Shown here in pieces: positions 1-64,000 of a stretch of 64,000 nucleotides of DNA (positions are counted from its first letter, which is position 1; the number at the start of each line of letters is the position of its first letter). This DNA comes from Candidatus Tectimicrobiota bacterium (GTDB taxonomy: Bacteria > JACPUC01), in contig JACPUC010000007.1 of assembly GCA_016192455.1 (NCBI GenBank), positions 1-64,000 of the forward strand, read 5' to 3'. The notes beneath the pieces are model-generated. The model did not search any database, was not told where the DNA came from, and was given only the letters and a program-made list of their open reading frames with translations. Both the position numbers and the translations under genes were made by a program.

Positions 1-2
1 AC

Positions 3-116
3 CAACTCGTCGAGCGCGGCCGACCCAAAAAGGTTGCTCTTATCGCCTGCATGCGCCGCCTCCTCGGCATCCTCAACGCCATCATCAGGACGCAATCGCC
101 ATGGAAAACCGCTTGA
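3..116 (+). CDS. IS110-family transposase, C-terminal end (cut by window edge)
   Basis: An open frame enters from the left edge and ends at TGA 114-116. The 37 visible residues include RGRPKKVALIACMRRLL and end in RTQSPWKTA, which matches the end of IS110/IS116/IS902 transposases (typically GKPKKVALIACMRKLL followed by LNAM and PW). These are DEDD-type transposases that usually lack terminal inverted repeats, so the right end of the element cannot be placed from this window. Whether the rest of the gene is intact lies outside the view. Family call from recognised C-terminal motifs only. Confidence 0.72.
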   Translation, partial: QLVERGRPKKVALIACMRRLLGILNAIIRTQSPWKTA

Positions 117-177
117 CGTCAAAGACAGTCGCTACGGTCGAGGGCATGGATGCCTGCTGAGAAAGAAGTGTCCTCTT

Positions 178-225
178 ATTTTCATGATCTTGCGGGTGGG
201 CCGAAGGACCATGGGGAACTGCTTA
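178..225 (+). repeat. Dispersed ~48-bp repeat, copy A
   Basis: Shares the pattern TTTTCATGATCTTGCGGGTG ... CCATGGGGAACTGC with copy B (441-488, same strand) and copy C (4649-4696, opposite strand). The stretch 117-709 shows no convincing gene: it holds this repeat, copy B and a REP-like inverted pair, and short frames in it look like chance. Confidence 0.6.
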
Positions 226-308
226 GAAAAAAGACCCGTATGTGATTGATTTCACGACATTGCAGGTTTGCCCCCGGGCGTGTCACAGCGGACGGGATGG
301 TCAGAGCC

Positions 309-387
309 GTAGGGGCGGGGCTTGCCCCGCCCTCCGAGTCATCCCCTCTGAGCCGCTACGGTGGGGCGCGGCAAGCGGCGCCCCTAC
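309..387. repeat. REP-like inverted pair of GC-rich palindromes
   Basis: Positions 309-332 start GTAGGGGCGGGGCTTGCC and are near-palindromic. Positions 363-387, read on the other strand, start GTAGGGGCGCCGCTTGCC. The two units therefore face each other across about 30 bp, as in REP/BIME-type intergenic repeats. Function unknown. Confidence 0.55.
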
Positions 388-440
388 ACCCAGGGCGCCG
401 AATCCTTCGACAGGAGAGACGGTCGCTCCTGGTCCACCCC

Positions 441-488
441 ATTTTCATCCCTTCGCGGGTGGGCGGCGCGCCCATGGGGAACTGCCAG
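441..488 (+). repeat. Dispersed ~48-bp repeat, copy B
   Basis: Begins ATTTTCATCCCTTCGCGGGT and contains CCATGGGGAACTGC. Same order and spacing of motifs as copy A, with a few substitutions in the middle. Confidence 0.6.
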
Positions 489-709
489 GAATAATCCCCA
501 GCCGCCGCTGGTTGTGAGAAGAAACCGCCGGGCGACGCGCGGCGGCCTCGCTCGCCTTTACGGGGCGGAGCGTCGCTGGCTCGGCATCCAGCGGCGGAAG
601 GGAGCTCCACACATCTTCTCAAGCGGGCTCCGCCGAGAGCACCTCCGCAGCGTGCGTGCGCTCAAGGGAGGGACTCGCGGTGGGACGCCGCAAGGGGAGG
701 GGACCGGTC

Positions 710-1801
710 ATGAATCGTCGCGGGCGCGCGCTCAGCTTTTGTGGCGCGGTGGTTCTGATCATGGCAGGCGCGCTCTCGGCTCCCCAGGCGGGCGCCGAGG
801 AGTTTGATCCGGCTCAGATCCTCACGGTGCTGCCGAAGGATGCGATTCCCGCCATTCTCGCGCCGGAGATGGTGCCGGCTGGGAAGGTCGGGGGAACCCT
901 GACGGCGGAGAGCATGGTGCTGGGCGTGGCGCTGAACGGCGATAGCCGCGCCTATCCCCTCCCCATCCTGAGCCGGCACGAGATCGTCAACGATGTGGTG
1001 GGAGGATGGAAGATCGCCGTCACCTGGTGACCCCTCTGCTTCACGGGCATCGTGTATGACCGTATGATCGGGGGACGCGAGTACACCTTCGGCGTCAGCG
1101 GCAAGCTCCACGCCAACTCGCTCATCATGTACGATCACCAGACGGAGAGCCTCTGGAGTCACCTGCTGGGACGGGCCGTGACGGGCAAGCTCGCCGGCGC
1201 GAACCTGCGCGTGGTGCCGGCGCTGCAGACGACGTGGGGGGTGTGGCGGTCGATGCATCCGGACACCCTCGTCCTGCACCAGAAGCGCTCGGGCATCTTC
1301 TCCAGCCTGCGCGATCCGTATGCGAGCTACTACCTGTCGGGGGACACGGGCATCGTTCCCGTGCAGCGCTCGGACTCCCGCGTCGCTGCCAAGGCCTACG
1401 TCATTGGCGTGCGCCTCGGCGGCAGCGTCAAGGCCTACCCGTTTCCGGTCCTCAACGATCATCCCGTGGTGAATGACGAGGTGGCGGCGACGCCGATCGT
1501 CGTCACCTTCCTCAAGGGCGAGGCCAGCGGCGCGGTGTTTGATCGACGCGCCGCCGGCGCAACCCTTACGTTCGAGGTGTTCCGGCAGGGGAGCAGGGCA
1601 GGGGAGGACGGCGTCCTGCAGCTCCGCGATCAGCAGACGAAGAGCCTCTGGCACCCACTCAGCGGCAAAGCTCTCAGCGGCCCCCTCGCCGGCACGCGGC
1701 TCACCCTCATCCCGACCACCCAGTCGTTCTGGTTCGGCTGGGTAGACCACTACCCCGAAACAGCGGTCTATGCGCCCATCCCCAAGGAGGCCGGCCGCTG
1801 A
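710..1801 (+). CDS. DUF3179-family secreted protein with in-frame TGA, probable selenoprotein
   Basis: ATG 710 follows AAGGGGAGG. Residues 1-28 form a signal peptide, so the protein is likely exported. The frame runs to 1801 (363 residues) with a single TGA at 1028-1030, codon 107. DUF3179 proteins carry a conserved VTYCPLC motif; here it reads VTW-TGA-PLC followed by FTGIVYDR, so the TGA sits exactly on the first Cys. Coding similarity continues unbroken after it (FGVSGKLHANSLIMYD, DHQTESLW, HPDTLVL). A second, degenerate DUF3179-like repeat follows (VVTFLKGEASGAVFDR, DQQTKSLWHPLSGKAL). A hairpin with a GG-starting loop lies 16 nt after the TGA. I read codon 107 as selenocysteine, giving a U-P-L-C redox pair with Cys110. 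Alternative: a point-mutated pseudogene. The biochemical role of DUF3179 is not established. Confidence 0.8.
1028..1060 (+). promoter_or_regulatory. Candidate bacterial SECIS element for the DUF3179 gene
   Basis: After TGA 1028-1030, CACG (1042-1045) pairs with CGTG (1051-1054) around the loop GGCAT. The loop starts 16 nt after the TGA with G in its first two positions. This fits the general bacterial SECIS pattern (loop about 16-37 nt after UGA, early conserved G). The lower stem is weak, with interrupted T-A and C-G pairs only. Confidence 0.5.
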
Positions 1802-1956
1802 GCTTGTGCAGCGAGAACGTGCTCGTCTCAGCGCCTGCGCCCGCCGCGCAGGCGTTGTGCTTTGGCGCCGGCGCGGTTTCCTGGCGCCAGAGGGGCGATG
1901 TGTGCCCCGGCACTGGCGAGAGGACGGAAAGAGTTTCGAGGGTGGGAGCCCAGGAC

Positions 1957-1985
1957 TTGCCAACCATGGAGGTATCTGTTAGAAT
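1957..1985 (+). promoter_or_regulatory. Sigma70-type promoter for the tup regulator
   Basis: TTGCCA (1957-1962), a 17-bp spacer, then TAGAAT (1980-1985). It lies 31 bp upstream of ATG 2017 and would give a short leader containing AGGAAAAAGG as ribosome binding site. The rest of 1802-1956 shows no gene. Confidence 0.55.
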
Positions 1986-2016
1986 TTGTAGGGATTCGTA
2001 GGAAAAAGGCAGAAAC

Positions 2017-3030
2017 ATGAGCACCACACCCTACCTTACGACGCGCGAGGTGGCCGAGCTGTTGCGCATCCATGAGAAGCAGGTCTACGCCCTCATCAAG
2101 GCCGGCGCCATCCCCTGCACGCGCGTCACGGGCAAGTGGCTCTTCCCGCGCCGTCTCGTCGATGAGTGGCTGGTGACCTCGAGCGCCCGACGGGGCGCGC
2201 CGCCGCCCACCGCGGCGCGGCAGACGTTGCTCATAGCGGGCAGCGATGACCTGCTGCTGAGCTCCCTGCCGTCTCTGCTGCGCCGGCAGGCGCCCGGCTT
2301 CATCCTCGGCTGGGCCTGCCTGGGAAGCATCGGAGGGCTGTACGCGCTGCGCGACGGCGCGGTGCACGTGGCCGGCTGCCACCTCGATGCCGCGGCGGCG
2401 GGTGACATCCCCCTGGAAGGCGGTTCCGGAGACCGGGGCCCTTCCCAACCGGCGCGGCGCAGCCTGCCGGGTCAGCAGGCGGCGCCTGGGACGGTCAGCG
2501 GCACGCAGGACTATGCCCGGCGCCTGCTGGCAGGGGAGGCGACGCTGGCCGTCACCTTTGCCGAGCGCTGCCAGGGGTGGATCGTCGCCCGTGGCAACCC
2601 GAAGAGGATCGCCAGGGTGGCGGACCTGGTCCGCCGCGAGGTGCGTCTGGTCAATCGCCAGGAGGGGTCGGGAACACGGCTCCTGCTCGAGCGCTGCCTG
2701 CGCGAGGCCGGCCTGGAGCGGCGGCGCCTGCGCGGGGCGGAGCGCGAGGTGAGCACCCACCTCGAGGTCGCGATGGCGGTGGCACGGGGGGAGGCGGACG
2801 TCGCCCTCGGGACGGAAGCCGCCGCCGCCGCGCTGCGCCTCGATTTCGTGCCCCTCGCGCGGGAGCGCTACCAGCTCATCATGCAGCGCCGAACCCTGGA
2901 GTTGCCGTCCGTGCAAGCTCTCCTCGAGGTGCTCCGGTCGAGTGCCTTCGCCCGCCTGGCGCGCAGTCTCCCCGGCTACAGCGCGCAAGCCGCCGGCAGC
3001 GTCTGCTGGGAGAACCCTGGTGAAGCCTGA
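2017..3030 (+). CDS. HTH/periplasmic-binding-fold one-component regulator, likely tungstate/molybdate-responsive
   Basis: 337 residues. Residues about 5-50 form an excisionase/MerR-type helix-turn-helix (LTTREVAELLRIHEKQVYAL). Residues about 70-325 are a cytoplasmic PBP-like domain of the PF12727 type found in molybdate-sensing proteins, with the diagnostic VNRQEGSGTRLLL near residue 211. The gene overlaps the start of tupA by 11 nt. Family knowledge and context suggest that it binds the oxyanion in the cytoplasm and controls the importer, in place of a ModE protein. Middle residues 130-165 are low-complexity. The ligand (W or Mo) is inferred, not shown. Confidence 0.78.
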   Translation: MSTTPYLTTREVAELLRIHEKQVYALIKAGAIPCTRVTGKWLFPRRLVDEWLVTSSARRGAPPPTAARQTLLIAGSDDLLLSSLPSLLRRQAPGFILGWACLGSIGGLYALRDGAVHVAGCHLDAAAAGDIPLEGGSGDRGPSQPARRSLPGQQAAPGTVSGTQDYARRLLAGEATLAVTFAERCQGWIVARGNPKRIARVADLVRREVRLVNRQEGSGTRLLLERCLREAGLERRRLRGAEREVSTHLEVAMAVARGEADVALGTEAAAAALRLDFVPLARERYQLIMQRRTLELPSVQALLEVLRSSAFARLARSLPGYSAQAAGSVCWENPGEA

Positions 3031-3874
3031 AGCTCACCTGAGACTCGCCGGCAAGCAGGTGTGGCGAGCGTTCCTGCTCTTCGCCCTCCTCACCCTTCTC
3101 CTCGGCTCGCACAGCGCTGCCGCGCCGAATGCCCAACGCCTGCGCCTGGCGACCACCACGTCGACGGAGAACTCGGGGCTCTTGGCCGTCCTCCTGCCCC
3201 CCTTCGAGCGCCAGAGCGGTCTGCGCGTGGACGTCATCGCGGTGGGCACGGGCAAGGCGCTGAAGCTGGCGGAACGGGGCGACGTGGATGTCGTCCTCGT
3301 GCATGCGCCGCAGGCCGAGGAGGCGTTCATGGCCGCGGGCTTCGGGGTGAATCGCCGCGCCGTGATGGTGAACGACTTCGTCATCCTGGGCCCGCCGGCT
3401 GATGCCGCCGGCACCCGCAGTCTGCGTCAGGGCGCGGAGGCGCTGCGGAAGATCGTCGGCGCGGCCAGCCCGTTCGTGTCTCGCGGCGATGAGTCCGGCA
3501 CTCACCAGCGCGAGAAAGCCCTCTGGAAGGCAGCCGGGATTGAGCCGCGCGGCGCTTGGTACCTGTCGATCGGCCGCGGCATGGGCGAGAGCCTCATGCT
3601 CGCCAACGAGAAGCGCGCCTACGTCCTGACCGACCGGGGCACCTACCTCGCGTATCGGGGACGGCTCGACCTCGCGGTGCTGGTGGAGGGCGACGCGGCG
3701 CTCCTCAATCCCTACAGCATCATCGCCGTCAACCCGGCGCGGCACCGGCAGGCGAACTATCGGGGCGCTATGGCGCTCATCGCCTGGGTAACCTCGGTGG
3801 AGGGGCAGGAGGTGATCCGCGGCTTGCGGCGTTTCGGGCAACCGTTGTTCACGCCGACGGCGGTGCCGGAGTGA
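3020..3874 (+). CDS. tupA: Tungstate ABC transporter, substrate-binding protein
   Basis: 284 residues from GTG 3020, chosen because GGGAGA lies just upstream and the start overlaps the regulator's end. Residues 1-35 are a signal peptide or anchor (FLLFALLTLLLGS). The oxyanion-binding signature ATTTSTENSGLL follows near residue 43, and DESGTHQREKALW near 157 is typical of TupA. TupA captures tungstate in the periplasm with very high affinity for delivery to W-cofactor enzymes. It is directly followed by tupB. Related WtpA/ModA proteins lack the TTTSTENSG signature, so TupA is the best call. Confidence 0.9.
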   Translation: MKPEAHLRLAGKQVWRAFLLFALLTLLLGSHSAAAPNAQRLRLATTTSTENSGLLAVLLPPFERQSGLRVDVIAVGTGKALKLAERGDVDVVLVHAPQAEEAFMAAGFGVNRRAVMVNDFVILGPPADAAGTRSLRQGAEALRKIVGAASPFVSRGDESGTHQREKALWKAAGIEPRGAWYLSIGRGMGESLMLANEKRAYVLTDRGTYLAYRGRLDLAVLVEGDAALLNPYSIIAVNPARHRQANYRGAMALIAWVTSVEGQEVIRGLRRFGQPLFTPTAVPE

Positions 3875-3887
3875 GCCGAGGACGGCC

Positions 3888-4592
3888 ATGGAGTTTCTTT
3901 GGGAGGCCATCGTCCAAGCGCTGCGGCTCGTCGCGGCGGGCGACCGGGAGCTCCTCGAGGTGACCGTTCTTTCCTTGCAGCTCTCGACCGCCGCCACGCT
4001 CTTCGCCTCCCTCCTCGGAGTTCCCCTGGGATTCGCGCTGGCGGCCACGCGCTTTCGCGGCCGCCGTCTCCTCCTCACCATGGTGAATAGCCTGCTGGGC
4101 CTGCCGACGGTGGTCATCGGGCTGCTTGGCTTCGCGTTCCTGTCGCGCCAGGGTCCCCTCGGCGCTTGGGGTCTGCTCTTCACCCCGACGGCCATTGTCC
4201 TCGGCGGCACAGTCCTCAGCCTTCCCATCATCGCCGCCTTGACGGCCAGCGCGGTGATGGGGCTGGATGCGCGGGTGCGCGACACAGCCCTCACCCTGGG
4301 GGCGGGGCGGTGGGCCGCGGTGGCGACGCTCCTGGCCGAAGCGCGCTTCGCGGTGATGGCGGCGTTGATCACCGGGTACGGGCGGCTGATCAGCGAGGTC
4401 GGCGTGTCGATGATCCTGGGGGGGAACATCCGCGGCTACACCCGCACCCTGACCACCGCCATAGCCCTGGAGACGAGCAAGGGTGACTTCGCCTTCGCCA
4501 TGGCGCTGGGAATTCTCCTGATGGCGATCGTCTTCTCGTTGAACCTCCTCCTTGGGCGTCTGCAGGGCGAGGGGAGAGGGCGGAGAGGGTGA
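3888..4592 (+). CDS. tupB: Tungstate ABC transporter, permease
   Basis: 234 residues, 13 nt after tupA. Hydrophobic throughout with about five to six membrane segments (VLSLQLSTAATLFASLLGV, VVIGLLGFAFL, IVLGGTVLSLPIIAALTASAV, GILLMAIVFSLNLLL). The cytoplasmic EAA loop is seen around ALTLGAGRWAAVATLLAEAR, and GYGRLISEVGVSMILGGN matches TupB/ModB-type permeases. It forms the inner-membrane channel for TupA and TupC. The ATPase gene is displaced about 450 bp downstream by repeats. Confidence 0.88.
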   Translation: MEFLWEAIVQALRLVAAGDRELLEVTVLSLQLSTAATLFASLLGVPLGFALAATRFRGRRLLLTMVNSLLGLPTVVIGLLGFAFLSRQGPLGAWGLLFTPTAIVLGGTVLSLPIIAALTASAVMGLDARVRDTALTLGAGRWAAVATLLAEARFAVMAALITGYGRLISEVGVSMILGGNIRGYTRTLTTAIALETSKGDFAFAMALGILLMAIVFSLNLLLGRLQGEGRGRRG

Positions 4593-4648
4593 GAGATTGC
4601 TTCCCCAGCACGCTCCTCGTTCGGTTCTCGGTAACGTGGAGTGTTCAG

Positions 4649-4696
4649 AGGCAGTTCGCGATGGGCCCGCGGCCCGCCCGCAAGGTCATGGAAAGA
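4649..4696 (-). repeat. Dispersed ~48-bp repeat, copy C
   Basis: On the minus strand it reads CTTTCCATGACCTTGCGGGC and further on GCGAACTGCC, the same pattern as copies A (178-225) and B (441-488), in opposite orientation. Confidence 0.6.
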
Positions 4697-4701
4697 AATT
4701 G

Positions 4702-4918
4702 AACCGCTAAGACGCGGAGGGCACAGAGAAGGTAAGGGAGGGGCGGTTCGCGAACCGCCCCGGCCATCGGCATACAAGGAACCACGGATGAACACTGATG
4801 GACACTGATATCTGTGTGCATCCGTGTCCATCAGTGGTTCCTTCCCCTATCTTCTCCGCGCTCTCTGCGTCTCCGCGGTGTAATTTATTGAACCGCGGAG
4901 ACGCAGAGAACGCAGAGG
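4702..4918. repeat. Nest of intergenic palindromic repeats between tupB and tupC
   Basis: The intergenic stretch 4593-5040 is gene-free and packed with repeats. GAACCGCTAAGACGCGGAGG (from 4702) and AACCGCGGAGACGCAGAGAA (from 4891) are direct copies of a repeat common in environmental bacteria, and 4851-4879 is an inverted copy. A perfect 20-nt palindrome (GGGCGGTTCG plus its complement) lies at 4741-4760. Positions 4778-4841 form a long hairpin with 32-bp arms pairing at about 27 positions, starting GGAACCACGGATGAACAC. Confidence 0.75.
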
Positions 4919-5040
4919 CGAAGGACACCGGTCGCGCGACCGTCAGCTTCACCATCACGTCAAATCAACCACGTAGACGCTTATTTTCTAAGCAGAGGTT
5001 GGCGGTCGGCCGCGGCTCGGCGGGGAAGGAAGGAACGCTC

Positions 5041-5769
5041 TTGAAGAACGCCGGCGGGGATGAGGAAGCGGCGCGCGACAGCCTGCTCTACGAGCTGCGA
5101 GGGGTGCGGCAGCAGTACGGCGAGGTGGTGGTCCTCGACATCCCGGCCCTCGGCTTTACCGCCGGGGGGGTCACGGCGCTCCTCGGCCCGAATGGCGCCG
5201 GCAAGACCACCCTGCTGCGGCTCCTGGCCGGACTTGACGTCCCAAGCCGCGGCGCCGTCGCGTTCCACGGGACCGGCCTCGGCTCGACTCCGGCGCGCGC
5301 CGCGCTGCGCCGCCGCGTCACCTTCGTGCACCAGCAGCCCTACCTCTTCCACGCCAGCGTCGGCGCCAACGTGGGCTATGGCTTAAAGCAGCGCGGCATA
5401 CGCGGCAGGGTCTTGGGCGCGAGGGTGGAGCAGGCGCTGCGGAGGGTCGATCTGGACGGCTTGGCGCAGCGCCGCGCCCAGGGTCTCTCCGCCGGCGAGG
5501 GGCAGCGCGTCGCCCTGGCGCGGGCCCTGGCCCTCGAGCCGGAGGTGCTCCTCCTCGACGAACCGACCGCCCATGCCGATCGCGACACCTTCACGGTGAT
5601 CAAGCAGGTGATTGCCCAAGCCGCGGAGCTTGGCGCGACGGTCATCCTCGCCTCGCACGACCACGAGCTGGTCGCCGGGCTGGCGCGGCGGCGCCTCGAG
5701 ATGGCCTACGGGCGGCTGGTGGCAACGGCGGAGGGGCTGCTGGCGCATCCTTCGGCGCCGCGTGGATGA
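5041..5769 (+). CDS. tupC: Tungstate ABC transporter, ATP-binding protein
   Basis: 242 residues from TTG 5041, chosen because GGAAGGAA precedes it and upstream frame is repeat DNA. Walker A GPNGAGKTT is near residue 50, the signature is LSAGEGQR near 148 (A replaces the usual second G of LSGGQ), Walker B LLLDEPTAHAD is near 170 and the switch His is in ASHDHEL near 204. It powers TupB. The separation from tupB means transcription must read through the repeat nest or start anew; I found no convincing promoter there. Confidence 0.87.
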   Translation: MKNAGGDEEAARDSLLYELRGVRQQYGEVVVLDIPALGFTAGGVTALLGPNGAGKTTLLRLLAGLDVPSRGAVAFHGTGLGSTPARAALRRRVTFVHQQPYLFHASVGANVGYGLKQRGIRGRVLGARVEQALRRVDLDGLAQRRAQGLSAGEGQRVALARALALEPEVLLLDEPTAHADRDTFTVIKQVIAQAAELGATVILASHDHELVAGLARRRLEMAYGRLVATAEGLLAHPSAPRG

Positions 5770-5775
5770 TGCCGC

Positions 5776-5866
5776 TCACGCCAGCACGTGGCGGCAGAGC
5801 CGCAGGACGTTGCGGATCGCCTCGTGGGGGCTGGGGCCGACGGGCAGGAGGGTGTTGAGGTAGACC
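5776..5866 (-). pseudogene. 3'-end remnant of an LLM-class oxidoreductase gene
   Basis: On the minus strand the last 29 codons and stop read VYLNTLLPVGPSPHEAIRNV and RLCRHVLA, nearly the same as the C-terminus of the complete LLM gene at 7213-8235 (VHVHTLLPVGPSPQEAIRNV). Nucleotide identity is about 85% over 80 bp. Upstream (5867 on) the similarity stops and the insert begins. This is either the stump of a tandem paralogue or a duplication linked to the insertion. Confidence 0.8.
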
Positions 5867-7207
5867 TAACGCAAGCGAGTTGGAACTAGATCGCCTCTTA
5901 GCTTCGGAAAATTGATGGGCTACGACGAGCAGCTTGACTGGCGTGCGAAGTGCTGATCGTTCGCATACCTCTATGCTCTCCCACACCGTTCCTGGCTACG
6001 TCTCCTCCGACGCTTGTTTTCTACCTCGCAGTTCACTCAGCGCGTTACTCACCATTTCACTCAAGGCACGCGCGTCGAGGCTTGCGTGGCTGATCCGAGA
6101 AACAGTAACGTCCGCATATCCTTCTGCGGTGCGCTTTAACGACAGATCCGCCGAGACCCAAAATTGGACCGTCACGATCTTGGATGTCTGCATTATCAGC
6201 TCACCTCCAAGGACAGCCAGAAACCGTTTCTTAACTTCCAGGTCCTCACCCAGGCTGACCCGAGTTTCTCCCATGTTGCTAAACGGAATGATTTCAAATT
6301 CGCCGTCGAGTTCAATCAGACCGCTGGCTTGGATTTCGTTTCCCGGAGGAACGTCGCGATACCAGGGGGCCAACGTGAGATGGTCGACGTCAGCGAACCG
6401 GTACGATAGTGGCTTCTTCAGTTGGCCGCCAAGGCCGGGGAGGTCGGTCTGTCCGATGTCCAGATTCTCACTGATGAAGGCCTCGATATCGGGGGCCGCT
6501 AGGCGAATGGCCTTACGGGCCATCTCCTGACGAGCAAGGTTTTCTTTGATCCAAGACTCCGTTAGCCGCGCCCTGAACTTTTCGATCGCATCGTCGAGGC
6601 CCATCACATGAATCTGCTGGCCTTCAATCGGTGAGGCGCATTTGAGGAAACCTCTGTCCTCACTCACAAAAATGGCCGAAGAGAGCCCGAGTCTCGCCAT
6701 CTCGTCAACGAGCGAATAATAAATGATGGCATCACGAAAACCGTCACCCTTTTCCTTGAACGGTGGAACCCGCCGGACTCCCATATCGAAGAAGTGCTCC
6801 ACGGGGCGCGGTGTGTAGGGGATAAGCGTGGCTATTAGTTGTCTGCATGCCTCTGTGCTATGCTGGTCCCAATCTGCGAGCATGCCATCAAGATCGGTGC
6901 AAGTTGCTTCGGCTTTCAGTCTCTTTCTGCGTGCGGTGTCGCGCGCCCTTATGAGCTCGTCGGTAGCCTTTTTCGCCTCCCGCGCATCTTGGCCGCGAAC
7001 CTCGTCAAGGGCGCCCTGGATTAACCAGAACTGCTGGTTAAAGTGGTGAGCAAGCCCAGCGAGTTGATACAGCTTAGCGTTTGGATTCGGCCACGCCCCA
7101 TCACGAAGCGCTTGGGCATCCAGTGCCACCACCTGGGTATCAGTAGTTTCCATGGCCTGGCTCCGAGAGATTCTTTCAGCGCTGACGCTGGCGCAACCAG
7201 ACAGAAT
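5867..7207. other. Lower-GC insert between two LLM gene 3' ends
   Basis: About 1.34 kb with clearly lower G+C (near one half by eye) than the flanks. It carries one gene (5996-7153) and is bordered by direct repeats of the LLM gene 3' end (5776-5866 and 7213-about 7303), both starting TCACGCCAGCACGTGGCG. No transposase, integrase or inverted repeats were seen. Positions 5867-5995 contain no gene. Confidence 0.6.
5996..7153 (-). CDS. PIN-domain (DUF4935-type) protein
   Basis: 385 residues from ATG 7153; GGAG precedes it. The N-terminal ~175 residues fit a DUF4935 PIN nuclease: Asp12 (VVALDAQAL), Glu51 (ALDEVRG), Asp141 (GFRDAIIYYSL) and Glu165/Asp166 (IFVSEDRGF) supply the expected acidic residues. 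Residues 60-100 are charged and helical. Residues 260-385 form a beta-rich tail I do not recognise. PIN proteins are Mg-dependent RNases, often toxins or phage-defence effectors. The solitary setting and foreign composition suggest an accessory, possibly defensive gene. No antitoxin partner is evident. Confidence 0.75.
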   Translation of the reverse strand: METTDTQVVALDAQALRDGAWPNPNAKLYQLAGLAHHFNQQFWLIQGALDEVRGQDAREAKKATDELIRARDTARRKRLKAEATCTDLDGMLADWDQHSTEACRQLIATLIPYTPRPVEHFFDMGVRRVPPFKEKGDGFRDAIIYYSLVDEMARLGLSSAIFVSEDRGFLKCASPIEGQQIHVMGLDDAIEKFRARLTESWIKENLARQEMARKAIRLAAPDIEAFISENLDIGQTDLPGLGGQLKKPLSYRFADVDHLTLAPWYRDVPPGNEIQASGLIELDGEFEIIPFSNMGETRVSLGEDLEVKKRFLAVLGGELIMQTSKIVTVQFWVSADLSLKRTAEGYADVTVSRISHASLDARALSEMVSNALSELRGRKQASEET

Positions 7208-7212
7208 CCCTG

Positions 7213-8235
7213 TCACGCCAGCACGTGGCGACAGAGCTGCAGGACGTTGCGGATCGCCTCTTGGGGGCTGGGTCCCACGGGGAGGAGGGTGTGGACGTGC
7301 ACCTTGGCGGGGTCGAAGGCGCGCAGTTGCGCGGCGCACTGCTCGACCGTGCCGGCGACGGCAAAGCAGGCGATGATGTCGTCGTTGACCAGCGGCAGGG
7401 CGGCCTCGCGGCCCTTCTCCTGGAGGGCCTGCCGCAGCTTCAGGGCGGCGGCAAAGAAGCCGAGGGCCTTCATGACCTTGTCGGTGTGCGGCGAACCGAT
7501 GTAGTAGCTGAGGAGGTGGCGGGCCGAGGCGCGCGCCACGTCGGCGTCCGCGTGCACCGAGGTGATGGTGTAGCGGGTGACGGTGAGGTCTGCCGCCGAC
7601 CGTCCCGCCTTGGCGGCCGCGTCATACAGCGTGCCCAAGGCGCCGTCGAGCCAGGCGCGCATGCAGAGGGCCGGCAGGATGACGCCCTGCGCCATCTCGC
7701 CGGCAAGTTGCAGGGACTTCTCGTTATACGAGCCGAGGAAGATCGGCACCTCCGGTCGCGGCGCCGTGAACCCCAGGTGGGTCGCCTCGAAGGAGTAGAA
7801 GCTGCCCTGGAAGCTCACCGTCTCGCCCGCAAGGAAGCGCTTGATGACGGTAACGTACTCCCGCAGGCGCCGCACGGGCAGGTTGGTGGCGATGCCTTGC
7901 TGCTCGAGAATCTGGCGCATGCCGATGCCGAGGCCGAGCAGGCAGCGGCCCTCGGCAAGCTCGTCGAGCTGGGCGATGGTGCGGGCCACGGTGAGCGGCG
8001 AGCGGTAGCCGATGGGTAGGATGCCGGTGCCCAGGCGAATCGTCCGGGTGGCGCCGGCCATGGCGGATAGCGGTACGATGGCCTCGCGGTAGACCGGCGC
8101 CTCCGGCATCCAGACCATCTCGACGCCGAGGGCCTCGGCATCGCGCGCCAGGTGGATGATCTCGGCAAGCGTCAACTCCGGCGCCCCGGGGTACATCGCC
8201 GGCGGGAACATCCCCACATTCAGGCCAAGCCGCAT
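7213..8235 (-). CDS. LLM-class flavin/F420-dependent oxidoreductase
   Basis: 340 residues from ATG 8235 (RBS GGGGGGAGGT). A luciferase-like TIM barrel: LGLNVGMFPP at the N-terminus, DAEALGVEMVWMPEA near residue 30, GTGILPIGYRSPLTVARTIA near 70 and LGLGIGM near 100. Family members reduce or oxidise substrates with FMN or F420; the cofactor and substrate cannot be told from sequence alone. An aliphatic-substrate-type binding protein gene lies 152 bp upstream on the same strand, so a role such as SsuD-like monooxygenation of an imported compound is possible. Confidence 0.8.
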   Translation of the reverse strand: MRLGLNVGMFPPAMYPGAPELTLAEIIHLARDAEALGVEMVWMPEAPVYREAIVPLSAMAGATRTIRLGTGILPIGYRSPLTVARTIAQLDELAEGRCLLGLGIGMRQILEQQGIATNLPVRRLREYVTVIKRFLAGETVSFQGSFYSFEATHLGFTAPRPEVPIFLGSYNEKSLQLAGEMAQGVILPALCMRAWLDGALGTLYDAAAKAGRSAADLTVTRYTITSVHADADVARASARHLLSYYIGSPHTDKVMKALGFFAAALKLRQALQEKGREAALPLVNDDIIACFAVAGTVEQCAAQLRAFDPAKVHVHTLLPVGPSPQEAIRNVLQLCRHVLA

Positions 8236-8387
8236 CGCCCACCTCCCCCCGCAGTCCGACCGCACGCTCCAGGGCGCCAGCGCACTTCCCGAGGAAGCCG
8301 GTCACCCGCCCGGTTGCTGCCGAGGATGGAGGGACGCACCGGGCGTCCCCCCTTCCTCTCTTCCCGCGCGCCGCGCCGCGCCGGCTG

Positions 8388-9392
8388 CTATTGGGAGGCA
8401 ATGCTGGCGATGATGTCACTCGCGGGGAAGCTCTTCGCAATGAGCTTCTGCTCCGCCGCGGCGTCGATGATCGGCTGCACGTCGGCAGGCTTCAAATCGG
8501 TCCCATAGGCTGAGAGAACGATCCCCTTCACCACGTCTTCGCTGAGCTTCGTGTTGGCGGCGATGATTGCCGGCACCTCATTGGGGTGATCGAGGATGTA
8601 GCGCTGCGCTCCCTTGATGGCGCGCACGAAGGCGCGGGCGGTCTCGCCGTTCTTCTCGATCCAGGACTTCTTGCTGAACCAGCCGCCGATCAGGTAGCGA
8701 TTCGCCAGCAGTCCCCCGAAGTTGCCGCGCGAGATGACCTTGCCCGTCCCCTTCTTGACCATGAAGGTCACGAATGGCTCCACCTGGCCGGCCACGTCCA
8801 CCCGGCCCTGCTCGACGGGCACCGTCATCTGCGGGAAGGGAATCTCGACGATCTTCACCTTCTCCAGGGGCACCCCCGCCTTGGCGAGCTGGTAGCGCAA
8901 GCCCAGGTAGCTGATGCTGCCGATCACGTTGATGGCGACCGTCTTGCCCGCCAGGTCCTTCATCGAGTTGATGCTCGGGTCATTGGCGCGGGCCGTCCAG
9001 CCGAAGCCGCTGTTGTTGGGCAACTGCACGAAGGCTCCCGGCGCGATGAACTGCACGTCGAAGCCTTTGCTGTGCGCGTTGAGGAGGGAGACCGCCTCCG
9101 TAAACCCGGCGTCGATGGAGCCGCCCTCGATGGCGGGCATCTGCACGGCGCCGCCGGCCATGATCTGGGCTTCGATCTCGAGGCCTTCCTTCTTAAAGAA
9201 GCCGCGGTCCTTGGCCACCATGTAGGAGAGACAATCGGCCACCGGCAGGTAGGCGATGCGCATCTTCGCGGCCTGCGCCGGCGGCGCCGCCGCCAGCGTT
9301 GCCAGCAGCCCGAGCACCAGGGCCGCCGACAGCGCGGCGCGTTTCAGAGTGACTCTACGACCCAACCATGAACGCTTGGCGCGTGATTCCAT
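8388..9392 (-). CDS. NitT/TauT-family ABC transporter substrate-binding protein
   Basis: 334 residues. Signal peptide at residues 1-41 (AALVLGLLATLAAAPPAQAA), then KMRIAYLPVADCLSYMVAKD and GFFKKEGLEIE, the usual opening of SsuA/TauA/THI5-like binding proteins, and GQVEPFVTFMV later. No permease or ATPase genes are adjacent; the nearest set (12004-13910) has its own binding protein. It likely feeds a nitrate, sulfonate or pyrimidine-type importer; the substrate is unknown. Confidence 0.8.
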   Translation of the reverse strand: MESRAKRSWLGRRVTLKRAALSAALVLGLLATLAAAPPAQAAKMRIAYLPVADCLSYMVAKDRGFFKKEGLEIEAQIMAGGAVQMPAIEGGSIDAGFTEAVSLLNAHSKGFDVQFIAPGAFVQLPNNSGFGWTARANDPSINSMKDLAGKTVAINVIGSISYLGLRYQLAKAGVPLEKVKIVEIPFPQMTVPVEQGRVDVAGQVEPFVTFMVKKGTGKVISRGNFGGLLANRYLIGGWFSKKSWIEKNGETARAFVRAIKGAQRYILDHPNEVPAIIAANTKLSEDVVKGIVLSAYGTDLKPADVQPIIDAAAEQKLIAKSFPASDIIASIASQ

Positions 9393-9548
9393 AAGCTCCT
9401 CCTGGCTCTGTGGACGTGAAGGTGACGTATGGCGAGCGGACCCAGCGCGGGCCGCTCGCAGCCGTAAACAGCAGGAGGCAGCGGACCCGCTGCTGCTGCC
9501 CGAAGAGACCCACGCGCCGCGGCGCCGTGCCGCGGCCGGTGTGGGCTC

Positions 9549-10985
9549 TCACTGCACTGAACTGCGACCGCCGACGAGCGCCGCAGCCCGGCGCAGGCGC
9601 CGCAGCACGGCCTCTCGACCGAGCATCTGCATCACCTCGTAGATGCCGGGGCTGACCGTGCTGCCGGTGAGCGCCACGCGCACCGGCTGCGCGATGGCGA
9701 CCATCTTCACGCCGCGCTCCTCGCAGATGCCGTTGAAGATCGGCGTCAGTGTCGCCTCGGAAAGTTCGTCCAGGCGCTCGACATGCGCCGCCACCTCCTC
9801 GAGGATGCCCACGGTCTCGGGGACGAGGAACTTGCGCTCCGCCTTGGCGTCGTAGCTCACCTCGTCGAGGAAGTAGATCGTGGCGGCGGTGGTCATCTCC
9901 TCGAGGGTCTTGCTGCGCTCCCGCAACGCCGCCGCTGCCTGCCGCAGCTTGGTCGCTTCGGCGGCGCTCCCGTTCAGGATGACGCCGTGGGCCGGCAGTC
10001 GCCGTGCTACCTCCCGCGCCAGCTCCTCCATCGAGGTCTGACGCAGGTACAGCCCGTTGAGCCAAAGGAGCTTCTCCGGGTTGAACGCCGACGCGGTCTT
10101 GCCGACATCCTGAATGGAGAAGAGGCGGATGAGATCCTGGAGGCTGAAGACCTCCTGATCGCCGTGCGACCAGCCAAGGCGCGCGAGGTAGTTGACGAGA
10201 GCCTGGGGGAAGTAACCGAGGTCGCGGTAGGCGAGGACGGAGGTGGCGCCGTGGCGCTTGCTGAGGCGCGCCTTGTCGGTCCCCAGGATGAGCGGCGCGT
10301 GGGCGAACCGGGGCACGGGGTAGCCGAGTCCCTGGTAGAGCTGAATCTGCCGCGGCGTGTTGTTGAGGTGATCGTTGCCCCGGATGACGTGGGTGATGCC
10401 CATCGTCGCGTCATCCACCACGACGGCGAAGTTATAGGTCGGCGTGCCGTCGGAGCGCTGGATGACCAAGTCGTCGAGCTCGGCGTTGTTGAAGCGCACC
10501 TCGCCCAGGATGAGGTCGTGCACCACGGTGTCGCCGGCGGCCTCCGTCTTGAAGCGCACCACCGGCGGCACTCCCGGCACGGGTGCGCTGCGGGCGCGGC
10601 AGCGGCCGTCGTAGCGCGGCTTCTCGCCGCGGGCCTTGGCGGCCTCGCGCATCGCCTCGAGCTCCTCCTTCGAACAATAGCAGCGGTAGGCCTTGCCGGC
10701 CGCCAGGAGGCGCTGCGCCGCCTCGTCGTAGAAGGCGCGGCGCTGCGTCTGCAGGTAGGGCCCCTCGTCCCAGTCGAGGCCCAGCCAGCGCAGGCTCTCC
10801 AGGATGGCCTGGATCGACTCCGCGGTGGAGCGCTCGGCGTCGGTGTCCTCGATGCGCAGGATGAAGCTTCCCCCCTGGTGGCGGGCTTCCAGCCAGTTGA
10901 AGAGCGCCGTGCGGGCGCCGCCGATGTGGAGGTGGCCGGTGGGACTCGGCGCGAAGCGCACCCGCAGCGGTGGCGAGGCGTTCAT
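9549..10985 (-). CDS. gltX: Glutamate--tRNA ligase
   Basis: 478 residues from ATG 10985, which overlaps the end of the Memo-like gene by 4 nt (ATGA). The class I signature is at residues 10-26 (RFAPSPTGHLHIGGART, HIGH element HLHIGG), and the KMSKS element reads ARLSKRHGATSV near residue 241. CYCSKEELEAMREAAKARG is typical of bacterial GluRS. It charges tRNA-Glu in the cytoplasm. An upstream extension of the frame lies inside the preceding gene and is rejected. Confidence 0.95.
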   Translation of the reverse strand: MNASPPLRVRFAPSPTGHLHIGGARTALFNWLEARHQGGSFILRIEDTDAERSTAESIQAILESLRWLGLDWDEGPYLQTQRRAFYDEAAQRLLAAGKAYRCYCSKEELEAMREAAKARGEKPRYDGRCRARSAPVPGVPPVVRFKTEAAGDTVVHDLILGEVRFNNAELDDLVIQRSDGTPTYNFAVVVDDATMGITHVIRGNDHLNNTPRQIQLYQGLGYPVPRFAHAPLILGTDKARLSKRHGATSVLAYRDLGYFPQALVNYLARLGWSHGDQEVFSLQDLIRLFSIQDVGKTASAFNPEKLLWLNGLYLRQTSMEELAREVARRLPAHGVILNGSAAEATKLRQAAAALRERSKTLEEMTTAATIYFLDEVSYDAKAERKFLVPETVGILEEVAAHVERLDELSEATLTPIFNGICEERGVKMVAIAQPVRVALTGSTVSPGIYEVMQMLGREAVLRRLRRAAALVGGRSSVQ

Positions 10986-11812
10986 TGGATGATGACTCCG
11001 GCATACCCGACGACGTGCTGGTAATCCCCGTTGATGTCGCCGGAGGTCATGTAGTGGACCAGCTCGGCCCGCGTGGCGCCCAGGGAGGCGCAGGCCAGCA
11101 GCGCCGTGGTGGTGGGGATCAGCCCGCACATGCTGATGCCGTGCTGCAGGACGAGGTCGTAGAGCCCCCGGGGATCGAGCGCCAGCATGCGCTCGATGGC
11201 GCAGTGGTCGAGGCGGCTGGCCTCGGTCTGAGGCTCGTCGTGGCTCATGTCGCTGCTGGCGATGATGAGGACCGGCCCTTCCGTGAACGAGGCGACGGCC
11301 GCGGCGATGGCGGCGGCCACGTCCTCGCACAGGGCATAGGAGCGCTCGCGCAGGCAGATCGGCACGAACCGGAACCCCGAGGTGAGGTGCTGGAGGAAGG
11401 GGAGTTGCACCTCAATGGCGTGCTCGAAGCGGTGCGCCAGCGCGTCGGCCCGCAAGAAGCGGGAGTGGGCGAGGATGCGGAGGGCCAGGTCGTGGTCGAT
11501 GTCCACCGCGCCATCGGGCGTCTCCCACGGTCCCTCCACCATGATCGAGGCGGCTGGCCCGAGCCCGGTATGGCTCGGGCAGAGGATGATGAAGCGGCAC
11601 TCGCCGGCCGCGCCAACCTCCCCGTGGAGGTCCAGGCTGGCGTAGACGGCTCCCGCAACCTGCCCGGAGTACCTGATTCCGGCGTGCGGCACGACCACAC
11701 CGAGGGCGCGCTGGAGGGGCCTGCCGGCCCGCAGGTACTGCGCGATCTCGGCGTGCAGGTCCTTGGGATTGCTTGGGTAGAACGTGCCGGCGACGGCGCA
11801 GGGACGAACCAT
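10982..11812 (-). CDS. amrB: AmmeMemoRadiSam system protein B (Memo-like)
   Basis: 276 residues. Family hallmarks: MVRPCAVAGTFYPSNP at the start, VVVPHAGIRYSGQVAG near 40, LCPSHTGLG near 78, SSDMSHDE near 187 and GLIPTTTALLA near 232. The His and acidic residues correspond to the metal site of Memo/LigB-fold proteins. The family usually co-occurs with a radical SAM (AmmeMemoRadiSam protein A) partner; none is seen here. The cellular role is unproven. It is translationally coupled to gltX. Confidence 0.88.
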   Translation of the reverse strand: MVRPCAVAGTFYPSNPKDLHAEIAQYLRAGRPLQRALGVVVPHAGIRYSGQVAGAVYASLDLHGEVGAAGECRFIILCPSHTGLGPAASIMVEGPWETPDGAVDIDHDLALRILAHSRFLRADALAHRFEHAIEVQLPFLQHLTSGFRFVPICLRERSYALCEDVAAAIAAAVASFTEGPVLIIASSDMSHDEPQTEASRLDHCAIERMLALDPRGLYDLVLQHGISMCGLIPTTTALLACASLGATRAELVHYMTSGDINGDYQHVVGYAGVIIQ

Positions 11813-12003
11813 GGCTCCGTGTTCCCCTTCAGGTGTGGAAACCTGCCGGTGCGGCAGGCAGGTCAGGGTCTCCCTCGGCTGCTCGATCCGTGGGGTGCTC
11901 GAGGGGACGACCTCCTCGCGGGCAAGTCACCCCGCTTCCTCGGCAACCCTGCCATCGAAGCGCCGGGAGACGTTGCGCCCCGCGGCGGCTGCCGGCGGCC
12001 GCC

Positions 12004-12804
12004 TCACTCCTCCATGCCAACCTCGATCCCGCCCTTGGCTTCCAGGATGGAGAGAATCTCGTCGTGGTACTGGCGGGCTAGCTTGGGGTTCTGGGCCACC
12101 TCGGGTGGAATCCGCACCTCGCCGATGAGGTGCGCCGGCGCCCCGAAGATGAGAATGCGGTTGCCCAGCTCGATGGCTTCCTCGATGCTGTGGGTCACCA
12201 TGAGGAAGGTGATCTGCTCCTCGTGGGCCAGCTTGATGAAGTCGCGCCGCAAGCGCTGCGCCGTCACTTCGTCGAGACCTCCGAACGCCTCGTCCATGAG
12301 CAGGATTTCCGGCGAGGTCGCAAAGGCCCGCGCAATGTTGACGCGCTGCCGCATGCCGCCGGAGAGCTCGTTGGCGTACGAGTGCTCGAAGCCGCGCAAG
12401 CCCAGCTTGCGCAGCCAGTGCTCGGCCCGGGCGCGCTGCTCCTGCTCGGGAACGCGCAGGATCTCCAGGCCGAGCTTGGCGTTCTCCGTGGCGGTGCGCC
12501 AGGGCAGCAGGCGATCCTCCTGGTAGATGCGCGTAATCCTGCCGTACGAACGCTTCAGGAACTGCTTCACCGGCTGGCCGTCGATGAGGAGCGAGCCGCT
12601 GCTCACCTCCTTGAGACCGAGCAGGCAATCGAAGAAGACCGATTTCCCCGCCCCTGTCTTGCCGACGATGACGAGGTACTCTCCTTCCTTGACCGTGAAG
12701 GTGAGGTCCTTGATGGCGGTGATCTTCAGGCCATGCTTCTTCTGCGTGAAGGTCTTGGCGATGTTCTGCACCACGATCTTCGCTGGCGCGGCGTTCCCGT
12801 TCAT
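12004..12804 (-). CDS. NitT/TauT-type ABC transporter ATP-binding protein
   Basis: 266 residues. Walker A is GKTGAGKS near residue 48 (Lys-Thr after Gly instead of the common PSG), Q-loop IYQEDRLLPWRT near 93, signature LSGGM near 146, Walker B ILLMDEAFGGLDE near 166 and switch His in VTHSIEE near 200. It energises the permease encoded just upstream (12972-13910). Substrate unknown. 191 bp separate it from the Memo-like gene; this gap holds nothing I recognise. Confidence 0.85.
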   Translation of the reverse strand: MNGNAAPAKIVVQNIAKTFTQKKHGLKITAIKDLTFTVKEGEYLVIVGKTGAGKSVFFDCLLGLKEVSSGSLLIDGQPVKQFLKRSYGRITRIYQEDRLLPWRTATENAKLGLEILRVPEQEQRARAEHWLRKLGLRGFEHSYANELSGGMRQRVNIARAFATSPEILLMDEAFGGLDEVTAQRLRRDFIKLAHEEQITFLMVTHSIEEAIELGNRILIFGAPAHLIGEVRIPPEVAQNPKLARQYHDEILSILEAKGGIEVGMEE

Positions 12805-12971
12805 GGCGAGTCTCTACGTTCCTGCGAGCCGGCGCCTGGCCAGGCGCGACATGGAGAGGTCGGGGAGATGAACCGGCGACTCCCCCCGGCGGTGCGGGCC
12901 TCGGCTGCCCTAGGGGAGCGCGGCGCGCCGAGAATCGAACCCTCCGCAACTTCCCAGCCGGGCGCCGGGGA

Positions 12972-13910
12972 TCATCCCGTCACCTCATGCAGGCGCCAGC
13001 GCAGCACCTTCAGCTCGAGCGCCTCCACCACCACCTCCAGAACCTGCAGCATGAAGATCATCCACAGCGTCCAGGCGAGGACCATGGACATCTCAAAGCT
13101 GTCCATCGCCAGGCTCAACTCCTTGCCGATGCCGGTGGGAGCGCCCACGAGCTCGGCAACAATGACGATGCGCACCGCCACGCCGATGTTGATCTTGGTG
13201 GCCGTAAAGGCGTAGGCCTTCACCTGGGGCCAGTAGAGGATGCGGACCATCTGCCAGTGCGAAGCGCCGAATGAGAGCACCATGTCGGTGATCTTCTGGT
13301 CGATGGCATGGATGCCGTCGTAGATGTTGAAGACGTAGATCGGACCGCACACCGCAAGGAGAACGAAGCCGATGCGAATCTCGGTGACATTGAACCAGAT
13401 GATCACGATGATCACCCAGTTGAGCGCCGGGACCCCCATCCAGAACTTCAACACGGGCCGGAAGTAATCATCGAAGCCTCGGAACATCCCCATCACAATG
13501 CCGATGGGGATACCGATCAGGAGGGACGCCAGGAGCGCCCCAGTGAGGCGGGCCCAGGTGATGAAGCCGCCGTACAGGAGTTCCGGGGTGACGATGATGC
13601 GCACGAAGTCGCGCAGGATCGCCGGCACGCCGGGGATGATGTACGCCGGGGCGAAGAGGGAGAGGATCTGCCAGCAGAGGGCCACGCCGAGGAAGGCCGC
13701 GATCGGTTTCCAGGAGAACTCTCCGCGGAACCACTTCAGGAGGCCGAGCTGCGTCGCCGGAGCCACAAGCCCCTCCTCGGCGATCTCGATCTGCCAATCC
13801 TGATGCGGCTTCCAGCCCTTGCCGGCGCTCCACGGGGGCGGCGCTTCCAGATCGCGCGCGGGAGCCGCCTGCTGCGGCGATTCGCGCTTCCGCCCTACTC
13901 CGGCATCCAT
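12972..13910 (-). CDS. NitT/TauT-type ABC transporter permease
   Basis: 312 residues with a ~60-residue polar N-terminal extension (rich in Pro and charged residues), then about six membrane segments (FLGVALCWQILSLFAP, LTGALLASLLIGIPIGIVMG, WVIIVIIWFN, IGFVLLAVCGPIYVFN). The EAA-type loop is around DMVLSFGASHWQMVRILYWP. It matches SsuC/TauC-like permeases. Start ATG 13910 has GAGAGGG upstream. It lies between the binding-protein and ATPase genes, completing an importer. Confidence 0.83.
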   Translation of the reverse strand: MDAGVGRKRESPQQAAPARDLEAPPPWSAGKGWKPHQDWQIEIAEEGLVAPATQLGLLKWFRGEFSWKPIAAFLGVALCWQILSLFAPAYIIPGVPAILRDFVRIIVTPELLYGGFITWARLTGALLASLLIGIPIGIVMGMFRGFDDYFRPVLKFWMGVPALNWVIIVIIWFNVTEIRIGFVLLAVCGPIYVFNIYDGIHAIDQKITDMVLSFGASHWQMVRILYWPQVKAYAFTATKINIGVAVRIVIVAELVGAPTGIGKELSLAMDSFEMSMVLAWTLWMIFMLQVLEVVVEALELKVLRWRLHEVTG

Positions 13911-14066
13911 ACAGGCAGCCCTCTCTGGCGCCTCGTATCTCTAAGAGCCGGCGCGGGGAAGACGCTCCGTCCCCCCGCACCGAGGCGCATCATCCCCGCG
14001 GCCGCCAGGGCGGGAACGTCGCTCCAGGCTCGCCCCGCGGCGCCGCGCGTTCCCGGCCTGCCCGGC

Positions 14067-15089
14067 TCACCCCTTGAGCTGCGGCCAGGGGTAGAAGATG
14101 CCATCGTTCGGCATTTCATCGAGGAAACCGACGTCAATGAACGCCTGGAGAGATTTCTTGATGTTCTCTTTCTGTTGAATGGCCGGCTCGATGCGGAACT
14201 CCACGAGCTTCTTCGCAATCGTGTAGTGGAGCACCTTCTCCGGCAGCTTCGTCAGCTCCGCCACGAGGGAGACCGCCTCGTTCTGCTGCTCGAGCCAGAA
14301 GCGCGCCGCATCCCGATAGGCCAGGTACAGGGAACGGATGCGTTCGGGGTCCTCCTCAAGCCAGTCCTTGAAGGCGTAGTCCCCCAAGTACCAGACCGGT
14401 TCATCGGCTCCCATCTTCAGGTGCGCTCGGATATCCGCGGTGATGTCGCCGACGATGTGGAAGCCTTTCAGCAGAAGCTCGGGAACGGTTTCTGCCCAGA
14501 CCACGCCGGCGTCGATCTTGCCGACCTCGAGCTGCGTGCGCACGGCGGGCGGCGCGGCTGTGATCAGCTCGAGATCCTTGCGCGAGTTGAGGCCATGCCG
14601 CCGCAGGGCCAGCTCGGTCATGCCGTAGAAGCCCGATCCGGTGGTGGCCGCCATGCGCTTGCCGCGCAGGTCCTCGATGTTCCGAATCTTCGGGTTCTTG
14701 GTCATGATCGCCTGGTTGGCGGTGGAGTACGTGAAGGTGTACTGGATCGGGATGCCTTTGCTGTAGAACTTCGCGGCGTTGTAGAAGGCGGGCGAAAGCG
14801 CCACCGGCGTCTTGCGCTTGGCGAAGTCGGCGTACATCGTCGCCAGGGTCCGATAGCGCGTGATCTTCAGGTCAATGCCGTGCTTCTGGTCGAACTTCTT
14901 CCCCTTGATGATGGCTTCGAGGAATGAGGAGTTCGACGGCGGCGACAGGGTGACGCCTTCCACCACCTTCAGCTTCTGGGCGCGGGCCCGCCGCGGCCGG
15001 ACGAGCGCGCTCCCCGTCAGGAGCATCCCCACCGCGCTGGCCGTGCCCGCCAGAAAAGTGCGCCGACTGAGCGCATCGAACTTGACCAT
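14067..15089 (-). CDS. NitT/TauT-type ABC transporter substrate-binding protein, Tat-exported
   Basis: 340 residues from ATG 15089 (RBS GGAGGAG). A twin-arginine signal, SRRTFLAGTASAVGMLLTG, occupies residues 8-26, so it is exported folded. The mature part begins KLKVVEGVTLSPPSNSSFLE and has the SsuA/NMT1-like pattern (KGKKFDQKHGIDLKITRY; VGKIDAGVVWAETVPELL). First gene of the minus-strand transporter set with the permease and ATPase. Substrate unknown. Confidence 0.83.
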   Translation of the reverse strand: MVKFDALSRRTFLAGTASAVGMLLTGSALVRPRRARAQKLKVVEGVTLSPPSNSSFLEAIIKGKKFDQKHGIDLKITRYRTLATMYADFAKRKTPVALSPAFYNAAKFYSKGIPIQYTFTYSTANQAIMTKNPKIRNIEDLRGKRMAATTGSGFYGMTELALRRHGLNSRKDLELITAAPPAVRTQLEVGKIDAGVVWAETVPELLLKGFHIVGDITADIRAHLKMGADEPVWYLGDYAFKDWLEEDPERIRSLYLAYRDAARFWLEQQNEAVSLVAELTKLPEKVLHYTIAKKLVEFRIEPAIQQKENIKKSLQAFIDVGFLDEMPNDGIFYPWPQLKG

Positions 15090-15359
15090 GGCTGCTCCTC
15101 CTCAGCTTGCATCGCGCCTGTGTGAGTGCTCCCTGCTCCACCTCTGCTGGAGACCCGCGAACGCCGCTCCCGCGCGCCCGCCCGCAGCGCCTCCGGGGAT
15201 GCGCGAGCGCGGGGTCTTCAGCCCTCGCCCAAGCCCCGTGGGTCCCACGCCGCGTGGTGCCGTCGACGGTCTGCCGGGAGCGCGCCAGTCCCCACCAGTC
15301 GTAGCAAACGGCACCCTTCCTGTCAACGCGCAACTCCTTCGCCGGCGCCGCGCGGCCGC

Positions 15360-16088
15360 TTACGGGATGAGCAAGGGCAGGACCTCGCCGGCGGGCGCGA
15401 AGAGCGACTCATCGACCGAGCTTGAAATGGGGGTCGGCTCGAGGTTCACCTCGATGACGTACGCCCCGGCGCGCTTCGCGGTCAGGGGGAGGGAGGCGGC
15501 GGGCTGCACCACCGCCGCCGTGCCGACGACGAGGAAGACCTCCGCCTCGCGGGCAGCCTCGAAGGCCGCCTCGAGCACCGCCTGCGGCAGGGCCTCGCCG
15601 AACCAGACGACATCCGGCCGCGCCAGGGCCTGGCACGTCGGGCAGCGGGGCGGCAGCTCCGGCAGCGGCACGCGCGCGTCCACCAGCGTGCGCTGCTCCG
15701 CGGTGCAGCGCAGCCGCCAGATGTTGCCATGCAGCTCCACCAGACGCCGGCTGCCGGCTTTCGGGTGCAATCCATCGACGTTCTGGGTGATGAGGGAGAA
15801 GTCCGGGCAACGGGCTTCCAGGCGCGCCAGCGCGAGATGCCCCGCGTTCGGCTCCACCTTGGCGATGAGCTGGCGGCGCCAGTCGTACCACTCCCAGACC
15901 AACCGCGGGTCGCGCGCGAACGCCTGGGGGGTGGCGAGGTCCTCGGCGCGGTAGCGCCGCCACAGACCATCCGCGCCGCGGAACGTCGGCACGCCGCTCT
16001 CCGCCGAGATGCCGGCGCCGGTGAGGACCGCAACGCGCCGCGCGGCCGCGAGCTTCTCCAGGGTGCGGGGAGAAGGGGAAGGCGTCAT
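15360..16088 (-). CDS. cobB: NAD-dependent protein deacylase, sirtuin (class III-like)
   Basis: 242 residues. NAD-binding GAGISAESGVPTFRG at residues 24-38, TQNVDGLH at 101-108 and catalytic His120 (ELHGNIW). Tyr68 and Arg71 (WYDWRR) match the YxxR pair that gives SIRT5/CobB-type enzymes affinity for succinyl/malonyl-lysine. Zinc ligands are incomplete: Cys128 is followed by TAEQ where a second Cys is expected, while Cys149 and Cys152 form a normal CxxC. The 270-bp stretch upstream of the neighbouring transporter gene (15090-15359) shows no gene. Confidence 0.88.
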   Translation of the reverse strand: MTPSPSPRTLEKLAAARRVAVLTGAGISAESGVPTFRGADGLWRRYRAEDLATPQAFARDPRLVWEWYDWRRQLIAKVEPNAGHLALARLEARCPDFSLITQNVDGLHPKAGSRRLVELHGNIWRLRCTAEQRTLVDARVPLPELPPRCPTCQALARPDVVWFGEALPQAVLEAAFEAAREAEVFLVVGTAAVVQPAASLPLTAKRAGAYVIEVNLEPTPISSSVDESLFAPAGEVLPLLIP

Positions 16089-16336
16089 GGTTCGGGTTAC
16101 TCGCTGCCGCAGGGACGCAAGAGTCTCTCAGGTGAAGCCGCCGCGCGCCGCACTCCCGCCGCCATCGTAACGGAATTCCCGCCCAGCGGCAAAGGCGCTT
16201 TTCTTGGGAAGTAAAATGAGCCTCAAAGCCGTTACACTGGTTTGGGACGAGATGCCAAGGCGTCGGTCACGTCAAGGTGTTGAAGTGCACCCGACGATGA
16301 TTCATCGCTCGCTTTGGAGTGCAAAGGGGGGAACGC

Positions 16337-17506
16337 ATGCACACACGCAAGCAAGGTCACCTTTTTTGGGGTGTCGTCGCACTCGTCGTGCTGGCTATGC
16401 CGTCCGCGGCCAGGGCGGAACTCGCTGGCCAGGAGGTGAAGATCGGCGCGCTGGTGCCTCTGACCGGGGTGCTCAGCTACTTCGGCCAGCAGCAGCGCAT
16501 CGCCCTTGAAATCGCCACCGAGGAGATCAACGCCGCCGGAGGGATAGGCGGCAAACCGGTCCGCTTCATCATCTTCGATACGGAGCGCAAGGAGAGCACC
16601 GCCATCCAAGCGATGCGTCGATTGCTTTCGGAACAGGTGCTGGCGGTGTTCGGTCCGCTCTCCTGCCGGGTGGTCGAGGCTGTTTTTCCCATCTCCATGC
16701 GGGAGCACGTGCCGACGATCAGCAACTCCTGCGGGGCGCCCGGCATCTATCCAAAATTCCGCCCCTGGACGTTTGGCAATGTCTCAACCATGGTCGCGGC
16801 CAACCGCGACATCATCGCCCTCTGGGTCAAGACTCACAACATCAAGCGGATCGCTGTCATCTATGATAAGGCGGATGATATCAGCAGGGGCTATGGCGCG
16901 GTTGTCGGGCCGAAACTGTTTGAAGCGCACGGCGTGGAGATCCTCGATCGCCTCACGTTCGTCACCTCCGATATCGATTTCAGCGCTCAGATCACCCGGG
17001 TGAAAAGCCTCGGCGTGGATGGCCTGGTCATCGGCGCGCTGGCCGTTCCCGCGGCGCACGTGGTGCGCGAGGCTCGCAAGCAAGGCCTTGCCATCCCCAT
17101 CCTCGGCAACCGGCCGGTGACAGGGTACAACTTCATCCAACTGGCGGGCAGAGATGCCGAAGGGGTATGGGCTCCCGCCGAGTTCTGGCCAGAGAACCCC
17201 GAGCCGAGAGTGCGCGCCTTCACGGAGAAGTTTCTCCAGCGCAACCCGCTGAAGAACCCTCCCCATCAAGTGACCGCCGCGAGCTACGACTCGACCTATA
17301 TCACCAAGATGATCATCGAGCAGAACGGCGTCACCAACAAGCCCGAGGAGCTGGCGCGCGACCGGGAGAAGATTCGCCAGGGTTGGGCAGCGCTGAAAGA
17401 TTACCGCGGCGTCATGGGGATCACCTCGCTCACCGAGACGGGGGAGGCCCTGAAGGAGCATTACATGCTCAGCGTCAAAGACGGCAAGTGGGTGCTTGTC
17501 CGCTGA
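16337..17506 (+). CDS. Branched-chain amino acid-type ABC transporter substrate-binding protein
   Basis: 389 residues from ATG 16337 (GGGGGGAA upstream). Signal peptide at residues 1-28 (FWGVVALVVLAMPSAARA). The mature part has the LivJ/Peripla_BP_6 pattern: VKIGALVPLTGVLSYFGQQQ, EEINAAGGIGGKPVRFI, VLAVFGPLSC and VAVIYDKADD-like strands. Proteins of this family bind amino acids, amides, urea or aromatic acids. It stands alone here: no livHMGF genes are adjacent. Intergenic 16089-16336 shows no gene. Confidence 0.85.
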   Translation: MHTRKQGHLFWGVVALVVLAMPSAARAELAGQEVKIGALVPLTGVLSYFGQQQRIALEIATEEINAAGGIGGKPVRFIIFDTERKESTAIQAMRRLLSEQVLAVFGPLSCRVVEAVFPISMREHVPTISNSCGAPGIYPKFRPWTFGNVSTMVAANRDIIALWVKTHNIKRIAVIYDKADDISRGYGAVVGPKLFEAHGVEILDRLTFVTSDIDFSAQITRVKSLGVDGLVIGALAVPAAHVVREARKQGLAIPILGNRPVTGYNFIQLAGRDAEGVWAPAEFWPENPEPRVRAFTEKFLQRNPLKNPPHQVTAASYDSTYITKMIIEQNGVTNKPEELARDREKIRQGWAALKDYRGVMGITSLTETGEALKEHYMLSVKDGKWVLVR

Positions 17507-17523
17507 GCCGCTGCGCGGCTGTG

Positions 17524-17568
17524 CCGGCCACCCGGGGGCGGACGCGCGTCAACGCTTCGGGTGGCCGG
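17524..17568 (+). terminator. Hairpin after the LivJ-like gene, possible terminator
   Basis: CCGGCCACCCG (17524-17534) pairs perfectly with CGGGTGGCCGG (17558-17568), 11 bp, starting 18 nt after the stop. No T-run follows, so intrinsic termination is uncertain. Confidence 0.4.
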
Positions 17569-17657
17569 GCGCCTCGCGCAGTCTGCTCTGCCCTCCCTGT
17601 CTTGGCGTCGCACGCAGACCGGCCGGCCTGGGCGGGAGGCAGGCGCACCCCTTGCAG

Positions 17658-17678
17658 GCGAGCTGCTGCTCAGCTCGC
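17658..17678. repeat. Free copy of a 21-nt palindromic unit
   Basis: GCGAGCTGCTGC followed by TCAGCTCGC; differs by one base from the palindrome at 17843-17863 inside the neighbouring MITE. The remainder of 17569-17770 has no recognisable gene. Confidence 0.5.
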
Positions 17679-17770
17679 GCGGACCGGGGCGTCGAGCATC
17701 ACTGATCCCCACGAAACTTTCTTCACCACTCCCATCCCCCTCTCTAAATCGGCTGGCGATTTCCGCGGTC

Positions 17771-17969
17771 TAGCGTGCTGTTTCACAAATTCTATCGCAA
17801 GAATTTGCGAGGGAGCCTCGCCCCCTCGCGCACCCCGACTACGCGAGCTGCTGCGCAGCTCGCGGGGATTGGGGGTGTGGGGAAGCAAAGGTCTTGCGCA
17901 AAAACTCCCCCACCACATGGCCCGAAGAAGGCTTCCGATTAAGGATGGAATTTGTGTGACGTACCACTA
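17771..17969. mobile_element. MITE-like element, copy 1 (~200 bp)
   Basis: Ends are imperfect ~22-bp inverted repeats: the left begins TAGCGTGCTGTTTCACAAAT and the right, read inward, begins TAGTGGTACGTCACACAAAT. A second copy at 56366-56569 shares both ends and most of the interior. The centre here is a palindrome, GCGAGCTGCTGCGCAGCTCG plus C (17843-17863), absent from copy 2. It encodes no transposase. Confidence 0.75.
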
Positions 17970-17973
17970 GCGC

Positions 17974-18537
17974 TTAGAAGTACTTCTCCGCCAATCCCCA
18001 CTCCTGCAGATCGTCTTCGAACTTCAGCGCCCTCGCCAGGTTGTTGGTGACGAACGACAGCAGCACCGGGCTCATCGCCTCGACGATCTCCGCATCCCCC
18101 AGGCCGTGCGCCCGCAGCGCGGCGATGTCTTCCTTGTCGATCGCGGCGGCATCAGCCGCCATTTTGCGGGCGAACGTCACCAAGGTCTGCTCCAGAGGGG
18201 TGAGACCTTCCAGGCTCTCACCACCGCGCATCTTCCGCACCTGCTCCTTCTCGAGTCCGAACTCCTGAACCAGGAAGTTTGAGTGCCCGCCCGCTCAGTA
18301 GGCGCAGCCGTGCACCGTGGAGGCGGCCACGAACATGAGCTCCTTGATCTTCTGTCCCAGCTTCCCCTCTTTCATGAAGGCCGGGTACATCGCGCCGATG
18401 GCCCGCAGGAGGGGATCGTACTGGGCGGCCATGCGCCGCACGAGGGTCGGCCGTCCGTGCATCTTCTCAAAGAACGTGATGCTCTGCCGCAGCTCCGGTG
18501 ACATCTTCTCCGCATCCGCATAAGGGATGAGCGCCAT
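17974..18537 (-). CDS. AhpD-like (carboxymuconolactone decarboxylase family) protein with in-frame TGA, probable selenoprotein
   Basis: 187 residues from ATG 18537 (RBS GAGAGGAGGG). The frame runs through one TGA at 18297-18295, codon 81, and ends at 17974. AhpD-type proteins carry CxxCxxxH; here it reads C78-A-Y-(TGA)81-A-G-G-H85, so TGA replaces the second Cys, the reactive thiol next to the His. Family similarity continues on both sides (EKMHGRPTLVRRMA before; HSNFLVQEFGLEKEQVRKMR after). AhpD-like selenoproteins are known in bacteria. Likely a cytoplasmic peroxidase or thiol-disulfide enzyme. A good SECIS-like hairpin follows the TGA. Alternative: a pseudogene with a Cys-to-stop change. 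Confidence 0.85.
18260..18297 (-). promoter_or_regulatory. Candidate bacterial SECIS element for the AhpD-like gene
   Basis: On the minus strand, after the TGA, TTCCTG-GTT-CAGGAG forms a hairpin (18276-18262): five Watson-Crick pairs and a G-U, extendable by two A-T pairs past a bulged C. The loop lies about 24 nt after the TGA and opens with GG (GGTT), resembling the GGUC loop of E. coli fdhF. Confidence 0.62.
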
Positions 18538-18775
18538 TTCAACCCTCCTCTCCGAAGTGGGATCTCCCAGCCATGGAATGGAAGATGTTCGCTGTTGCTT
18601 CAATCAGAAGGGGTGGGGCAAGAGGCCGGCCCATGGCCGACCTGCGCGAGAGTAGTGCGTTGCTCTCGCGTCCAGGCACGTGAAGGTGTGAAGCCGCCGC
18701 GGTCGAGTGGGGGGTCCGGGCGTGGCGCGAGGAGACGAGCAACGGCTCGTCCCCTCCTCTGCGGGGAGAGAAGCT

Positions 18776-23374
<4,599 letters not shown>

Positions 23375-23773
23375 TTCTCATGCATGGGGCCGTCGATGGG
23401 CACGCCGCGCCACGGTGGCCCTCTCGAGACAGGCGCGCGCGACGAACTCGCTCTGTCCTAACCCAAGGACGTCGTTCGCTGCGTTCGCGCGGACGTTCGG
23501 TAGCGCGGGAAGTGAGGGGAGAGGAGGCTGAGGGTCTCGATGCGCACCGTAGCTCACCCTGGGTCGTTGCCCGCTCCTCTCTCCTGCCGGCCGAGGAGAG
23601 GCCAAGGTGATAACCAAGCCTTGCAGGAGATGGACGTGCTCCAGGCAGGTGGTGCCGTTCTCCGTCGCCAAGGAGCCTTGACCGATCTCTCCGACAGGCG
23701 CGGAAGCGGGGCGCCCGTCGCCTGGCTGGCTCAGGGCTTGTGCGTCTGTCGCAAAGGCTGGTAAAGTAGCTTC

Positions 23774-23802
23774 AACATAGGGAAAGGTTCCGTTCCTGTC
23801 AA
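23774..23802 (-). promoter_or_regulatory. Sigma70-type promoter reading toward gltB
   Basis: On the minus strand TTGACA (23802-23797), a 17-bp spacer, then TATGTT (23779-23774). It would leave a leader of nearly 400 nt before gltB. The 605-bp region 23375-23979 between the divergent gltB and recO genes contains no convincing gene. Confidence 0.5.
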
Positions 23803-23979
23803 TAACTGATTCCGCATCACCCCTGGGGCGTGGTGCGCGCTCCCGGAGCCGGCTCCCTTGGCGCCGCGGGGGAGGGCGGCGCCGCGCAGGGCGCTCGCCG
23901 CGCGCTGGTGCTCCAGCGTGGTAGCTCGCACCGTGGAAATCTGCGCCGCCCCCGCCTCGTTTCCAGCCGCAGCCCTGCC

Positions 23980-24825
23980 ATGGACTTCCAGAGCGATGAG
24001 GCGATCCTGCTGCGCCGCCGCCCCCTGGGGGAGCCGCACCTCCTGGTGACGCTCCTCGGTCGGCGCCTCGGCAAGCTGCAGGTCGTCGCGCCGGGCGCGC
24101 GCAAGCTCTTGCACCGTTACGATACGCGCTTTGAACCCGGCACCGTCGTGTATGTGAACCTGGCGCGCCGCCGCCGGCAGCACCTCTTCCGCATGGAGTG
24201 CTGCGAGACCCTCCTCACGCCGCTGCGGCAGCCGGTCCGGCTGCCGCAGCTCCTCCTGCTGAGCGTGGGTCTCGAGGCCTGCGAGCGGCTGGCCGCGGAG
24301 CAGGCGGGCGAGGAGCCGCTGCATGCCGTGCTGCTGGAGTACCTCCTCTGCCTGCGCAGCGCGCGGCTGTCGCTCCTCCTTTGGGATGGGTTGACGGCGC
24401 GGGCCTTGCAAGCTGCGGGCTTCGCCCCGCAGCTCCAGGCCTGCGTGCGCTGCGGCGGCGCCCTCGGCGGCGCGCGCCGCGTCTGCGTCAGCGGCGAGCT
24501 CGGCGGGGCGCTCTGCGAGGGCTGTGTCACCAAGGGCGCGGAACAGGGCGAGGAGGCGGCGGGGGCAGCCCTCCTGCGCGTGCCCCCGGGCACCTTGCAG
24601 CTTCTGCTGCACCTGCTGAGCGCCCCCTTTGCTCAGCTCCAGAAGCTCCGTCCCTCGAAGGCCCAGGCGAAGGAGGTGCATGCGATCCTCGGCGCGGCGC
24701 TGCGGGCCGTGCTCGGGCAGGAGCTGCAAACGGAACGCGTCCTTCGTCAATGGCAGGAAACGCCTCGGCGCCGCGTCCTAGCTGAGTTTGACGTTGACCT
24801 CGGAGCGCCATTCCCCTATAGTTAG
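23980..24825 (+). CDS. recO: DNA repair protein RecO
   Basis: 281 residues from ATG 23980, where family similarity begins (MDFQSDEAILLRRRPLGEPH). The N-terminal OB fold has HLLVTLLGRRLGKLQVVAPGA. The middle helical part carries a zinc motif, C-VR-C ... C-EG-C near residues 157-182. RecO loads RecA onto SSB-coated single-stranded DNA with RecR. argS follows after 66 bp, a pairing seen in other bacteria. Confidence 0.88.
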   Translation: MDFQSDEAILLRRRPLGEPHLLVTLLGRRLGKLQVVAPGARKLLHRYDTRFEPGTVVYVNLARRRRQHLFRMECCETLLTPLRQPVRLPQLLLLSVGLEACERLAAEQAGEEPLHAVLLEYLLCLRSARLSLLLWDGLTARALQAAGFAPQLQACVRCGGALGGARRVCVSGELGGALCEGCVTKGAEQGEEAAGAALLRVPPGTLQLLLHLLSAPFAQLQKLRPSKAQAKEVHAILGAALRAVLGQELQTERVLRQWQETPRRRVLAEFDVDLGAPFPYS

Positions 24826-24891
24826 AGGGGTAACTGTTTGAAAATGAGGATTCTAGGCTAGTCTGATGAGCTCCTTCCACGGGCCATTTCG

Positions 24892-26574
24892 ATGCGGAAT
24901 CGACTCCGACGCCTGCTCTACGATGCTGTCTCGACAACCTGCCGGAAGCTCGGCCAGGAGCTGCCGGCCGATTTTTCGCCCCTGGTTGAAGTGCAAGAGA
25001 ACGAGCAGTTCGGCGACTTCTCCAGCAATGCCGCACTGATCCTGGCGAAAGCCCTGCATCGCAATCCGCGCGAGCTTGCCGGCCACATTGTCGAGGCGTT
25101 CGACAAGGAGGATGTCGGCAACGGCGCGGCTCTCCTCCTGGATACCGCCGAAGTCGCCGGACCGGGCTTCATTAACTTCCGCTTGGTTCGCCAGGCATGG
25201 CTCGAGGAGCTGCGTCACGTGCTGGCCGAGGGAGAGGAGTACGGCCGCTCCCACCTCGGGCAGGGCAAGCGCGTGCAGGTGGAGTTCGTCAGCGCCAATC
25301 CGACCGGGCCATTGCACGTCGGCCATGGACGCTCGGCCGCCTACGGGGACGTCCTGGCGAACCTGTTGGCGTTCAGCGGCTACCAGGTGGAGCGCGAGTA
25401 CTACATCAATGACGCCGGCGCCCAGATGGCCATGCTTGGGCGCTCGACCTTCCTGCGCTACTGTGAGCTCCTGGAGCAGGAGATCGACTTCCCCGAGAAT
25501 GGCTACCGCGGCGAGTACGTGCGCGCCCTTGCCGAGGAGCTGAAAACAAAGTACGGCCTACGGCTGCTCGAGCTGGAGGAGGAGCAGGCCCAGGCGATCT
25601 GCCGCCGGGAAGCGGGCGACGCCATCCTGCAAGGCATTCGCCAGGACCTCGAGAACTTCGGGGTGCGCTTCGACACCTGGTTCAGTGAGCAGAGCCTCTT
25701 CGAGAGCGCCGCGGTTGAGACGGCGTTGGAGAAGCTGAAGGAGAACGGCAACCTCTATGAAAAGGATGGCGCCTGGTGGCTGCGCTCCAGTGCCTATGGG
25801 GATGACGAGGACCGGGTGGTGGTGCGCGCCGATGGTCGCCCTACCTACCTGGCCTCCGACATCGCCTACCACCAGCACAAGTTCGCGCGCGCCTACGACC
25901 TCATCATCGACCTCTGGGGCGCCGACCACCACGGCTACATTCCCCGCGTCCGTGCCGCCGTGCAGGCTTTGGGGTACGCTCCCGACCCCCTGAAGATTCT
26001 CCTCGTGCAGTTCGTCAATTTAGTGCGGGGGGATCAGCGCGTTTCCATGTCCACCCGCGCCGGCGCCTTCGTCACCCTGGCCGAGGTGGTTGACGAGGTG
26101 GGGCGGGACGCGGCGCGCTTTTTCTACCTGCTGCGGCGCGGCGACGCGCACCTCGATTTCGATCTCGAGCTGGCCAAGCAGCAATCGGCGGAGAACCCGG
26201 TCTACTACGTGCAGTACGCCCATGCCCGCATCGCCAGCATCTACGACAAGGCGCGCGAGACGGGATCGAGGCGCCTGCCGCTGCGGGAAGTGGACTTCTC
26301 CTGCCTCCAGCAGCCGCTAGAAATCAAGCTCATGAAGCGGCTCGCCGCCTTCCCGGGCGTGGTGGAGAGCGCCGCGGCCACCCTCGAGCCGCACCGGCTC
26401 ACCTTCTACATCATTGATCTGGTTGGGGATTTCCACCGGTACTACAATAGCCATCGGGTGCTGGATGGCGATCCTCAGCTTGCCAGCGCCCGCCTCTACC
26501 TCCTCGAGGCGATCCGCTGCGTCGTGGCGCGCGTGTTGCAGCTTCTCGGCGTCTCAGCGCCCACCTCGATGTAA
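24892..26574 (+). CDS. argS: Arginine--tRNA ligase
   Basis: 560 residues, normal length. The N-terminal Add1 domain (residues 1-110) is followed by SANPTGPLHVGHGRSAAYGD with the HIGH element HVGH near residue 143. REYYINDAGAQMAMLG and VNLVRGDQRVSMSTRAG (the degenerate KMSKS region typical of ArgRS) are present. It charges tRNA-Arg in the cytoplasm and shares an apparent operon with recO. Confidence 0.96.
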   Translation: MRNRLRRLLYDAVSTTCRKLGQELPADFSPLVEVQENEQFGDFSSNAALILAKALHRNPRELAGHIVEAFDKEDVGNGAALLLDTAEVAGPGFINFRLVRQAWLEELRHVLAEGEEYGRSHLGQGKRVQVEFVSANPTGPLHVGHGRSAAYGDVLANLLAFSGYQVEREYYINDAGAQMAMLGRSTFLRYCELLEQEIDFPENGYRGEYVRALAEELKTKYGLRLLELEEEQAQAICRREAGDAILQGIRQDLENFGVRFDTWFSEQSLFESAAVETALEKLKENGNLYEKDGAWWLRSSAYGDDEDRVVVRADGRPTYLASDIAYHQHKFARAYDLIIDLWGADHHGYIPRVRAAVQALGYAPDPLKILLVQFVNLVRGDQRVSMSTRAGAFVTLAEVVDEVGRDAARFFYLLRRGDAHLDFDLELAKQQSAENPVYYVQYAHARIASIYDKARETGSRRLPLREVDFSCLQQPLEIKLMKRLAAFPGVVESAAATLEPHRLTFYIIDLVGDFHRYYNSHRVLDGDPQLASARLYLLEAIRCVVARVLQLLGVSAPTSM

Positions 26575-26846
26575 GGAGAGGACCGCTCGGGCGGTGAGGT
26601 TCTTTTCATCCATGGGGCCGCGAGGCGAGGGCTGACATGCTTCGGTTCTGCCCTCTCCAGGCCAAGGAGGAGCGCTCTGATTTCTCACCGCAGCGCGGCC
26701 AGCTCCGCGCGCTCATCGGGGGAGGCCGGATACGGCAGTGAGGGCGTCGGAGTATGGGCCGATTTCAGCGGCGTAAATCTTCCCCCGTTGGGCAAGGCAG
26801 GCCAATTCCCGCGGCGCACTCCGGAACCGGACGTGGTCGGGGTCCC

Positions 26847-27809
26847 ATGGTTCACCTTAGTCTGTCGCGCAGGCAGTTTGTCACCATCGTGGGCTCCCTA
26901 GCGCTCACCATGGTTCTGGCCTTCATCCTCGGTTTTCTTCTGGGGCGCAGCGGCGTGCCCGGCATGCAGGCGGAGCGCGCCATCGGGCAGGGCGCCACCG
27001 CCCAGCAGCAGGGGATGCCGCCGCCGACGCGCCTCGCGGAGCAGGAAGGTCAGCCCGCAACCTCCGAGGCGACCTCGGCGGTGGCGCCGCCAGCCGCCAA
27101 AGGAGACAAAGGAGACAAAGGAGACAAAGGAGACAAAGGAGACAAAGGAGACAAAGGAGACAAAGGAGAGAAGAGTGCGCGGGCTGGCGAGCGCGAGGGG
27201 GGAGGCACGGTGGAGCGGCGGCTGACCTTTTATCGCTCGCTGCCGCAACCGGTTCAGGAGCAGATCGGCATCACCCCCGAGGGTACGCCGGGAGCCGATC
27301 GTGACTCCGCCGCCGCGGCGAGTGGCGCTCACGGGGCGGCCCCGCAGCAGCAGGGGAGCAGCGCGCCCGCGGCCTCGCAGGAGGCGAGCGCGGGCGCGCC
27401 CCAGCCCATGGCGCGGGCCGGAGCCTCCGCGGCGGCGGGAGAATCCCCGCCGCCGGCGCCGCCGGTGAAGCTCCCCTCCGTCTCCAAGCCGCGCGCCGCG
27501 GCGCCGCCTGCCGCCACGGCCGCGGCGGCGCCAGCACGTCCCCCGGCGCTCGAAGAGGGCTATACGATCACCGTCGGCTCGTTCAGGGAGGCGGCGAATG
27601 CCCTGAAGATCACCAGCGAGCTTCAAAGCAAGGGCTACCAGGCCTCCATCCTGCCCGTGACGATTTCCGGCCAGGGTTCCTTCCACCGCGTCCGCGTGGG
27701 AGGGTACCGCAGCCGTGCCGAGGCGGAGCAGGTGGCCAAAATGCTGCGGGAGCGGGAGAAGCTGCCGGCTCGGGTCATGTCAGTCCAGGCCAGCCAAACC
27801 GTTGAGTGA
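26847..27809 (+). CDS. SPOR-domain membrane protein with a collagen-like GDK tract
   Basis: 320 residues from ATG 26847. A short cytoplasmic N-terminus, one membrane segment at residues about 11-32 (VTIVGSLALTMVLAFILGFL), then a long low-complexity periplasmic linker rich in Ala, Pro, Gln and Ser. Residues 86-109 are seven GDK repeats plus GEK. The C-terminal SPOR domain (residues about 238-317: GYTITVGSFREAANALKITS) binds denuded peptidoglycan at division sites. Likely a FtsN/DedD-like division or envelope factor. The gap 26575-26846 shows no other gene. Confidence 0.82.
   Translation: MVHLSLSRRQFVTIVGSLALTMVLAFILGFLLGRSGVPGMQAERAIGQGATAQQQGMPPPTRLAEQEGQPATSEATSAVAPPAAKGDKGDKGDKGDKGDKGDKGDKGEKSARAGEREGGGTVERRLTFYRSLPQPVQEQIGITPEGTPGADRDSAAAASGAHGAAPQQQGSSAPAASQEASAGAPQPMARAGASAAAGESPPPAPPVKLPSVSKPRAAAPPAATAAAAPARPPALEEGYTITVGSFREAANALKITSELQSKGYQASILPVTISGQGSFHRVRVGGYRSRAEAEQVAKMLREREKLPARVMSVQASQTVE
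27102..27173 (+). repeat. 9-bp tandem repeat (GGAGACAAA, 7 units plus a variant)
   Basis: Seven perfect GGAGACAAA units (27102-27164) and a final GGAGAGAAG encode Gly-Asp-Lys repeats. The unit is a multiple of three, so copy-number slippage would not break the frame. Confidence 0.92.
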
Positions 27810-27822
27810 GATTGGAACCGCG

Positions 27823-29208
27823 ATGGATGCCTTGCACATCGGCTTGCTTGGCTGTGGGGTGGTGGGGGGCGGGTTGCTCTCCTTGCTGCAGGAGAATGGG
27901 GAGGTTCTGACCCGACGGCTGGGCCAGCCGTTGCAGGTGCGTCGGGTGCTCGTGCGCAACCTGCGGCGACAACGGAACCTGCCGCTGCCTCCCGGGGTGC
28001 TGACCACCGACTTCGAGGAAGTGCTGGCTGATCCCCGCATCTCCATCGTCGTGGAGCTGATGGGCGGCACGGAGGTTGCCCGCAAGTACGCCCTGCGGGC
28101 CCTGCGCGCCGGCAAGCACCTGGTGACGGCGAACAAGGCCCTCCTGGCGCTGCACGCCACCGAGCTCCTGGCCGAGGCCGAGGCCCGCCACTGCATGGTG
28201 GGCTTTGAAGCGAGCGTGGGCGGAGGCATCCCCATCCTCGAGGCGCTTGCCACGCTGCTGGCCGCCAACCGTATTGAATCGCTGCACGGCATCATCAACG
28301 GCACCACGAACTACATCCTCGGGCGCATGGCGCACGATCACCTCCCCTATGCGGCGGCGCTTGCCGCCGCCCAGGGGCTGGGCTACGCCGAGCCGGACCC
28401 CACCTTGGATGTTGACGGAACCGATTCGGCGCACAAGATTGCCATCTTAGCGCGCCTCGCCTTCGGCGTGGACATCGACTTCAAAGAGATCAGCGTGCAA
28501 GGAATCACCGAGGTAGGACCGGACGACCTGCGGGTGGCCGCGCGCTTCGGGTACGCCTTGAAACTCCTTGCTTCGGCAACCTATGCCGAGGAGCAGCTCC
28601 ACCTGAGCGTGCGTCCCGCGCTCGTGCCGCAGACCGCCGCGCTGGCCCGCATCGAGGGCCCGTACAACGCCGTGCAGATCATCGGCAACTTCTGCGGCCC
28701 GCAGCTCTTCGTCGGCCAGGGGGCGGGGCCGCGCGCCACGGCGAGCGCGGTGGCGTGCGACATCCTGGCCATCGGGGCGAGGCTGATGGAGCTGGCGGAG
28801 TATCCTTCACGGCGCTGGCTGGGCGCGGGCGCCGTGCAGCAGACCCTGGCGCGCGCGCAGGCCAAGGTGAGCGTTGCCCCGCGGGGCGCGCAGCGGGGTC
28901 GCTACCTCCTCCTCGTGCCCAGCGGCGATCCCCCCGGCAGCGCCGGGACCGCCGCCGCCGGGCGGCGCTTCGAGGCGGGCGTCGCCGAGATCCTCAGCCG
29001 CCACGGCATCGCAGCGCCCCACACCGAGTGGGTCGCCGCCGCCGCGGCGGGGGAGTGGTGCTACGCGCTGGAAACCGAGCCGGTCGTGGAGCGGCAGGTG
29101 TGGGCCGGCCTCGATGCCCTCGCCACCTTGGAGAGCGTCAAGGCCGCGGCGAAAGCCTATCGCATCGAGCCGCTCGCCGTATCGCAGACAAAGGGTTCAC
29201 CACCATGA
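27823..29208 (+). CDS. hom: Homoserine dehydrogenase
   Basis: 461 residues from ATG 27823. The NAD(P)-binding fold GLLGCGVVGGGLL is at residues 7-19, VTANKALLA near 103, and the catalytic part includes GIINGTTNYIL and GYAEPDPTLDVDGTDSAHK. A C-terminal ACT domain (residues about 365-455) suggests feedback control by threonine. It reduces aspartate semialdehyde to homoserine. Its stop overlaps apgM by 4 nt (ATGA), so the two are translationally coupled. Confidence 0.95.
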   Translation: MDALHIGLLGCGVVGGGLLSLLQENGEVLTRRLGQPLQVRRVLVRNLRRQRNLPLPPGVLTTDFEEVLADPRISIVVELMGGTEVARKYALRALRAGKHLVTANKALLALHATELLAEAEARHCMVGFEASVGGGIPILEALATLLAANRIESLHGIINGTTNYILGRMAHDHLPYAAALAAAQGLGYAEPDPTLDVDGTDSAHKIAILARLAFGVDIDFKEISVQGITEVGPDDLRVAARFGYALKLLASATYAEEQLHLSVRPALVPQTAALARIEGPYNAVQIIGNFCGPQLFVGQGAGPRATASAVACDILAIGARLMELAEYPSRRWLGAGAVQQTLARAQAKVSVAPRGAQRGRYLLLVPSGDPPGSAGTAAAGRRFEAGVAEILSRHGIAAPHTEWVAAAAAGEWCYALETEPVVERQVWAGLDALATLESVKAAAKAYRIEPLAVSQTKGSPP

Positions 29209-30425
29209 AATACATCGTACTCGTTCCCGATGGGATGAGTGACCTTCCCGTGGCGGAGCTTGGAGAGCGCACGCCGCTCGAGGTTGCCGCCACCCCGGCG
29301 ATGGACTGGCTGGCGCGGCGCGGCGAGTGCGGCCGCGTGCAGACCGTGCCGCCGGGCTTCGAGCCGGGCAGTGATGTCGCCGCGCTGTCGATCCTCGGCT
29401 ACGACCCGCGCACCTGCTACACCGGTCGCTCGCCGCTGGAAGCCGCGAGCATGGGCATCGAGCTTGGCCCCGACGATGTCGCCTTCCGCTGCAACCTCGT
29501 TACCCTGGCGCGCCGCCATGGCGACCTCGCCATGGCTGATTACAGCGGCGGCCACATCAGCAGCAAGGAGGCGGCCGAGCTCATGAAGACGGTGGACGAG
29601 CACCTCGGCGGCGCCGAGCTCGCCTTCTACCCCGGCAAGATGTATCGACACCTCATGGTCTGGCACGGCGGGCCCGAGGGCTGCCGCACCACCCCGCCTC
29701 ACGACATCCTGGACCAGCCGATCGCCGGCTACCTCCCCGACGGAGCCGGCCGCGATCGTTTGCGCCACCTCATCGCGCGCTCGGCGGACCTCTTGAGCGC
29801 GCATCCCGTGAACGCGCGGCGGCAAGCCCAGGGGAAGGCGCCGGCGAACAGCATCTGGCTCTGGGGCGAAGGCAAGGCTCCGCACCTGCAGCCCTTTGCG
29901 CAGAAGTACGGCCTGCGCGGCGGCGTCATCTCGGCGGTTGATCTCGTCCTCGGCATCGGACGGCATCTCGGGCTGCGGATCATCGACGTGCCCGGGGCCA
30001 CCGGCTTCACCGACACGAACTACGAGGGGAAGGCCGAGTATGCCCTGAAGGCCCTGGAGGAGCTGGACTTCGTCTATGTGCACGTGGAAGCCACGGACGA
30101 GGCCGGCCACATGGGGGACCTGGAGGGGAAGATCAGCGCCATTGAAGACTTCGATCGCCGCGTCGTGCAGCGCCTCCTGGAGGGCCTGCCGCGGCTCGGG
30201 CCGCACCGCATCTTGCTGCTGCCCGATCATGCCACCCCCGTGCGCTTAAGGACCCACTGCTCCGACCCCGTGCCGGCCCTCATCTACACCTCGACGCATG
30301 AGGTTGCCGGCATGCCGGCGTATGACGAGCACCTCCTCGAGGGGGAGTGTCCGCTTGCCATGACGGCGGGGCACGAGCTGATGGCGCACTTCCTGCGCCT
30401 CCCGCATGGCGCGGGGGTACGGTAG
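29205..30425 (+). CDS. apgM: ApgM-type phosphoglycerate mutase / proposed homoserine kinase
   Basis: 406 residues. An alkaline-phosphatase-fold protein of the cofactor-independent phosphoglycerate mutase group: MKYIVLVPDGMSD (metal Asp9), PGSDVAALSILGYDP near 50, FVYVHVEATDEAGHMGD near 289 and LLPDHATPVRLRTHCSDPVP near 340. It sits between hom and lysC, overlapping hom, with no thrB in view. A subfamily in this exact context has been proposed to act as homoserine kinase. I favour that role over glycolysis, but sequence alone does not settle it. Confidence 0.85.
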   Translation: MKYIVLVPDGMSDLPVAELGERTPLEVAATPAMDWLARRGECGRVQTVPPGFEPGSDVAALSILGYDPRTCYTGRSPLEAASMGIELGPDDVAFRCNLVTLARRHGDLAMADYSGGHISSKEAAELMKTVDEHLGGAELAFYPGKMYRHLMVWHGGPEGCRTTPPHDILDQPIAGYLPDGAGRDRLRHLIARSADLLSAHPVNARRQAQGKAPANSIWLWGEGKAPHLQPFAQKYGLRGGVISAVDLVLGIGRHLGLRIIDVPGATGFTDTNYEGKAEYALKALEELDFVYVHVEATDEAGHMGDLEGKISAIEDFDRRVVQRLLEGLPRLGPHRILLLPDHATPVRLRTHCSDPVPALIYTSTHEVAGMPAYDEHLLEGECPLAMTAGHELMAHFLRLPHGAGVR

Positions 30426-30675
30426 CGCGGGCGCAGGGCGGGGCAGGGGGAGAACCGCCGACGCAGCCTAAAGATTTCGTCGGCGGCGTTGCTCCTCAGT
30501 GCTGCGGCGCGGGAGTCCATCGGGACGCGGAAGAGGCTGGGGGATTGAGGAGAGGGACGGGGCTGAACGTGGTGTGGTCGCGAGCGATCCGAGGTTGAGG
30601 TGGGGTGCGGCGGCGTCTCCGGCACCCCTGAGCGGCGAGCGTGACGGCGTGTGATGACAAGGGAGCGTGCGGCCC

Positions 30676-31938
30676 ATGCGTATCATTGTGCAGAAATATG
30701 GTGGCACGTCAGTCGGTGATGTTGAGCGCATCAAGATGGTGGCGCGGAAGTCGATTCAGGCTCTGCAGCGCGCCGACGGCCTGGTCGTCGTCGTCTCCGC
30801 CATGGCGGGCGAGACGAACAAGCTGGTGGATTTGGCGCACCAGATCAACCCGCGCGCCGACGAGCGCGAGCTGGACATGCTCCTGTCGACCGGCGAGCGG
30901 GTGACCATTGCGCTGTTGGCCATGGCCATTCAGGCCCTGGGCTACCAGGCGCGCTCGTTCACCGGCCGGCAGGTCGGCATCGTTACGGACAGCACCTACA
31001 CGAAAGCCCGCATCAAGCGCGTGGAGTGCGACCACATCATGGACCTGCTGCGGCAGGGGACCATCGCGGTGGTGGCGGGGTTCCAGGGGATCGACGAGAA
31101 GCAGCAGGTGACGACGCTGGGGCGCGGCGGTTCCGACCTCACCGCGGTGGCCTTGGCGGCGGCCCTGAAGGCGGACATCTGCGAGATTTACACGGACGTG
31201 GACGGCGTCTACACCACCGACCCCTCCATCGAGCCGAAGGCGCGCCGGCTCAGCCGCATCTCCCATGACGAGATGCTGGAGATGGCCAGCCTGGGGGCAA
31301 AGGTCCTGCAAGCGCGTTGCGTGGAGTTTGCGAAACGTCACAACGTGCCGCTGGTGGTGAAGTCGACGTTCGAAGAAGGAGAGGGCACCTTGATTACGCG
31401 GGAAGATGCTGATATGGAACAGGTGGTGGTGGCCGGCGTGGCGTGCAGCCGAGACCTGGCGCGCATCACCCTGCACGAGGTGGCGGACCGTCCCGGGATT
31501 GCTGCCCGCATCTTCAACGCTATTGCGGCGAAGAACATCGTGGTCGATATGATCATCCAGAACATCAGCGAGCATGGCTTGACCGATATCTCGTTCACCG
31601 TACCGCGCAGCGAGGGACGGAGGGCGCTTGAGCTGTTGGCCCCGGTGGTCGAGGAGATCGGCGCCGCGGAGACCAAGCTCAACGAGACGATCGCGCGCGT
31701 TTCCATCGTGGGGCTCGGCATCCGCAGCCACCAGGGGGTGGCGGCAAAGATGTTCGAGGCGCTGTCGCGGGAGGGGATCAACATCCTCATGATCAGCACC
31801 TCGGAGATCAAGATCTCCTGCGTGATCGAGGAGGCCTACATGGAGCGCGCGGTGCGCGCCCTGCACGCTGCCTTCGAGCTCGATCGCGAACCAACAGCGG
31901 TTCGAGCACGGGCTGGAACCGCGGGAACGGCACGGTGA
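30676..31938 (+). CDS. lysC: Aspartate kinase
   Basis: 420 residues from ATG 30676; a GTG at 30667 is an alternative start nearer to AAGGGA. The kinase domain opens [45 protein letters not shown] and [14 protein letters not shown] are classic. Two ACT domains fill residues about 265-405 ([40 protein letters not shown]), the usual site of lysine/threonine feedback. First step of the aspartate pathway. It overlaps cimA by 4 nt. The 250-bp gap 30426-30675 shows nothing recognisable. Confidence 0.96.
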
Positions 31939-33647
31939 AACGCGACATCCAACTCTACGACACGACCTTGCGTGACGGCACGCAGGCCGAGGAAGTCTCC
32001 TTCTCTTCCGCCGACAAGCTGCGCATCGCCGAGAAGCTCGACGAGTTCGGCATCCACTACATCGAGGGAGGGTGGCCAGGCTCCAACCCCAAGGACCGGG
32101 AGTTCTTCAAGCTCGCCAAGGGGCTCCGCCTGCGGCACGCCAAGATCGCCGCCTTCGGCAGCACACGGCACGCCGCCGCCAGCGTCGAGAAGGACGCCAA
32201 CATCACGGCGCTGCTGCGCAGCAACACGCCGGTGGTGACGATCTTCGGCAAGGCCTGGGATTTCCATGCCACGCACGCCCTGCGGGTGGACCTCGAGCAG
32301 AACCTGGAGATGATCTTCGACTCGCTCGACTACCTGCGGCGCCAGGTCGACGAGGTGATCTTCGACGCCGAGCACTTCTTCGACGGCTACAAGCGTCATC
32401 CCGCGTACGCCATGAAGACGCTGCGGGCTGCCCGCGATGCCGGGGTGGGCTGCATCGTCCTCTGCGACACGAATGGCGGCACCCTGCCGCACGAGATCCA
32501 GGAGATCATCCGGCAGGTGCGGCGGGAGATCGACACGCCCCTCGGCATTCACTGCCACAACGATGCCGAGATGGCCGTCGCCAACTCGATCATGGCCGTC
32601 ACCGAAGGCGTCGTCCACGTGCAGGGGACGATCAACGGCGTCGGCGAGCGCTGCGGCAATGCCAACCTCATCTCCATCATCCCCAACCTGAAACTGAAGC
32701 TCGGCTACGACTGCGTCAGCGATGAGCACCTGCGGGGGCTGCGCGGGCTGTCGCTCTACGTCAGCGAGACGGCGAACCTGACGCCCACCGCCCACCAGCC
32801 CTACGTGGGGCGCAGCGCCTTCGCCCACAAGGGGGGTGTGCACGTGGCCGCGGTGCGCCGCCACGCCGACACCTACGAGCACATCAAGCCGGAGCTCGTC
32901 GGCAATCGGCAGCGCGTCCTGGTCTCCGACCTCTCGGGCAAGAGCAACGTCCTCTACAAGGCGGAGGAGTATGGCATCGACCTGGACGGCAATGATCCGG
33001 TCGTGCAGGAAGTGCTGCAGACGGTCAAGCAGCTCGAGCACGAGGGCTACCAGTTCGAGGGCGCCGAGGCCTCCTTCGAGCTCCTGATGCGGCGCGCCAA
33101 GGGGGAGCGGCGCACCTACTTCACGGTGAAAAGCTACCGCGTCATCATCGAGGGGCACAGCGCCCACGCCGAGCCGATCTCGGAGGCGACGGTGCGCCTC
33201 AGCCTGAACGGCGTGGAAGAGTACACCGTGGCCGAGGGGCACGGCCCGGTCAACGCCCTTGACCTCGCCTTCCGCAAGGGGCTGGAGAAGTTCTACCCCA
33301 ACGAGCTGCGCGACGTGCGCCTGATCGACTACAAGGTGCGCATCCTGGAAGGGGTTTCGGGGACGGACGCGAAAATCCGCGTCCTCATTCAGTCCGGCGA
33401 CAGTCAGCACACCTGGGGCACCGTCGGGGTGTCGCAGAACATCATCGAAGCGAGCGCCCAGGCGCTCATCGACAGCTTCGAGTACAAGCTGCACCGCGAC
33501 GCGCCGCACCTCGGCGAGCCGGAGCAGGCGGCGGTTGGAGCAGCCAAGCGCGGCGCGCCGGGCGCTGGAAAGCCCGCCGGCAAGTCGGCTCCTCTTGCGC
33601 CGGCAAAGTCCGGGCAGCGCCGCGACAGCGGCAAGCCGTCGAGCTGA
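31935..33647 (+). CDS. cimA: (R)-citramalate synthase
   Basis: 570 residues from GTG 31935 (GTGA overlap with lysC). The HMGL-like TIM barrel begins [20 protein letters not shown]; metal ligands appear in DTTLRDG and [26 protein letters not shown] and the C-terminal LeuA dimer/allosteric domain (residues about 390-525) follow. The variant QAEEVSFS, where 2-isopropylmalate synthases have QxPG, marks the citramalate synthase type. It makes citramalate from pyruvate and acetyl-CoA for isoleucine, bypassing threonine deaminase. The last ~45 residues are an Ala/Lys/Pro-rich tail. Confidence 0.92.
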
Positions 33648-33835
33648 GCCAGCACGTCGCCCGGCTCCGCGGAGAGACTTCTCCTGCCCAGGCGGTCGAG
33701 GCGGGGGCAGAAGGTGGAGGCGGCGCCGCGAGGAGCGCCGAGCTCCGGTGCCCTAGTGGCGTGGCGCGCCGAGGAGCAGTCATCGGCGGTAAGCCCCCAG
33801 GCGTCGCCAGGGGCGATTCTCGAGTGAACCGATTG

Positions 33836-34729
<894 letters not shown>

Positions 34730-34875
34730 GGCCGGCGCCAGCAGCTCAACCCCGCCGCTCCGACCGTCGCGGCTCAACCCGACGCCCGCGGCGCTGCCGC
34801 GGCCGAGGCGGCCGAGCGGGGTGCGGCGAGAGGCGGGCTCTCGCTCCCACATCCCACGAGAAACATGGACATCGA

Positions 34876-36978
34876 ATGGACACCCCGCTCCTCCTCGAGG
34901 TTGGTACCGAAGAGATTCCCGCAGGATTCATGGCGCCGGCGTTCGAACGTCTGGAACAGGCTGCCTCGAGCCTCTTCGAGGCGGCCCGCCTGGCGGTCGC
35001 CGCGAATTCCCTGCTGGTGACGGGGACGCCGCGTCGCCTCGTCCTCAGCACCGGCCTTGCGGAACGTCAGCGCGATGCGCTCAGCACCGTCATCGGCCCG
35101 CCGAGGCGGGTCGCCTACGCCGCCGACGGCGCCCCCACGAAGGCGGCGGAGGGTTTCGCCCGCAGCCAGGGGGTTGATCTCTCCGAGCTTCGCGTGACGA
35201 CGACGGAGAAGGGCGAGTACCTGTGCGTGGAGAAGCGGCAGCACGGCGAAGCGACCATGACGGTGCTGCCGGGCCTGCTGGCGCAGCTCCTGCTCGACAT
35301 GGCCTTCCCGAAGTCGATGCGCTGGGGGGAGGGGAGCCTGCGCTTTGCGCGTCCCATCCGCTGGCTCGTGGCACTATTCGGTGATCGCCTGGTGGAGTTC
35401 GAAGTCGACGGGCTGCGCAGCGGCCGCCGCACGTACGGCCACCGCTTCCTGGCGCCCGAGCCCTTCGAGCTTGCCGGCGCCGACTTCAGCGCCTACTGCG
35501 CGGCGCTGCGCCAGCGCCACGTCATGGTGCGCCATGATGAGCGGCGGGCGGCGGTGCAGCACGAGCTCACGGCGGCGGCGAGCGACCTCGGCGGCTCCCT
35601 GCACGAGCATCAGGACCTCCTGGAGACCGTCATCCATCTCGTCGAGGCGCCGCGGGTCGTCAGCGGCTCCTTCGATCCGGCCTACCTCGGCCTGCCGCCG
35701 GAGGTGCTCATCACCACCATGGTGACGCACCAGAAGTACTTCCCGGTGGACGACCCGGCGGCAGGGCTGAAGCCCAACTTCCTCGCCGTCTCCAACATGC
35801 CCATCGACAACCTCACCCACATCCGCGCCGGCAACGAGCGGGTGCTGGCGGCCCGCCTGGCTGATGCGAAGTTCTTCTTCGATGAGGATCGCAAGACCCG
35901 GCTCGAAGACCTGGTGGAACGGTTGCGCTCGGTCATCTACCAGGAACGGCTCGGCACCTCCTATGCGAAGGTGGAGCGTAACGAACAGCTCGCCGCCTAC
36001 CTGGCCCGCTGCCTCGCCCCGGACGCGGAGGTCGTCTGTCGGCGCATCGCGCGCCTCTGCAAGGGCGATCTCGCCAGCCACATGGTGGGAGAGTTCCCCG
36101 AGCTGCAAGGCATCATGGGAAGAGAGTACGCGCTCTTTCAGGGCGAGGCCCGCGACGTCGGCCAGGGCATCTACGAGCACTACCTGCCGCGTTTCGCCGG
36201 CGACAGCTTGCCGACCGCCGTCCCCGGAGCCATCGTCGGCGTTGCCGACAAGCTTGATACCATTGTCGGCTGCTTCAGCGTCGGCTTGCTGCCGAGCGGC
36301 TCGGAGGACCCCCTGGCGCTGCGGCGGCAGGCCGCCGCCATCGCCGCCATCGTCCTGCACCACCGCTTCGAGCTCGATCTGGTCGCGGCGGTCGGCGAGG
36401 CGGCGCGCATCCTGGCCGAGCAACGCGCCGCGGCGGGGGAGGCCGCCGGCCTGCGGCCGCGGCCGGAGGTCGAGGCGGAGGTCTTGGAGTTCTGCAAGGG
36501 CCGCATCCAGACGCTCCTGGTGAACCGCGGCTACAGCAGCGCCGTGGTGGAGGCGGTCCTGGCGCGACAGGCGCGGGAGATCGTCGATGCCGACGAGCGC
36601 TGCGCCGCCCTCGAGGCCTTGCGCGGCTCCGATGAGTTCCAGGCGCTCCTGACGCTGGTCAAGCGCACGAGCAACATCCTCGGCGACTTCCCCGGCGGGC
36701 CGATCGCCCCCGAGCTGCTGCGGGAAGCGGCGGAACGCCGGCTGGCGGAGGAGTTCCAGGCGGCGCGCGGCGATGTGCTGGCCCTGGTGGCGCGGCGGGC
36801 GTATGCTCCGGCCCTCAGCCGGCTGGTGGGATTGAAGGGGGCGCTCGACAACTTTTTTGACGAGGTGTTGGTGATGTGCGATAATGAAAACTTGCGCACG
36901 AACCGCTTGCGGCTCCTGCGAGGTCTGGCCGATCTCTTCTCACCCTTGGCCGACTTTTCGCGGCTGGCGGCCGGTTGA
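34876..36978 (+). CDS. glyS: Glycine--tRNA ligase, beta subunit
   Basis: 700 residues, normal length. Begins LLLEVGTEEIPAGFMAPAFE; KSMRWGEGSLRFARPIRWLV near 143, TMVTHQKYFPVDD near 280 and the C-terminal DALR-like helices (FFDEVLVMCDNENLRTNRLR) are typical. The beta subunit binds tRNA and carries an HD-like domain. It completes the GlyQS pair, 146 bp after glyQ. Confidence 0.96.
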   Translation: MDTPLLLEVGTEEIPAGFMAPAFERLEQAASSLFEAARLAVAANSLLVTGTPRRLVLSTGLAERQRDALSTVIGPPRRVAYAADGAPTKAAEGFARSQGVDLSELRVTTTEKGEYLCVEKRQHGEATMTVLPGLLAQLLLDMAFPKSMRWGEGSLRFARPIRWLVALFGDRLVEFEVDGLRSGRRTYGHRFLAPEPFELAGADFSAYCAALRQRHVMVRHDERRAAVQHELTAAASDLGGSLHEHQDLLETVIHLVEAPRVVSGSFDPAYLGLPPEVLITTMVTHQKYFPVDDPAAGLKPNFLAVSNMPIDNLTHIRAGNERVLAARLADAKFFFDEDRKTRLEDLVERLRSVIYQERLGTSYAKVERNEQLAAYLARCLAPDAEVVCRRIARLCKGDLASHMVGEFPELQGIMGREYALFQGEARDVGQGIYEHYLPRFAGDSLPTAVPGAIVGVADKLDTIVGCFSVGLLPSGSEDPLALRRQAAAIAAIVLHHRFELDLVAAVGEAARILAEQRAAAGEAAGLRPRPEVEAEVLEFCKGRIQTLLVNRGYSSAVVEAVLARQAREIVDADERCAALEALRGSDEFQALLTLVKRTSNILGDFPGGPIAPELLREAAERRLAEEFQAARGDVLALVARRAYAPALSRLVGLKGALDNFFDEVLVMCDNENLRTNRLRLLRGLADLFSPLADFSRLAAG

Positions 36979-37243
36979 TGTCCGCTCGTGGTGCAGGCGA
37001 GCCCATGACACCCCAACGTGTGCTCCAGAACATGCGCCCCGGCGTTGCTCTCTCCCGAACCCAGGGTGCATGGTACGGCGTCCTCTCCCGATACCCGACA
37101 GCATGGAAGGAAGCGCGCGCATCCGGCGGCGCGCCATGCCCCGATGGCGCGGCGCCGCCGGGAGGGGAGAAGCCACGCGCAGCCTGCCTGTGACGAAGGA
37201 CCAGGCAGGGGACTTCTTCCGCAGCCGATGGAGGAGGTGATTC

Positions 37244-39907
<2,664 letters not shown>

Positions 39908-40060
39908 AGCGGCCGGCCTGCCGGAGGAGAGCGTACCGGTGATGCGGCAGGCGCCGCCAGGTAGGTTTCAGGTCGGAGTCTCCCTTCCTCTGAATCGGCG
40001 TCCAGTCGCTTTTCTCCACCTCGTCGAAGGCAGCGCTGGAACTCCCTGTTTCAAGTGGGC

Positions 40061-40089
40061 TTGACAGTCGTTCGACGGCTTTGCATACT
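40061..40089 (+). promoter_or_regulatory. Sigma70-type promoter of the rib operon
   Basis: TTGACA (40061-40066), a 17-bp spacer, then CATACT (40084-40089). It lies about 20 bp upstream of the FMN riboswitch, as expected for a riboswitch-controlled transcript. Confidence 0.75.
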
Positions 40090-40110
40090 TACGTTTGGCT
40101 CAACTTAGAG

Positions 40111-40241
40111 ACCAACCTTCGGGGCTGGGTGAAATTCCCGACCGGCGGTGACAGCCCGCGACCCATAAGGGCTTCGACCCGAGTGGCTGATCCGGTGCAA
40201 CTCCGGGGCCGACAGTAAGAGTCTGGATGGGAGAAGGTTCG
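40111..40241 (+). ncRNA. FMN riboswitch (RFN element)
   Basis: Contains the conserved blocks CTTCGGGGCTGGGTGAAATT, CCCGACCGGCGGTGACAGCC, GATCCGGTGCAACTCCGG and CCGACAGTAAGAGTCTGGAT, closed by GGGAGAAGG. Order and spacing match the six-helix FMN aptamer. It precedes ribD and should lower expression of the rib genes when FMN is plentiful. The ~200 nt between aptamer and ribD (40242-40444) hold the expression platform; I could not pick out a single clear terminator. Confidence 0.96.
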
Positions 40242-40444
40242 GTACACGTTGCCAGCGCGCTCCGCCTGGGCTGCACCTGGGGGCTCCGCCACAAGCTGCT
40301 CCGCCGAGCTGCTGTGGGGGTGCGAGGTGCAGGCCATGCCGCCGGGAGTGCGCCCTTCCTCTACGTGTCCCTCCGCACAGAACCTGTGCGTCTCTCCCAT
40401 CGAGATCGTTCTTTGGTTGCTGTAGCGTGCAGGCCGGGCAGCCG

Positions 40445-41563
40445 ATGTACGATGAGTATCTGCGCATAACGCTCGAGCTGGCGGCTCGCGCCAGAGGGTG
40501 GACGAGCCCCAACCCGCTCGTCGGCTGCGTCATCGTCAAGGAGGGTCGCGTCATCGGGCGGGGGTACCATACCGCGGCAGGCAAACCCCACGCCGAGGTG
40601 GAAGCCCTGCGCGATGCCGGTCCCGCCGCGCACGGTGCCTCCCTCTACGTCAACCTCGAGCCGTGCTGCCACTACGGGCGCACGCCGCCCTGCACGGACG
40701 CGATCATCCGCGCCGGCATCAAGAAGGTTGTCATCGGCGGCATCGACCCGAACCCGCGGGTGCAGGGGAAGGGAGCCGCAGCCCTGCAGGCGGCCGGCAT
40801 CGAGATCGTCTGCGGCGTCCTCGAGGATACCTGCAAACGCTTCAATGAGACGTACTGGAAGTACATCCTCACCAACAAGCCGTTCGTTCTCTTGAAGGCG
40901 GCGAGCAGCCTGGATGGGAAAATCGCCACCCGCACCGGCGAGTCGCGCTGGATCACCAACGAGCAGTCGCGGCTCTACGTCCATGAGCTGCGCCACGCCT
41001 ACGACGCCGTCATGGTCGGCATCGGCACCGTGCTCGCCGATGATCCGCGCTTGACGGTGCGCCTGCCGGAAGGCAACGGCAGGGACCCGCTGCGGGTCGT
41101 GGTGGACAGCCGCCTGCGTCTGCCTCCCGAGGCCGCCATGCTGACGCAGCCCTCCCAGGCGGGAACCCTCATCGCCACCCGCGAGCCGGTCGAGGCGGCG
41201 CGACGCCGAGCCCTCGAGGGGCGGGGCGCGGAGGTCGTCGTGCTGCTTGCCGACGCCCGCGGCCGAGTCGACCTGGCGCGGCTCATGGCCGAGCTGGGCA
41301 GGCGGCAGGTGACGAGCGTGCTCCTGGAAGGCGGCGCCACCCTGCATGGCAGCGCCCTGAAGGCCGGCATCGTCGACAAGGTCTGCATCTTCCTGGCTCC
41401 CCTCTTCATCGGAGGAGATGGAGCGCCGAGCGCCATCGGCGGGCCCGCCATCGAGCGCCTCGAGGAAGCGGTGCGCCTGACGGACACCAGCGTGCGCTGG
41501 TTCCACCACGATCTCCTCATTGAAGCCTACCCGGTGAGCAAGACGGTTGATCTGGCGCCGTAG
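40445..41563 (+). CDS. ribD: Bifunctional pyrimidine deaminase/reductase
   Basis: 372 residues from ATG 40445. The N-terminal deaminase has the zinc motif HAEVEAL (about residues 50-56) and EPCCHYGRTPPC (about 75-86). The C-terminal reductase (from residue ~150) opens FVLLKAASSLDGKIATRTGE and has GIGTVLADDPRLTVR and VLLEGGATLHGSAL. It does the second and third steps of riboflavin synthesis. First gene behind the FMN riboswitch. Confidence 0.95.
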   Translation: MYDEYLRITLELAARARGWTSPNPLVGCVIVKEGRVIGRGYHTAAGKPHAEVEALRDAGPAAHGASLYVNLEPCCHYGRTPPCTDAIIRAGIKKVVIGGIDPNPRVQGKGAAALQAAGIEIVCGVLEDTCKRFNETYWKYILTNKPFVLLKAASSLDGKIATRTGESRWITNEQSRLYVHELRHAYDAVMVGIGTVLADDPRLTVRLPEGNGRDPLRVVVDSRLRLPPEAAMLTQPSQAGTLIATREPVEAARRRALEGRGAEVVVLLADARGRVDLARLMAELGRRQVTSVLLEGGATLHGSALKAGIVDKVCIFLAPLFIGGDGAPSAIGGPAIERLEEAVRLTDTSVRWFHHDLLIEAYPVSKTVDLAP

Positions 41564-41668
41564 GGTCGAAGGCAGGGGCGGGGCGCGGGGCAAGTGGCGC
41601 CGGCCGAGCGGAGGAAACCGATGCCGGGGGTGGGGCGCGGCGCTCCAATGAGCAGGCAGGAGACCCCA

Positions 41669-42343
41669 GTGTTCACGGGCATCATCGAAGAGATCGGCAC
41701 GGTGCGCGCCGCGCAGCTCGGTGAGCAGGGCGGCAGCCTCGCCATCGCGGCCAGAACCGTCCTGGGCGGCGTGCGGCAGGGCGAGAGCATTGCCGTGGAC
41801 GGCTGTTGCCTTACGGTGGTGCGCTTTGATGCCGAGAGCTTTACCGTCGAGGTGTCGCCGGAGACGGTGGCGCGCACCACCTTGAAGCGCCTGCGCGTCG
41901 GCGGCCGCGTCAACCTCGAGCGCGCCCTGCGCGTCGGTGATCGCATGGGCGGCCACTATGTCAACGGCCACGTCGACGGAGTCGGGCGCATCGCCGACAT
42001 CAGCCGCGCGGGAAACTCCCACACCGTGACGATCACGGCGCCCTCCGAGCTGATGCGCTACATCGTCGAGAAGGGCTCCGTGGCGGTGGACGGCATCAGC
42101 CTCACGGGCGCCGGGCTGGCGCGAGAGAGCTTCAGCATCGCCGTCATCCCCGCCACCGAGGTGCTCACCACCCTGATCGAGAAGGGGACCGGCGCGGCGG
42201 TGAACCTGGAGTGCGATATCATCGGCAAGTATGTGGAGCGTTTCCTTGGACTCGACGATCAGGCCGGAGCGGGCCATCCGCGCGGCGCTGGGCGCGAACC
42301 CATCACGCGGGCCTTCCTCGCCAAGCATGGGTTCGCCGATTGA
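41669..42343 (+). CDS. ribE: Riboflavin synthase (alpha chain)
   Basis: 224 residues from GTG 41669, chosen because AGGCAGGAGA lies just upstream and the family starts [10 protein letters not shown]. Two lumazine-binding repeats: [17 protein letters not shown] and, in the second half, [19 protein letters not shown]. It dismutates two lumazines to riboflavin. Its stop overlaps a possible ribBA start (TGATG). Confidence 0.93.
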
Positions 42344-42354
42344 TGGAGAAAGCT

Positions 42355-43569
42355 ATGCCGTCCGATTCGCCATTTTGCACCATCCCGGATGCCATCGAGG
42401 AAATCCGGCGGGGGAAGATGGTCATTCTCATCGACGATGAGGATCGCGAGAATGAGGGCGACCTCACCATCGCCGCCGACAAGGTCACGCCGGAAATCAT
42501 CAACTTCATGGCGACGCACGGGCGCGGCCTCATCTGTCTCTCCCTCACGCCTGAACGAGTCGATGCCTTGCAGTTGACGCCGATGGCGCCGCATAACCAG
42601 TCCACCTTCGGCACGGCCTTCACCGTCTCCATCGAGGCGCGGTATGGCGTGACGACGGGCATCAGCGCCCATGACCGCGCCAAGACCATCCTCACGGCGA
42701 TCGATCCGCGGACACGGCCCACGGACCTCATCCGACCCGGCCACATCTTCCCGCTGCGGGCCCGCTCCGGCGGGGTGCTGGAGCGCGCCGGGCAGACCGA
42801 AGGATCGGTTGACCTGGCACGGCTTGCCGGCCTCTACCCGGCGGGGGTCATCTGCGAAGTCATGAAGGACGATGGCACCATGGCCCGCGTCCCCGATCTC
42901 ATCGCCATCGGCGCGCGCTTCGACCTGAAGCTCTGCACCATCAAGGACTTGATCAATTACCGCATGCAGTGCGAGCGGTTCATTCGGCGCGCCGCCACCA
43001 GCACGATCCCGACCGAGTACGGCATTTTCGACATCATCGCCTACGAGAACACCTTCGACAACCACAACTACATCGTCCTGAAGAAGGGGGAGATCACCAC
43101 GGATGAGCCCCTCCTGGTGCGGGTCCACTCGCAGTGCCTGACGGGGGACATTTTTGGTTCGATGCGTTGTGACTGCGGCGAGCAGCTCACCCGCGCCCTC
43201 GAGATGATCGCCGAAGCCGGTCGCGGGGTGCTGCTCTACCTGCCGCAAGAGGGTCGCGGCATCGGCCTCATCAACAAGCTGCGCGCCTATGAAATCCAGG
43301 ATAAGGGAGTTGACACCGTGGAGGCCAACCACCTGCTCGGCTTCCAGGCCGACAAGCGAGACTACGGCATCGGCTGCCAGATCCTCGCCGATCTCGGCGT
43401 TCGCAAGATTCGCCTCTTGACGAATAACCCCAAGAAGATCCATGGGATCCAAGGCTTTGGACTGGAGATTGTGGAGCGCGTGCCCATCGAGATCCCGCCG
43501 CGAGAGTCCAATCGCTACTACCTGCGGACAAAGCGCGAGAAGCTGGGGCACCTGATATCCCACTTCTAG
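42355..43569 (+). CDS. ribBA: Bifunctional DHBP synthase / GTP cyclohydrolase II
   Basis: 404 residues from ATG 42355 (GGAG 6 nt upstream); ATG 42343 is an alternative. RibB half: [18 protein letters not shown] (metal site), [13 protein letters not shown] and [12 protein letters not shown]. RibA half: [20 protein letters not shown] with zinc cysteines, and [20 protein letters not shown]. It supplies both precursors of riboflavin, from ribulose 5-phosphate and from GTP. Confidence 0.95.
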
Positions 43570-43827
43570 GTGTTCCACGGTCTGTCTGGCCCAGCCATCG
43601 AGCTTCCGATCGGATCGGCGCCGGCCTGGAGCTGTGGACGCGCCGCCCGCCCCAGGCGCCCAGAGCAGAAAGCCCGCTCCCGCCTCCGAGCACTCCCAGG
43701 GGACCCCGTTGGATCGCTAGGAGAGGCCGGTGCGTGGGGGAAAGCAGCGGGGATGGCCACCAAGCGCTGGCGGGGGGCGCGCCTAATTCCCCTCGGCTCG
43801 ACAGTAACTCAACAGAAGGAAGGCCGC

Positions 43828-44292
43828 ATGCCGAAGATCCTCGAAGGGCACCTGAATGGGGCGGGACAGCGGTTCGGGATTGTGGTGTCGCGCTTCAATG
43901 AATTCGTCACCCGCCGCTTGCTGGATGGAACCTTGGACGGCCTGATTCGCCATGGCGTGCGCGACGAGGACATCACGGTCGCCTGGGTGCCGGGCGCTTT
44001 CGAGATACCCCTCGTGGCAAAGAAAATGGCCCGGAAGGGCGACTATGATGCTATCATATGTCTGGGAACCGTGATCCGCGGCGCCACCCCGCACTTCGAC
44101 TTTGTGGCTGCCGAGGTGAGCAAGGGCGTCGCGGCGGTGGCGCTGGATACAGGGGTGCCCATCGCCTTCGGGGTGCTGACCACCGAGACGATCGAGCAAG
44201 CAATTGAGCGGGCCGGGGCGAAGGTTGGAAACAAGGGCTACGATGCGGCGCTCGGCGCCATTGAGATGGTGAACCTGAATAAACTCGTCTAG
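43828..44292 (+). CDS. ribH: 6,7-dimethyl-8-ribityllumazine synthase
   Basis: 154 residues from ATG 43828 (GAAGGAAGG upstream). [54 protein letters not shown] and the late [14 protein letters not shown] are family marks. It condenses the RibBA and RibD products and usually forms hollow capsids or pentamers. The 258 bp between ribBA and ribH hold no gene. Confidence 0.95.
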
Positions 44293-44443
44293 AGCGCAAC
44301 CATGTGGAGCTGAGCTGGGCGGGCAGGGCAAGGTGTGACGGCCCCGAAGATCGAGGGGCCCACCCGTGGCACGGCGCTTGGTTGCGCTCCGCAGCCAGGA
44401 ACGGGCAACGCTCCCCTGAGCTTCCCCCCAGGCTCGGGCGTCT

Positions 44444-44611
44444 CTCGCAGGCTGCTGAAAAACTATTTTCGGCAAGTCGAGCGTTTGCCAACTTGAAAGG
44501 GGGCCATCCCATCTCATTGAGTCTGCTGACTTTACAAGCGCCCCCAAAAGCCGGCCGAGAAACGTTGCCAGAAGTCTTCCGTCAAATTCGACTTTTTCAG
44601 CACCCTGCGAG
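44444..44611. mobile_element. MITE-like element with CTCGCAGG-GCTGAAAAA ends (168 bp)
   Basis: The left end CTCGCAGGCTGCTGAAAAA and the right end, read inward, CTCGCAGGGTGCTGAAAAA are inverted repeats of about 19 bp with one mismatch. No coding potential. The element fills much of the 377-bp gap between ribH and nusB and has visibly lower G+C. Autonomous partner not in the window. Confidence 0.75.
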
Positions 44612-44669
44612 GGTAGGGTGGGGCTGCCTGCGTGCCAGCCGCGCGAGCAGGTGGAGGTACGGGGAACGC

Positions 44670-45092
44670 ATGCGTCGCCAAGTGCGCACACAGCTCATGC
44701 AGCTCCTCTACGCCCGGGAGTTCCAGGAGGTGAACGAGCAGGCAACCGCGGCGTGCTTCTGGCCCGAAACGCCGCTGGAACGCCAGGAGTACGTGCAAGG
44801 ACTCTATGAGAGGATGCTGGAGCGGCTCGGGGAGATCGATGCGCTCCTCGAGGAGGCAAGCGAGCATTGGAAAGTCTCTCGCATGCCGCTGGTGGATCGC
44901 AACATCCTGCGGGTAGCGATCTTCGAGCTCCTCGAACAGAAAGAGGTGCCCGGGAAAGTCGTTATCGACGAGGCGATCGAAATTGGCAAGCTTTTTGGCG
45001 CCGAAGAGTCGTCTGCCTTCATCAACGGCATTCTCGACACGATGTACCGGGCAGTGCAACTCCAGCCGTGTGAAAAGGCATCAACCGCTTGA
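44670..45092 (+). CDS. nusB: Transcription antitermination factor NusB
   Basis: 140 residues from ATG 44670 (GGGGAA upstream). [20 protein letters not shown] at the start, [20 protein letters not shown] in the middle and [20 protein letters not shown] near the end are typical. NusB with S10 binds boxA RNA in antitermination complexes on rRNA operons. ribH-nusB adjacency is common in bacteria. It overlaps the next gene by 4 nt (TTGA). Confidence 0.94.
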
Positions 45093-45676
45093 TTACCTTT
45101 CGGACCCTCCCCATCGAGCTGCTTGAGGCCGAGGCCGAGCTCCTCGTCTGCGCCTACTTCGCCGACCTTATCCCCTTGCGCGGCGATGCGAGCTGGGTGG
45201 ATTGGCGCCTCAATGGCCAGGTCTCGCAGCTCCTCCTTGCCAACCGGGCGCAAGGCGAGTACGGCGAAGCCCTCCTGCTGCCGAGCCGTGGCAAGCTCCC
45301 CTGTCCCAAGGTGCTGCTCTTGGGGATGGGAGAGAGCCGCGAGCTCACCTCGGAACGCCTCGTCGAGGGCTGTGCGCGCCTCATCGAGCGGGCCGCGAAG
45401 ATGCAGGTGCGGGGACTGGCCATCAGCGTCATCGGGCGCGAGCAACTTGCCGTGGAGTACGAGCAGAACGTCACGGACATGATCGACGGGCTGCTGGCCG
45501 GCTGCAACCGCCTCTTCTCCAGTGAGGAGGAGTTCACCGTCATCTTCGTGGAAGATGAGAAACGGCGCTTCGATGTGCTGTTAAAAACGGTGCGTTTTGC
45601 GATTGAGAGCTTCACCTACCGTTTCTTGGCGGATCGCGATCCGAGTTGCATCGGCGGCAACCCCCAGGAGAGTTGA
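45089..45676 (+). CDS. Stand-alone M17 peptidase N-terminal (macro-like) domain protein
   Basis: 195 residues from TTG 45089, coupled to nusB. The sequence resembles only the N-terminal non-catalytic domain of leucyl aminopeptidases ([60 protein letters not shown]). The zinc-binding catalytic half is absent and the next gene starts 170 bp later, so it is not simply a truncated enzyme by length. Such stand-alone domains occur in other bacteria; their function is not known. Confidence 0.7.
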
Positions 45677-45848
45677 GACGATCCACGCAGCCGGTCGGGC
45701 CCGGTTGTCGGCGCGGCGGCGGTGTGCATGCCGGAAGGAGGGGCCGGCGCTCAGCGACGCGATGGCAGCCGGCCTTCGCCAGCCGCCCGGCGCGGCGGGC
45801 TGCGCTCCGATCTGGCGCGACAGAGAGTGACGTAAAGGCAGGAAGGTG

Positions 45849-48341
45849 ATGGACGAACGGTTCGACTTCCATGAGATCGAGACGAGGTGGCAACAGCGGT
45901 GGGACGAGAAGGAGACCTTCCGGGCTCGCGAAGATTCCACCCGGCCGAAGTTTTACTGCCTGGTGATGTTCCCGTACCCATCCGGGCGCATCCACATGGG
46001 GCACGTACGCAACTACACCATCGGCGATCTCTTGAGCCGGTTCCACCGCATGCGCGGCGCTAACGTCCTGCATCCCATGGGCTGGGACGCCTTCGGGCTG
46101 CCGGCGGAGAACGCCGCCCTGGAACGCAAGATTCTGCCCTCGACGTGGACCTACGACAACATCGCCTACATGCGTTCGCAGCTCAAGCGGCTGGGCCTCA
46201 GCTATGACTGGGAGCGCGAGGTGACCACCTGCGATCCGGCCTACTACCGCTGGAACCAGTGGATCTTCCTGAAGATGTACGAGCGCGGCCTGGCGTATCG
46301 CAAGCTGTCGTACGTCAACTGGTGCCCCTCCTGCGAGACGGTGCTGGCCAACGAGCAGGTCGAAAGCGGCCAGTGCTGGCGGTGCGCCAGCGAGGTGGCG
46401 CAGAAGGAGCTCCCCGGCTGGTTCCTGCGCATCTCCGACTACGCCGAGGAGCTCCTCGCCGACTGCGGCAGGCTGGCAGACGGCTGGCCGCGCCGCGTCC
46501 TCACCATGCAGGAGAACTGGATCGGCAAGAGCGTCGGGGCGGAGCTCCACTTCCCAGTGATCGACAGCGACGCCGCCATCCGCGTCTTCACCACCCGCCC
46601 CGATACGCTCTGGGGCGCGACCTTCATGAGTCTGGCGCCGGAGCACCCGCTCATCCGCGAGCTCGTTGCCGGCACACCTCAGGAGCAGGAGGTGCTGGCC
46701 TTCTGCGATCAGCTCTTGCGACAGAACAAGATCGAGCGCACCGCCGTGGGCGCCGAGAAGCGCGGCATGCCCATCGGCCGGGCGGCGCGCAACCCGGTGA
46801 CACAGCAGCCGATGCCGATCTGGGTGGCCAACTTCGTCCTCATGGAGTACGGCACCGGAGCGGTGATGGCGGTGCCGGCCCATGACCAGCGCGATTTCGA
46901 GTTCGCCCGCGCCTACGGCCTGCCCATCCAGGTTGTCATCCAGCCCCTCGATCGCCGCCTCGCGCCGCAAACCATGACGGAGGCGTACACCGACGCCGGC
47001 ACCCTCGTCGAGTCCCCGCCGTTCAACGGCCGGCGCAACCTCGAGGCCATGGAGGACCTCATCACCTACTTGCAGGCGCAAGGAATCGGCAGGCGCACCA
47101 TCAGCTACCGCCTGCGCGACTGGGGCATCTCGCGCCAGCGCTACTGGGGCACGCCGATCCCGATCATCTTCTGCGACCGCTGCGGCGCGGTGCCGGTGCC
47201 GGAGTCGGAGCTGCCGGTCGTTCTGCCGCTTGATCTGCCCTTCGATTTCAGCAGCAAGTCGCCCCTCTCCCAGTCCCCCGCCTTTTACGAGACGAGCTGC
47301 CCGCGGTGTCAGGCGCCGGCGCGGCGCGAAACCGACACCATGGACACCTTCTTCGACTCCTCGTGGTACTTCCATCGCTACACCAGCCCTGGCGAAACGA
47401 CGCGACCCTTCGACCCCGGTCGGGCGAACTACTGGCTGGCGGTGGATCAGTACATCGGCGGCATCGAGCATGCCATCCTGCACCTCCTCTATTCGCGTTT
47501 CTTCCACAAGGTGCTGCGCGACCTGGGGATGGTGAACGTGGATGAACCGTATGACCGCCTCCTTACCCAGGGCATGGTCATCAAGGATGGGGCCAAGATG
47601 GCCAAGTCGAAGGGGAACGTGGTCGACCCCGAGTCGCTCATCGCCCGCTACGGCGCCGACACGGTGCGCCTCTTCATGCTCTTCGCCGCCCCCCCGGAGC
47701 GCGACCTGGAGTGGAGCGAGCAGGGGGTGGAGGGCGCGTACCGCTTCCTGCAGCGCATCTGGCGCTTCGCCGCGATCCACCTCGACAGCCTGCGGGGGCT
47801 GGACCGGCGCAAGGTGCCGCTCGATGACCTCGACGCCGAGGGGCGCGACGTGAAGCAGACCATCCACCGCACCATCAAGCGCGTCACTCACGACATCGAG
47901 CGGCGCTACCGCTTCAATACCGCCATCAGCGCCGTCATGGAGCTCCTCAACAAGCTCCTCCTCTACGCGCCGGAACCGAAGTCGCGCCCCGCTGAACGCG
48001 CCCTGCTGCGCGAGGGCCTGGAAACGCTCCTCCTCCTCCTGGCGCCCATCGCGCCGCACCTTGCGGCGGAGCTCTGGGAGCGCCTCGGCCACACCGCCTT
48101 GCTGGCCGATGAAGCCTGGCCAAGCTTCGAGCCCGCGTATACCACGACGGACGAGATCGAGCTGGTGGTGCAGGTGAACGGCAAGGTGCGCAGCCGCCTA
48201 AGCGTCCCCACCGATTCCGAAGAGGAGGAGGTGCGTCAGCTCGCCCTCACGGACGAGAAGGTGCGGCGCTGGACCGACGGCAAGGCGGTGAGGAAGGTCA
48301 TCGTCGTGCCGAACCGGCTGGTCAACGTTGTGGTGGCGTAG
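45849..48341 (+). CDS. leuS: Leucine--tRNA ligase
   Basis: 830 residues from ATG 45849 (GGAAGG upstream). HIGH element HMGH near residue 49 (YPSGRIHMGHVRNYTIGD), the zinc/editing region with WCPSCETVLANEQV, the editing CP1 domain with GTGAVMAVPAHDQRDFEFA near 335, and a KMAKS variant of KMSKS near 584 (GAKMAKSKGNVVDP). The C-terminal domain ends with VQVNGKVRSRLSVP. It charges tRNA-Leu. The KMAKS variant is unusual but occurs in class I enzymes. Confidence 0.96.
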   Translation: MDERFDFHEIETRWQQRWDEKETFRAREDSTRPKFYCLVMFPYPSGRIHMGHVRNYTIGDLLSRFHRMRGANVLHPMGWDAFGLPAENAALERKILPSTWTYDNIAYMRSQLKRLGLSYDWEREVTTCDPAYYRWNQWIFLKMYERGLAYRKLSYVNWCPSCETVLANEQVESGQCWRCASEVAQKELPGWFLRISDYAEELLADCGRLADGWPRRVLTMQENWIGKSVGAELHFPVIDSDAAIRVFTTRPDTLWGATFMSLAPEHPLIRELVAGTPQEQEVLAFCDQLLRQNKIERTAVGAEKRGMPIGRAARNPVTQQPMPIWVANFVLMEYGTGAVMAVPAHDQRDFEFARAYGLPIQVVIQPLDRRLAPQTMTEAYTDAGTLVESPPFNGRRNLEAMEDLITYLQAQGIGRRTISYRLRDWGISRQRYWGTPIPIIFCDRCGAVPVPESELPVVLPLDLPFDFSSKSPLSQSPAFYETSCPRCQAPARRETDTMDTFFDSSWYFHRYTSPGETTRPFDPGRANYWLAVDQYIGGIEHAILHLLYSRFFHKVLRDLGMVNVDEPYDRLLTQGMVIKDGAKMAKSKGNVVDPESLIARYGADTVRLFMLFAAPPERDLEWSEQGVEGAYRFLQRIWRFAAIHLDSLRGLDRRKVPLDDLDAEGRDVKQTIHRTIKRVTHDIERRYRFNTAISAVMELLNKLLLYAPEPKSRPAERALLREGLETLLLLLAPIAPHLAAELWERLGHTALLADEAWPSFEPAYTTTDEIELVVQVNGKVRSRLSVPTDSEEEEVRQLALTDEKVRRWTDGKAVRKVIVVPNRLVNVVVA

Positions 48342-48551
48342 CAGCGGAGCGCGCCGGCCGCGGCGGCGAACTTCCTCGTCAACGGCGGAGGTTGGTTGTG
48401 GTAGAGTGCGGAGCAGCCCGGGGCCGCGCCGGGAAGCGACGATGCCAAGAGGCCAAGAGGGCCTCCCCGTCGCTGCTTGTCTCGTGACAGGGAGAGGAGC
48501 CGCGGCGAGGCGCGCGCCGCGGACTCGGCCGCGCAGAGGAGGAGAGGCGCG

Positions 48552-49205
48552 ATGGCAGAGCCAGGAGATGCCTCGGCCTGCTCGATGGTGGAGATGGACG
48601 TGGGACTCCCCGCGAAGGCTGTCGGGCGGGGAGCGGCCTGCGCCGGCCGGCAACAACCCCGGCGCGGCCGGCTGGGTCTCGTCAACGGAACCAGGCTGCT
48701 GCGGCTCGGCGCGGGGCTCTTGGTGCTTCTCCTGGCGGGGTGCGGCTACCGCCTCCTGGGCGTGGGGAACGGCGCCCTGCCGGCGAACGGCGTGCGCAGC
48801 GTGGCGGTGCCGGTCTTCGCCAACCTCTCGGGGGAGCCCGAGCTCGAGCAGCGTCTCACCGCCGCCGTGCGCCGAGAGTTCCTCAACGACGGGCGGCTCC
48901 AGGTCGTCACCAGCGAGAACGCGGACACCGTGCTGGAGGGGACCATCAGCTCGTACCAGCTCCAGGCCCTGGCCTTCGATGCCCTCGACAACGCCACCCA
49001 GTATCGGCTGCGGCTGACCCTCGATACCACCCTGCGCAGCCGCTCCACGAAGCAGATCATGCAGCGTCAGCAGTTCTCCGCCGTGCAGGAGTACCGCCTC
49101 CCCCAGGGGATCAGCGGCCGCGAGACCGCCCGCCAGCGCGCCCTGGAGGTGGCCGCCCGGCAATTGGCGCAGCAACTGGTGAAGATCATCCTCGAAGGCT
49201 TCTAG
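48552..49205 (+). CDS. lptE: LPS-assembly lipoprotein LptE
   Basis: 217 residues from ATG 48552, preceded by GGAGGAGAGG. A lipobox, LVLLLAGC, ends near residue 64 and is followed by GYRLLG. The mature part, VRSVAVPVFANLSGEPELEQ and VLEGTISSYQLQALAFD, matches LptE. The signal peptide starts about 40 residues in, so the true start may be one of the later Met codons (around 48585-48594). LptE plugs LptD in the outer membrane; its presence shows a diderm LPS-type envelope. leuS-lptE-holA is a classic order. Confidence 0.88.
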   Translation: MAEPGDASACSMVEMDVGLPAKAVGRGAACAGRQQPRRGRLGLVNGTRLLRLGAGLLVLLLAGCGYRLLGVGNGALPANGVRSVAVPVFANLSGEPELEQRLTAAVRREFLNDGRLQVVTSENADTVLEGTISSYQLQALAFDALDNATQYRLRLTLDTTLRSRSTKQIMQRQQFSAVQEYRLPQGISGRETARQRALEVAARQLAQQLVKIILEGF

Positions 49206-49274
49206 CGAGGGCGTCACGCAGGATGCCGCTCCCCTCATGGTGCTGCACGGACGCGGTTTTTGTTCGCAAGGACC

Positions 49275-50360
49275 ATGCCTGAACCTCAGACCGCGCAACA
49301 GTTTCTCAGCCGGCTGGCGAAGGGAGAGCCGGCGCCCCTCTACTACTTTTGGGGTGAGGAGGAGTTCCTCTGCGAGCGGCTGGTGACCGCGTTGCGGCAG
49401 CGCGTCCTGACGGCGGGGCGCAGCGAGTTCAACGACGATCGCTTCGATGCCGCGCTGGAGGCGCCGGAAACGATCCTCGAGACGGCGAGAACCGTTCCCT
49501 TTCTCGGCGGCCAGCGGTTCGTCCTCGTCGAGGGCGTCGAGGCGCTGCAGCGCGCCGAACCCTTCCACGCTTACTGCCAGGCCCCCTACCCAGAGACCTG
49601 CCTCGTCTTCACGGCGCGCAGCGCTTCAAAAAAGCCCGTCCACGACCTGCTGACGCGGACGGCGCAGGTGGTCACCTGCAAGCGCCTGAACAGTCAATCC
49701 CTGCGCAAGTGGGTGGCCGACGAAGCGAAACGCCTTGGCCTGACGCTCCAGGCCGAGGCCGGCGGAGCGCTCGTCGAGCTGGTCGGAGACGATCTCCGCG
49801 CCCTGCACAGCGAGCTGGCGAAGCTTCAGACCTTTGCCGCCGAGAGCCGCGCCGCGCTCAGCGCCGAGCAAGTGATCAAGCTGGTCGGCGACACGCGGGC
49901 GGCGAAGATGTTCGAGTTCAGCGATGCCGTCGTGGAGGGTCGGCTGCCCACGGCGCTGCGCCTGTTGGCGAAGCTTCTGCAGGCGCGCGAGAGCGTGCCC
50001 GGCATCGTGGCCGTCCTTGCCCGCCACTACCGCATGCTCTGGAGGGTTCAGGAGTTGCTATGGCTGCGCACCGCGCCGGCGGCGCTGGCCGGGAAGCTCG
50101 GCGTGGCCGGCTTCCTCGCCACCAGGTACGCGCAGCAGGCGGGCACCTACAGCAGGGGGCACCTGCGCTGCACCCTCCTGCGGCTCTTCGAGACGGATCA
50201 GGCTGTGAAGCTGAGCGGGCTCCCGGATCAGCTCACGCTCGAGAAGCTGGTTCTTGATCTTGCGCTTCCGGCGGGGCGGGGGAGGGTGGACGGTCGCGCC
50301 CGCGGCGCGGCTCGCGGCGGCGAGCCGGGCGCGGCAAGACCGCCGACGCCTGCCTTATGA
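49275..50360 (+). CDS. holA: DNA polymerase III, delta subunit
   Basis: 361 residues from ATG 49275 (AAGGA close upstream; TTG 49260 is an alternative). APLYYFWGEEEFLCERLVTA opens the AAA+-like module; FLGGQRFVLVEGVEAL and the C-terminal collar helices (KMFEFSDAVVEGRLPTALRL; LARHYRMLWRVQELL) are typical. It loads the sliding clamp. Its end overlaps the convergent rpsT gene by 6 bp. The last ~30 residues are an Arg/Gly/Ala-rich tail. Confidence 0.9.
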   Translation: MPEPQTAQQFLSRLAKGEPAPLYYFWGEEEFLCERLVTALRQRVLTAGRSEFNDDRFDAALEAPETILETARTVPFLGGQRFVLVEGVEALQRAEPFHAYCQAPYPETCLVFTARSASKKPVHDLLTRTAQVVTCKRLNSQSLRKWVADEAKRLGLTLQAEAGGALVELVGDDLRALHSELAKLQTFAAESRAALSAEQVIKLVGDTRAAKMFEFSDAVVEGRLPTALRLLAKLLQARESVPGIVAVLARHYRMLWRVQELLWLRTAPAALAGKLGVAGFLATRYAQQAGTYSRGHLRCTLLRLFETDQAVKLSGLPDQLTLEKLVLDLALPAGRGRVDGRARGAARGGEPGAARPPTPAL

Positions 50361-50633
50361 GGCGGTGCGCTGTTGAAGCTGGTGCAGGTGGGAGGAGAGA
50401 CGGGAGATGTGCCGCGAGGCGGTGCGTCGGTGGGTGATGCCGGAGGACGCCGACTGGTCGATGATCGGGATGGCTGCCTGCAATGCTTGCCGCGCCGCGT
50501 TGAGGTCATTGGCCTGCAAGGCGGCTCTCACCTTCTTGATCGAGGTGCGCATGGCCGTGCGGGCGCTCGCATTGCGAATCCGGCGTTGCTCGTTCTGCCG
50601 CATGCGCTTGGTGGCGGAAGGATTGCGTTTCAA
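50355..50633 (-). CDS. rpsT: 30S ribosomal protein S20
   Basis: 92 residues, highly basic and helical: MKRNPSATKRMRQNEQRRIR, NASARTAMRTSIKKVRAAL, then GITHRRTASRHISRLSSHL. It binds 16S rRNA early in 30S assembly. The only minus-strand gene in the run 23980-64000, convergent with holA and divergent from murJ. The holA-rpsT-murJ neighbourhood is conserved in many bacteria. Confidence 0.95.
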   Translation of the reverse strand: MKRNPSATKRMRQNEQRRIRNASARTAMRTSIKKVRAALQANDLNAARQALQAAIPIIDQSASSGITHRRTASRHISRLSSHLHQLQQRTAS

Positions 50634-50701
50634 GGTGCGTCCTCTCTCTGCGGTGTGGTTCCTCGGGCGAGAAATCTCTACGCTCTGCGACGTGGAAATT
50701 T

Positions 50702-50730
50702 AATGTACTCGAAGCGCTCCCTCCTTGCAA
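50702..50730 (-). promoter_or_regulatory. Probable promoter of rpsT
   Basis: On the minus strand TTGCAA (50730-50725), a 17-bp spacer, then TACATT (50707-50702), leaving a leader of about 60 nt to the rpsT start. Confidence 0.5.
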
Positions 50731-50745
50731 GGAAAAACCACATTC

Positions 50746-52383
50746 ATGGTGCAGCCCACCTCGGCTGAGCGCGCCCCACTGCCCCAGGAAGGACGCAGCC
50801 CCGACGACGCCAAGCGGCAGGTGGCGCGCGCCGCCGGCGTGGTGAGCCTGGCAACCCTGGTGAGTCGCTTGGCCGGCTTCGTCCGCGATGTCATCATCGC
50901 CAAGGTGTTCGGCGCGGCAATGCTGGCCGATGCCTTCTTCGTGGCCTTTGCAATCCCCTCCCTGCTACGTCGCCTCTTCGCCGAGGGCGCGCTCTCGGCG
51001 GCGTTCGTGCCGGTCTTCTCCTCCTACCTCCGGTCGCACTCGGAAGCCGAGACGCGGCGCCTCGTTGCGGTGGCCTTGGGAGCGCAGCTCCTCGTCCTCC
51101 TGGCGGTGACCGGCCTCGGCATCCTCCTCAGCCCCTACCTCGTCACCATCTTCGTGCCGGGGTTCTACGCCGACGCGGAGAAGTTCGCCCTCACCGTGCG
51201 CCTCACCCGGCTGATGTTCCCCTTCATCCTCTTCATCGGCATTGCCGTGCTCTTCATGGGAGTGCTGAACGCGCGCCAGCACTTCCTGACGCCGGCGCTG
51301 GCCCCGCTGATGCTCAACCTCGGCATCATCGGCTCGGCGCTGTGGTTGACCCGCCACCTCGACACGCCGGTGTTGGCGCTGGGGGTGGGGGTGCTCGCCG
51401 GCGGCCTCGGGCAGCTCCTCCTGCAGATGCCGCCGCTGTACCGCTGCGGCTTGCTGGTGCTGCCGCGGCTCTCCTTCCGCCACCCCGGCTTGCGGCGCAT
51501 CTGGAGCCTCGTCGTGCCGACGATCGTCGGCCTCTCCGCCATGCAGGTGAATCTCATGGTCGATCGCCTGCTGGCGTCGTTCCTGCCGGAGGGGAGCATC
51601 TCGTACCTCTACTACGCCAATCGCCTGGTGCAGTTTCCGCTCGGCGCGTTCGGCGCGGCGCTCGGCGTCGCGGTGCTGCCGACGATGGCTTCCCAGGCAT
51701 CGGCGGGCGCCATCGACCAGCTCAAGGCGACCCTCAACTTCGGCCTCCGCCTCACCTTCTTCGTCAGCGTGCCGGCGACCCTGGCGCTCATCATCCTCGG
51801 CGCGCCGATCATGAACGTCCTCTTCGAACGCGGCGCCTTCGGCGCCCAAGCGACCTCCGCCTCGGCCTTCGCGCTGAGTCTCTACGCGGTCGGCCTGTGC
51901 GCCTTCAGCGGCATCAAGATCGCCACGCCGGTCTACTATGCGCTGCATGACTCGGCCACGCCGGTGAAGCTGAGCCTCATCGCCATGGGGACGAACGTCG
52001 TCTTGAACCTCGCCCTCATGGGCCCGCTGCGTCATGGCGGCCTGGCTCTGGCAACCTCGCTGGCGAGCTTCGTGAATCTTTTCTTGCTGCTCCTCCTCCT
52101 GCGTCGCCGTCTCGGCTCGATCGACGGCCACCGCCTGCTGCGCTCGACGGCGCGCGTGAGCCTGGCGTCGCTGATCATGGCGGCGGCGCTCTGGTGGGGC
52201 CGCGCCGCCCTGTTCGGACCTGACCTGGCGCTCGGCGTCAAAGTCGTTGTCGTCGTCGGGCTCTCCTCCTTTGGTCTCGCAGTGTTTTGCGCGCTAAGCT
52301 ATGCTTTCAAGTGCGAGGAGCTGGACGAATTGCTGCGTATCTTCCGCCGTAGACACGCGGGGACCTTTGGCAAAGGTTCGTGA
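50746..52383 (+). CDS. murJ: Lipid II flippase MurJ
   Basis: 545 residues from ATG 50746 (AAGGAA upstream). About 14 membrane segments. The N-terminal SLATLVSRLAGFVRDVIIAK, VFGAAMLADAFFVAFAIPSL and RRLFAEGALSAAFVPVFSSY are nearly invariant MurJ/MviN motifs. It moves lipid II across the inner membrane for cell-wall synthesis. Its TGA overlaps the xerD start by 1 nt. Confidence 0.95.
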   Translation: MVQPTSAERAPLPQEGRSPDDAKRQVARAAGVVSLATLVSRLAGFVRDVIIAKVFGAAMLADAFFVAFAIPSLLRRLFAEGALSAAFVPVFSSYLRSHSEAETRRLVAVALGAQLLVLLAVTGLGILLSPYLVTIFVPGFYADAEKFALTVRLTRLMFPFILFIGIAVLFMGVLNARQHFLTPALAPLMLNLGIIGSALWLTRHLDTPVLALGVGVLAGGLGQLLLQMPPLYRCGLLVLPRLSFRHPGLRRIWSLVVPTIVGLSAMQVNLMVDRLLASFLPEGSISYLYYANRLVQFPLGAFGAALGVAVLPTMASQASAGAIDQLKATLNFGLRLTFFVSVPATLALIILGAPIMNVLFERGAFGAQATSASAFALSLYAVGLCAFSGIKIATPVYYALHDSATPVKLSLIAMGTNVVLNLALMGPLRHGGLALATSLASFVNLFLLLLLLRRRLGSIDGHRLLRSTARVSLASLIMAAALWWGRAALFGPDLALGVKVVVVVGLSSFGLAVFCALSYAFKCEELDELLRIFRRRHAGTFGKGS

Positions 52384-53411
52384 TGGAGATGGGTGAACAT
52401 CGCCAAGCGACGTCCGCGGCGCGGAGCACCTTGCGCTGGCGGCAGGGAGAAATCCCAGCCGAGCTGCGTCCGCTCTACGATGGCTTCCTCAACTACCTGA
52501 TCGTCGACCTGCACCTCGCCGAGAACAGCGTCCACGCCTATGCCGGCGACGTGCGCCGCTACCTTCAGGGAACGGGCGGCACGCCGCGGGGCGCGCCGCG
52601 CCGCGAGACCGGCGACGAGCCGCGGGGAGATGCCGGAAGCGAAAGCCTGGAGGCGTTCCGGCGGCGCGATCGCACCACCTTCCTGAACCACCTTGCCGCC
52701 CTGCGGACGGAGGGGTTGGGGCCGCGTTCGCTGCGCCGTCACCTCGCGGCCCTGCACTGCTTCTATCGCTATCTCTTGGACGAAGGGATCGTGGAGCACG
52801 ATGCCAGCGAGCACGTGCCCCTGCCGCGGGCGTGGCAGACGCTGCCGCACTTCCTCAGCATCGAAGAGGTGGAGCACCTGTTGGCGCAGCCGGATGCCAT
52901 GACGGTGCTCGGCGGCCGGGACGCCGCCATGTTGGAGGTGCTCTACGCCACCGGCATGCGGGTGAGCGAGCTTCTTGATCTGCGGCTCACGAAGACGAAT
53001 CTCGAGCGCGGCTACGTGCAGGTGGTAGGGAAGGGCAACAAGGAACGCATCATCCCCCTGGGGAAGCCCGCCTGCTTCGCGGTCGAGATCTACCTCAAGT
53101 ACGGGCGGCCGAGCCTCGTGAAGGGGCAGGGCAGCCCATACCTCTTCCTGAGCCGCCGGGGAGGCCGGATGACGCGGGTGAACTTCTGGCACCTGCTGCG
53201 CCGCTATGCCGCGCAGGCCGGCATCACCAAGAGATTGAGCCCCCACGTGCTGCGGCACTCCTTCGCCACGCACCTGCTGGCGCGCGGCGCCGATCTGCGC
53301 ACGCTGCAGCAGATGCTCGGGCATGCCGACATCTCCACGACCCAAATCTACACCCATGTGGAGACGACCCGATTGCGCGACATCTACGACGCGCATCACC
53401 CGCGCGCCTGA
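52383..53411 (+). CDS. xerD: Tyrosine recombinase XerD/XerC
   Basis: 342 residues from ATG 52383, coupled to murJ. The catalytic set is complete: Arg in ATGMRVSELLDL (~190), HVLRHSFATHLL (His and Arg near 288-291), His in LGHADISTTQ (~314) and Tyr in IYTHVETTRL (~323). The N-terminal SAM-like domain has an extra ~25 Gly/Arg/Glu-rich residues (about 58-85) not usual in the family. Core location points to chromosome-dimer resolution rather than a phage integrase; XerC versus XerD is not certain. Confidence 0.88.
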   Translation: MEMGEHRQATSAARSTLRWRQGEIPAELRPLYDGFLNYLIVDLHLAENSVHAYAGDVRRYLQGTGGTPRGAPRRETGDEPRGDAGSESLEAFRRRDRTTFLNHLAALRTEGLGPRSLRRHLAALHCFYRYLLDEGIVEHDASEHVPLPRAWQTLPHFLSIEEVEHLLAQPDAMTVLGGRDAAMLEVLYATGMRVSELLDLRLTKTNLERGYVQVVGKGNKERIIPLGKPACFAVEIYLKYGRPSLVKGQGSPYLFLSRRGGRMTRVNFWHLLRRYAAQAGITKRLSPHVLRHSFATHLLARGADLRTLQQMLGHADISTTQIYTHVETTRLRDIYDAHHPRA

Positions 53412-53426
53412 GCCGCGAGGATACCC

Positions 53427-56294
53427 ATGGACTCCGTGAACCCATCACCCGAGAGAACGTCGGTCCGGCCCAGCGCTGACGGCGCGCCGGCCAGCGACGC
53501 CTCTCCTCCCATCCTCGCCGGCGCGGCTTGTGAGAGCGCCGCGCCCGACGGCCGCGCGCCTCAATTCCAGCAGGTGGCGTTCGAGGTGGAGCGGCTCCTT
53601 CGTGACGCCGGCAGGCCTGAAACCTGGGGTGCGCTGCTGAAGCCTCTCCTGGCGCAGCGACACGGAGAGGTGCGCGCCTTCCACGACGCCGGCGCGACCG
53701 GTCGCGCGGTGGCGCGCGCGCAATCGCAACTCGTCGATGGCATCGTCCGCGGTCTCTACGCCACCCTGGGCCGCGGCCTCCGGCAATCCGGGAACGGGAC
53801 GGCTGACGGCGGCGGCAAACAGGACAGGGAGAGCCGCCAGGACTGCGCCCTCGTCGCCTTGGGCGGCTATGGGCGCGGCGAGCTCAATCCCGCCTCCGAC
53901 GTCGACCTGCTCTTCCTCCGCGGCGGCGATGCGGATGCGAAACAGCAGCGCCTCATTGACGGCATTCTCTACCCCCTCTGGGACCTCGGTTTCACCGTCG
54001 GGCACAGCGCGCGAACCATCGACGAGACCATCCTTTTCAGCCGCCGCGACCCCACCGTCCTGACGGCGCTCCTGGAAGCCCGTCTGCTGGCGGGTTCGAC
54101 CCAGCTCTTCGCGAAGCTGCGGGGGCGCCTGCGGCGAACCTTGGCGGGCAAGGCGGGGAGAGAGTTCCTGCGCCGCAAACTGGCCGAGCGCGATCGTCGC
54201 CATGCCCAGTTCGAGAACTCACCGACCCTCCTCGAACCGAACGTGAAGGAGAGCCCCGGCGGCCTGCGCGACCTCCACACCGCCCTCTGGGCGACGCAGG
54301 TTGCGTTCGGTGTGCACCAGCTCGAGGAGCTGGAGGCGAACGGCCTCTGCACACCGGAGGAGCTCGGCGAACTGCAAGCCGCGCTCGACTTCTTCCTGCG
54401 CGTGCGCACCCAGCTCCACTACCTCACCGGCCGACGCACGGATATTCTCGTCATGGAGATGCAGGACGCGCTGAGCGCCGCGCTCGGCTACACCGCGCAG
54501 GGGGGGCTGCACGCGGTCGAGCGGTTCATGCGGGAGTACTACCGCCACGCGGTGAGTGTCTACCTCTTCTCCCGCACCACCTTGTGGCGCTGCTCTGACC
54601 GGCCTGGCTGGGCGCGGCGGGGTCTGCGCGCCCTGCGGCGGCGCCGCCTCGATGCCAACTTCGCGGTGGACGGGGGCCGCATCGAGTTCTCCAATGGCGG
54701 TGGGGTTTTTCTCGAGCAGCCGCTGCTGGCGCTGCAGCTTTTCCTCTCCTGCGCTCAGCACCACTTCACGATCAGCGAGGAGGTGAGCCGCGAGCTGCGC
54801 AGTGCCCTCTACAGCACGCGCCGCGCCCAGGCCTTGCGGTCGCCGGCGGGGAACGCGCTTTTCCTGCGCCTCCTGGCGGCGCCGCACGCCGCCAAAGCGC
54901 TGCGCATGATGCACCAGCTCGGGGTGCTCGCCATCTTCCTGCCGGAGTTCGATGAGCTGACCGGCCTCATTCAGTACCACCTCTTCCACCGCTATACGAT
55001 CGACGATCACTCGCTGCGCGCCGTGCGCTACATCGACGAACTGCCGGCGACGACGGAGCCGGAGATCGAGACCCTCGGCCGGCTTGCCGCGAAGCAGGCG
55101 AACCCCGGCCTGGTGAAGCTGGCGCTCCTCTGCCACGATCTCGGCAAGAGCTGTGGCGGAGGTCACGTCGCCTCCGGCACCCGCATGGTGCGGGGCATCG
55201 TGCAGCGGCTCGGCCTGCCCAAGGAGGAAGCCGAGACGGTGATCTTCCTCGTCCAGCACCACCTGTTGATGAACCATACCGCCCAACGCCGCAACCTCGA
55301 CGATGCCGCGGTGGTGGCGCGCTTCGGCCAGGTGGTCGGCAGCGTTGAGCGCTTGGAGATGCTCTACCTCCTCACGTACGCCGATACGCGGGCTGTCGGT
55401 CCGAATGTCTGGACCACCTGGAAGGGGGCGCTGCTTCTGGAGCTCTACGAGAAGGGCGCCCGCTACCTCTGCCGCGAGCTGGATGTCGGGGATACCATCG
55501 AGCAGATCATGCGGCAGGCGCGCGCCAAGGTTGAGCGACAGGCAGGGGAGGAGATCGAGGCGGAGGAGATCGAGCGCTTCTTCGAGCTGATGCCGCCGCG
55601 CTACTTCTGCACTTGCCGGCCCGAGCAGATCGTGCGGCACATCGTCGCCCGCCGAGAGGCGGCGAACACGCCGCTGGTGATGCGACGCTTCCCGGCCGAG
55701 ACTGCCGGCCAAACCGAGCTGCTGGTGATCACGGAGGGGCGGCGGGGCGTCTTCTCGAAGATCGCCGGCATCCTCGCGGCCCGCCGCATCAACATCCTGG
55801 CCGCCCAGGTGTATACCGACCTCGAAGGCATGGCGGTGGACACCCTCTGGGTCGACTCGGCGCAGCGCCAGCCGGTGGGGGATCCAGGGTTGTGGCCGGC
55901 GGTGGAGGAGGACCTCCGGAAGGTGCTCGCCGGCGACCTCGATGTCCGGGCCCTCATCCGCAGCCAGGACCGCTTCTACTCGCTGTCGAAGCGCCGCCCG
56001 CGTCTCCTCCCCAGCAGCGTGCATATCGACAACACCGTTGCCGATGAGTGCACCGTGCTCGATATTGTGGCTGAGGACCATGTGGGGCTCCTCTATGCGA
56101 TCACGCAGACGTTGTATGATCAGGGCTTGGACATCGTCCTGGCGAAGATCAGCACGGAGGGGAACCGCGCCACCGACACCTTCTACGTCACCGATAGCCA
56201 GGGGGAGAAACTCCTCGATTCGGGCGCGCAGGAGGCGTTGGCGCGGGCGGTGCGCGAAGCCCTCGAGGAGTCGTTCGCCATGGCGCCGGCATAG
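53427..56294 (+). CDS. glnD: [Protein-PII] uridylyltransferase/uridylyl-removing enzyme
   Basis: 955 residues, slightly longer than usual because of a ~50-residue polar N-terminal extension. Nucleotidyltransferase motif GGYGRGELNPASDVDLLFL near residue 146, HD phosphohydrolase motif CHDLGKSCGGGHV near 569 and two C-terminal ACT domains (ITEGRRGVFSKIAGILAARR; EDHVGLLYAITQTLYDQGLD). It senses glutamine and modifies PII, linking to the nitrogen pathway that includes gltB. Starts 15 nt after xerD. Confidence 0.95.
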   Translation: MDSVNPSPERTSVRPSADGAPASDASPPILAGAACESAAPDGRAPQFQQVAFEVERLLRDAGRPETWGALLKPLLAQRHGEVRAFHDAGATGRAVARAQSQLVDGIVRGLYATLGRGLRQSGNGTADGGGKQDRESRQDCALVALGGYGRGELNPASDVDLLFLRGGDADAKQQRLIDGILYPLWDLGFTVGHSARTIDETILFSRRDPTVLTALLEARLLAGSTQLFAKLRGRLRRTLAGKAGREFLRRKLAERDRRHAQFENSPTLLEPNVKESPGGLRDLHTALWATQVAFGVHQLEELEANGLCTPEELGELQAALDFFLRVRTQLHYLTGRRTDILVMEMQDALSAALGYTAQGGLHAVERFMREYYRHAVSVYLFSRTTLWRCSDRPGWARRGLRALRRRRLDANFAVDGGRIEFSNGGGVFLEQPLLALQLFLSCAQHHFTISEEVSRELRSALYSTRRAQALRSPAGNALFLRLLAAPHAAKALRMMHQLGVLAIFLPEFDELTGLIQYHLFHRYTIDDHSLRAVRYIDELPATTEPEIETLGRLAAKQANPGLVKLALLCHDLGKSCGGGHVASGTRMVRGIVQRLGLPKEEAETVIFLVQHHLLMNHTAQRRNLDDAAVVARFGQVVGSVERLEMLYLLTYADTRAVGPNVWTTWKGALLLELYEKGARYLCRELDVGDTIEQIMRQARAKVERQAGEEIEAEEIERFFELMPPRYFCTCRPEQIVRHIVARREAANTPLVMRRFPAETAGQTELLVITEGRRGVFSKIAGILAARRINILAAQVYTDLEGMAVDTLWVDSAQRQPVGDPGLWPAVEEDLRKVLAGDLDVRALIRSQDRFYSLSKRRPRLLPSSVHIDNTVADECTVLDIVAEDHVGLLYAITQTLYDQGLDIVLAKISTEGNRATDTFYVTDSQGEKLLDSGAQEALARAVREALEESFAMAPA

Positions 56295-56365
56295 CCCGGC
56301 CCGGCCCGCCGGGGCGTCCGTCTATCTTCGTGCGGCGCGCAGGCAGGCTGGAAGGCACCGCGGCC

Positions 56366-56569
56366 CAGTGTGCTGTTTCACAAATTCTCTCGCCAGAATT
56401 TGCGAGGGAGCCTCGCCCCCTCGCGCACCCCGCCTTGTCGGGGCGGTTCGCGAACCGCCCCGACGGAACAGGGGGTGTGGGGAAGCAAAGGTCTTGCGCA
56501 AAAACTCCCCCACCACATGGCCCCAAGAAGGCGTCCGATTAAGGATGGAATTTGTGTGACGTAACACTA
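56366..56569. mobile_element. MITE-like element, copy 2 (~204 bp)
   Basis: Same ends as copy 1 (17771-17969): the left is CAGTGTGCTGTTTCACAAAT and the right, read inward, TAGTGTTACGTCACACAAAT. Shared interior includes GGGGAAGCAAAGGTCTTGCG and CCGATTAAGGATGGAATTTG. Its centre is a perfect 28-nt palindrome (56437-56464: GTCGGGGCGGTTCG plus its complement) that copy 1 lacks. The rest of 56295-56698 holds no gene. Confidence 0.75.
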
Positions 56570-56698
56570 GGCGCGCAACGGTGTCGCGCCAGCGCCCGGC
56601 AAGCGGGCTGGGACATCTCCTACGCTGCACCGGCAGAGGTGGCCGGCCAGGAGAGCACAGGGGGAGGAGCCATTCCGGGTGGAAGGAAAGGAGGTTCG

Positions 56699-57658
56699 TT
56701 GAGCGTCATCACGAGTCGCGAGCTGGTCCTTGCTGATGGGCAAAACCTGGCGGAACTCTTCGGCGTCCACGACGCGCACCTGAAGGAGATCGAAACAGCC
56801 TTCCGGGTGCGCGTCACGACCACGGGATCGCTCCTGCGCATTGAGGGCGACGAGGAGGGGGTGCGCCACGCCAGCCGGGTGATCACCAATCTCCTGGAGC
56901 TCTTGCGCAGCGGCTATCGCCTGCAGCCGCGCGACGTGAAGTTCCTCATGCGGCTCGCCGCCGAGGAGAGCGACGCCGACATCCAGAAGATCTTCAGCGA
57001 ACGCATCGTGCTCCCTTCGAAGCGAGGCTTCGTGACGCCGAAGAGCGAGACCCAGCGCCACTACATCGAGATGATGCGGACGTATGATGTGGTGATCGCC
57101 ATCGGGCCGGCCGGCACTGGCAAGACCTACCTCGCCGTGGCGATGGCGGTGACGGGACTGCTCACCAAGCAGTTCACCCGCATCATCCTGGCGCGGCCGG
57201 CGGTGGAGGCGGGGGAGCGGCTCGGTTTTCTGCCGGGCGATCTGGCGGAGAAGGTATCGCCGTACCTGCGGCCGCTCTATGACGCACTCTACGACATGAT
57301 GGAGTATGACAAGATTCAGACGATGCTCGAGCGCGGCATCATTGAGATGGCGCCTCTCGCCTATATGCGCGGGCGGACCCTCAACGACGCCTTCATCATC
57401 CTCGACGAGGCGCAGAATACGAGCTCGGAGCAGATGCAGATGTTCCTGACCCGCCTGGGCTTCGGCTCCAAGGCGGTGATCACCGGCGACATCACCCAGG
57501 TGGACCTGCCGCCCGAGAAGCCCTCCGGCCTCATTGAGGTGCAGAAGATCGTGCGGGATATCGCCGGCATCAAGTTCGTCTACTTCTCAGACCGCGATGT
57601 CGTTCGCCACGAGCTGGTGCAGCAGATCATCCTGGCCTACGCGCGGCACCGCGAGTAG
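56699..57658 (+). CDS. phoH: PhoH-like ATPase
   Basis: 319 residues from TTG 56699, chosen because a perfect AAAGGAGG lies 5 nt upstream and similarity starts there. The N-terminal ~100 residues look KH-like ([19 protein letters not shown]). Walker [10 protein letters not shown] is near residue 136, Walker [11 protein letters not shown] near 232, and [10 protein letters not shown] is typical. Together with ybeY just downstream it fits a PhoH-YbeY RNA-metabolism pair; the exact activity of PhoH is still debated. Confidence 0.93.
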
Positions 57659-57774
57659 CTCCGGGCCGCCGGGCGCTGGGCACGGGCTCGGTTGCCGCCC
57701 CGCCGGCGCGCACCGGAGGGCGACGCGTCCGCGACGGCTACAGGCCAGCCGCCGGACACCTCGCAAGGCATCCC

Positions 57775-58233
57775 ATGCCGGTGCTCATTCAAAACCGCCA
57801 GCGCAAGGTCCGCCTCGACCGCAGGCAGGCACGCCGCGACCTGGAGGCGGCGCTGCGGGCGGTGAGTTGCCCCGACGCCGAACTGAGTCTATGCTATGTA
57901 GGTGAGCGGCGCATGCGCGAGCTGAACCGGCGCTACCGCGGCCTGGATCGGGTTACCGATGTACTCTCGTTCCCGCTGCGCGCGGAGACCCCTGAGCCTG
58001 CCGGCGAGCTGGCCCCCCGCCTGCTCGGCGACGTGGTGGTGGCTCCCGGCGTTGCGGCGCGCCAGGCGCTCGAGCGCGGCCACAGCCTGGCGCAGGAGCT
58101 CCTCCTCCTGGAGATCCATGGCCTGCTGCACCTGCTCGGCTACGATCATGAAGTCTCGCAGGCGGAAGCGCGGCGCATGCGACGTGAAGAACAGCGGGTT
58201 CTGCGCTCCGTCGGCGCTGAGCGGGCACGATGA
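57775..58233 (+). CDS. ybeY: Endoribonuclease / rRNA maturation factor YbeY
   Basis: 152 residues. The zinc motif HGLLHLLGYDHE near residues 104-127 and RVTDVLSFPLR near 60 are diagnostic. It takes part in 16S rRNA 3'-end maturation and ribosome quality control. It follows phoH by 116 bp and overlaps the HIT gene by 4 nt (ATGA). Confidence 0.94.
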   Translation: MPVLIQNRQRKVRLDRRQARRDLEAALRAVSCPDAELSLCYVGERRMRELNRRYRGLDRVTDVLSFPLRAETPEPAGELAPRLLGDVVVAPGVAARQALERGHSLAQELLLLEIHGLLHLLGYDHEVSQAEARRMRREEQRVLRSVGAERAR

Positions 58234-58772
58234 CGCAAGGCGGACCATCCATGGCTGACCGCATCTGGGCAGGCTGGCGGATGCAGTACGTGGCAGGACT
58301 GAAAGACGGGGTGTGCGTCTTCTGCGACCGGCCCACCCAACCACCTGAGAACGATGACGCGAACCTCATCATGCGGCGCGACGCCCGTTGCTTCATCATG
58401 ATGAACCGCTACCCGTACTCGAATGGCCACCTCATGATCATCCCGTACGAGCATGCGGCGAGCCTCGTCGATCTGCCCCGCGCGGTGCTCCATGAGATGA
58501 TCCACCTGACGCAGCTCTGCGAACAGGTGCTGCAGCAGGTTTACGCGCCGGATGGCTTTAACATCGGCATCAATCTCGGCGCCGCGGCCGGCGCCGGCAT
58601 CGCCAACCACCTCCACATGCACATCGTGCCGCGCTGGGTGGGAGACTCGAACTTCATCACCACCCTCGGCAATGTGCGCGTCATCCCGGAGTTCTTGGAG
58701 GATACCTATCGACGTTTGAAACCGGTCTTCGAGAGTCTGAGCGCGGCGGGCAGCAAACGTGAGCTTCGTTAA
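58230..58772 (+). CDS. HIT-family protein, AP4A phosphorylase-like
   Basis: 180 residues from ATG 58230, coupled to ybeY. The histidine triad is in NHLHMHIVPRW near residue 128, with FNIGINLGAAAGAGIANH before it. CVFCDRPTQ near residue 30 looks like a partial zinc site. HIT proteins of this type hydrolyse or phosphorolyse dinucleoside polyphosphates or AMP-lysine adducts; the substrate is unproven. It overlaps the next gene by 14 nt. Confidence 0.88.
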   Translation: MTQGGPSMADRIWAGWRMQYVAGLKDGVCVFCDRPTQPPENDDANLIMRRDARCFIMMNRYPYSNGHLMIIPYEHAASLVDLPRAVLHEMIHLTQLCEQVLQQVYAPDGFNIGINLGAAAGAGIANHLHMHIVPRWVGDSNFITTLGNVRVIPEFLEDTYRRLKPVFESLSAAGSKRELR

Positions 58773-59160
58773 GTTCGTTGCCGCCGTCATCCTCTTGTTC
58801 CTGATCGCCAGTTTTGGCGTGAAGAACATGCAGCCGCTGACGCTGGCCTACTTCTTCGGAGACCACAGCGTCCAGCTCCCGACCTTCTTCGCGCTGCTCT
58901 TCTCGGTGCTTATCGGGGCCGTGCTCTCGTGCGCCTTCTTTGGCGTGAGACACCTGCGTTTGCTGCGACAGACAAAGCACTTGGAACGCCAGGTGCGAAA
59001 CCTCCAGGAGGAACTCGCGCGCGCCGTCGCTGCTGTTCCGGCAACTCCTGCCGCAGCCAAGCAGCCCCAGGAAGCGACACCGTCCCCCGTGACGCCCGCC
59101 GCGGAACCGCGCGCCGACCATACCGCCGCCTCGCAAGCGCTCGGCAACCGCGACGGGTAG
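58759..59160 (+). CDS. lapA: LapA/DUF1049-family membrane protein
   Basis: 133 residues from GTG 58759, overlapping the HIT gene. Two membrane segments (residues 5-22, VKFVAAVILLFLIASFG-like; residues 40-60, FFALLFSVLIGAVLSCAFF), then a basic coiled-coil (LRQTKHLERQVRNLQEELAR) and a Pro/Ala tail. LapA proteins act with LapB in LPS quality control in enterobacteria; no lapB is adjacent, so that role is not certain here. The gap 59161-59404 holds the phn promoter. Confidence 0.8.
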   Translation: MSFVKFVAAVILLFLIASFGVKNMQPLTLAYFFGDHSVQLPTFFALLFSVLIGAVLSCAFFGVRHLRLLRQTKHLERQVRNLQEELARAVAAVPATPAAAKQPQEATPSPVTPAAEPRADHTAASQALGNRDG

Positions 59161-59289
59161 AGCCCACCATCAGCCCCTCCTGGCGCCTCCTGTCTCGTTG
59201 AAACCCTGATCCTCGCGGCTTCAGCCTCCCCACTCCCGGCGAGCGAACCTGACGCGAGCGGAAAAAATCACCCGCGGGCTACTTTCGCC

Positions 59290-59318
59290 TTGAGAATGCT
59301 GGGAACTCTTCCTATAGT
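59290..59318 (+). promoter_or_regulatory. Sigma70-type promoter of the phn operon
   Basis: TTGAGA (59290-59295), a 17-bp spacer, then TATAGT (59313-59318). It sits directly upstream of an inverted repeat and about 85 bp before phnD. Confidence 0.65.
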
Positions 59319-59322
59319 GATG

Positions 59323-59345
59323 TTACCTATACCCCTGATAGGTAA
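59323..59345 (+). promoter_or_regulatory. Operator-like inverted repeat in the phn promoter
   Basis: TTACCTAT (59323-59330) and ATAGGTAA (59338-59345) are perfect inverted halves around a 7-bp centre. The site covers the expected transcription start of the promoter at 59290-59318, so a dimeric repressor bound here would block initiation. The regulator is not in the window. Confidence 0.65.
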
Positions 59346-59404
59346 ATTGCCCGGGAAGGGGAACCGGGTTTCCCCGTCTCCCTGAGTTGCAAATTGGACC
59401 GGAC

Positions 59405-60289
59405 ATGATTGGACGCCTGAAGCAATGCTCTCCCCACGCCATCCTTCCGGCGGTTGCCGCGCTCTTCCTCATGCTCGTTCCTGCCGCTGGCGGGAGCGCC
59501 GAGGTCAAGGAGCTGCGGGTTTCGGCGATCCCCGATGAAGCGCCCACCGAACTGCTGCGCAAGTTCCAGCCTCTGGCGGCGTACCTCGAGGCGCAGCTCG
59601 GCATGAAGGTGAAGTTCATCCCCCTGCTCGACTACGCCGCCACCGTCGAAGCCCTGGCGGCGAAGAAGGTGGAGATGGTCTGGTATGGCGGCTTCACGCA
59701 CGTGCAGGCGCGCCGGCGGACGGGGAATGCTCTCGCCCTGGTGCAGCGCCTAGAGGACACCGCCTTCCACAGCAAGTTTATCGCCAACGCCGACAGCGGC
59801 ATCACCTCCCTGGGGGACCTGAAGGGGAAGACCTTCACCTTCGGGAGTGTCAGCTCCACCTCCGGCCATCTCATGCCGCGTTACTACCTCCTGAAGCAGG
59901 GCGTCGTGCCGGAGCGTGACTTCGGCAAGTTCAGCTACAGCGGCGCCCACGACGCCACGGCAAAGTGGGTGGAGAGCGGCAAGGTTCAGGCTGGGGTGCT
60001 CAATGAAAGCGTCTGGCAGAAACTCCTGGAAGCAGGGAAGGTTGATCCCTCAAAGGTGAAGGTCATCTGGACGACACCTCCCTACTTCGACTACAACTGG
60101 ACGGTCCGCGGCGATCTCGATCGGCTGCTGCAGTCGAAGATCGTGAAGGCGTTCCTCACTCTTGACGAGGCGAACCCCGAGCAGAAGAAGATCCTGGACC
60201 TGCAGCGCACGCGCGGCTACGTCATCGCCACCGAGGACGACTACCGCGGTATCGAGGAGGCCGCCACGGCGGCGGGCCTGTTGAAGTGA
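59405..60289 (+). CDS. phnD: Phosphate/phosphite/phosphonate ABC transporter, substrate-binding protein
   Basis: 294 residues from ATG 59405; TTG 59387 is an alternative. Signal peptide at residues 1-32 (AILPAVAALFLMLVPAAGGS). The mature protein has LRVSAIPDEAPTELLRKFQP, KVEMVWYGGFTHVQARRR and FGSVSSTSGHLMPRYYL, as in PhnD/PtxB proteins. It binds a phosphonate or phosphite in the periplasm; which one cannot be told. First gene of a four-gene importer. Confidence 0.88.
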   Translation: MIGRLKQCSPHAILPAVAALFLMLVPAAGGSAEVKELRVSAIPDEAPTELLRKFQPLAAYLEAQLGMKVKFIPLLDYAATVEALAAKKVEMVWYGGFTHVQARRRTGNALALVQRLEDTAFHSKFIANADSGITSLGDLKGKTFTFGSVSSTSGHLMPRYYLLKQGVVPERDFGKFSYSGAHDATAKWVESGKVQAGVLNESVWQKLLEAGKVDPSKVKVIWTTPPYFDYNWTVRGDLDRLLQSKIVKAFLTLDEANPEQKKILDLQRTRGYVIATEDDYRGIEEAATAAGLLK

Positions 60290-60363
60290 CGGCACCCCTC
60301 CATACCATGCCGTTACGCTCCCCGGAGCCTTCTGGTTTGAGAGCGTACGATGCGGGGAGCGCG

Positions 60364-61257
60364 ATGAGTCAAGCACCTGCCACCTCCCAGGCGATGAGCG
60401 GCACGACCGCCTGCATCCTGCGGCTCCATCTGCTGAGCAAGCGCTTCGGCAGCCAGCAGGCAGCAGTGCAGGGCATCACCTTGAACGTGCGGCGCGGCGA
60501 AACGATCGCCGTCATCGGGCCGAGCGGCGCCGGCAAGACGACGCTCTTCCGCATGTTGAACCTCAGCCTGCCGCCGACCTCCGGCTCCATCATCTTTGCT
60601 GGATCGCCGGTCGCCTCGCTGGGTCCCAAGCAGCTTCGCGCCGTGCGGCGGCGCATCGGCAGCATCTACCAGCAGCATCACCTCGTGGGGCGGCTGCGGG
60701 TGCTGCACAACGTGCTGAGCGGGCGACTCGGCCGCTGGCCTACCTGGCGCGCGCTCCTCTCCCTCGTGTACCCCCTGGACCTCGGCGATGCGGCGGCGGC
60801 GTTGCGCGCCGTGGGGCTGGCCGACAAGCTCTACGAACGCACCGATCACTTGAGCGGCGGCCAGCAGCAGCGGGTCGCCCTGGCGCGCGTGCTCCTGCAG
60901 GATGCCGACCTCATCCTGGCGGACGAGCCGGTCGCCTCGGTCGATCCCCAGCTTGCCGATGAGATCGTTGAGCTCCTCGTCACCTTGGGCCGCGAAGCGG
61001 GCAAGACCCTCATCGTGTCGCTGCACCACGTCGGTCTGGCCCTGCGCTACTTCAGCCGCGTCCTCGGCCTGCGCGACGGCGAGATCACCTTTGACTGCCG
61101 CCCGGATGAGGTGACCCCCCTCATGCTGGCGGAGCTCTACGGCGGCGATCGCGTCTTCGGGGGTCGCTCCAGGCAAGCGGATCACGCCAGCGCCGCGCCG
61201 GCGATGCCTCTTCCCACCACCTGCCTCCACTTCCAGCCTCCCGCCACGGCCACATGA
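60364..61257 (+). CDS. phnC: Phosphonate-type ABC transporter, ATP-binding protein
   Basis: 297 residues from ATG 60364 (GGGGAG upstream); GTG 60286, overlapping the phnD stop, is an alternative. Walker A GPSGAGKTTLF is near residue 52, signature LSGGQQQRVALARVL near 163, Walker B ILADEPVASVDP near 185 and switch His in VSLHHVGLAL near 220. VRRRIGSIYQQHHLVGRLRV is typical of PhnC. The last ~30 residues are a non-conserved tail. It overlaps the first permease gene by 4 nt. Confidence 0.88.
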   Translation: MSQAPATSQAMSGTTACILRLHLLSKRFGSQQAAVQGITLNVRRGETIAVIGPSGAGKTTLFRMLNLSLPPTSGSIIFAGSPVASLGPKQLRAVRRRIGSIYQQHHLVGRLRVLHNVLSGRLGRWPTWRALLSLVYPLDLGDAAAALRAVGLADKLYERTDHLSGGQQQRVALARVLLQDADLILADEPVASVDPQLADEIVELLVTLGREAGKTLIVSLHHVGLALRYFSRVLGLRDGEITFDCRPDEVTPLMLAELYGGDRVFGGRSRQADHASAAPAMPLPTTCLHFQPPATAT

Positions 61258-62102
61258 GCAGCGCACCCCTCGACCCGCAGCATCCGCGGCAGCCGCTTCC
61301 CTACCTGAAGCTGCTGCTGGCCCTCGTCGCCTTCGGCGCCGCCTGGCGTCTGACGGAAATGCAGCCCTCCGCGCTGTTCGCGGCGGAAGGGCGGCGCAAC
61401 ATGCTCGCCTTCATCGGCGGCATGTTCCCACCCGATCTTTCGGTCGACTTCCTTCAGCGCATGCTCGGGCCGCTCCTGACGACCATCCAGCTCTCCATCG
61501 CCGGCATGGTGCTGGCCATCCTCATCGGCCTGGCGCTGGCGCTGCCCGCCGCCCGCACGCTGCGGTTCGCCGGGGTGCTGCACGAGGTCGCCCTGCGCCG
61601 GCGCCGGCGCTGGCTCCTTGCCGTGCTCCCCTACGCAGGCGCGCGCGGCCTCCTCAACCTCCTGCGCGCCGTGCCGGAGCTGGTGTGGGCACTCATCTTC
61701 GTGCGCGCCGTGGGGCTTGGCGCCTTCCCCGGCGTCCTTGCCATTGGCGTCGCCTACGGCGGCATCTTGGGGAAAATCTACGCCGAGATTATCGAGGGGG
61801 TGGCGCCGCAGCCGCTCGAGACGCTGCAGAGCACGGGGGCCGGCAAGCTCGCTGTCTTCTGCTACGGCATTGTGCCGCAGGCGCTGCCGCACGCCGTCTC
61901 CTACACGCTCTATCGCTGGGAGTGCGCCATCCGCGCCTCGGCGGTCCTCGGCTTCGTCGGCGCCGGCGGCATCGGCCAGGAGATCGAGCTGTCGATGCGC
62001 ATGTTCAACTTCCACGAGGTCATGACACTCCTCATGATGGTGTTCGGCCTCGTGGCGATCACCGATCTCATCAGCGCCGCGGTGCGGCGGCGGCTGCGCT
62101 AG
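61254..62102 (+). CDS. phnE: Phosphonate-type ABC transporter, permease 1
   Basis: 282 residues. FIGGMFPPDLSVDFLQRMLG near residue 50, then about six membrane segments; GLLNLLRAVPELVWALIFVR and LQSTGAGKLAVFCYGIVPQA (EAA loop) and LGFVGAGGIGQEIELSMRMF are PhnE marks. It starts at ATG 61254 inside the phnC stop (ATGA). Confidence 0.88.
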   Translation: MSSAPLDPQHPRQPLPYLKLLLALVAFGAAWRLTEMQPSALFAAEGRRNMLAFIGGMFPPDLSVDFLQRMLGPLLTTIQLSIAGMVLAILIGLALALPAARTLRFAGVLHEVALRRRRRWLLAVLPYAGARGLLNLLRAVPELVWALIFVRAVGLGAFPGVLAIGVAYGGILGKIYAEIIEGVAPQPLETLQSTGAGKLAVFCYGIVPQALPHAVSYTLYRWECAIRASAVLGFVGAGGIGQEIELSMRMFNFHEVMTLLMMVFGLVAITDLISAAVRRRLR

Positions 62103-62126
62103 CGGCAGCCGAAGCGGGGCCTGTCG

Positions 62127-63020
62127 ATGGGTGCTTCCCAGGCGGCGCCTTCCCAGAAGTTCTTCACCTCGAACACCGCCGCGCTTCCCCCCTCTGCGCC
62201 GGCGCGGGCCTGGTGGACTTGGCTGCTGGCCCTCGGGGTGGCGGCACTGATCTGGTGGAGCTTTCGAGGCGTCGGCGTGGACCTCGGCATGCTCCTCGGC
62301 AGCGAGAGCCGCCGCCAGATGCTCAGCTACCTGCTCGATCTCTACCCTCCGGACCTCACCTCGGCGACGGTGCGCAGCGCCCTCTGGGGCAGCATCGAGA
62401 CCCTGGCGATCTCCCTCATGGGCACCCTCCTTGCCGTCCTCATCGCGCTGCTCATGGTGGGCGGCGCCAGCCGCGCCCTGACGACGAGCGGCGTTCTTTT
62501 CACGATGCCAGGCGCCGGCCGCGGACGGCGCCTGACGCTGCTCGGCCTCTCCTTGCTGGCGCGCGGCATCCTGAACATCCTGCGAGCCATTCCGGAGCTC
62601 ATCTGGGCGCTCATCTTCATCCTGGCTGTCGGCCTTGGACCTTTCGCCGGCGTCCTGGCGCTCGGCGTCCACACCGGCGGCGTGCTCGGCAAGCTTTACG
62701 CCGAGACGGTGGAGAGCCTCGATCCGCAACCGCTGGAGGCGCTCCAGGCCACCGGAGCGGGCAAGGTCGCCATCTTCCTTTACGGCATGCTGCCGCAGGC
62801 GGCGCCGCACTTCCTCGCCTATGGCCTCTACCGCTGGGAGGTGAACATCCGCGCCGCCGCCATCCTCGGCTTCGTCGGCGCCGGCGGCCTGGGCAAGCAG
62901 ATGTACGTCTCCCTCAGCCTCTTCCACCACCACCAACTATTGACGCAGCTTCTCGCCCTCTTCGTGCTGGTGACGTTCGTTGATGCGGTGAGCACCTGGC
63001 TGCGCCGTCGGCTCTCCTGA
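62127..63020 (+). CDS. phnE: Phosphonate-type ABC transporter, permease 2
   Basis: 297 residues, paralogous to the preceding permease: GILNILRAIPELIWALIFIL, LQATGAGKVAIFLYGMLPQA and LGFVGAGGLGKQMYVSLSLF align one to one. Two adjacent PhnE genes probably form a heterodimeric channel. No C-P lyase genes or phosphite dehydrogenase follow; 63021-63280 has no gene. Confidence 0.88.
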   Translation: MGASQAAPSQKFFTSNTAALPPSAPARAWWTWLLALGVAALIWWSFRGVGVDLGMLLGSESRRQMLSYLLDLYPPDLTSATVRSALWGSIETLAISLMGTLLAVLIALLMVGGASRALTTSGVLFTMPGAGRGRRLTLLGLSLLARGILNILRAIPELIWALIFILAVGLGPFAGVLALGVHTGGVLGKLYAETVESLDPQPLEALQATGAGKVAIFLYGMLPQAAPHFLAYGLYRWEVNIRAAAILGFVGAGGLGKQMYVSLSLFHHHQLLTQLLALFVLVTFVDAVSTWLRRRLS

Positions 63021-63280
63021 ACCTGGGAGGTGCGCCGCGCCGCCCCGCCCTCTGGCGCTGGGCGAGGGCTCCGTAACCGCATGGCGGCGGCAGGGGAGGG
63101 GGCCGCCGGCGCCGAGCAGCGTTCACGCGCAAGCTCCCTGGAAGGTCGGGCAGGGCAGGGGGGGCCCCTTACCTGGGAGCCCGCCGCTTGCCGGCTACGG
63201 GAGCGAAGGCTATACTAAACCTACGGCTCGGTCCAGGACCCCGATCTCCCACCTGATCGCAGTCAGAGGAGTATCGCGAC

Positions 63281-64000
63281 ATGCTCCATACAACACCGCA
63301 AGCGATGGATGCAGCGTTAGGCCACCTGGTGCGTCGCGGCAACGGCTCGATGTCGATCCTGCATGAGGGCCGCTTCCGCAGCGAGGCCCTCGACCTGCTG
63401 GCGCGCCACGCGGTCTTTGCCTCGGGGAAGGTGCGGGAGCATGCGCGCTGGCTGCTGCGGGCGGCGGCGCCGCGGCTCGGCGTTTACCCGATGTCGATCC
63501 AGCATCTCTACGAGGCCCGCGGCCGCGGTGAGTGCGGCGGCTTCACGGTGCCGGCGATCAACATCCGCGGCCTCACCTACGACGTGGCGCGCGCCATCTG
63601 CCGCGCCGCCCTGAAGCACGCCGCGGGAGCCGTCATCTTCGAGATCGCGCGCTCGGAAGTCGACTACACGGCCCAGCGTCCGGCGGAGTACGCCAGCGTG
63701 GTGCTGGCCGCCGCCATGCGCGAAGGGTTCGAAGGACCGCTCTTCATCCAGGGGGATCACTTCCAGATCAACGCCAAGAAGTTCGCCGCCGATCCCGACA
63801 AGGAGACGAAGGCGGTGCGCGCGCTCGTTTCCGAGGCGATCGCGGCCGGCTTCTACAACATTGACATCGACACCTCCACGCTGGTGGACCTGTCGAAGCC
63901 GACGATCGAGGAACAGCAGCGCGTCAATTTCACGCTGGCGGCGGAGCTGACGAAGCTGGTGCGCGCCGAGCAGCCGGCCGGCGTGACCATCTCCGTGGGC
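63281..64000 (+). CDS. Class II fructose-bisphosphate/tagatose-bisphosphate-type aldolase (cut by window edge)
   Basis: 240 codons open to the right edge, from ATG 63281 (AGAGGA upstream). GGFTVPAINIRGLTYDVARA, ALKHAAGAVIFEIA, then FIQGDHFQ with the zinc His, and GFYNIDIDTSTLVDLSKPT fit class II zinc aldolases of the FbaA/GatY superfamily. An ~80-residue N-terminal lead-in precedes the barrel. The missing C-terminus holds further zinc and phosphate ligands, so the substrate is open. Confidence 0.75.
   Translation, partial: MLHTTPQAMDAALGHLVRRGNGSMSILHEGRFRSEALDLLARHAVFASGKVREHARWLLRAAAPRLGVYPMSIQHLYEARGRGECGGFTVPAINIRGLTYDVARAICRAALKHAAGAVIFEIARSEVDYTAQRPAEYASVVLAAAMREGFEGPLFIQGDHFQINAKKFAADPDKETKAVRALVSEAIAAGFYNIDIDTSTLVDLSKPTIEEQQRVNFTLAAELTKLVRAEQPAGVTISVG

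Follow-up and report, generated by a model that had tools for sequence, protein, structure and literature searches.

The window analysed here comprises the first 64,000 nucleotides of contig C3, which belongs to a genome of 4.46 Mb in 31 contigs. Near its beginning the window carries a gene for a DUF3179 protein that is interrupted by a TGA codon. The locus raises the question of whether this TGA ends a broken gene or is read as an amino acid and, in the latter case, what the protein may do. Our answer, to which we assign a probability of roughly 0.88, is that UGA 107 is decoded as selenocysteine (Sec) by the host's own machinery with the help of a downstream hairpin, and that the exported product most likely acts as an oxidoreductase working through Sec107 and Cys110, perhaps linked to peroxides.

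The frame lies at 710-1801 on the + strand, encodes 363 residues counting Sec and terminates in TGA (1799-1801). As the initial annotation had described, it is open throughout except for a single internal TGA at 1028-1030, the codon of residue 107. A Shine-Dalgarno-like AAGGGGAGGGG (692-702, + strand), read directly off the sequence, stands 7 bases ahead of the ATG, and residues 1-29 (710-796, + strand), as read from the translation, form a candidate signal peptide in which a hydrophobic core is followed by AQAGA/EE; both signals, which had been called intact, are visible. Residues 43-351 matched the Pfam DUF3179 profile (PF11376) from position 1 to 292 of its 292 positions (E = 3.8e-86; 289.6 bits, where membership requires 27 bits and a full-profile match), and the family similarity claimed for either side of the TGA therefore extends from end to end. 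When the host genome itself was searched, the DUF3179 match fell at this very position and contained exactly one in-frame TGA. NCBIfam has no model for this protein, and a sequence search of the PDB found no relative. The motif at the TGA reads VTW-U-PLC and that of homologues (V/I)T(F/Y/W)CPLC, the U aligning with the first Cys, just as had been proposed. The putative partner of Sec107 is Cys110 (1037-1039, + strand), as the mature protein has no other Cys.

In draft assemblies a lone in-frame stop often marks a pseudogene or an error, and the TGA could accordingly be a true stop in a DUF3179 gene that is decaying or mis-sequenced. An exchange of U and C in this column, suggested earlier as a check, was indeed found: TGA occupies the identical column in about 30 DUF3179 homologues (30 rows) and Cys in 27, so that a TGA at residue 107 is not due to chance. 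Members with TGA in a good frame are L003, L007, L013, L014, L047-L055, L057, L075-L085, L088 and L099. Two divergent members with poorer frames, L018 and L023, carry UPLE and UPLQ and have extra stops in or near the frame; these genes may have decayed, or they may encode Sec forms that lack the partner Cys. Since the TGA is shared by about 30 independently assembled genomes, the reading as decay or error is largely refuted. Further frame breaks in close relatives, which would have pointed to a decaying gene, were absent from the window's own clade, where no additional stop occurs across more than 250 downstream codons. Compared with L048 and L049, codons both before and after the TGA differ mostly in their third positions, a pattern that is weaker downstream when L013 is compared, and the host genome has a complete set of Sec genes. 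We consider a decayed or mis-sequenced gene very improbable.

The distribution of TGA and Cys was followed on a maximum-likelihood tree of 57 DUF3179 proteins, in which L018 and L023 were included but carry little weight. The window protein belongs to a clade (support 100/100) whose 24 rows all carry TGA and which spans Myxococcota, Chloroflexota (L054), the phylum of genome G137 and the window's own phylum, of which the host genome was the sole representative among the genomes compared. Beyond this clade TGA occurs in at least four further places, adjoining Cys members, and the Sec/Cys column changed five times in all, two of these changes being forced by well-supported branches. The gene selA was detected in 13 of the 14 genomes of TGA members and in 2 of the 17 genomes of Cys members (Fisher p = 7e-6, which is only a guide because the genomes are related to one another). 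For selB the counts were 11 of 14, including one fragment that scored under the cut-off, and 3 of 17; those TGA-member genomes that miss selA or selB are draft genomes. In G151 (L054, Anaerolineales bin12), which has TGA in its DUF3179 gene, selA is full but only a selB start of 43 residues was seen, and selB may have been frameshifted or lost in this single-contig assembly.

The residue nine positions after the first position of the motif also follows the Sec/Cys state, being Tyr in 26 of 29 scored TGA rows and Phe in all 26 scored Cys rows. Shared descent accounts for part of this switch; judging from the sequences, it may also reflect a coding constraint, namely the need for an A in the 3' arm of a hairpin that follows the TGA.

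This bacterial SECIS-like hairpin lies at 1043-1063 on the + strand, with arms at 1043-1050 and 1056-1063 that contain one G.A mismatch (1047/1059). Its apical loop, CGUGU (5 nt, 1051-1055), begins 20 nt after the UGA and has G at its second position. The initial annotation had called for a SECIS check and had placed a loop starting with GG 16 nt downstream; a hairpin resembling a bacterial SECIS can form, but that loop and spacing were not reproduced. At -12.2 kcal/mol the structure fits the published bSECIS constraints, although in their loose form these also admit many GC-rich Cys homologues and do not discriminate alone. Its folding energy is ordinary for the composition (z = -0.22), and energy was for these two reasons dropped as evidence, so that the case for the hairpin rests on conservation and covariation rather than on stability. 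Among 19 distinct TGA homologues, 82% of hairpin cells are paired and the covariation score is 0.225, a value reached in none of 500 shuffles and in no slid register; four pairs show changes on both sides. Because the helix was picked from the TGA sequences, which favours it somewhat, the Cys homologues are the fairer control, and in the same columns these are 43% paired and indistinguishable from shuffles. The pairing is exemplified by GGCUAU-CGUGU-AUAGCC in L014 and GGGAGU-GGUCU-ACUCCC in L007.

All four Sec genes that had been proposed for a search were found in the host genome. A tRNA-Sec (selC) scored 75.5 bits (gathering score 47), selB 366 bits and selA 596 bits, the latter two adjoining on contig C23, and selD scored 389 bits and has a UGA of its own at the usual Cys/Sec site (AG-U-AAK). 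The presence of selC and selB also bears on a second possibility, that UGA is generally read as an amino acid in a variant code and nothing here is specific to Sec. Only the TGA itself speaks for such a code, to which we give next to no credence. The DUF3179 gene and six of eight other window genes checked terminate in TGA, which contradicts a general reassignment and implies that the meaning of UGA here depends on context; moreover, TGA homologues come from many phyla, always with the TGA at the first Cys of CPLC. Taken together, U/C exchange, selA, selB, selC and selD, and the SECIS-like hairpin support the original proposal of Sec at this Cys, and decoding of UGA 107 as Sec in an exported DUF3179 protein is, as far as sequence evidence goes, well supported.

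Several other genes of this host carry in-frame TGAs. Of 13 genomic matches to AhpC/TSA, eight have one or two, and in L102, the only one inspected, the TGA occupies the catalytic position (YRGLF-U-GDC). A second likely selenoprotein gene in the window (17977-18540, - strand; PF02627, E = 2e-10) is carboxymuconolactone-decarboxylase/AhpD-like, and its TGA (18295-18297) stands for the second Cys of CxxC in HGCAY-U-AGGH; CMD-like CxxU selenoproteins have already been catalogued (PMC9312934). The host genome may be unusually rich in selenoproteins. The window also contains an FMN riboswitch (RF00050, 110 bits) at 40111-40242 on the + strand.

The DUF3179 protein consists of two homologous repeats, residues 41-205 (830-1324, + strand) and 212-363 (1343-1798, + strand), which share 37% identity (BLASTP E = 2e-29; profile E = 2e-32). 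The active motif, U107-P-L-C110, is present in the first only, and the second has neither Sec nor Cys. AlphaFold2 gave a pLDDT of 90 both when the full protein was modelled and when repeat 1 was modelled by itself. Compared with Rieske-fold proteins, the model of repeat 1 gave a VIA Z of about 8.4 over 92 residues (rmsd 3.1) and that of repeat 2 a Z of 8.3 over 93 residues (rmsd 2.8). Both repeats independently matched ferredoxins, oxygenase N-domains and NirD, and each of the 50 matches in the repeat 1 list appears to be either a Rieske-type protein or NirD. Z values near 8 are no more than borderline significant, but the match lists are nearly pure in Rieske-fold proteins; Foldseek, run with the predicted models, gave E values of 0.06-0.1 and probabilities of 0.97-0.99. 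On these models each repeat is predicted to be Rieske-like, a first fold hypothesis for DUF3179. In neither repeat does the alignment show the [2Fe-2S] ligands CxH and CxxH, and the protein is therefore not a Rieske iron-sulfur protein. We also rejected the idea that U/CPLC is a Rieske box II in which His became Cys: the profile of repeat 1 aligned with genuine Rieske sequences without significance (E = 0.18), repeat 2 matched weakly and in a different register (E = 0.0046, probability 7.5%), and the structural ranges place the motif ahead of the first cluster loop. When repeat 1 was scanned against Pfam with E values up to 10 admitted, no Rieske model came up.

The predicted fold gives some weight to a third possibility, that the Sec site binds a metal, for instance through H90, Sec107 and Cys110, and serves to transfer electrons or handle metals rather than to carry out redox chemistry of the thiol type. 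H90, E91, N94 and D95, just ahead of the motif, are near-invariant, and multihaem cytochrome c genes occur occasionally nearby (L050, L052, L057). Against this, the Rieske ligands are missing, the register, which is approximate and comes from aligned ranges only, puts the motif on a hairpin ahead of the first cluster loop, and some Sec members have T, E or Q in place of the second Cys. We judge a metal site rather unlikely.

We therefore return to redox chemistry at the Sec-Cys pair. SelA, SelB, SelC and SelD of the host would decode UGA 107 as Sec, directed by the hairpin 20 nt downstream, and the exported protein would then cycle between the selenol and a Sec107-Cys110 selenenylsulfide. Sec107 and Cys110 are the only redox-active chalcogens (Se/S) of the mature protein, which fits such a cycle; the most likely activity is hence that of an extracytoplasmic (periplasmic) selenol/thiol oxidoreductase. 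To our knowledge, no enzyme activity has been reported for any DUF3179 protein. The second Cys is missing in some Sec members (UPLT in L007, as well as UPLE and UPLQ; a UTLC form also occurs), so that the pair is not universal.

The gene neighbourhood hints weakly at a wider role. An exported Sec-peroxiredoxin gene (AhpC/TSA, FYRGxWUPxC) lies directly upstream of the Sec-DUF3179 gene at three intact Myxococcota loci (L049, 4387-4974; L051, 3667-4281; L052, 3496-4137), and because of this the protein may help to deal with peroxides or oxidised thiols, perhaps in oxidant defence. At L072 an exported Sec AhpC/TSA gene stands beside a gene fragment, and in L051 another AhpC/TSA gene with TGA is located at 2886-3512. 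Apart from these three loci and the one fragment, no such neighbour was seen, and it is absent beside the window's own gene, upstream of which the contig ends. Directly downstream, at 2017-5769 on the + strand, are genes for a helix-turn-helix/PBP-like regulator, a periplasmic binding protein, a permease and an ATPase, a cluster that looks like a tungstate/molybdate-type ABC transporter. This cluster does not recur at related loci, and we found no conserved neighbourhood for the window's gene. It would be tempting, if somewhat doubtful, to see in these proteins a class of exported selenoenzymes that partner an exported Sec-peroxiredoxin, built of tandem Rieske-fold domains that lost their [2Fe-2S] ligands and gained a catalytic Sec/Cys pair elsewhere on the scaffold.

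These results add to the case for Sec in DUF3179 the same-column TGA in distant phyla, the hairpin covarying in Sec members only and the co-occurrence with selA, together with the Tyr/Phe switch that tracks Sec/Cys, a first fold hypothesis and a Sec-only clade that crosses several phyla. The function of the exported protein thereby becomes easier to test. A gene finder that halts at TGA would split such a gene into two annotated pieces.

A DUF3179 selenoprotein was reportedly described by Zhang and Gladyshev in 2007 from the delta symbiont of Olavius algarvensis. The hint that DUF3179 had yet to be established as a selenoprotein family was wrong, and our account corrects this claim of novelty: in two reviews (PMC9312934, PMC13188914) the prokaryotic selenoproteins include an entry "DUF3179 domain-containing protein, pfam11376, UxxC/T", with reference to Zhang & Gladyshev, Nucleic Acids Res 2007, 35:4952, so that the family is known and the window gene is a new member. 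With these selenoproteins, likened here from the review listings rather than from the 2007 sequences, it shares the Pfam family, the UxxC motif and a UGA in a Sec-using bacterium, and the UPLT seen in L007 agrees with the published "UxxC/T". It differs in its host lineage and in its clade, one of tandem-repeat proteins with Sec in all members sampled. The Cys-containing DUF3179 proteins (for example those of the Roseobacteraceae and Chloroflexota loci L056, L058-L070) share the domain and the invariant residues D44, I46, A81, E91, P108, L109, F127, G128, G131, L133, D142 and G159, but have CPLC for UPLC, Phe for Tyr nine residues on, and no conserved covarying SECIS-like hairpin. Rieske ferredoxins and NirD resemble each DUF3179 repeat in predicted fold; they differ in having the CxH...CxxH ligands, and the sequence-profile comparison was not significant. 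The bacterial Sec peroxiredoxins (AhpC/TSA, UxxC) are likewise exported, have UPxC and adjoin Sec-DUF3179 at the three Myxococcota loci, but they possess a thioredoxin fold and form a family unrelated to DUF3179.
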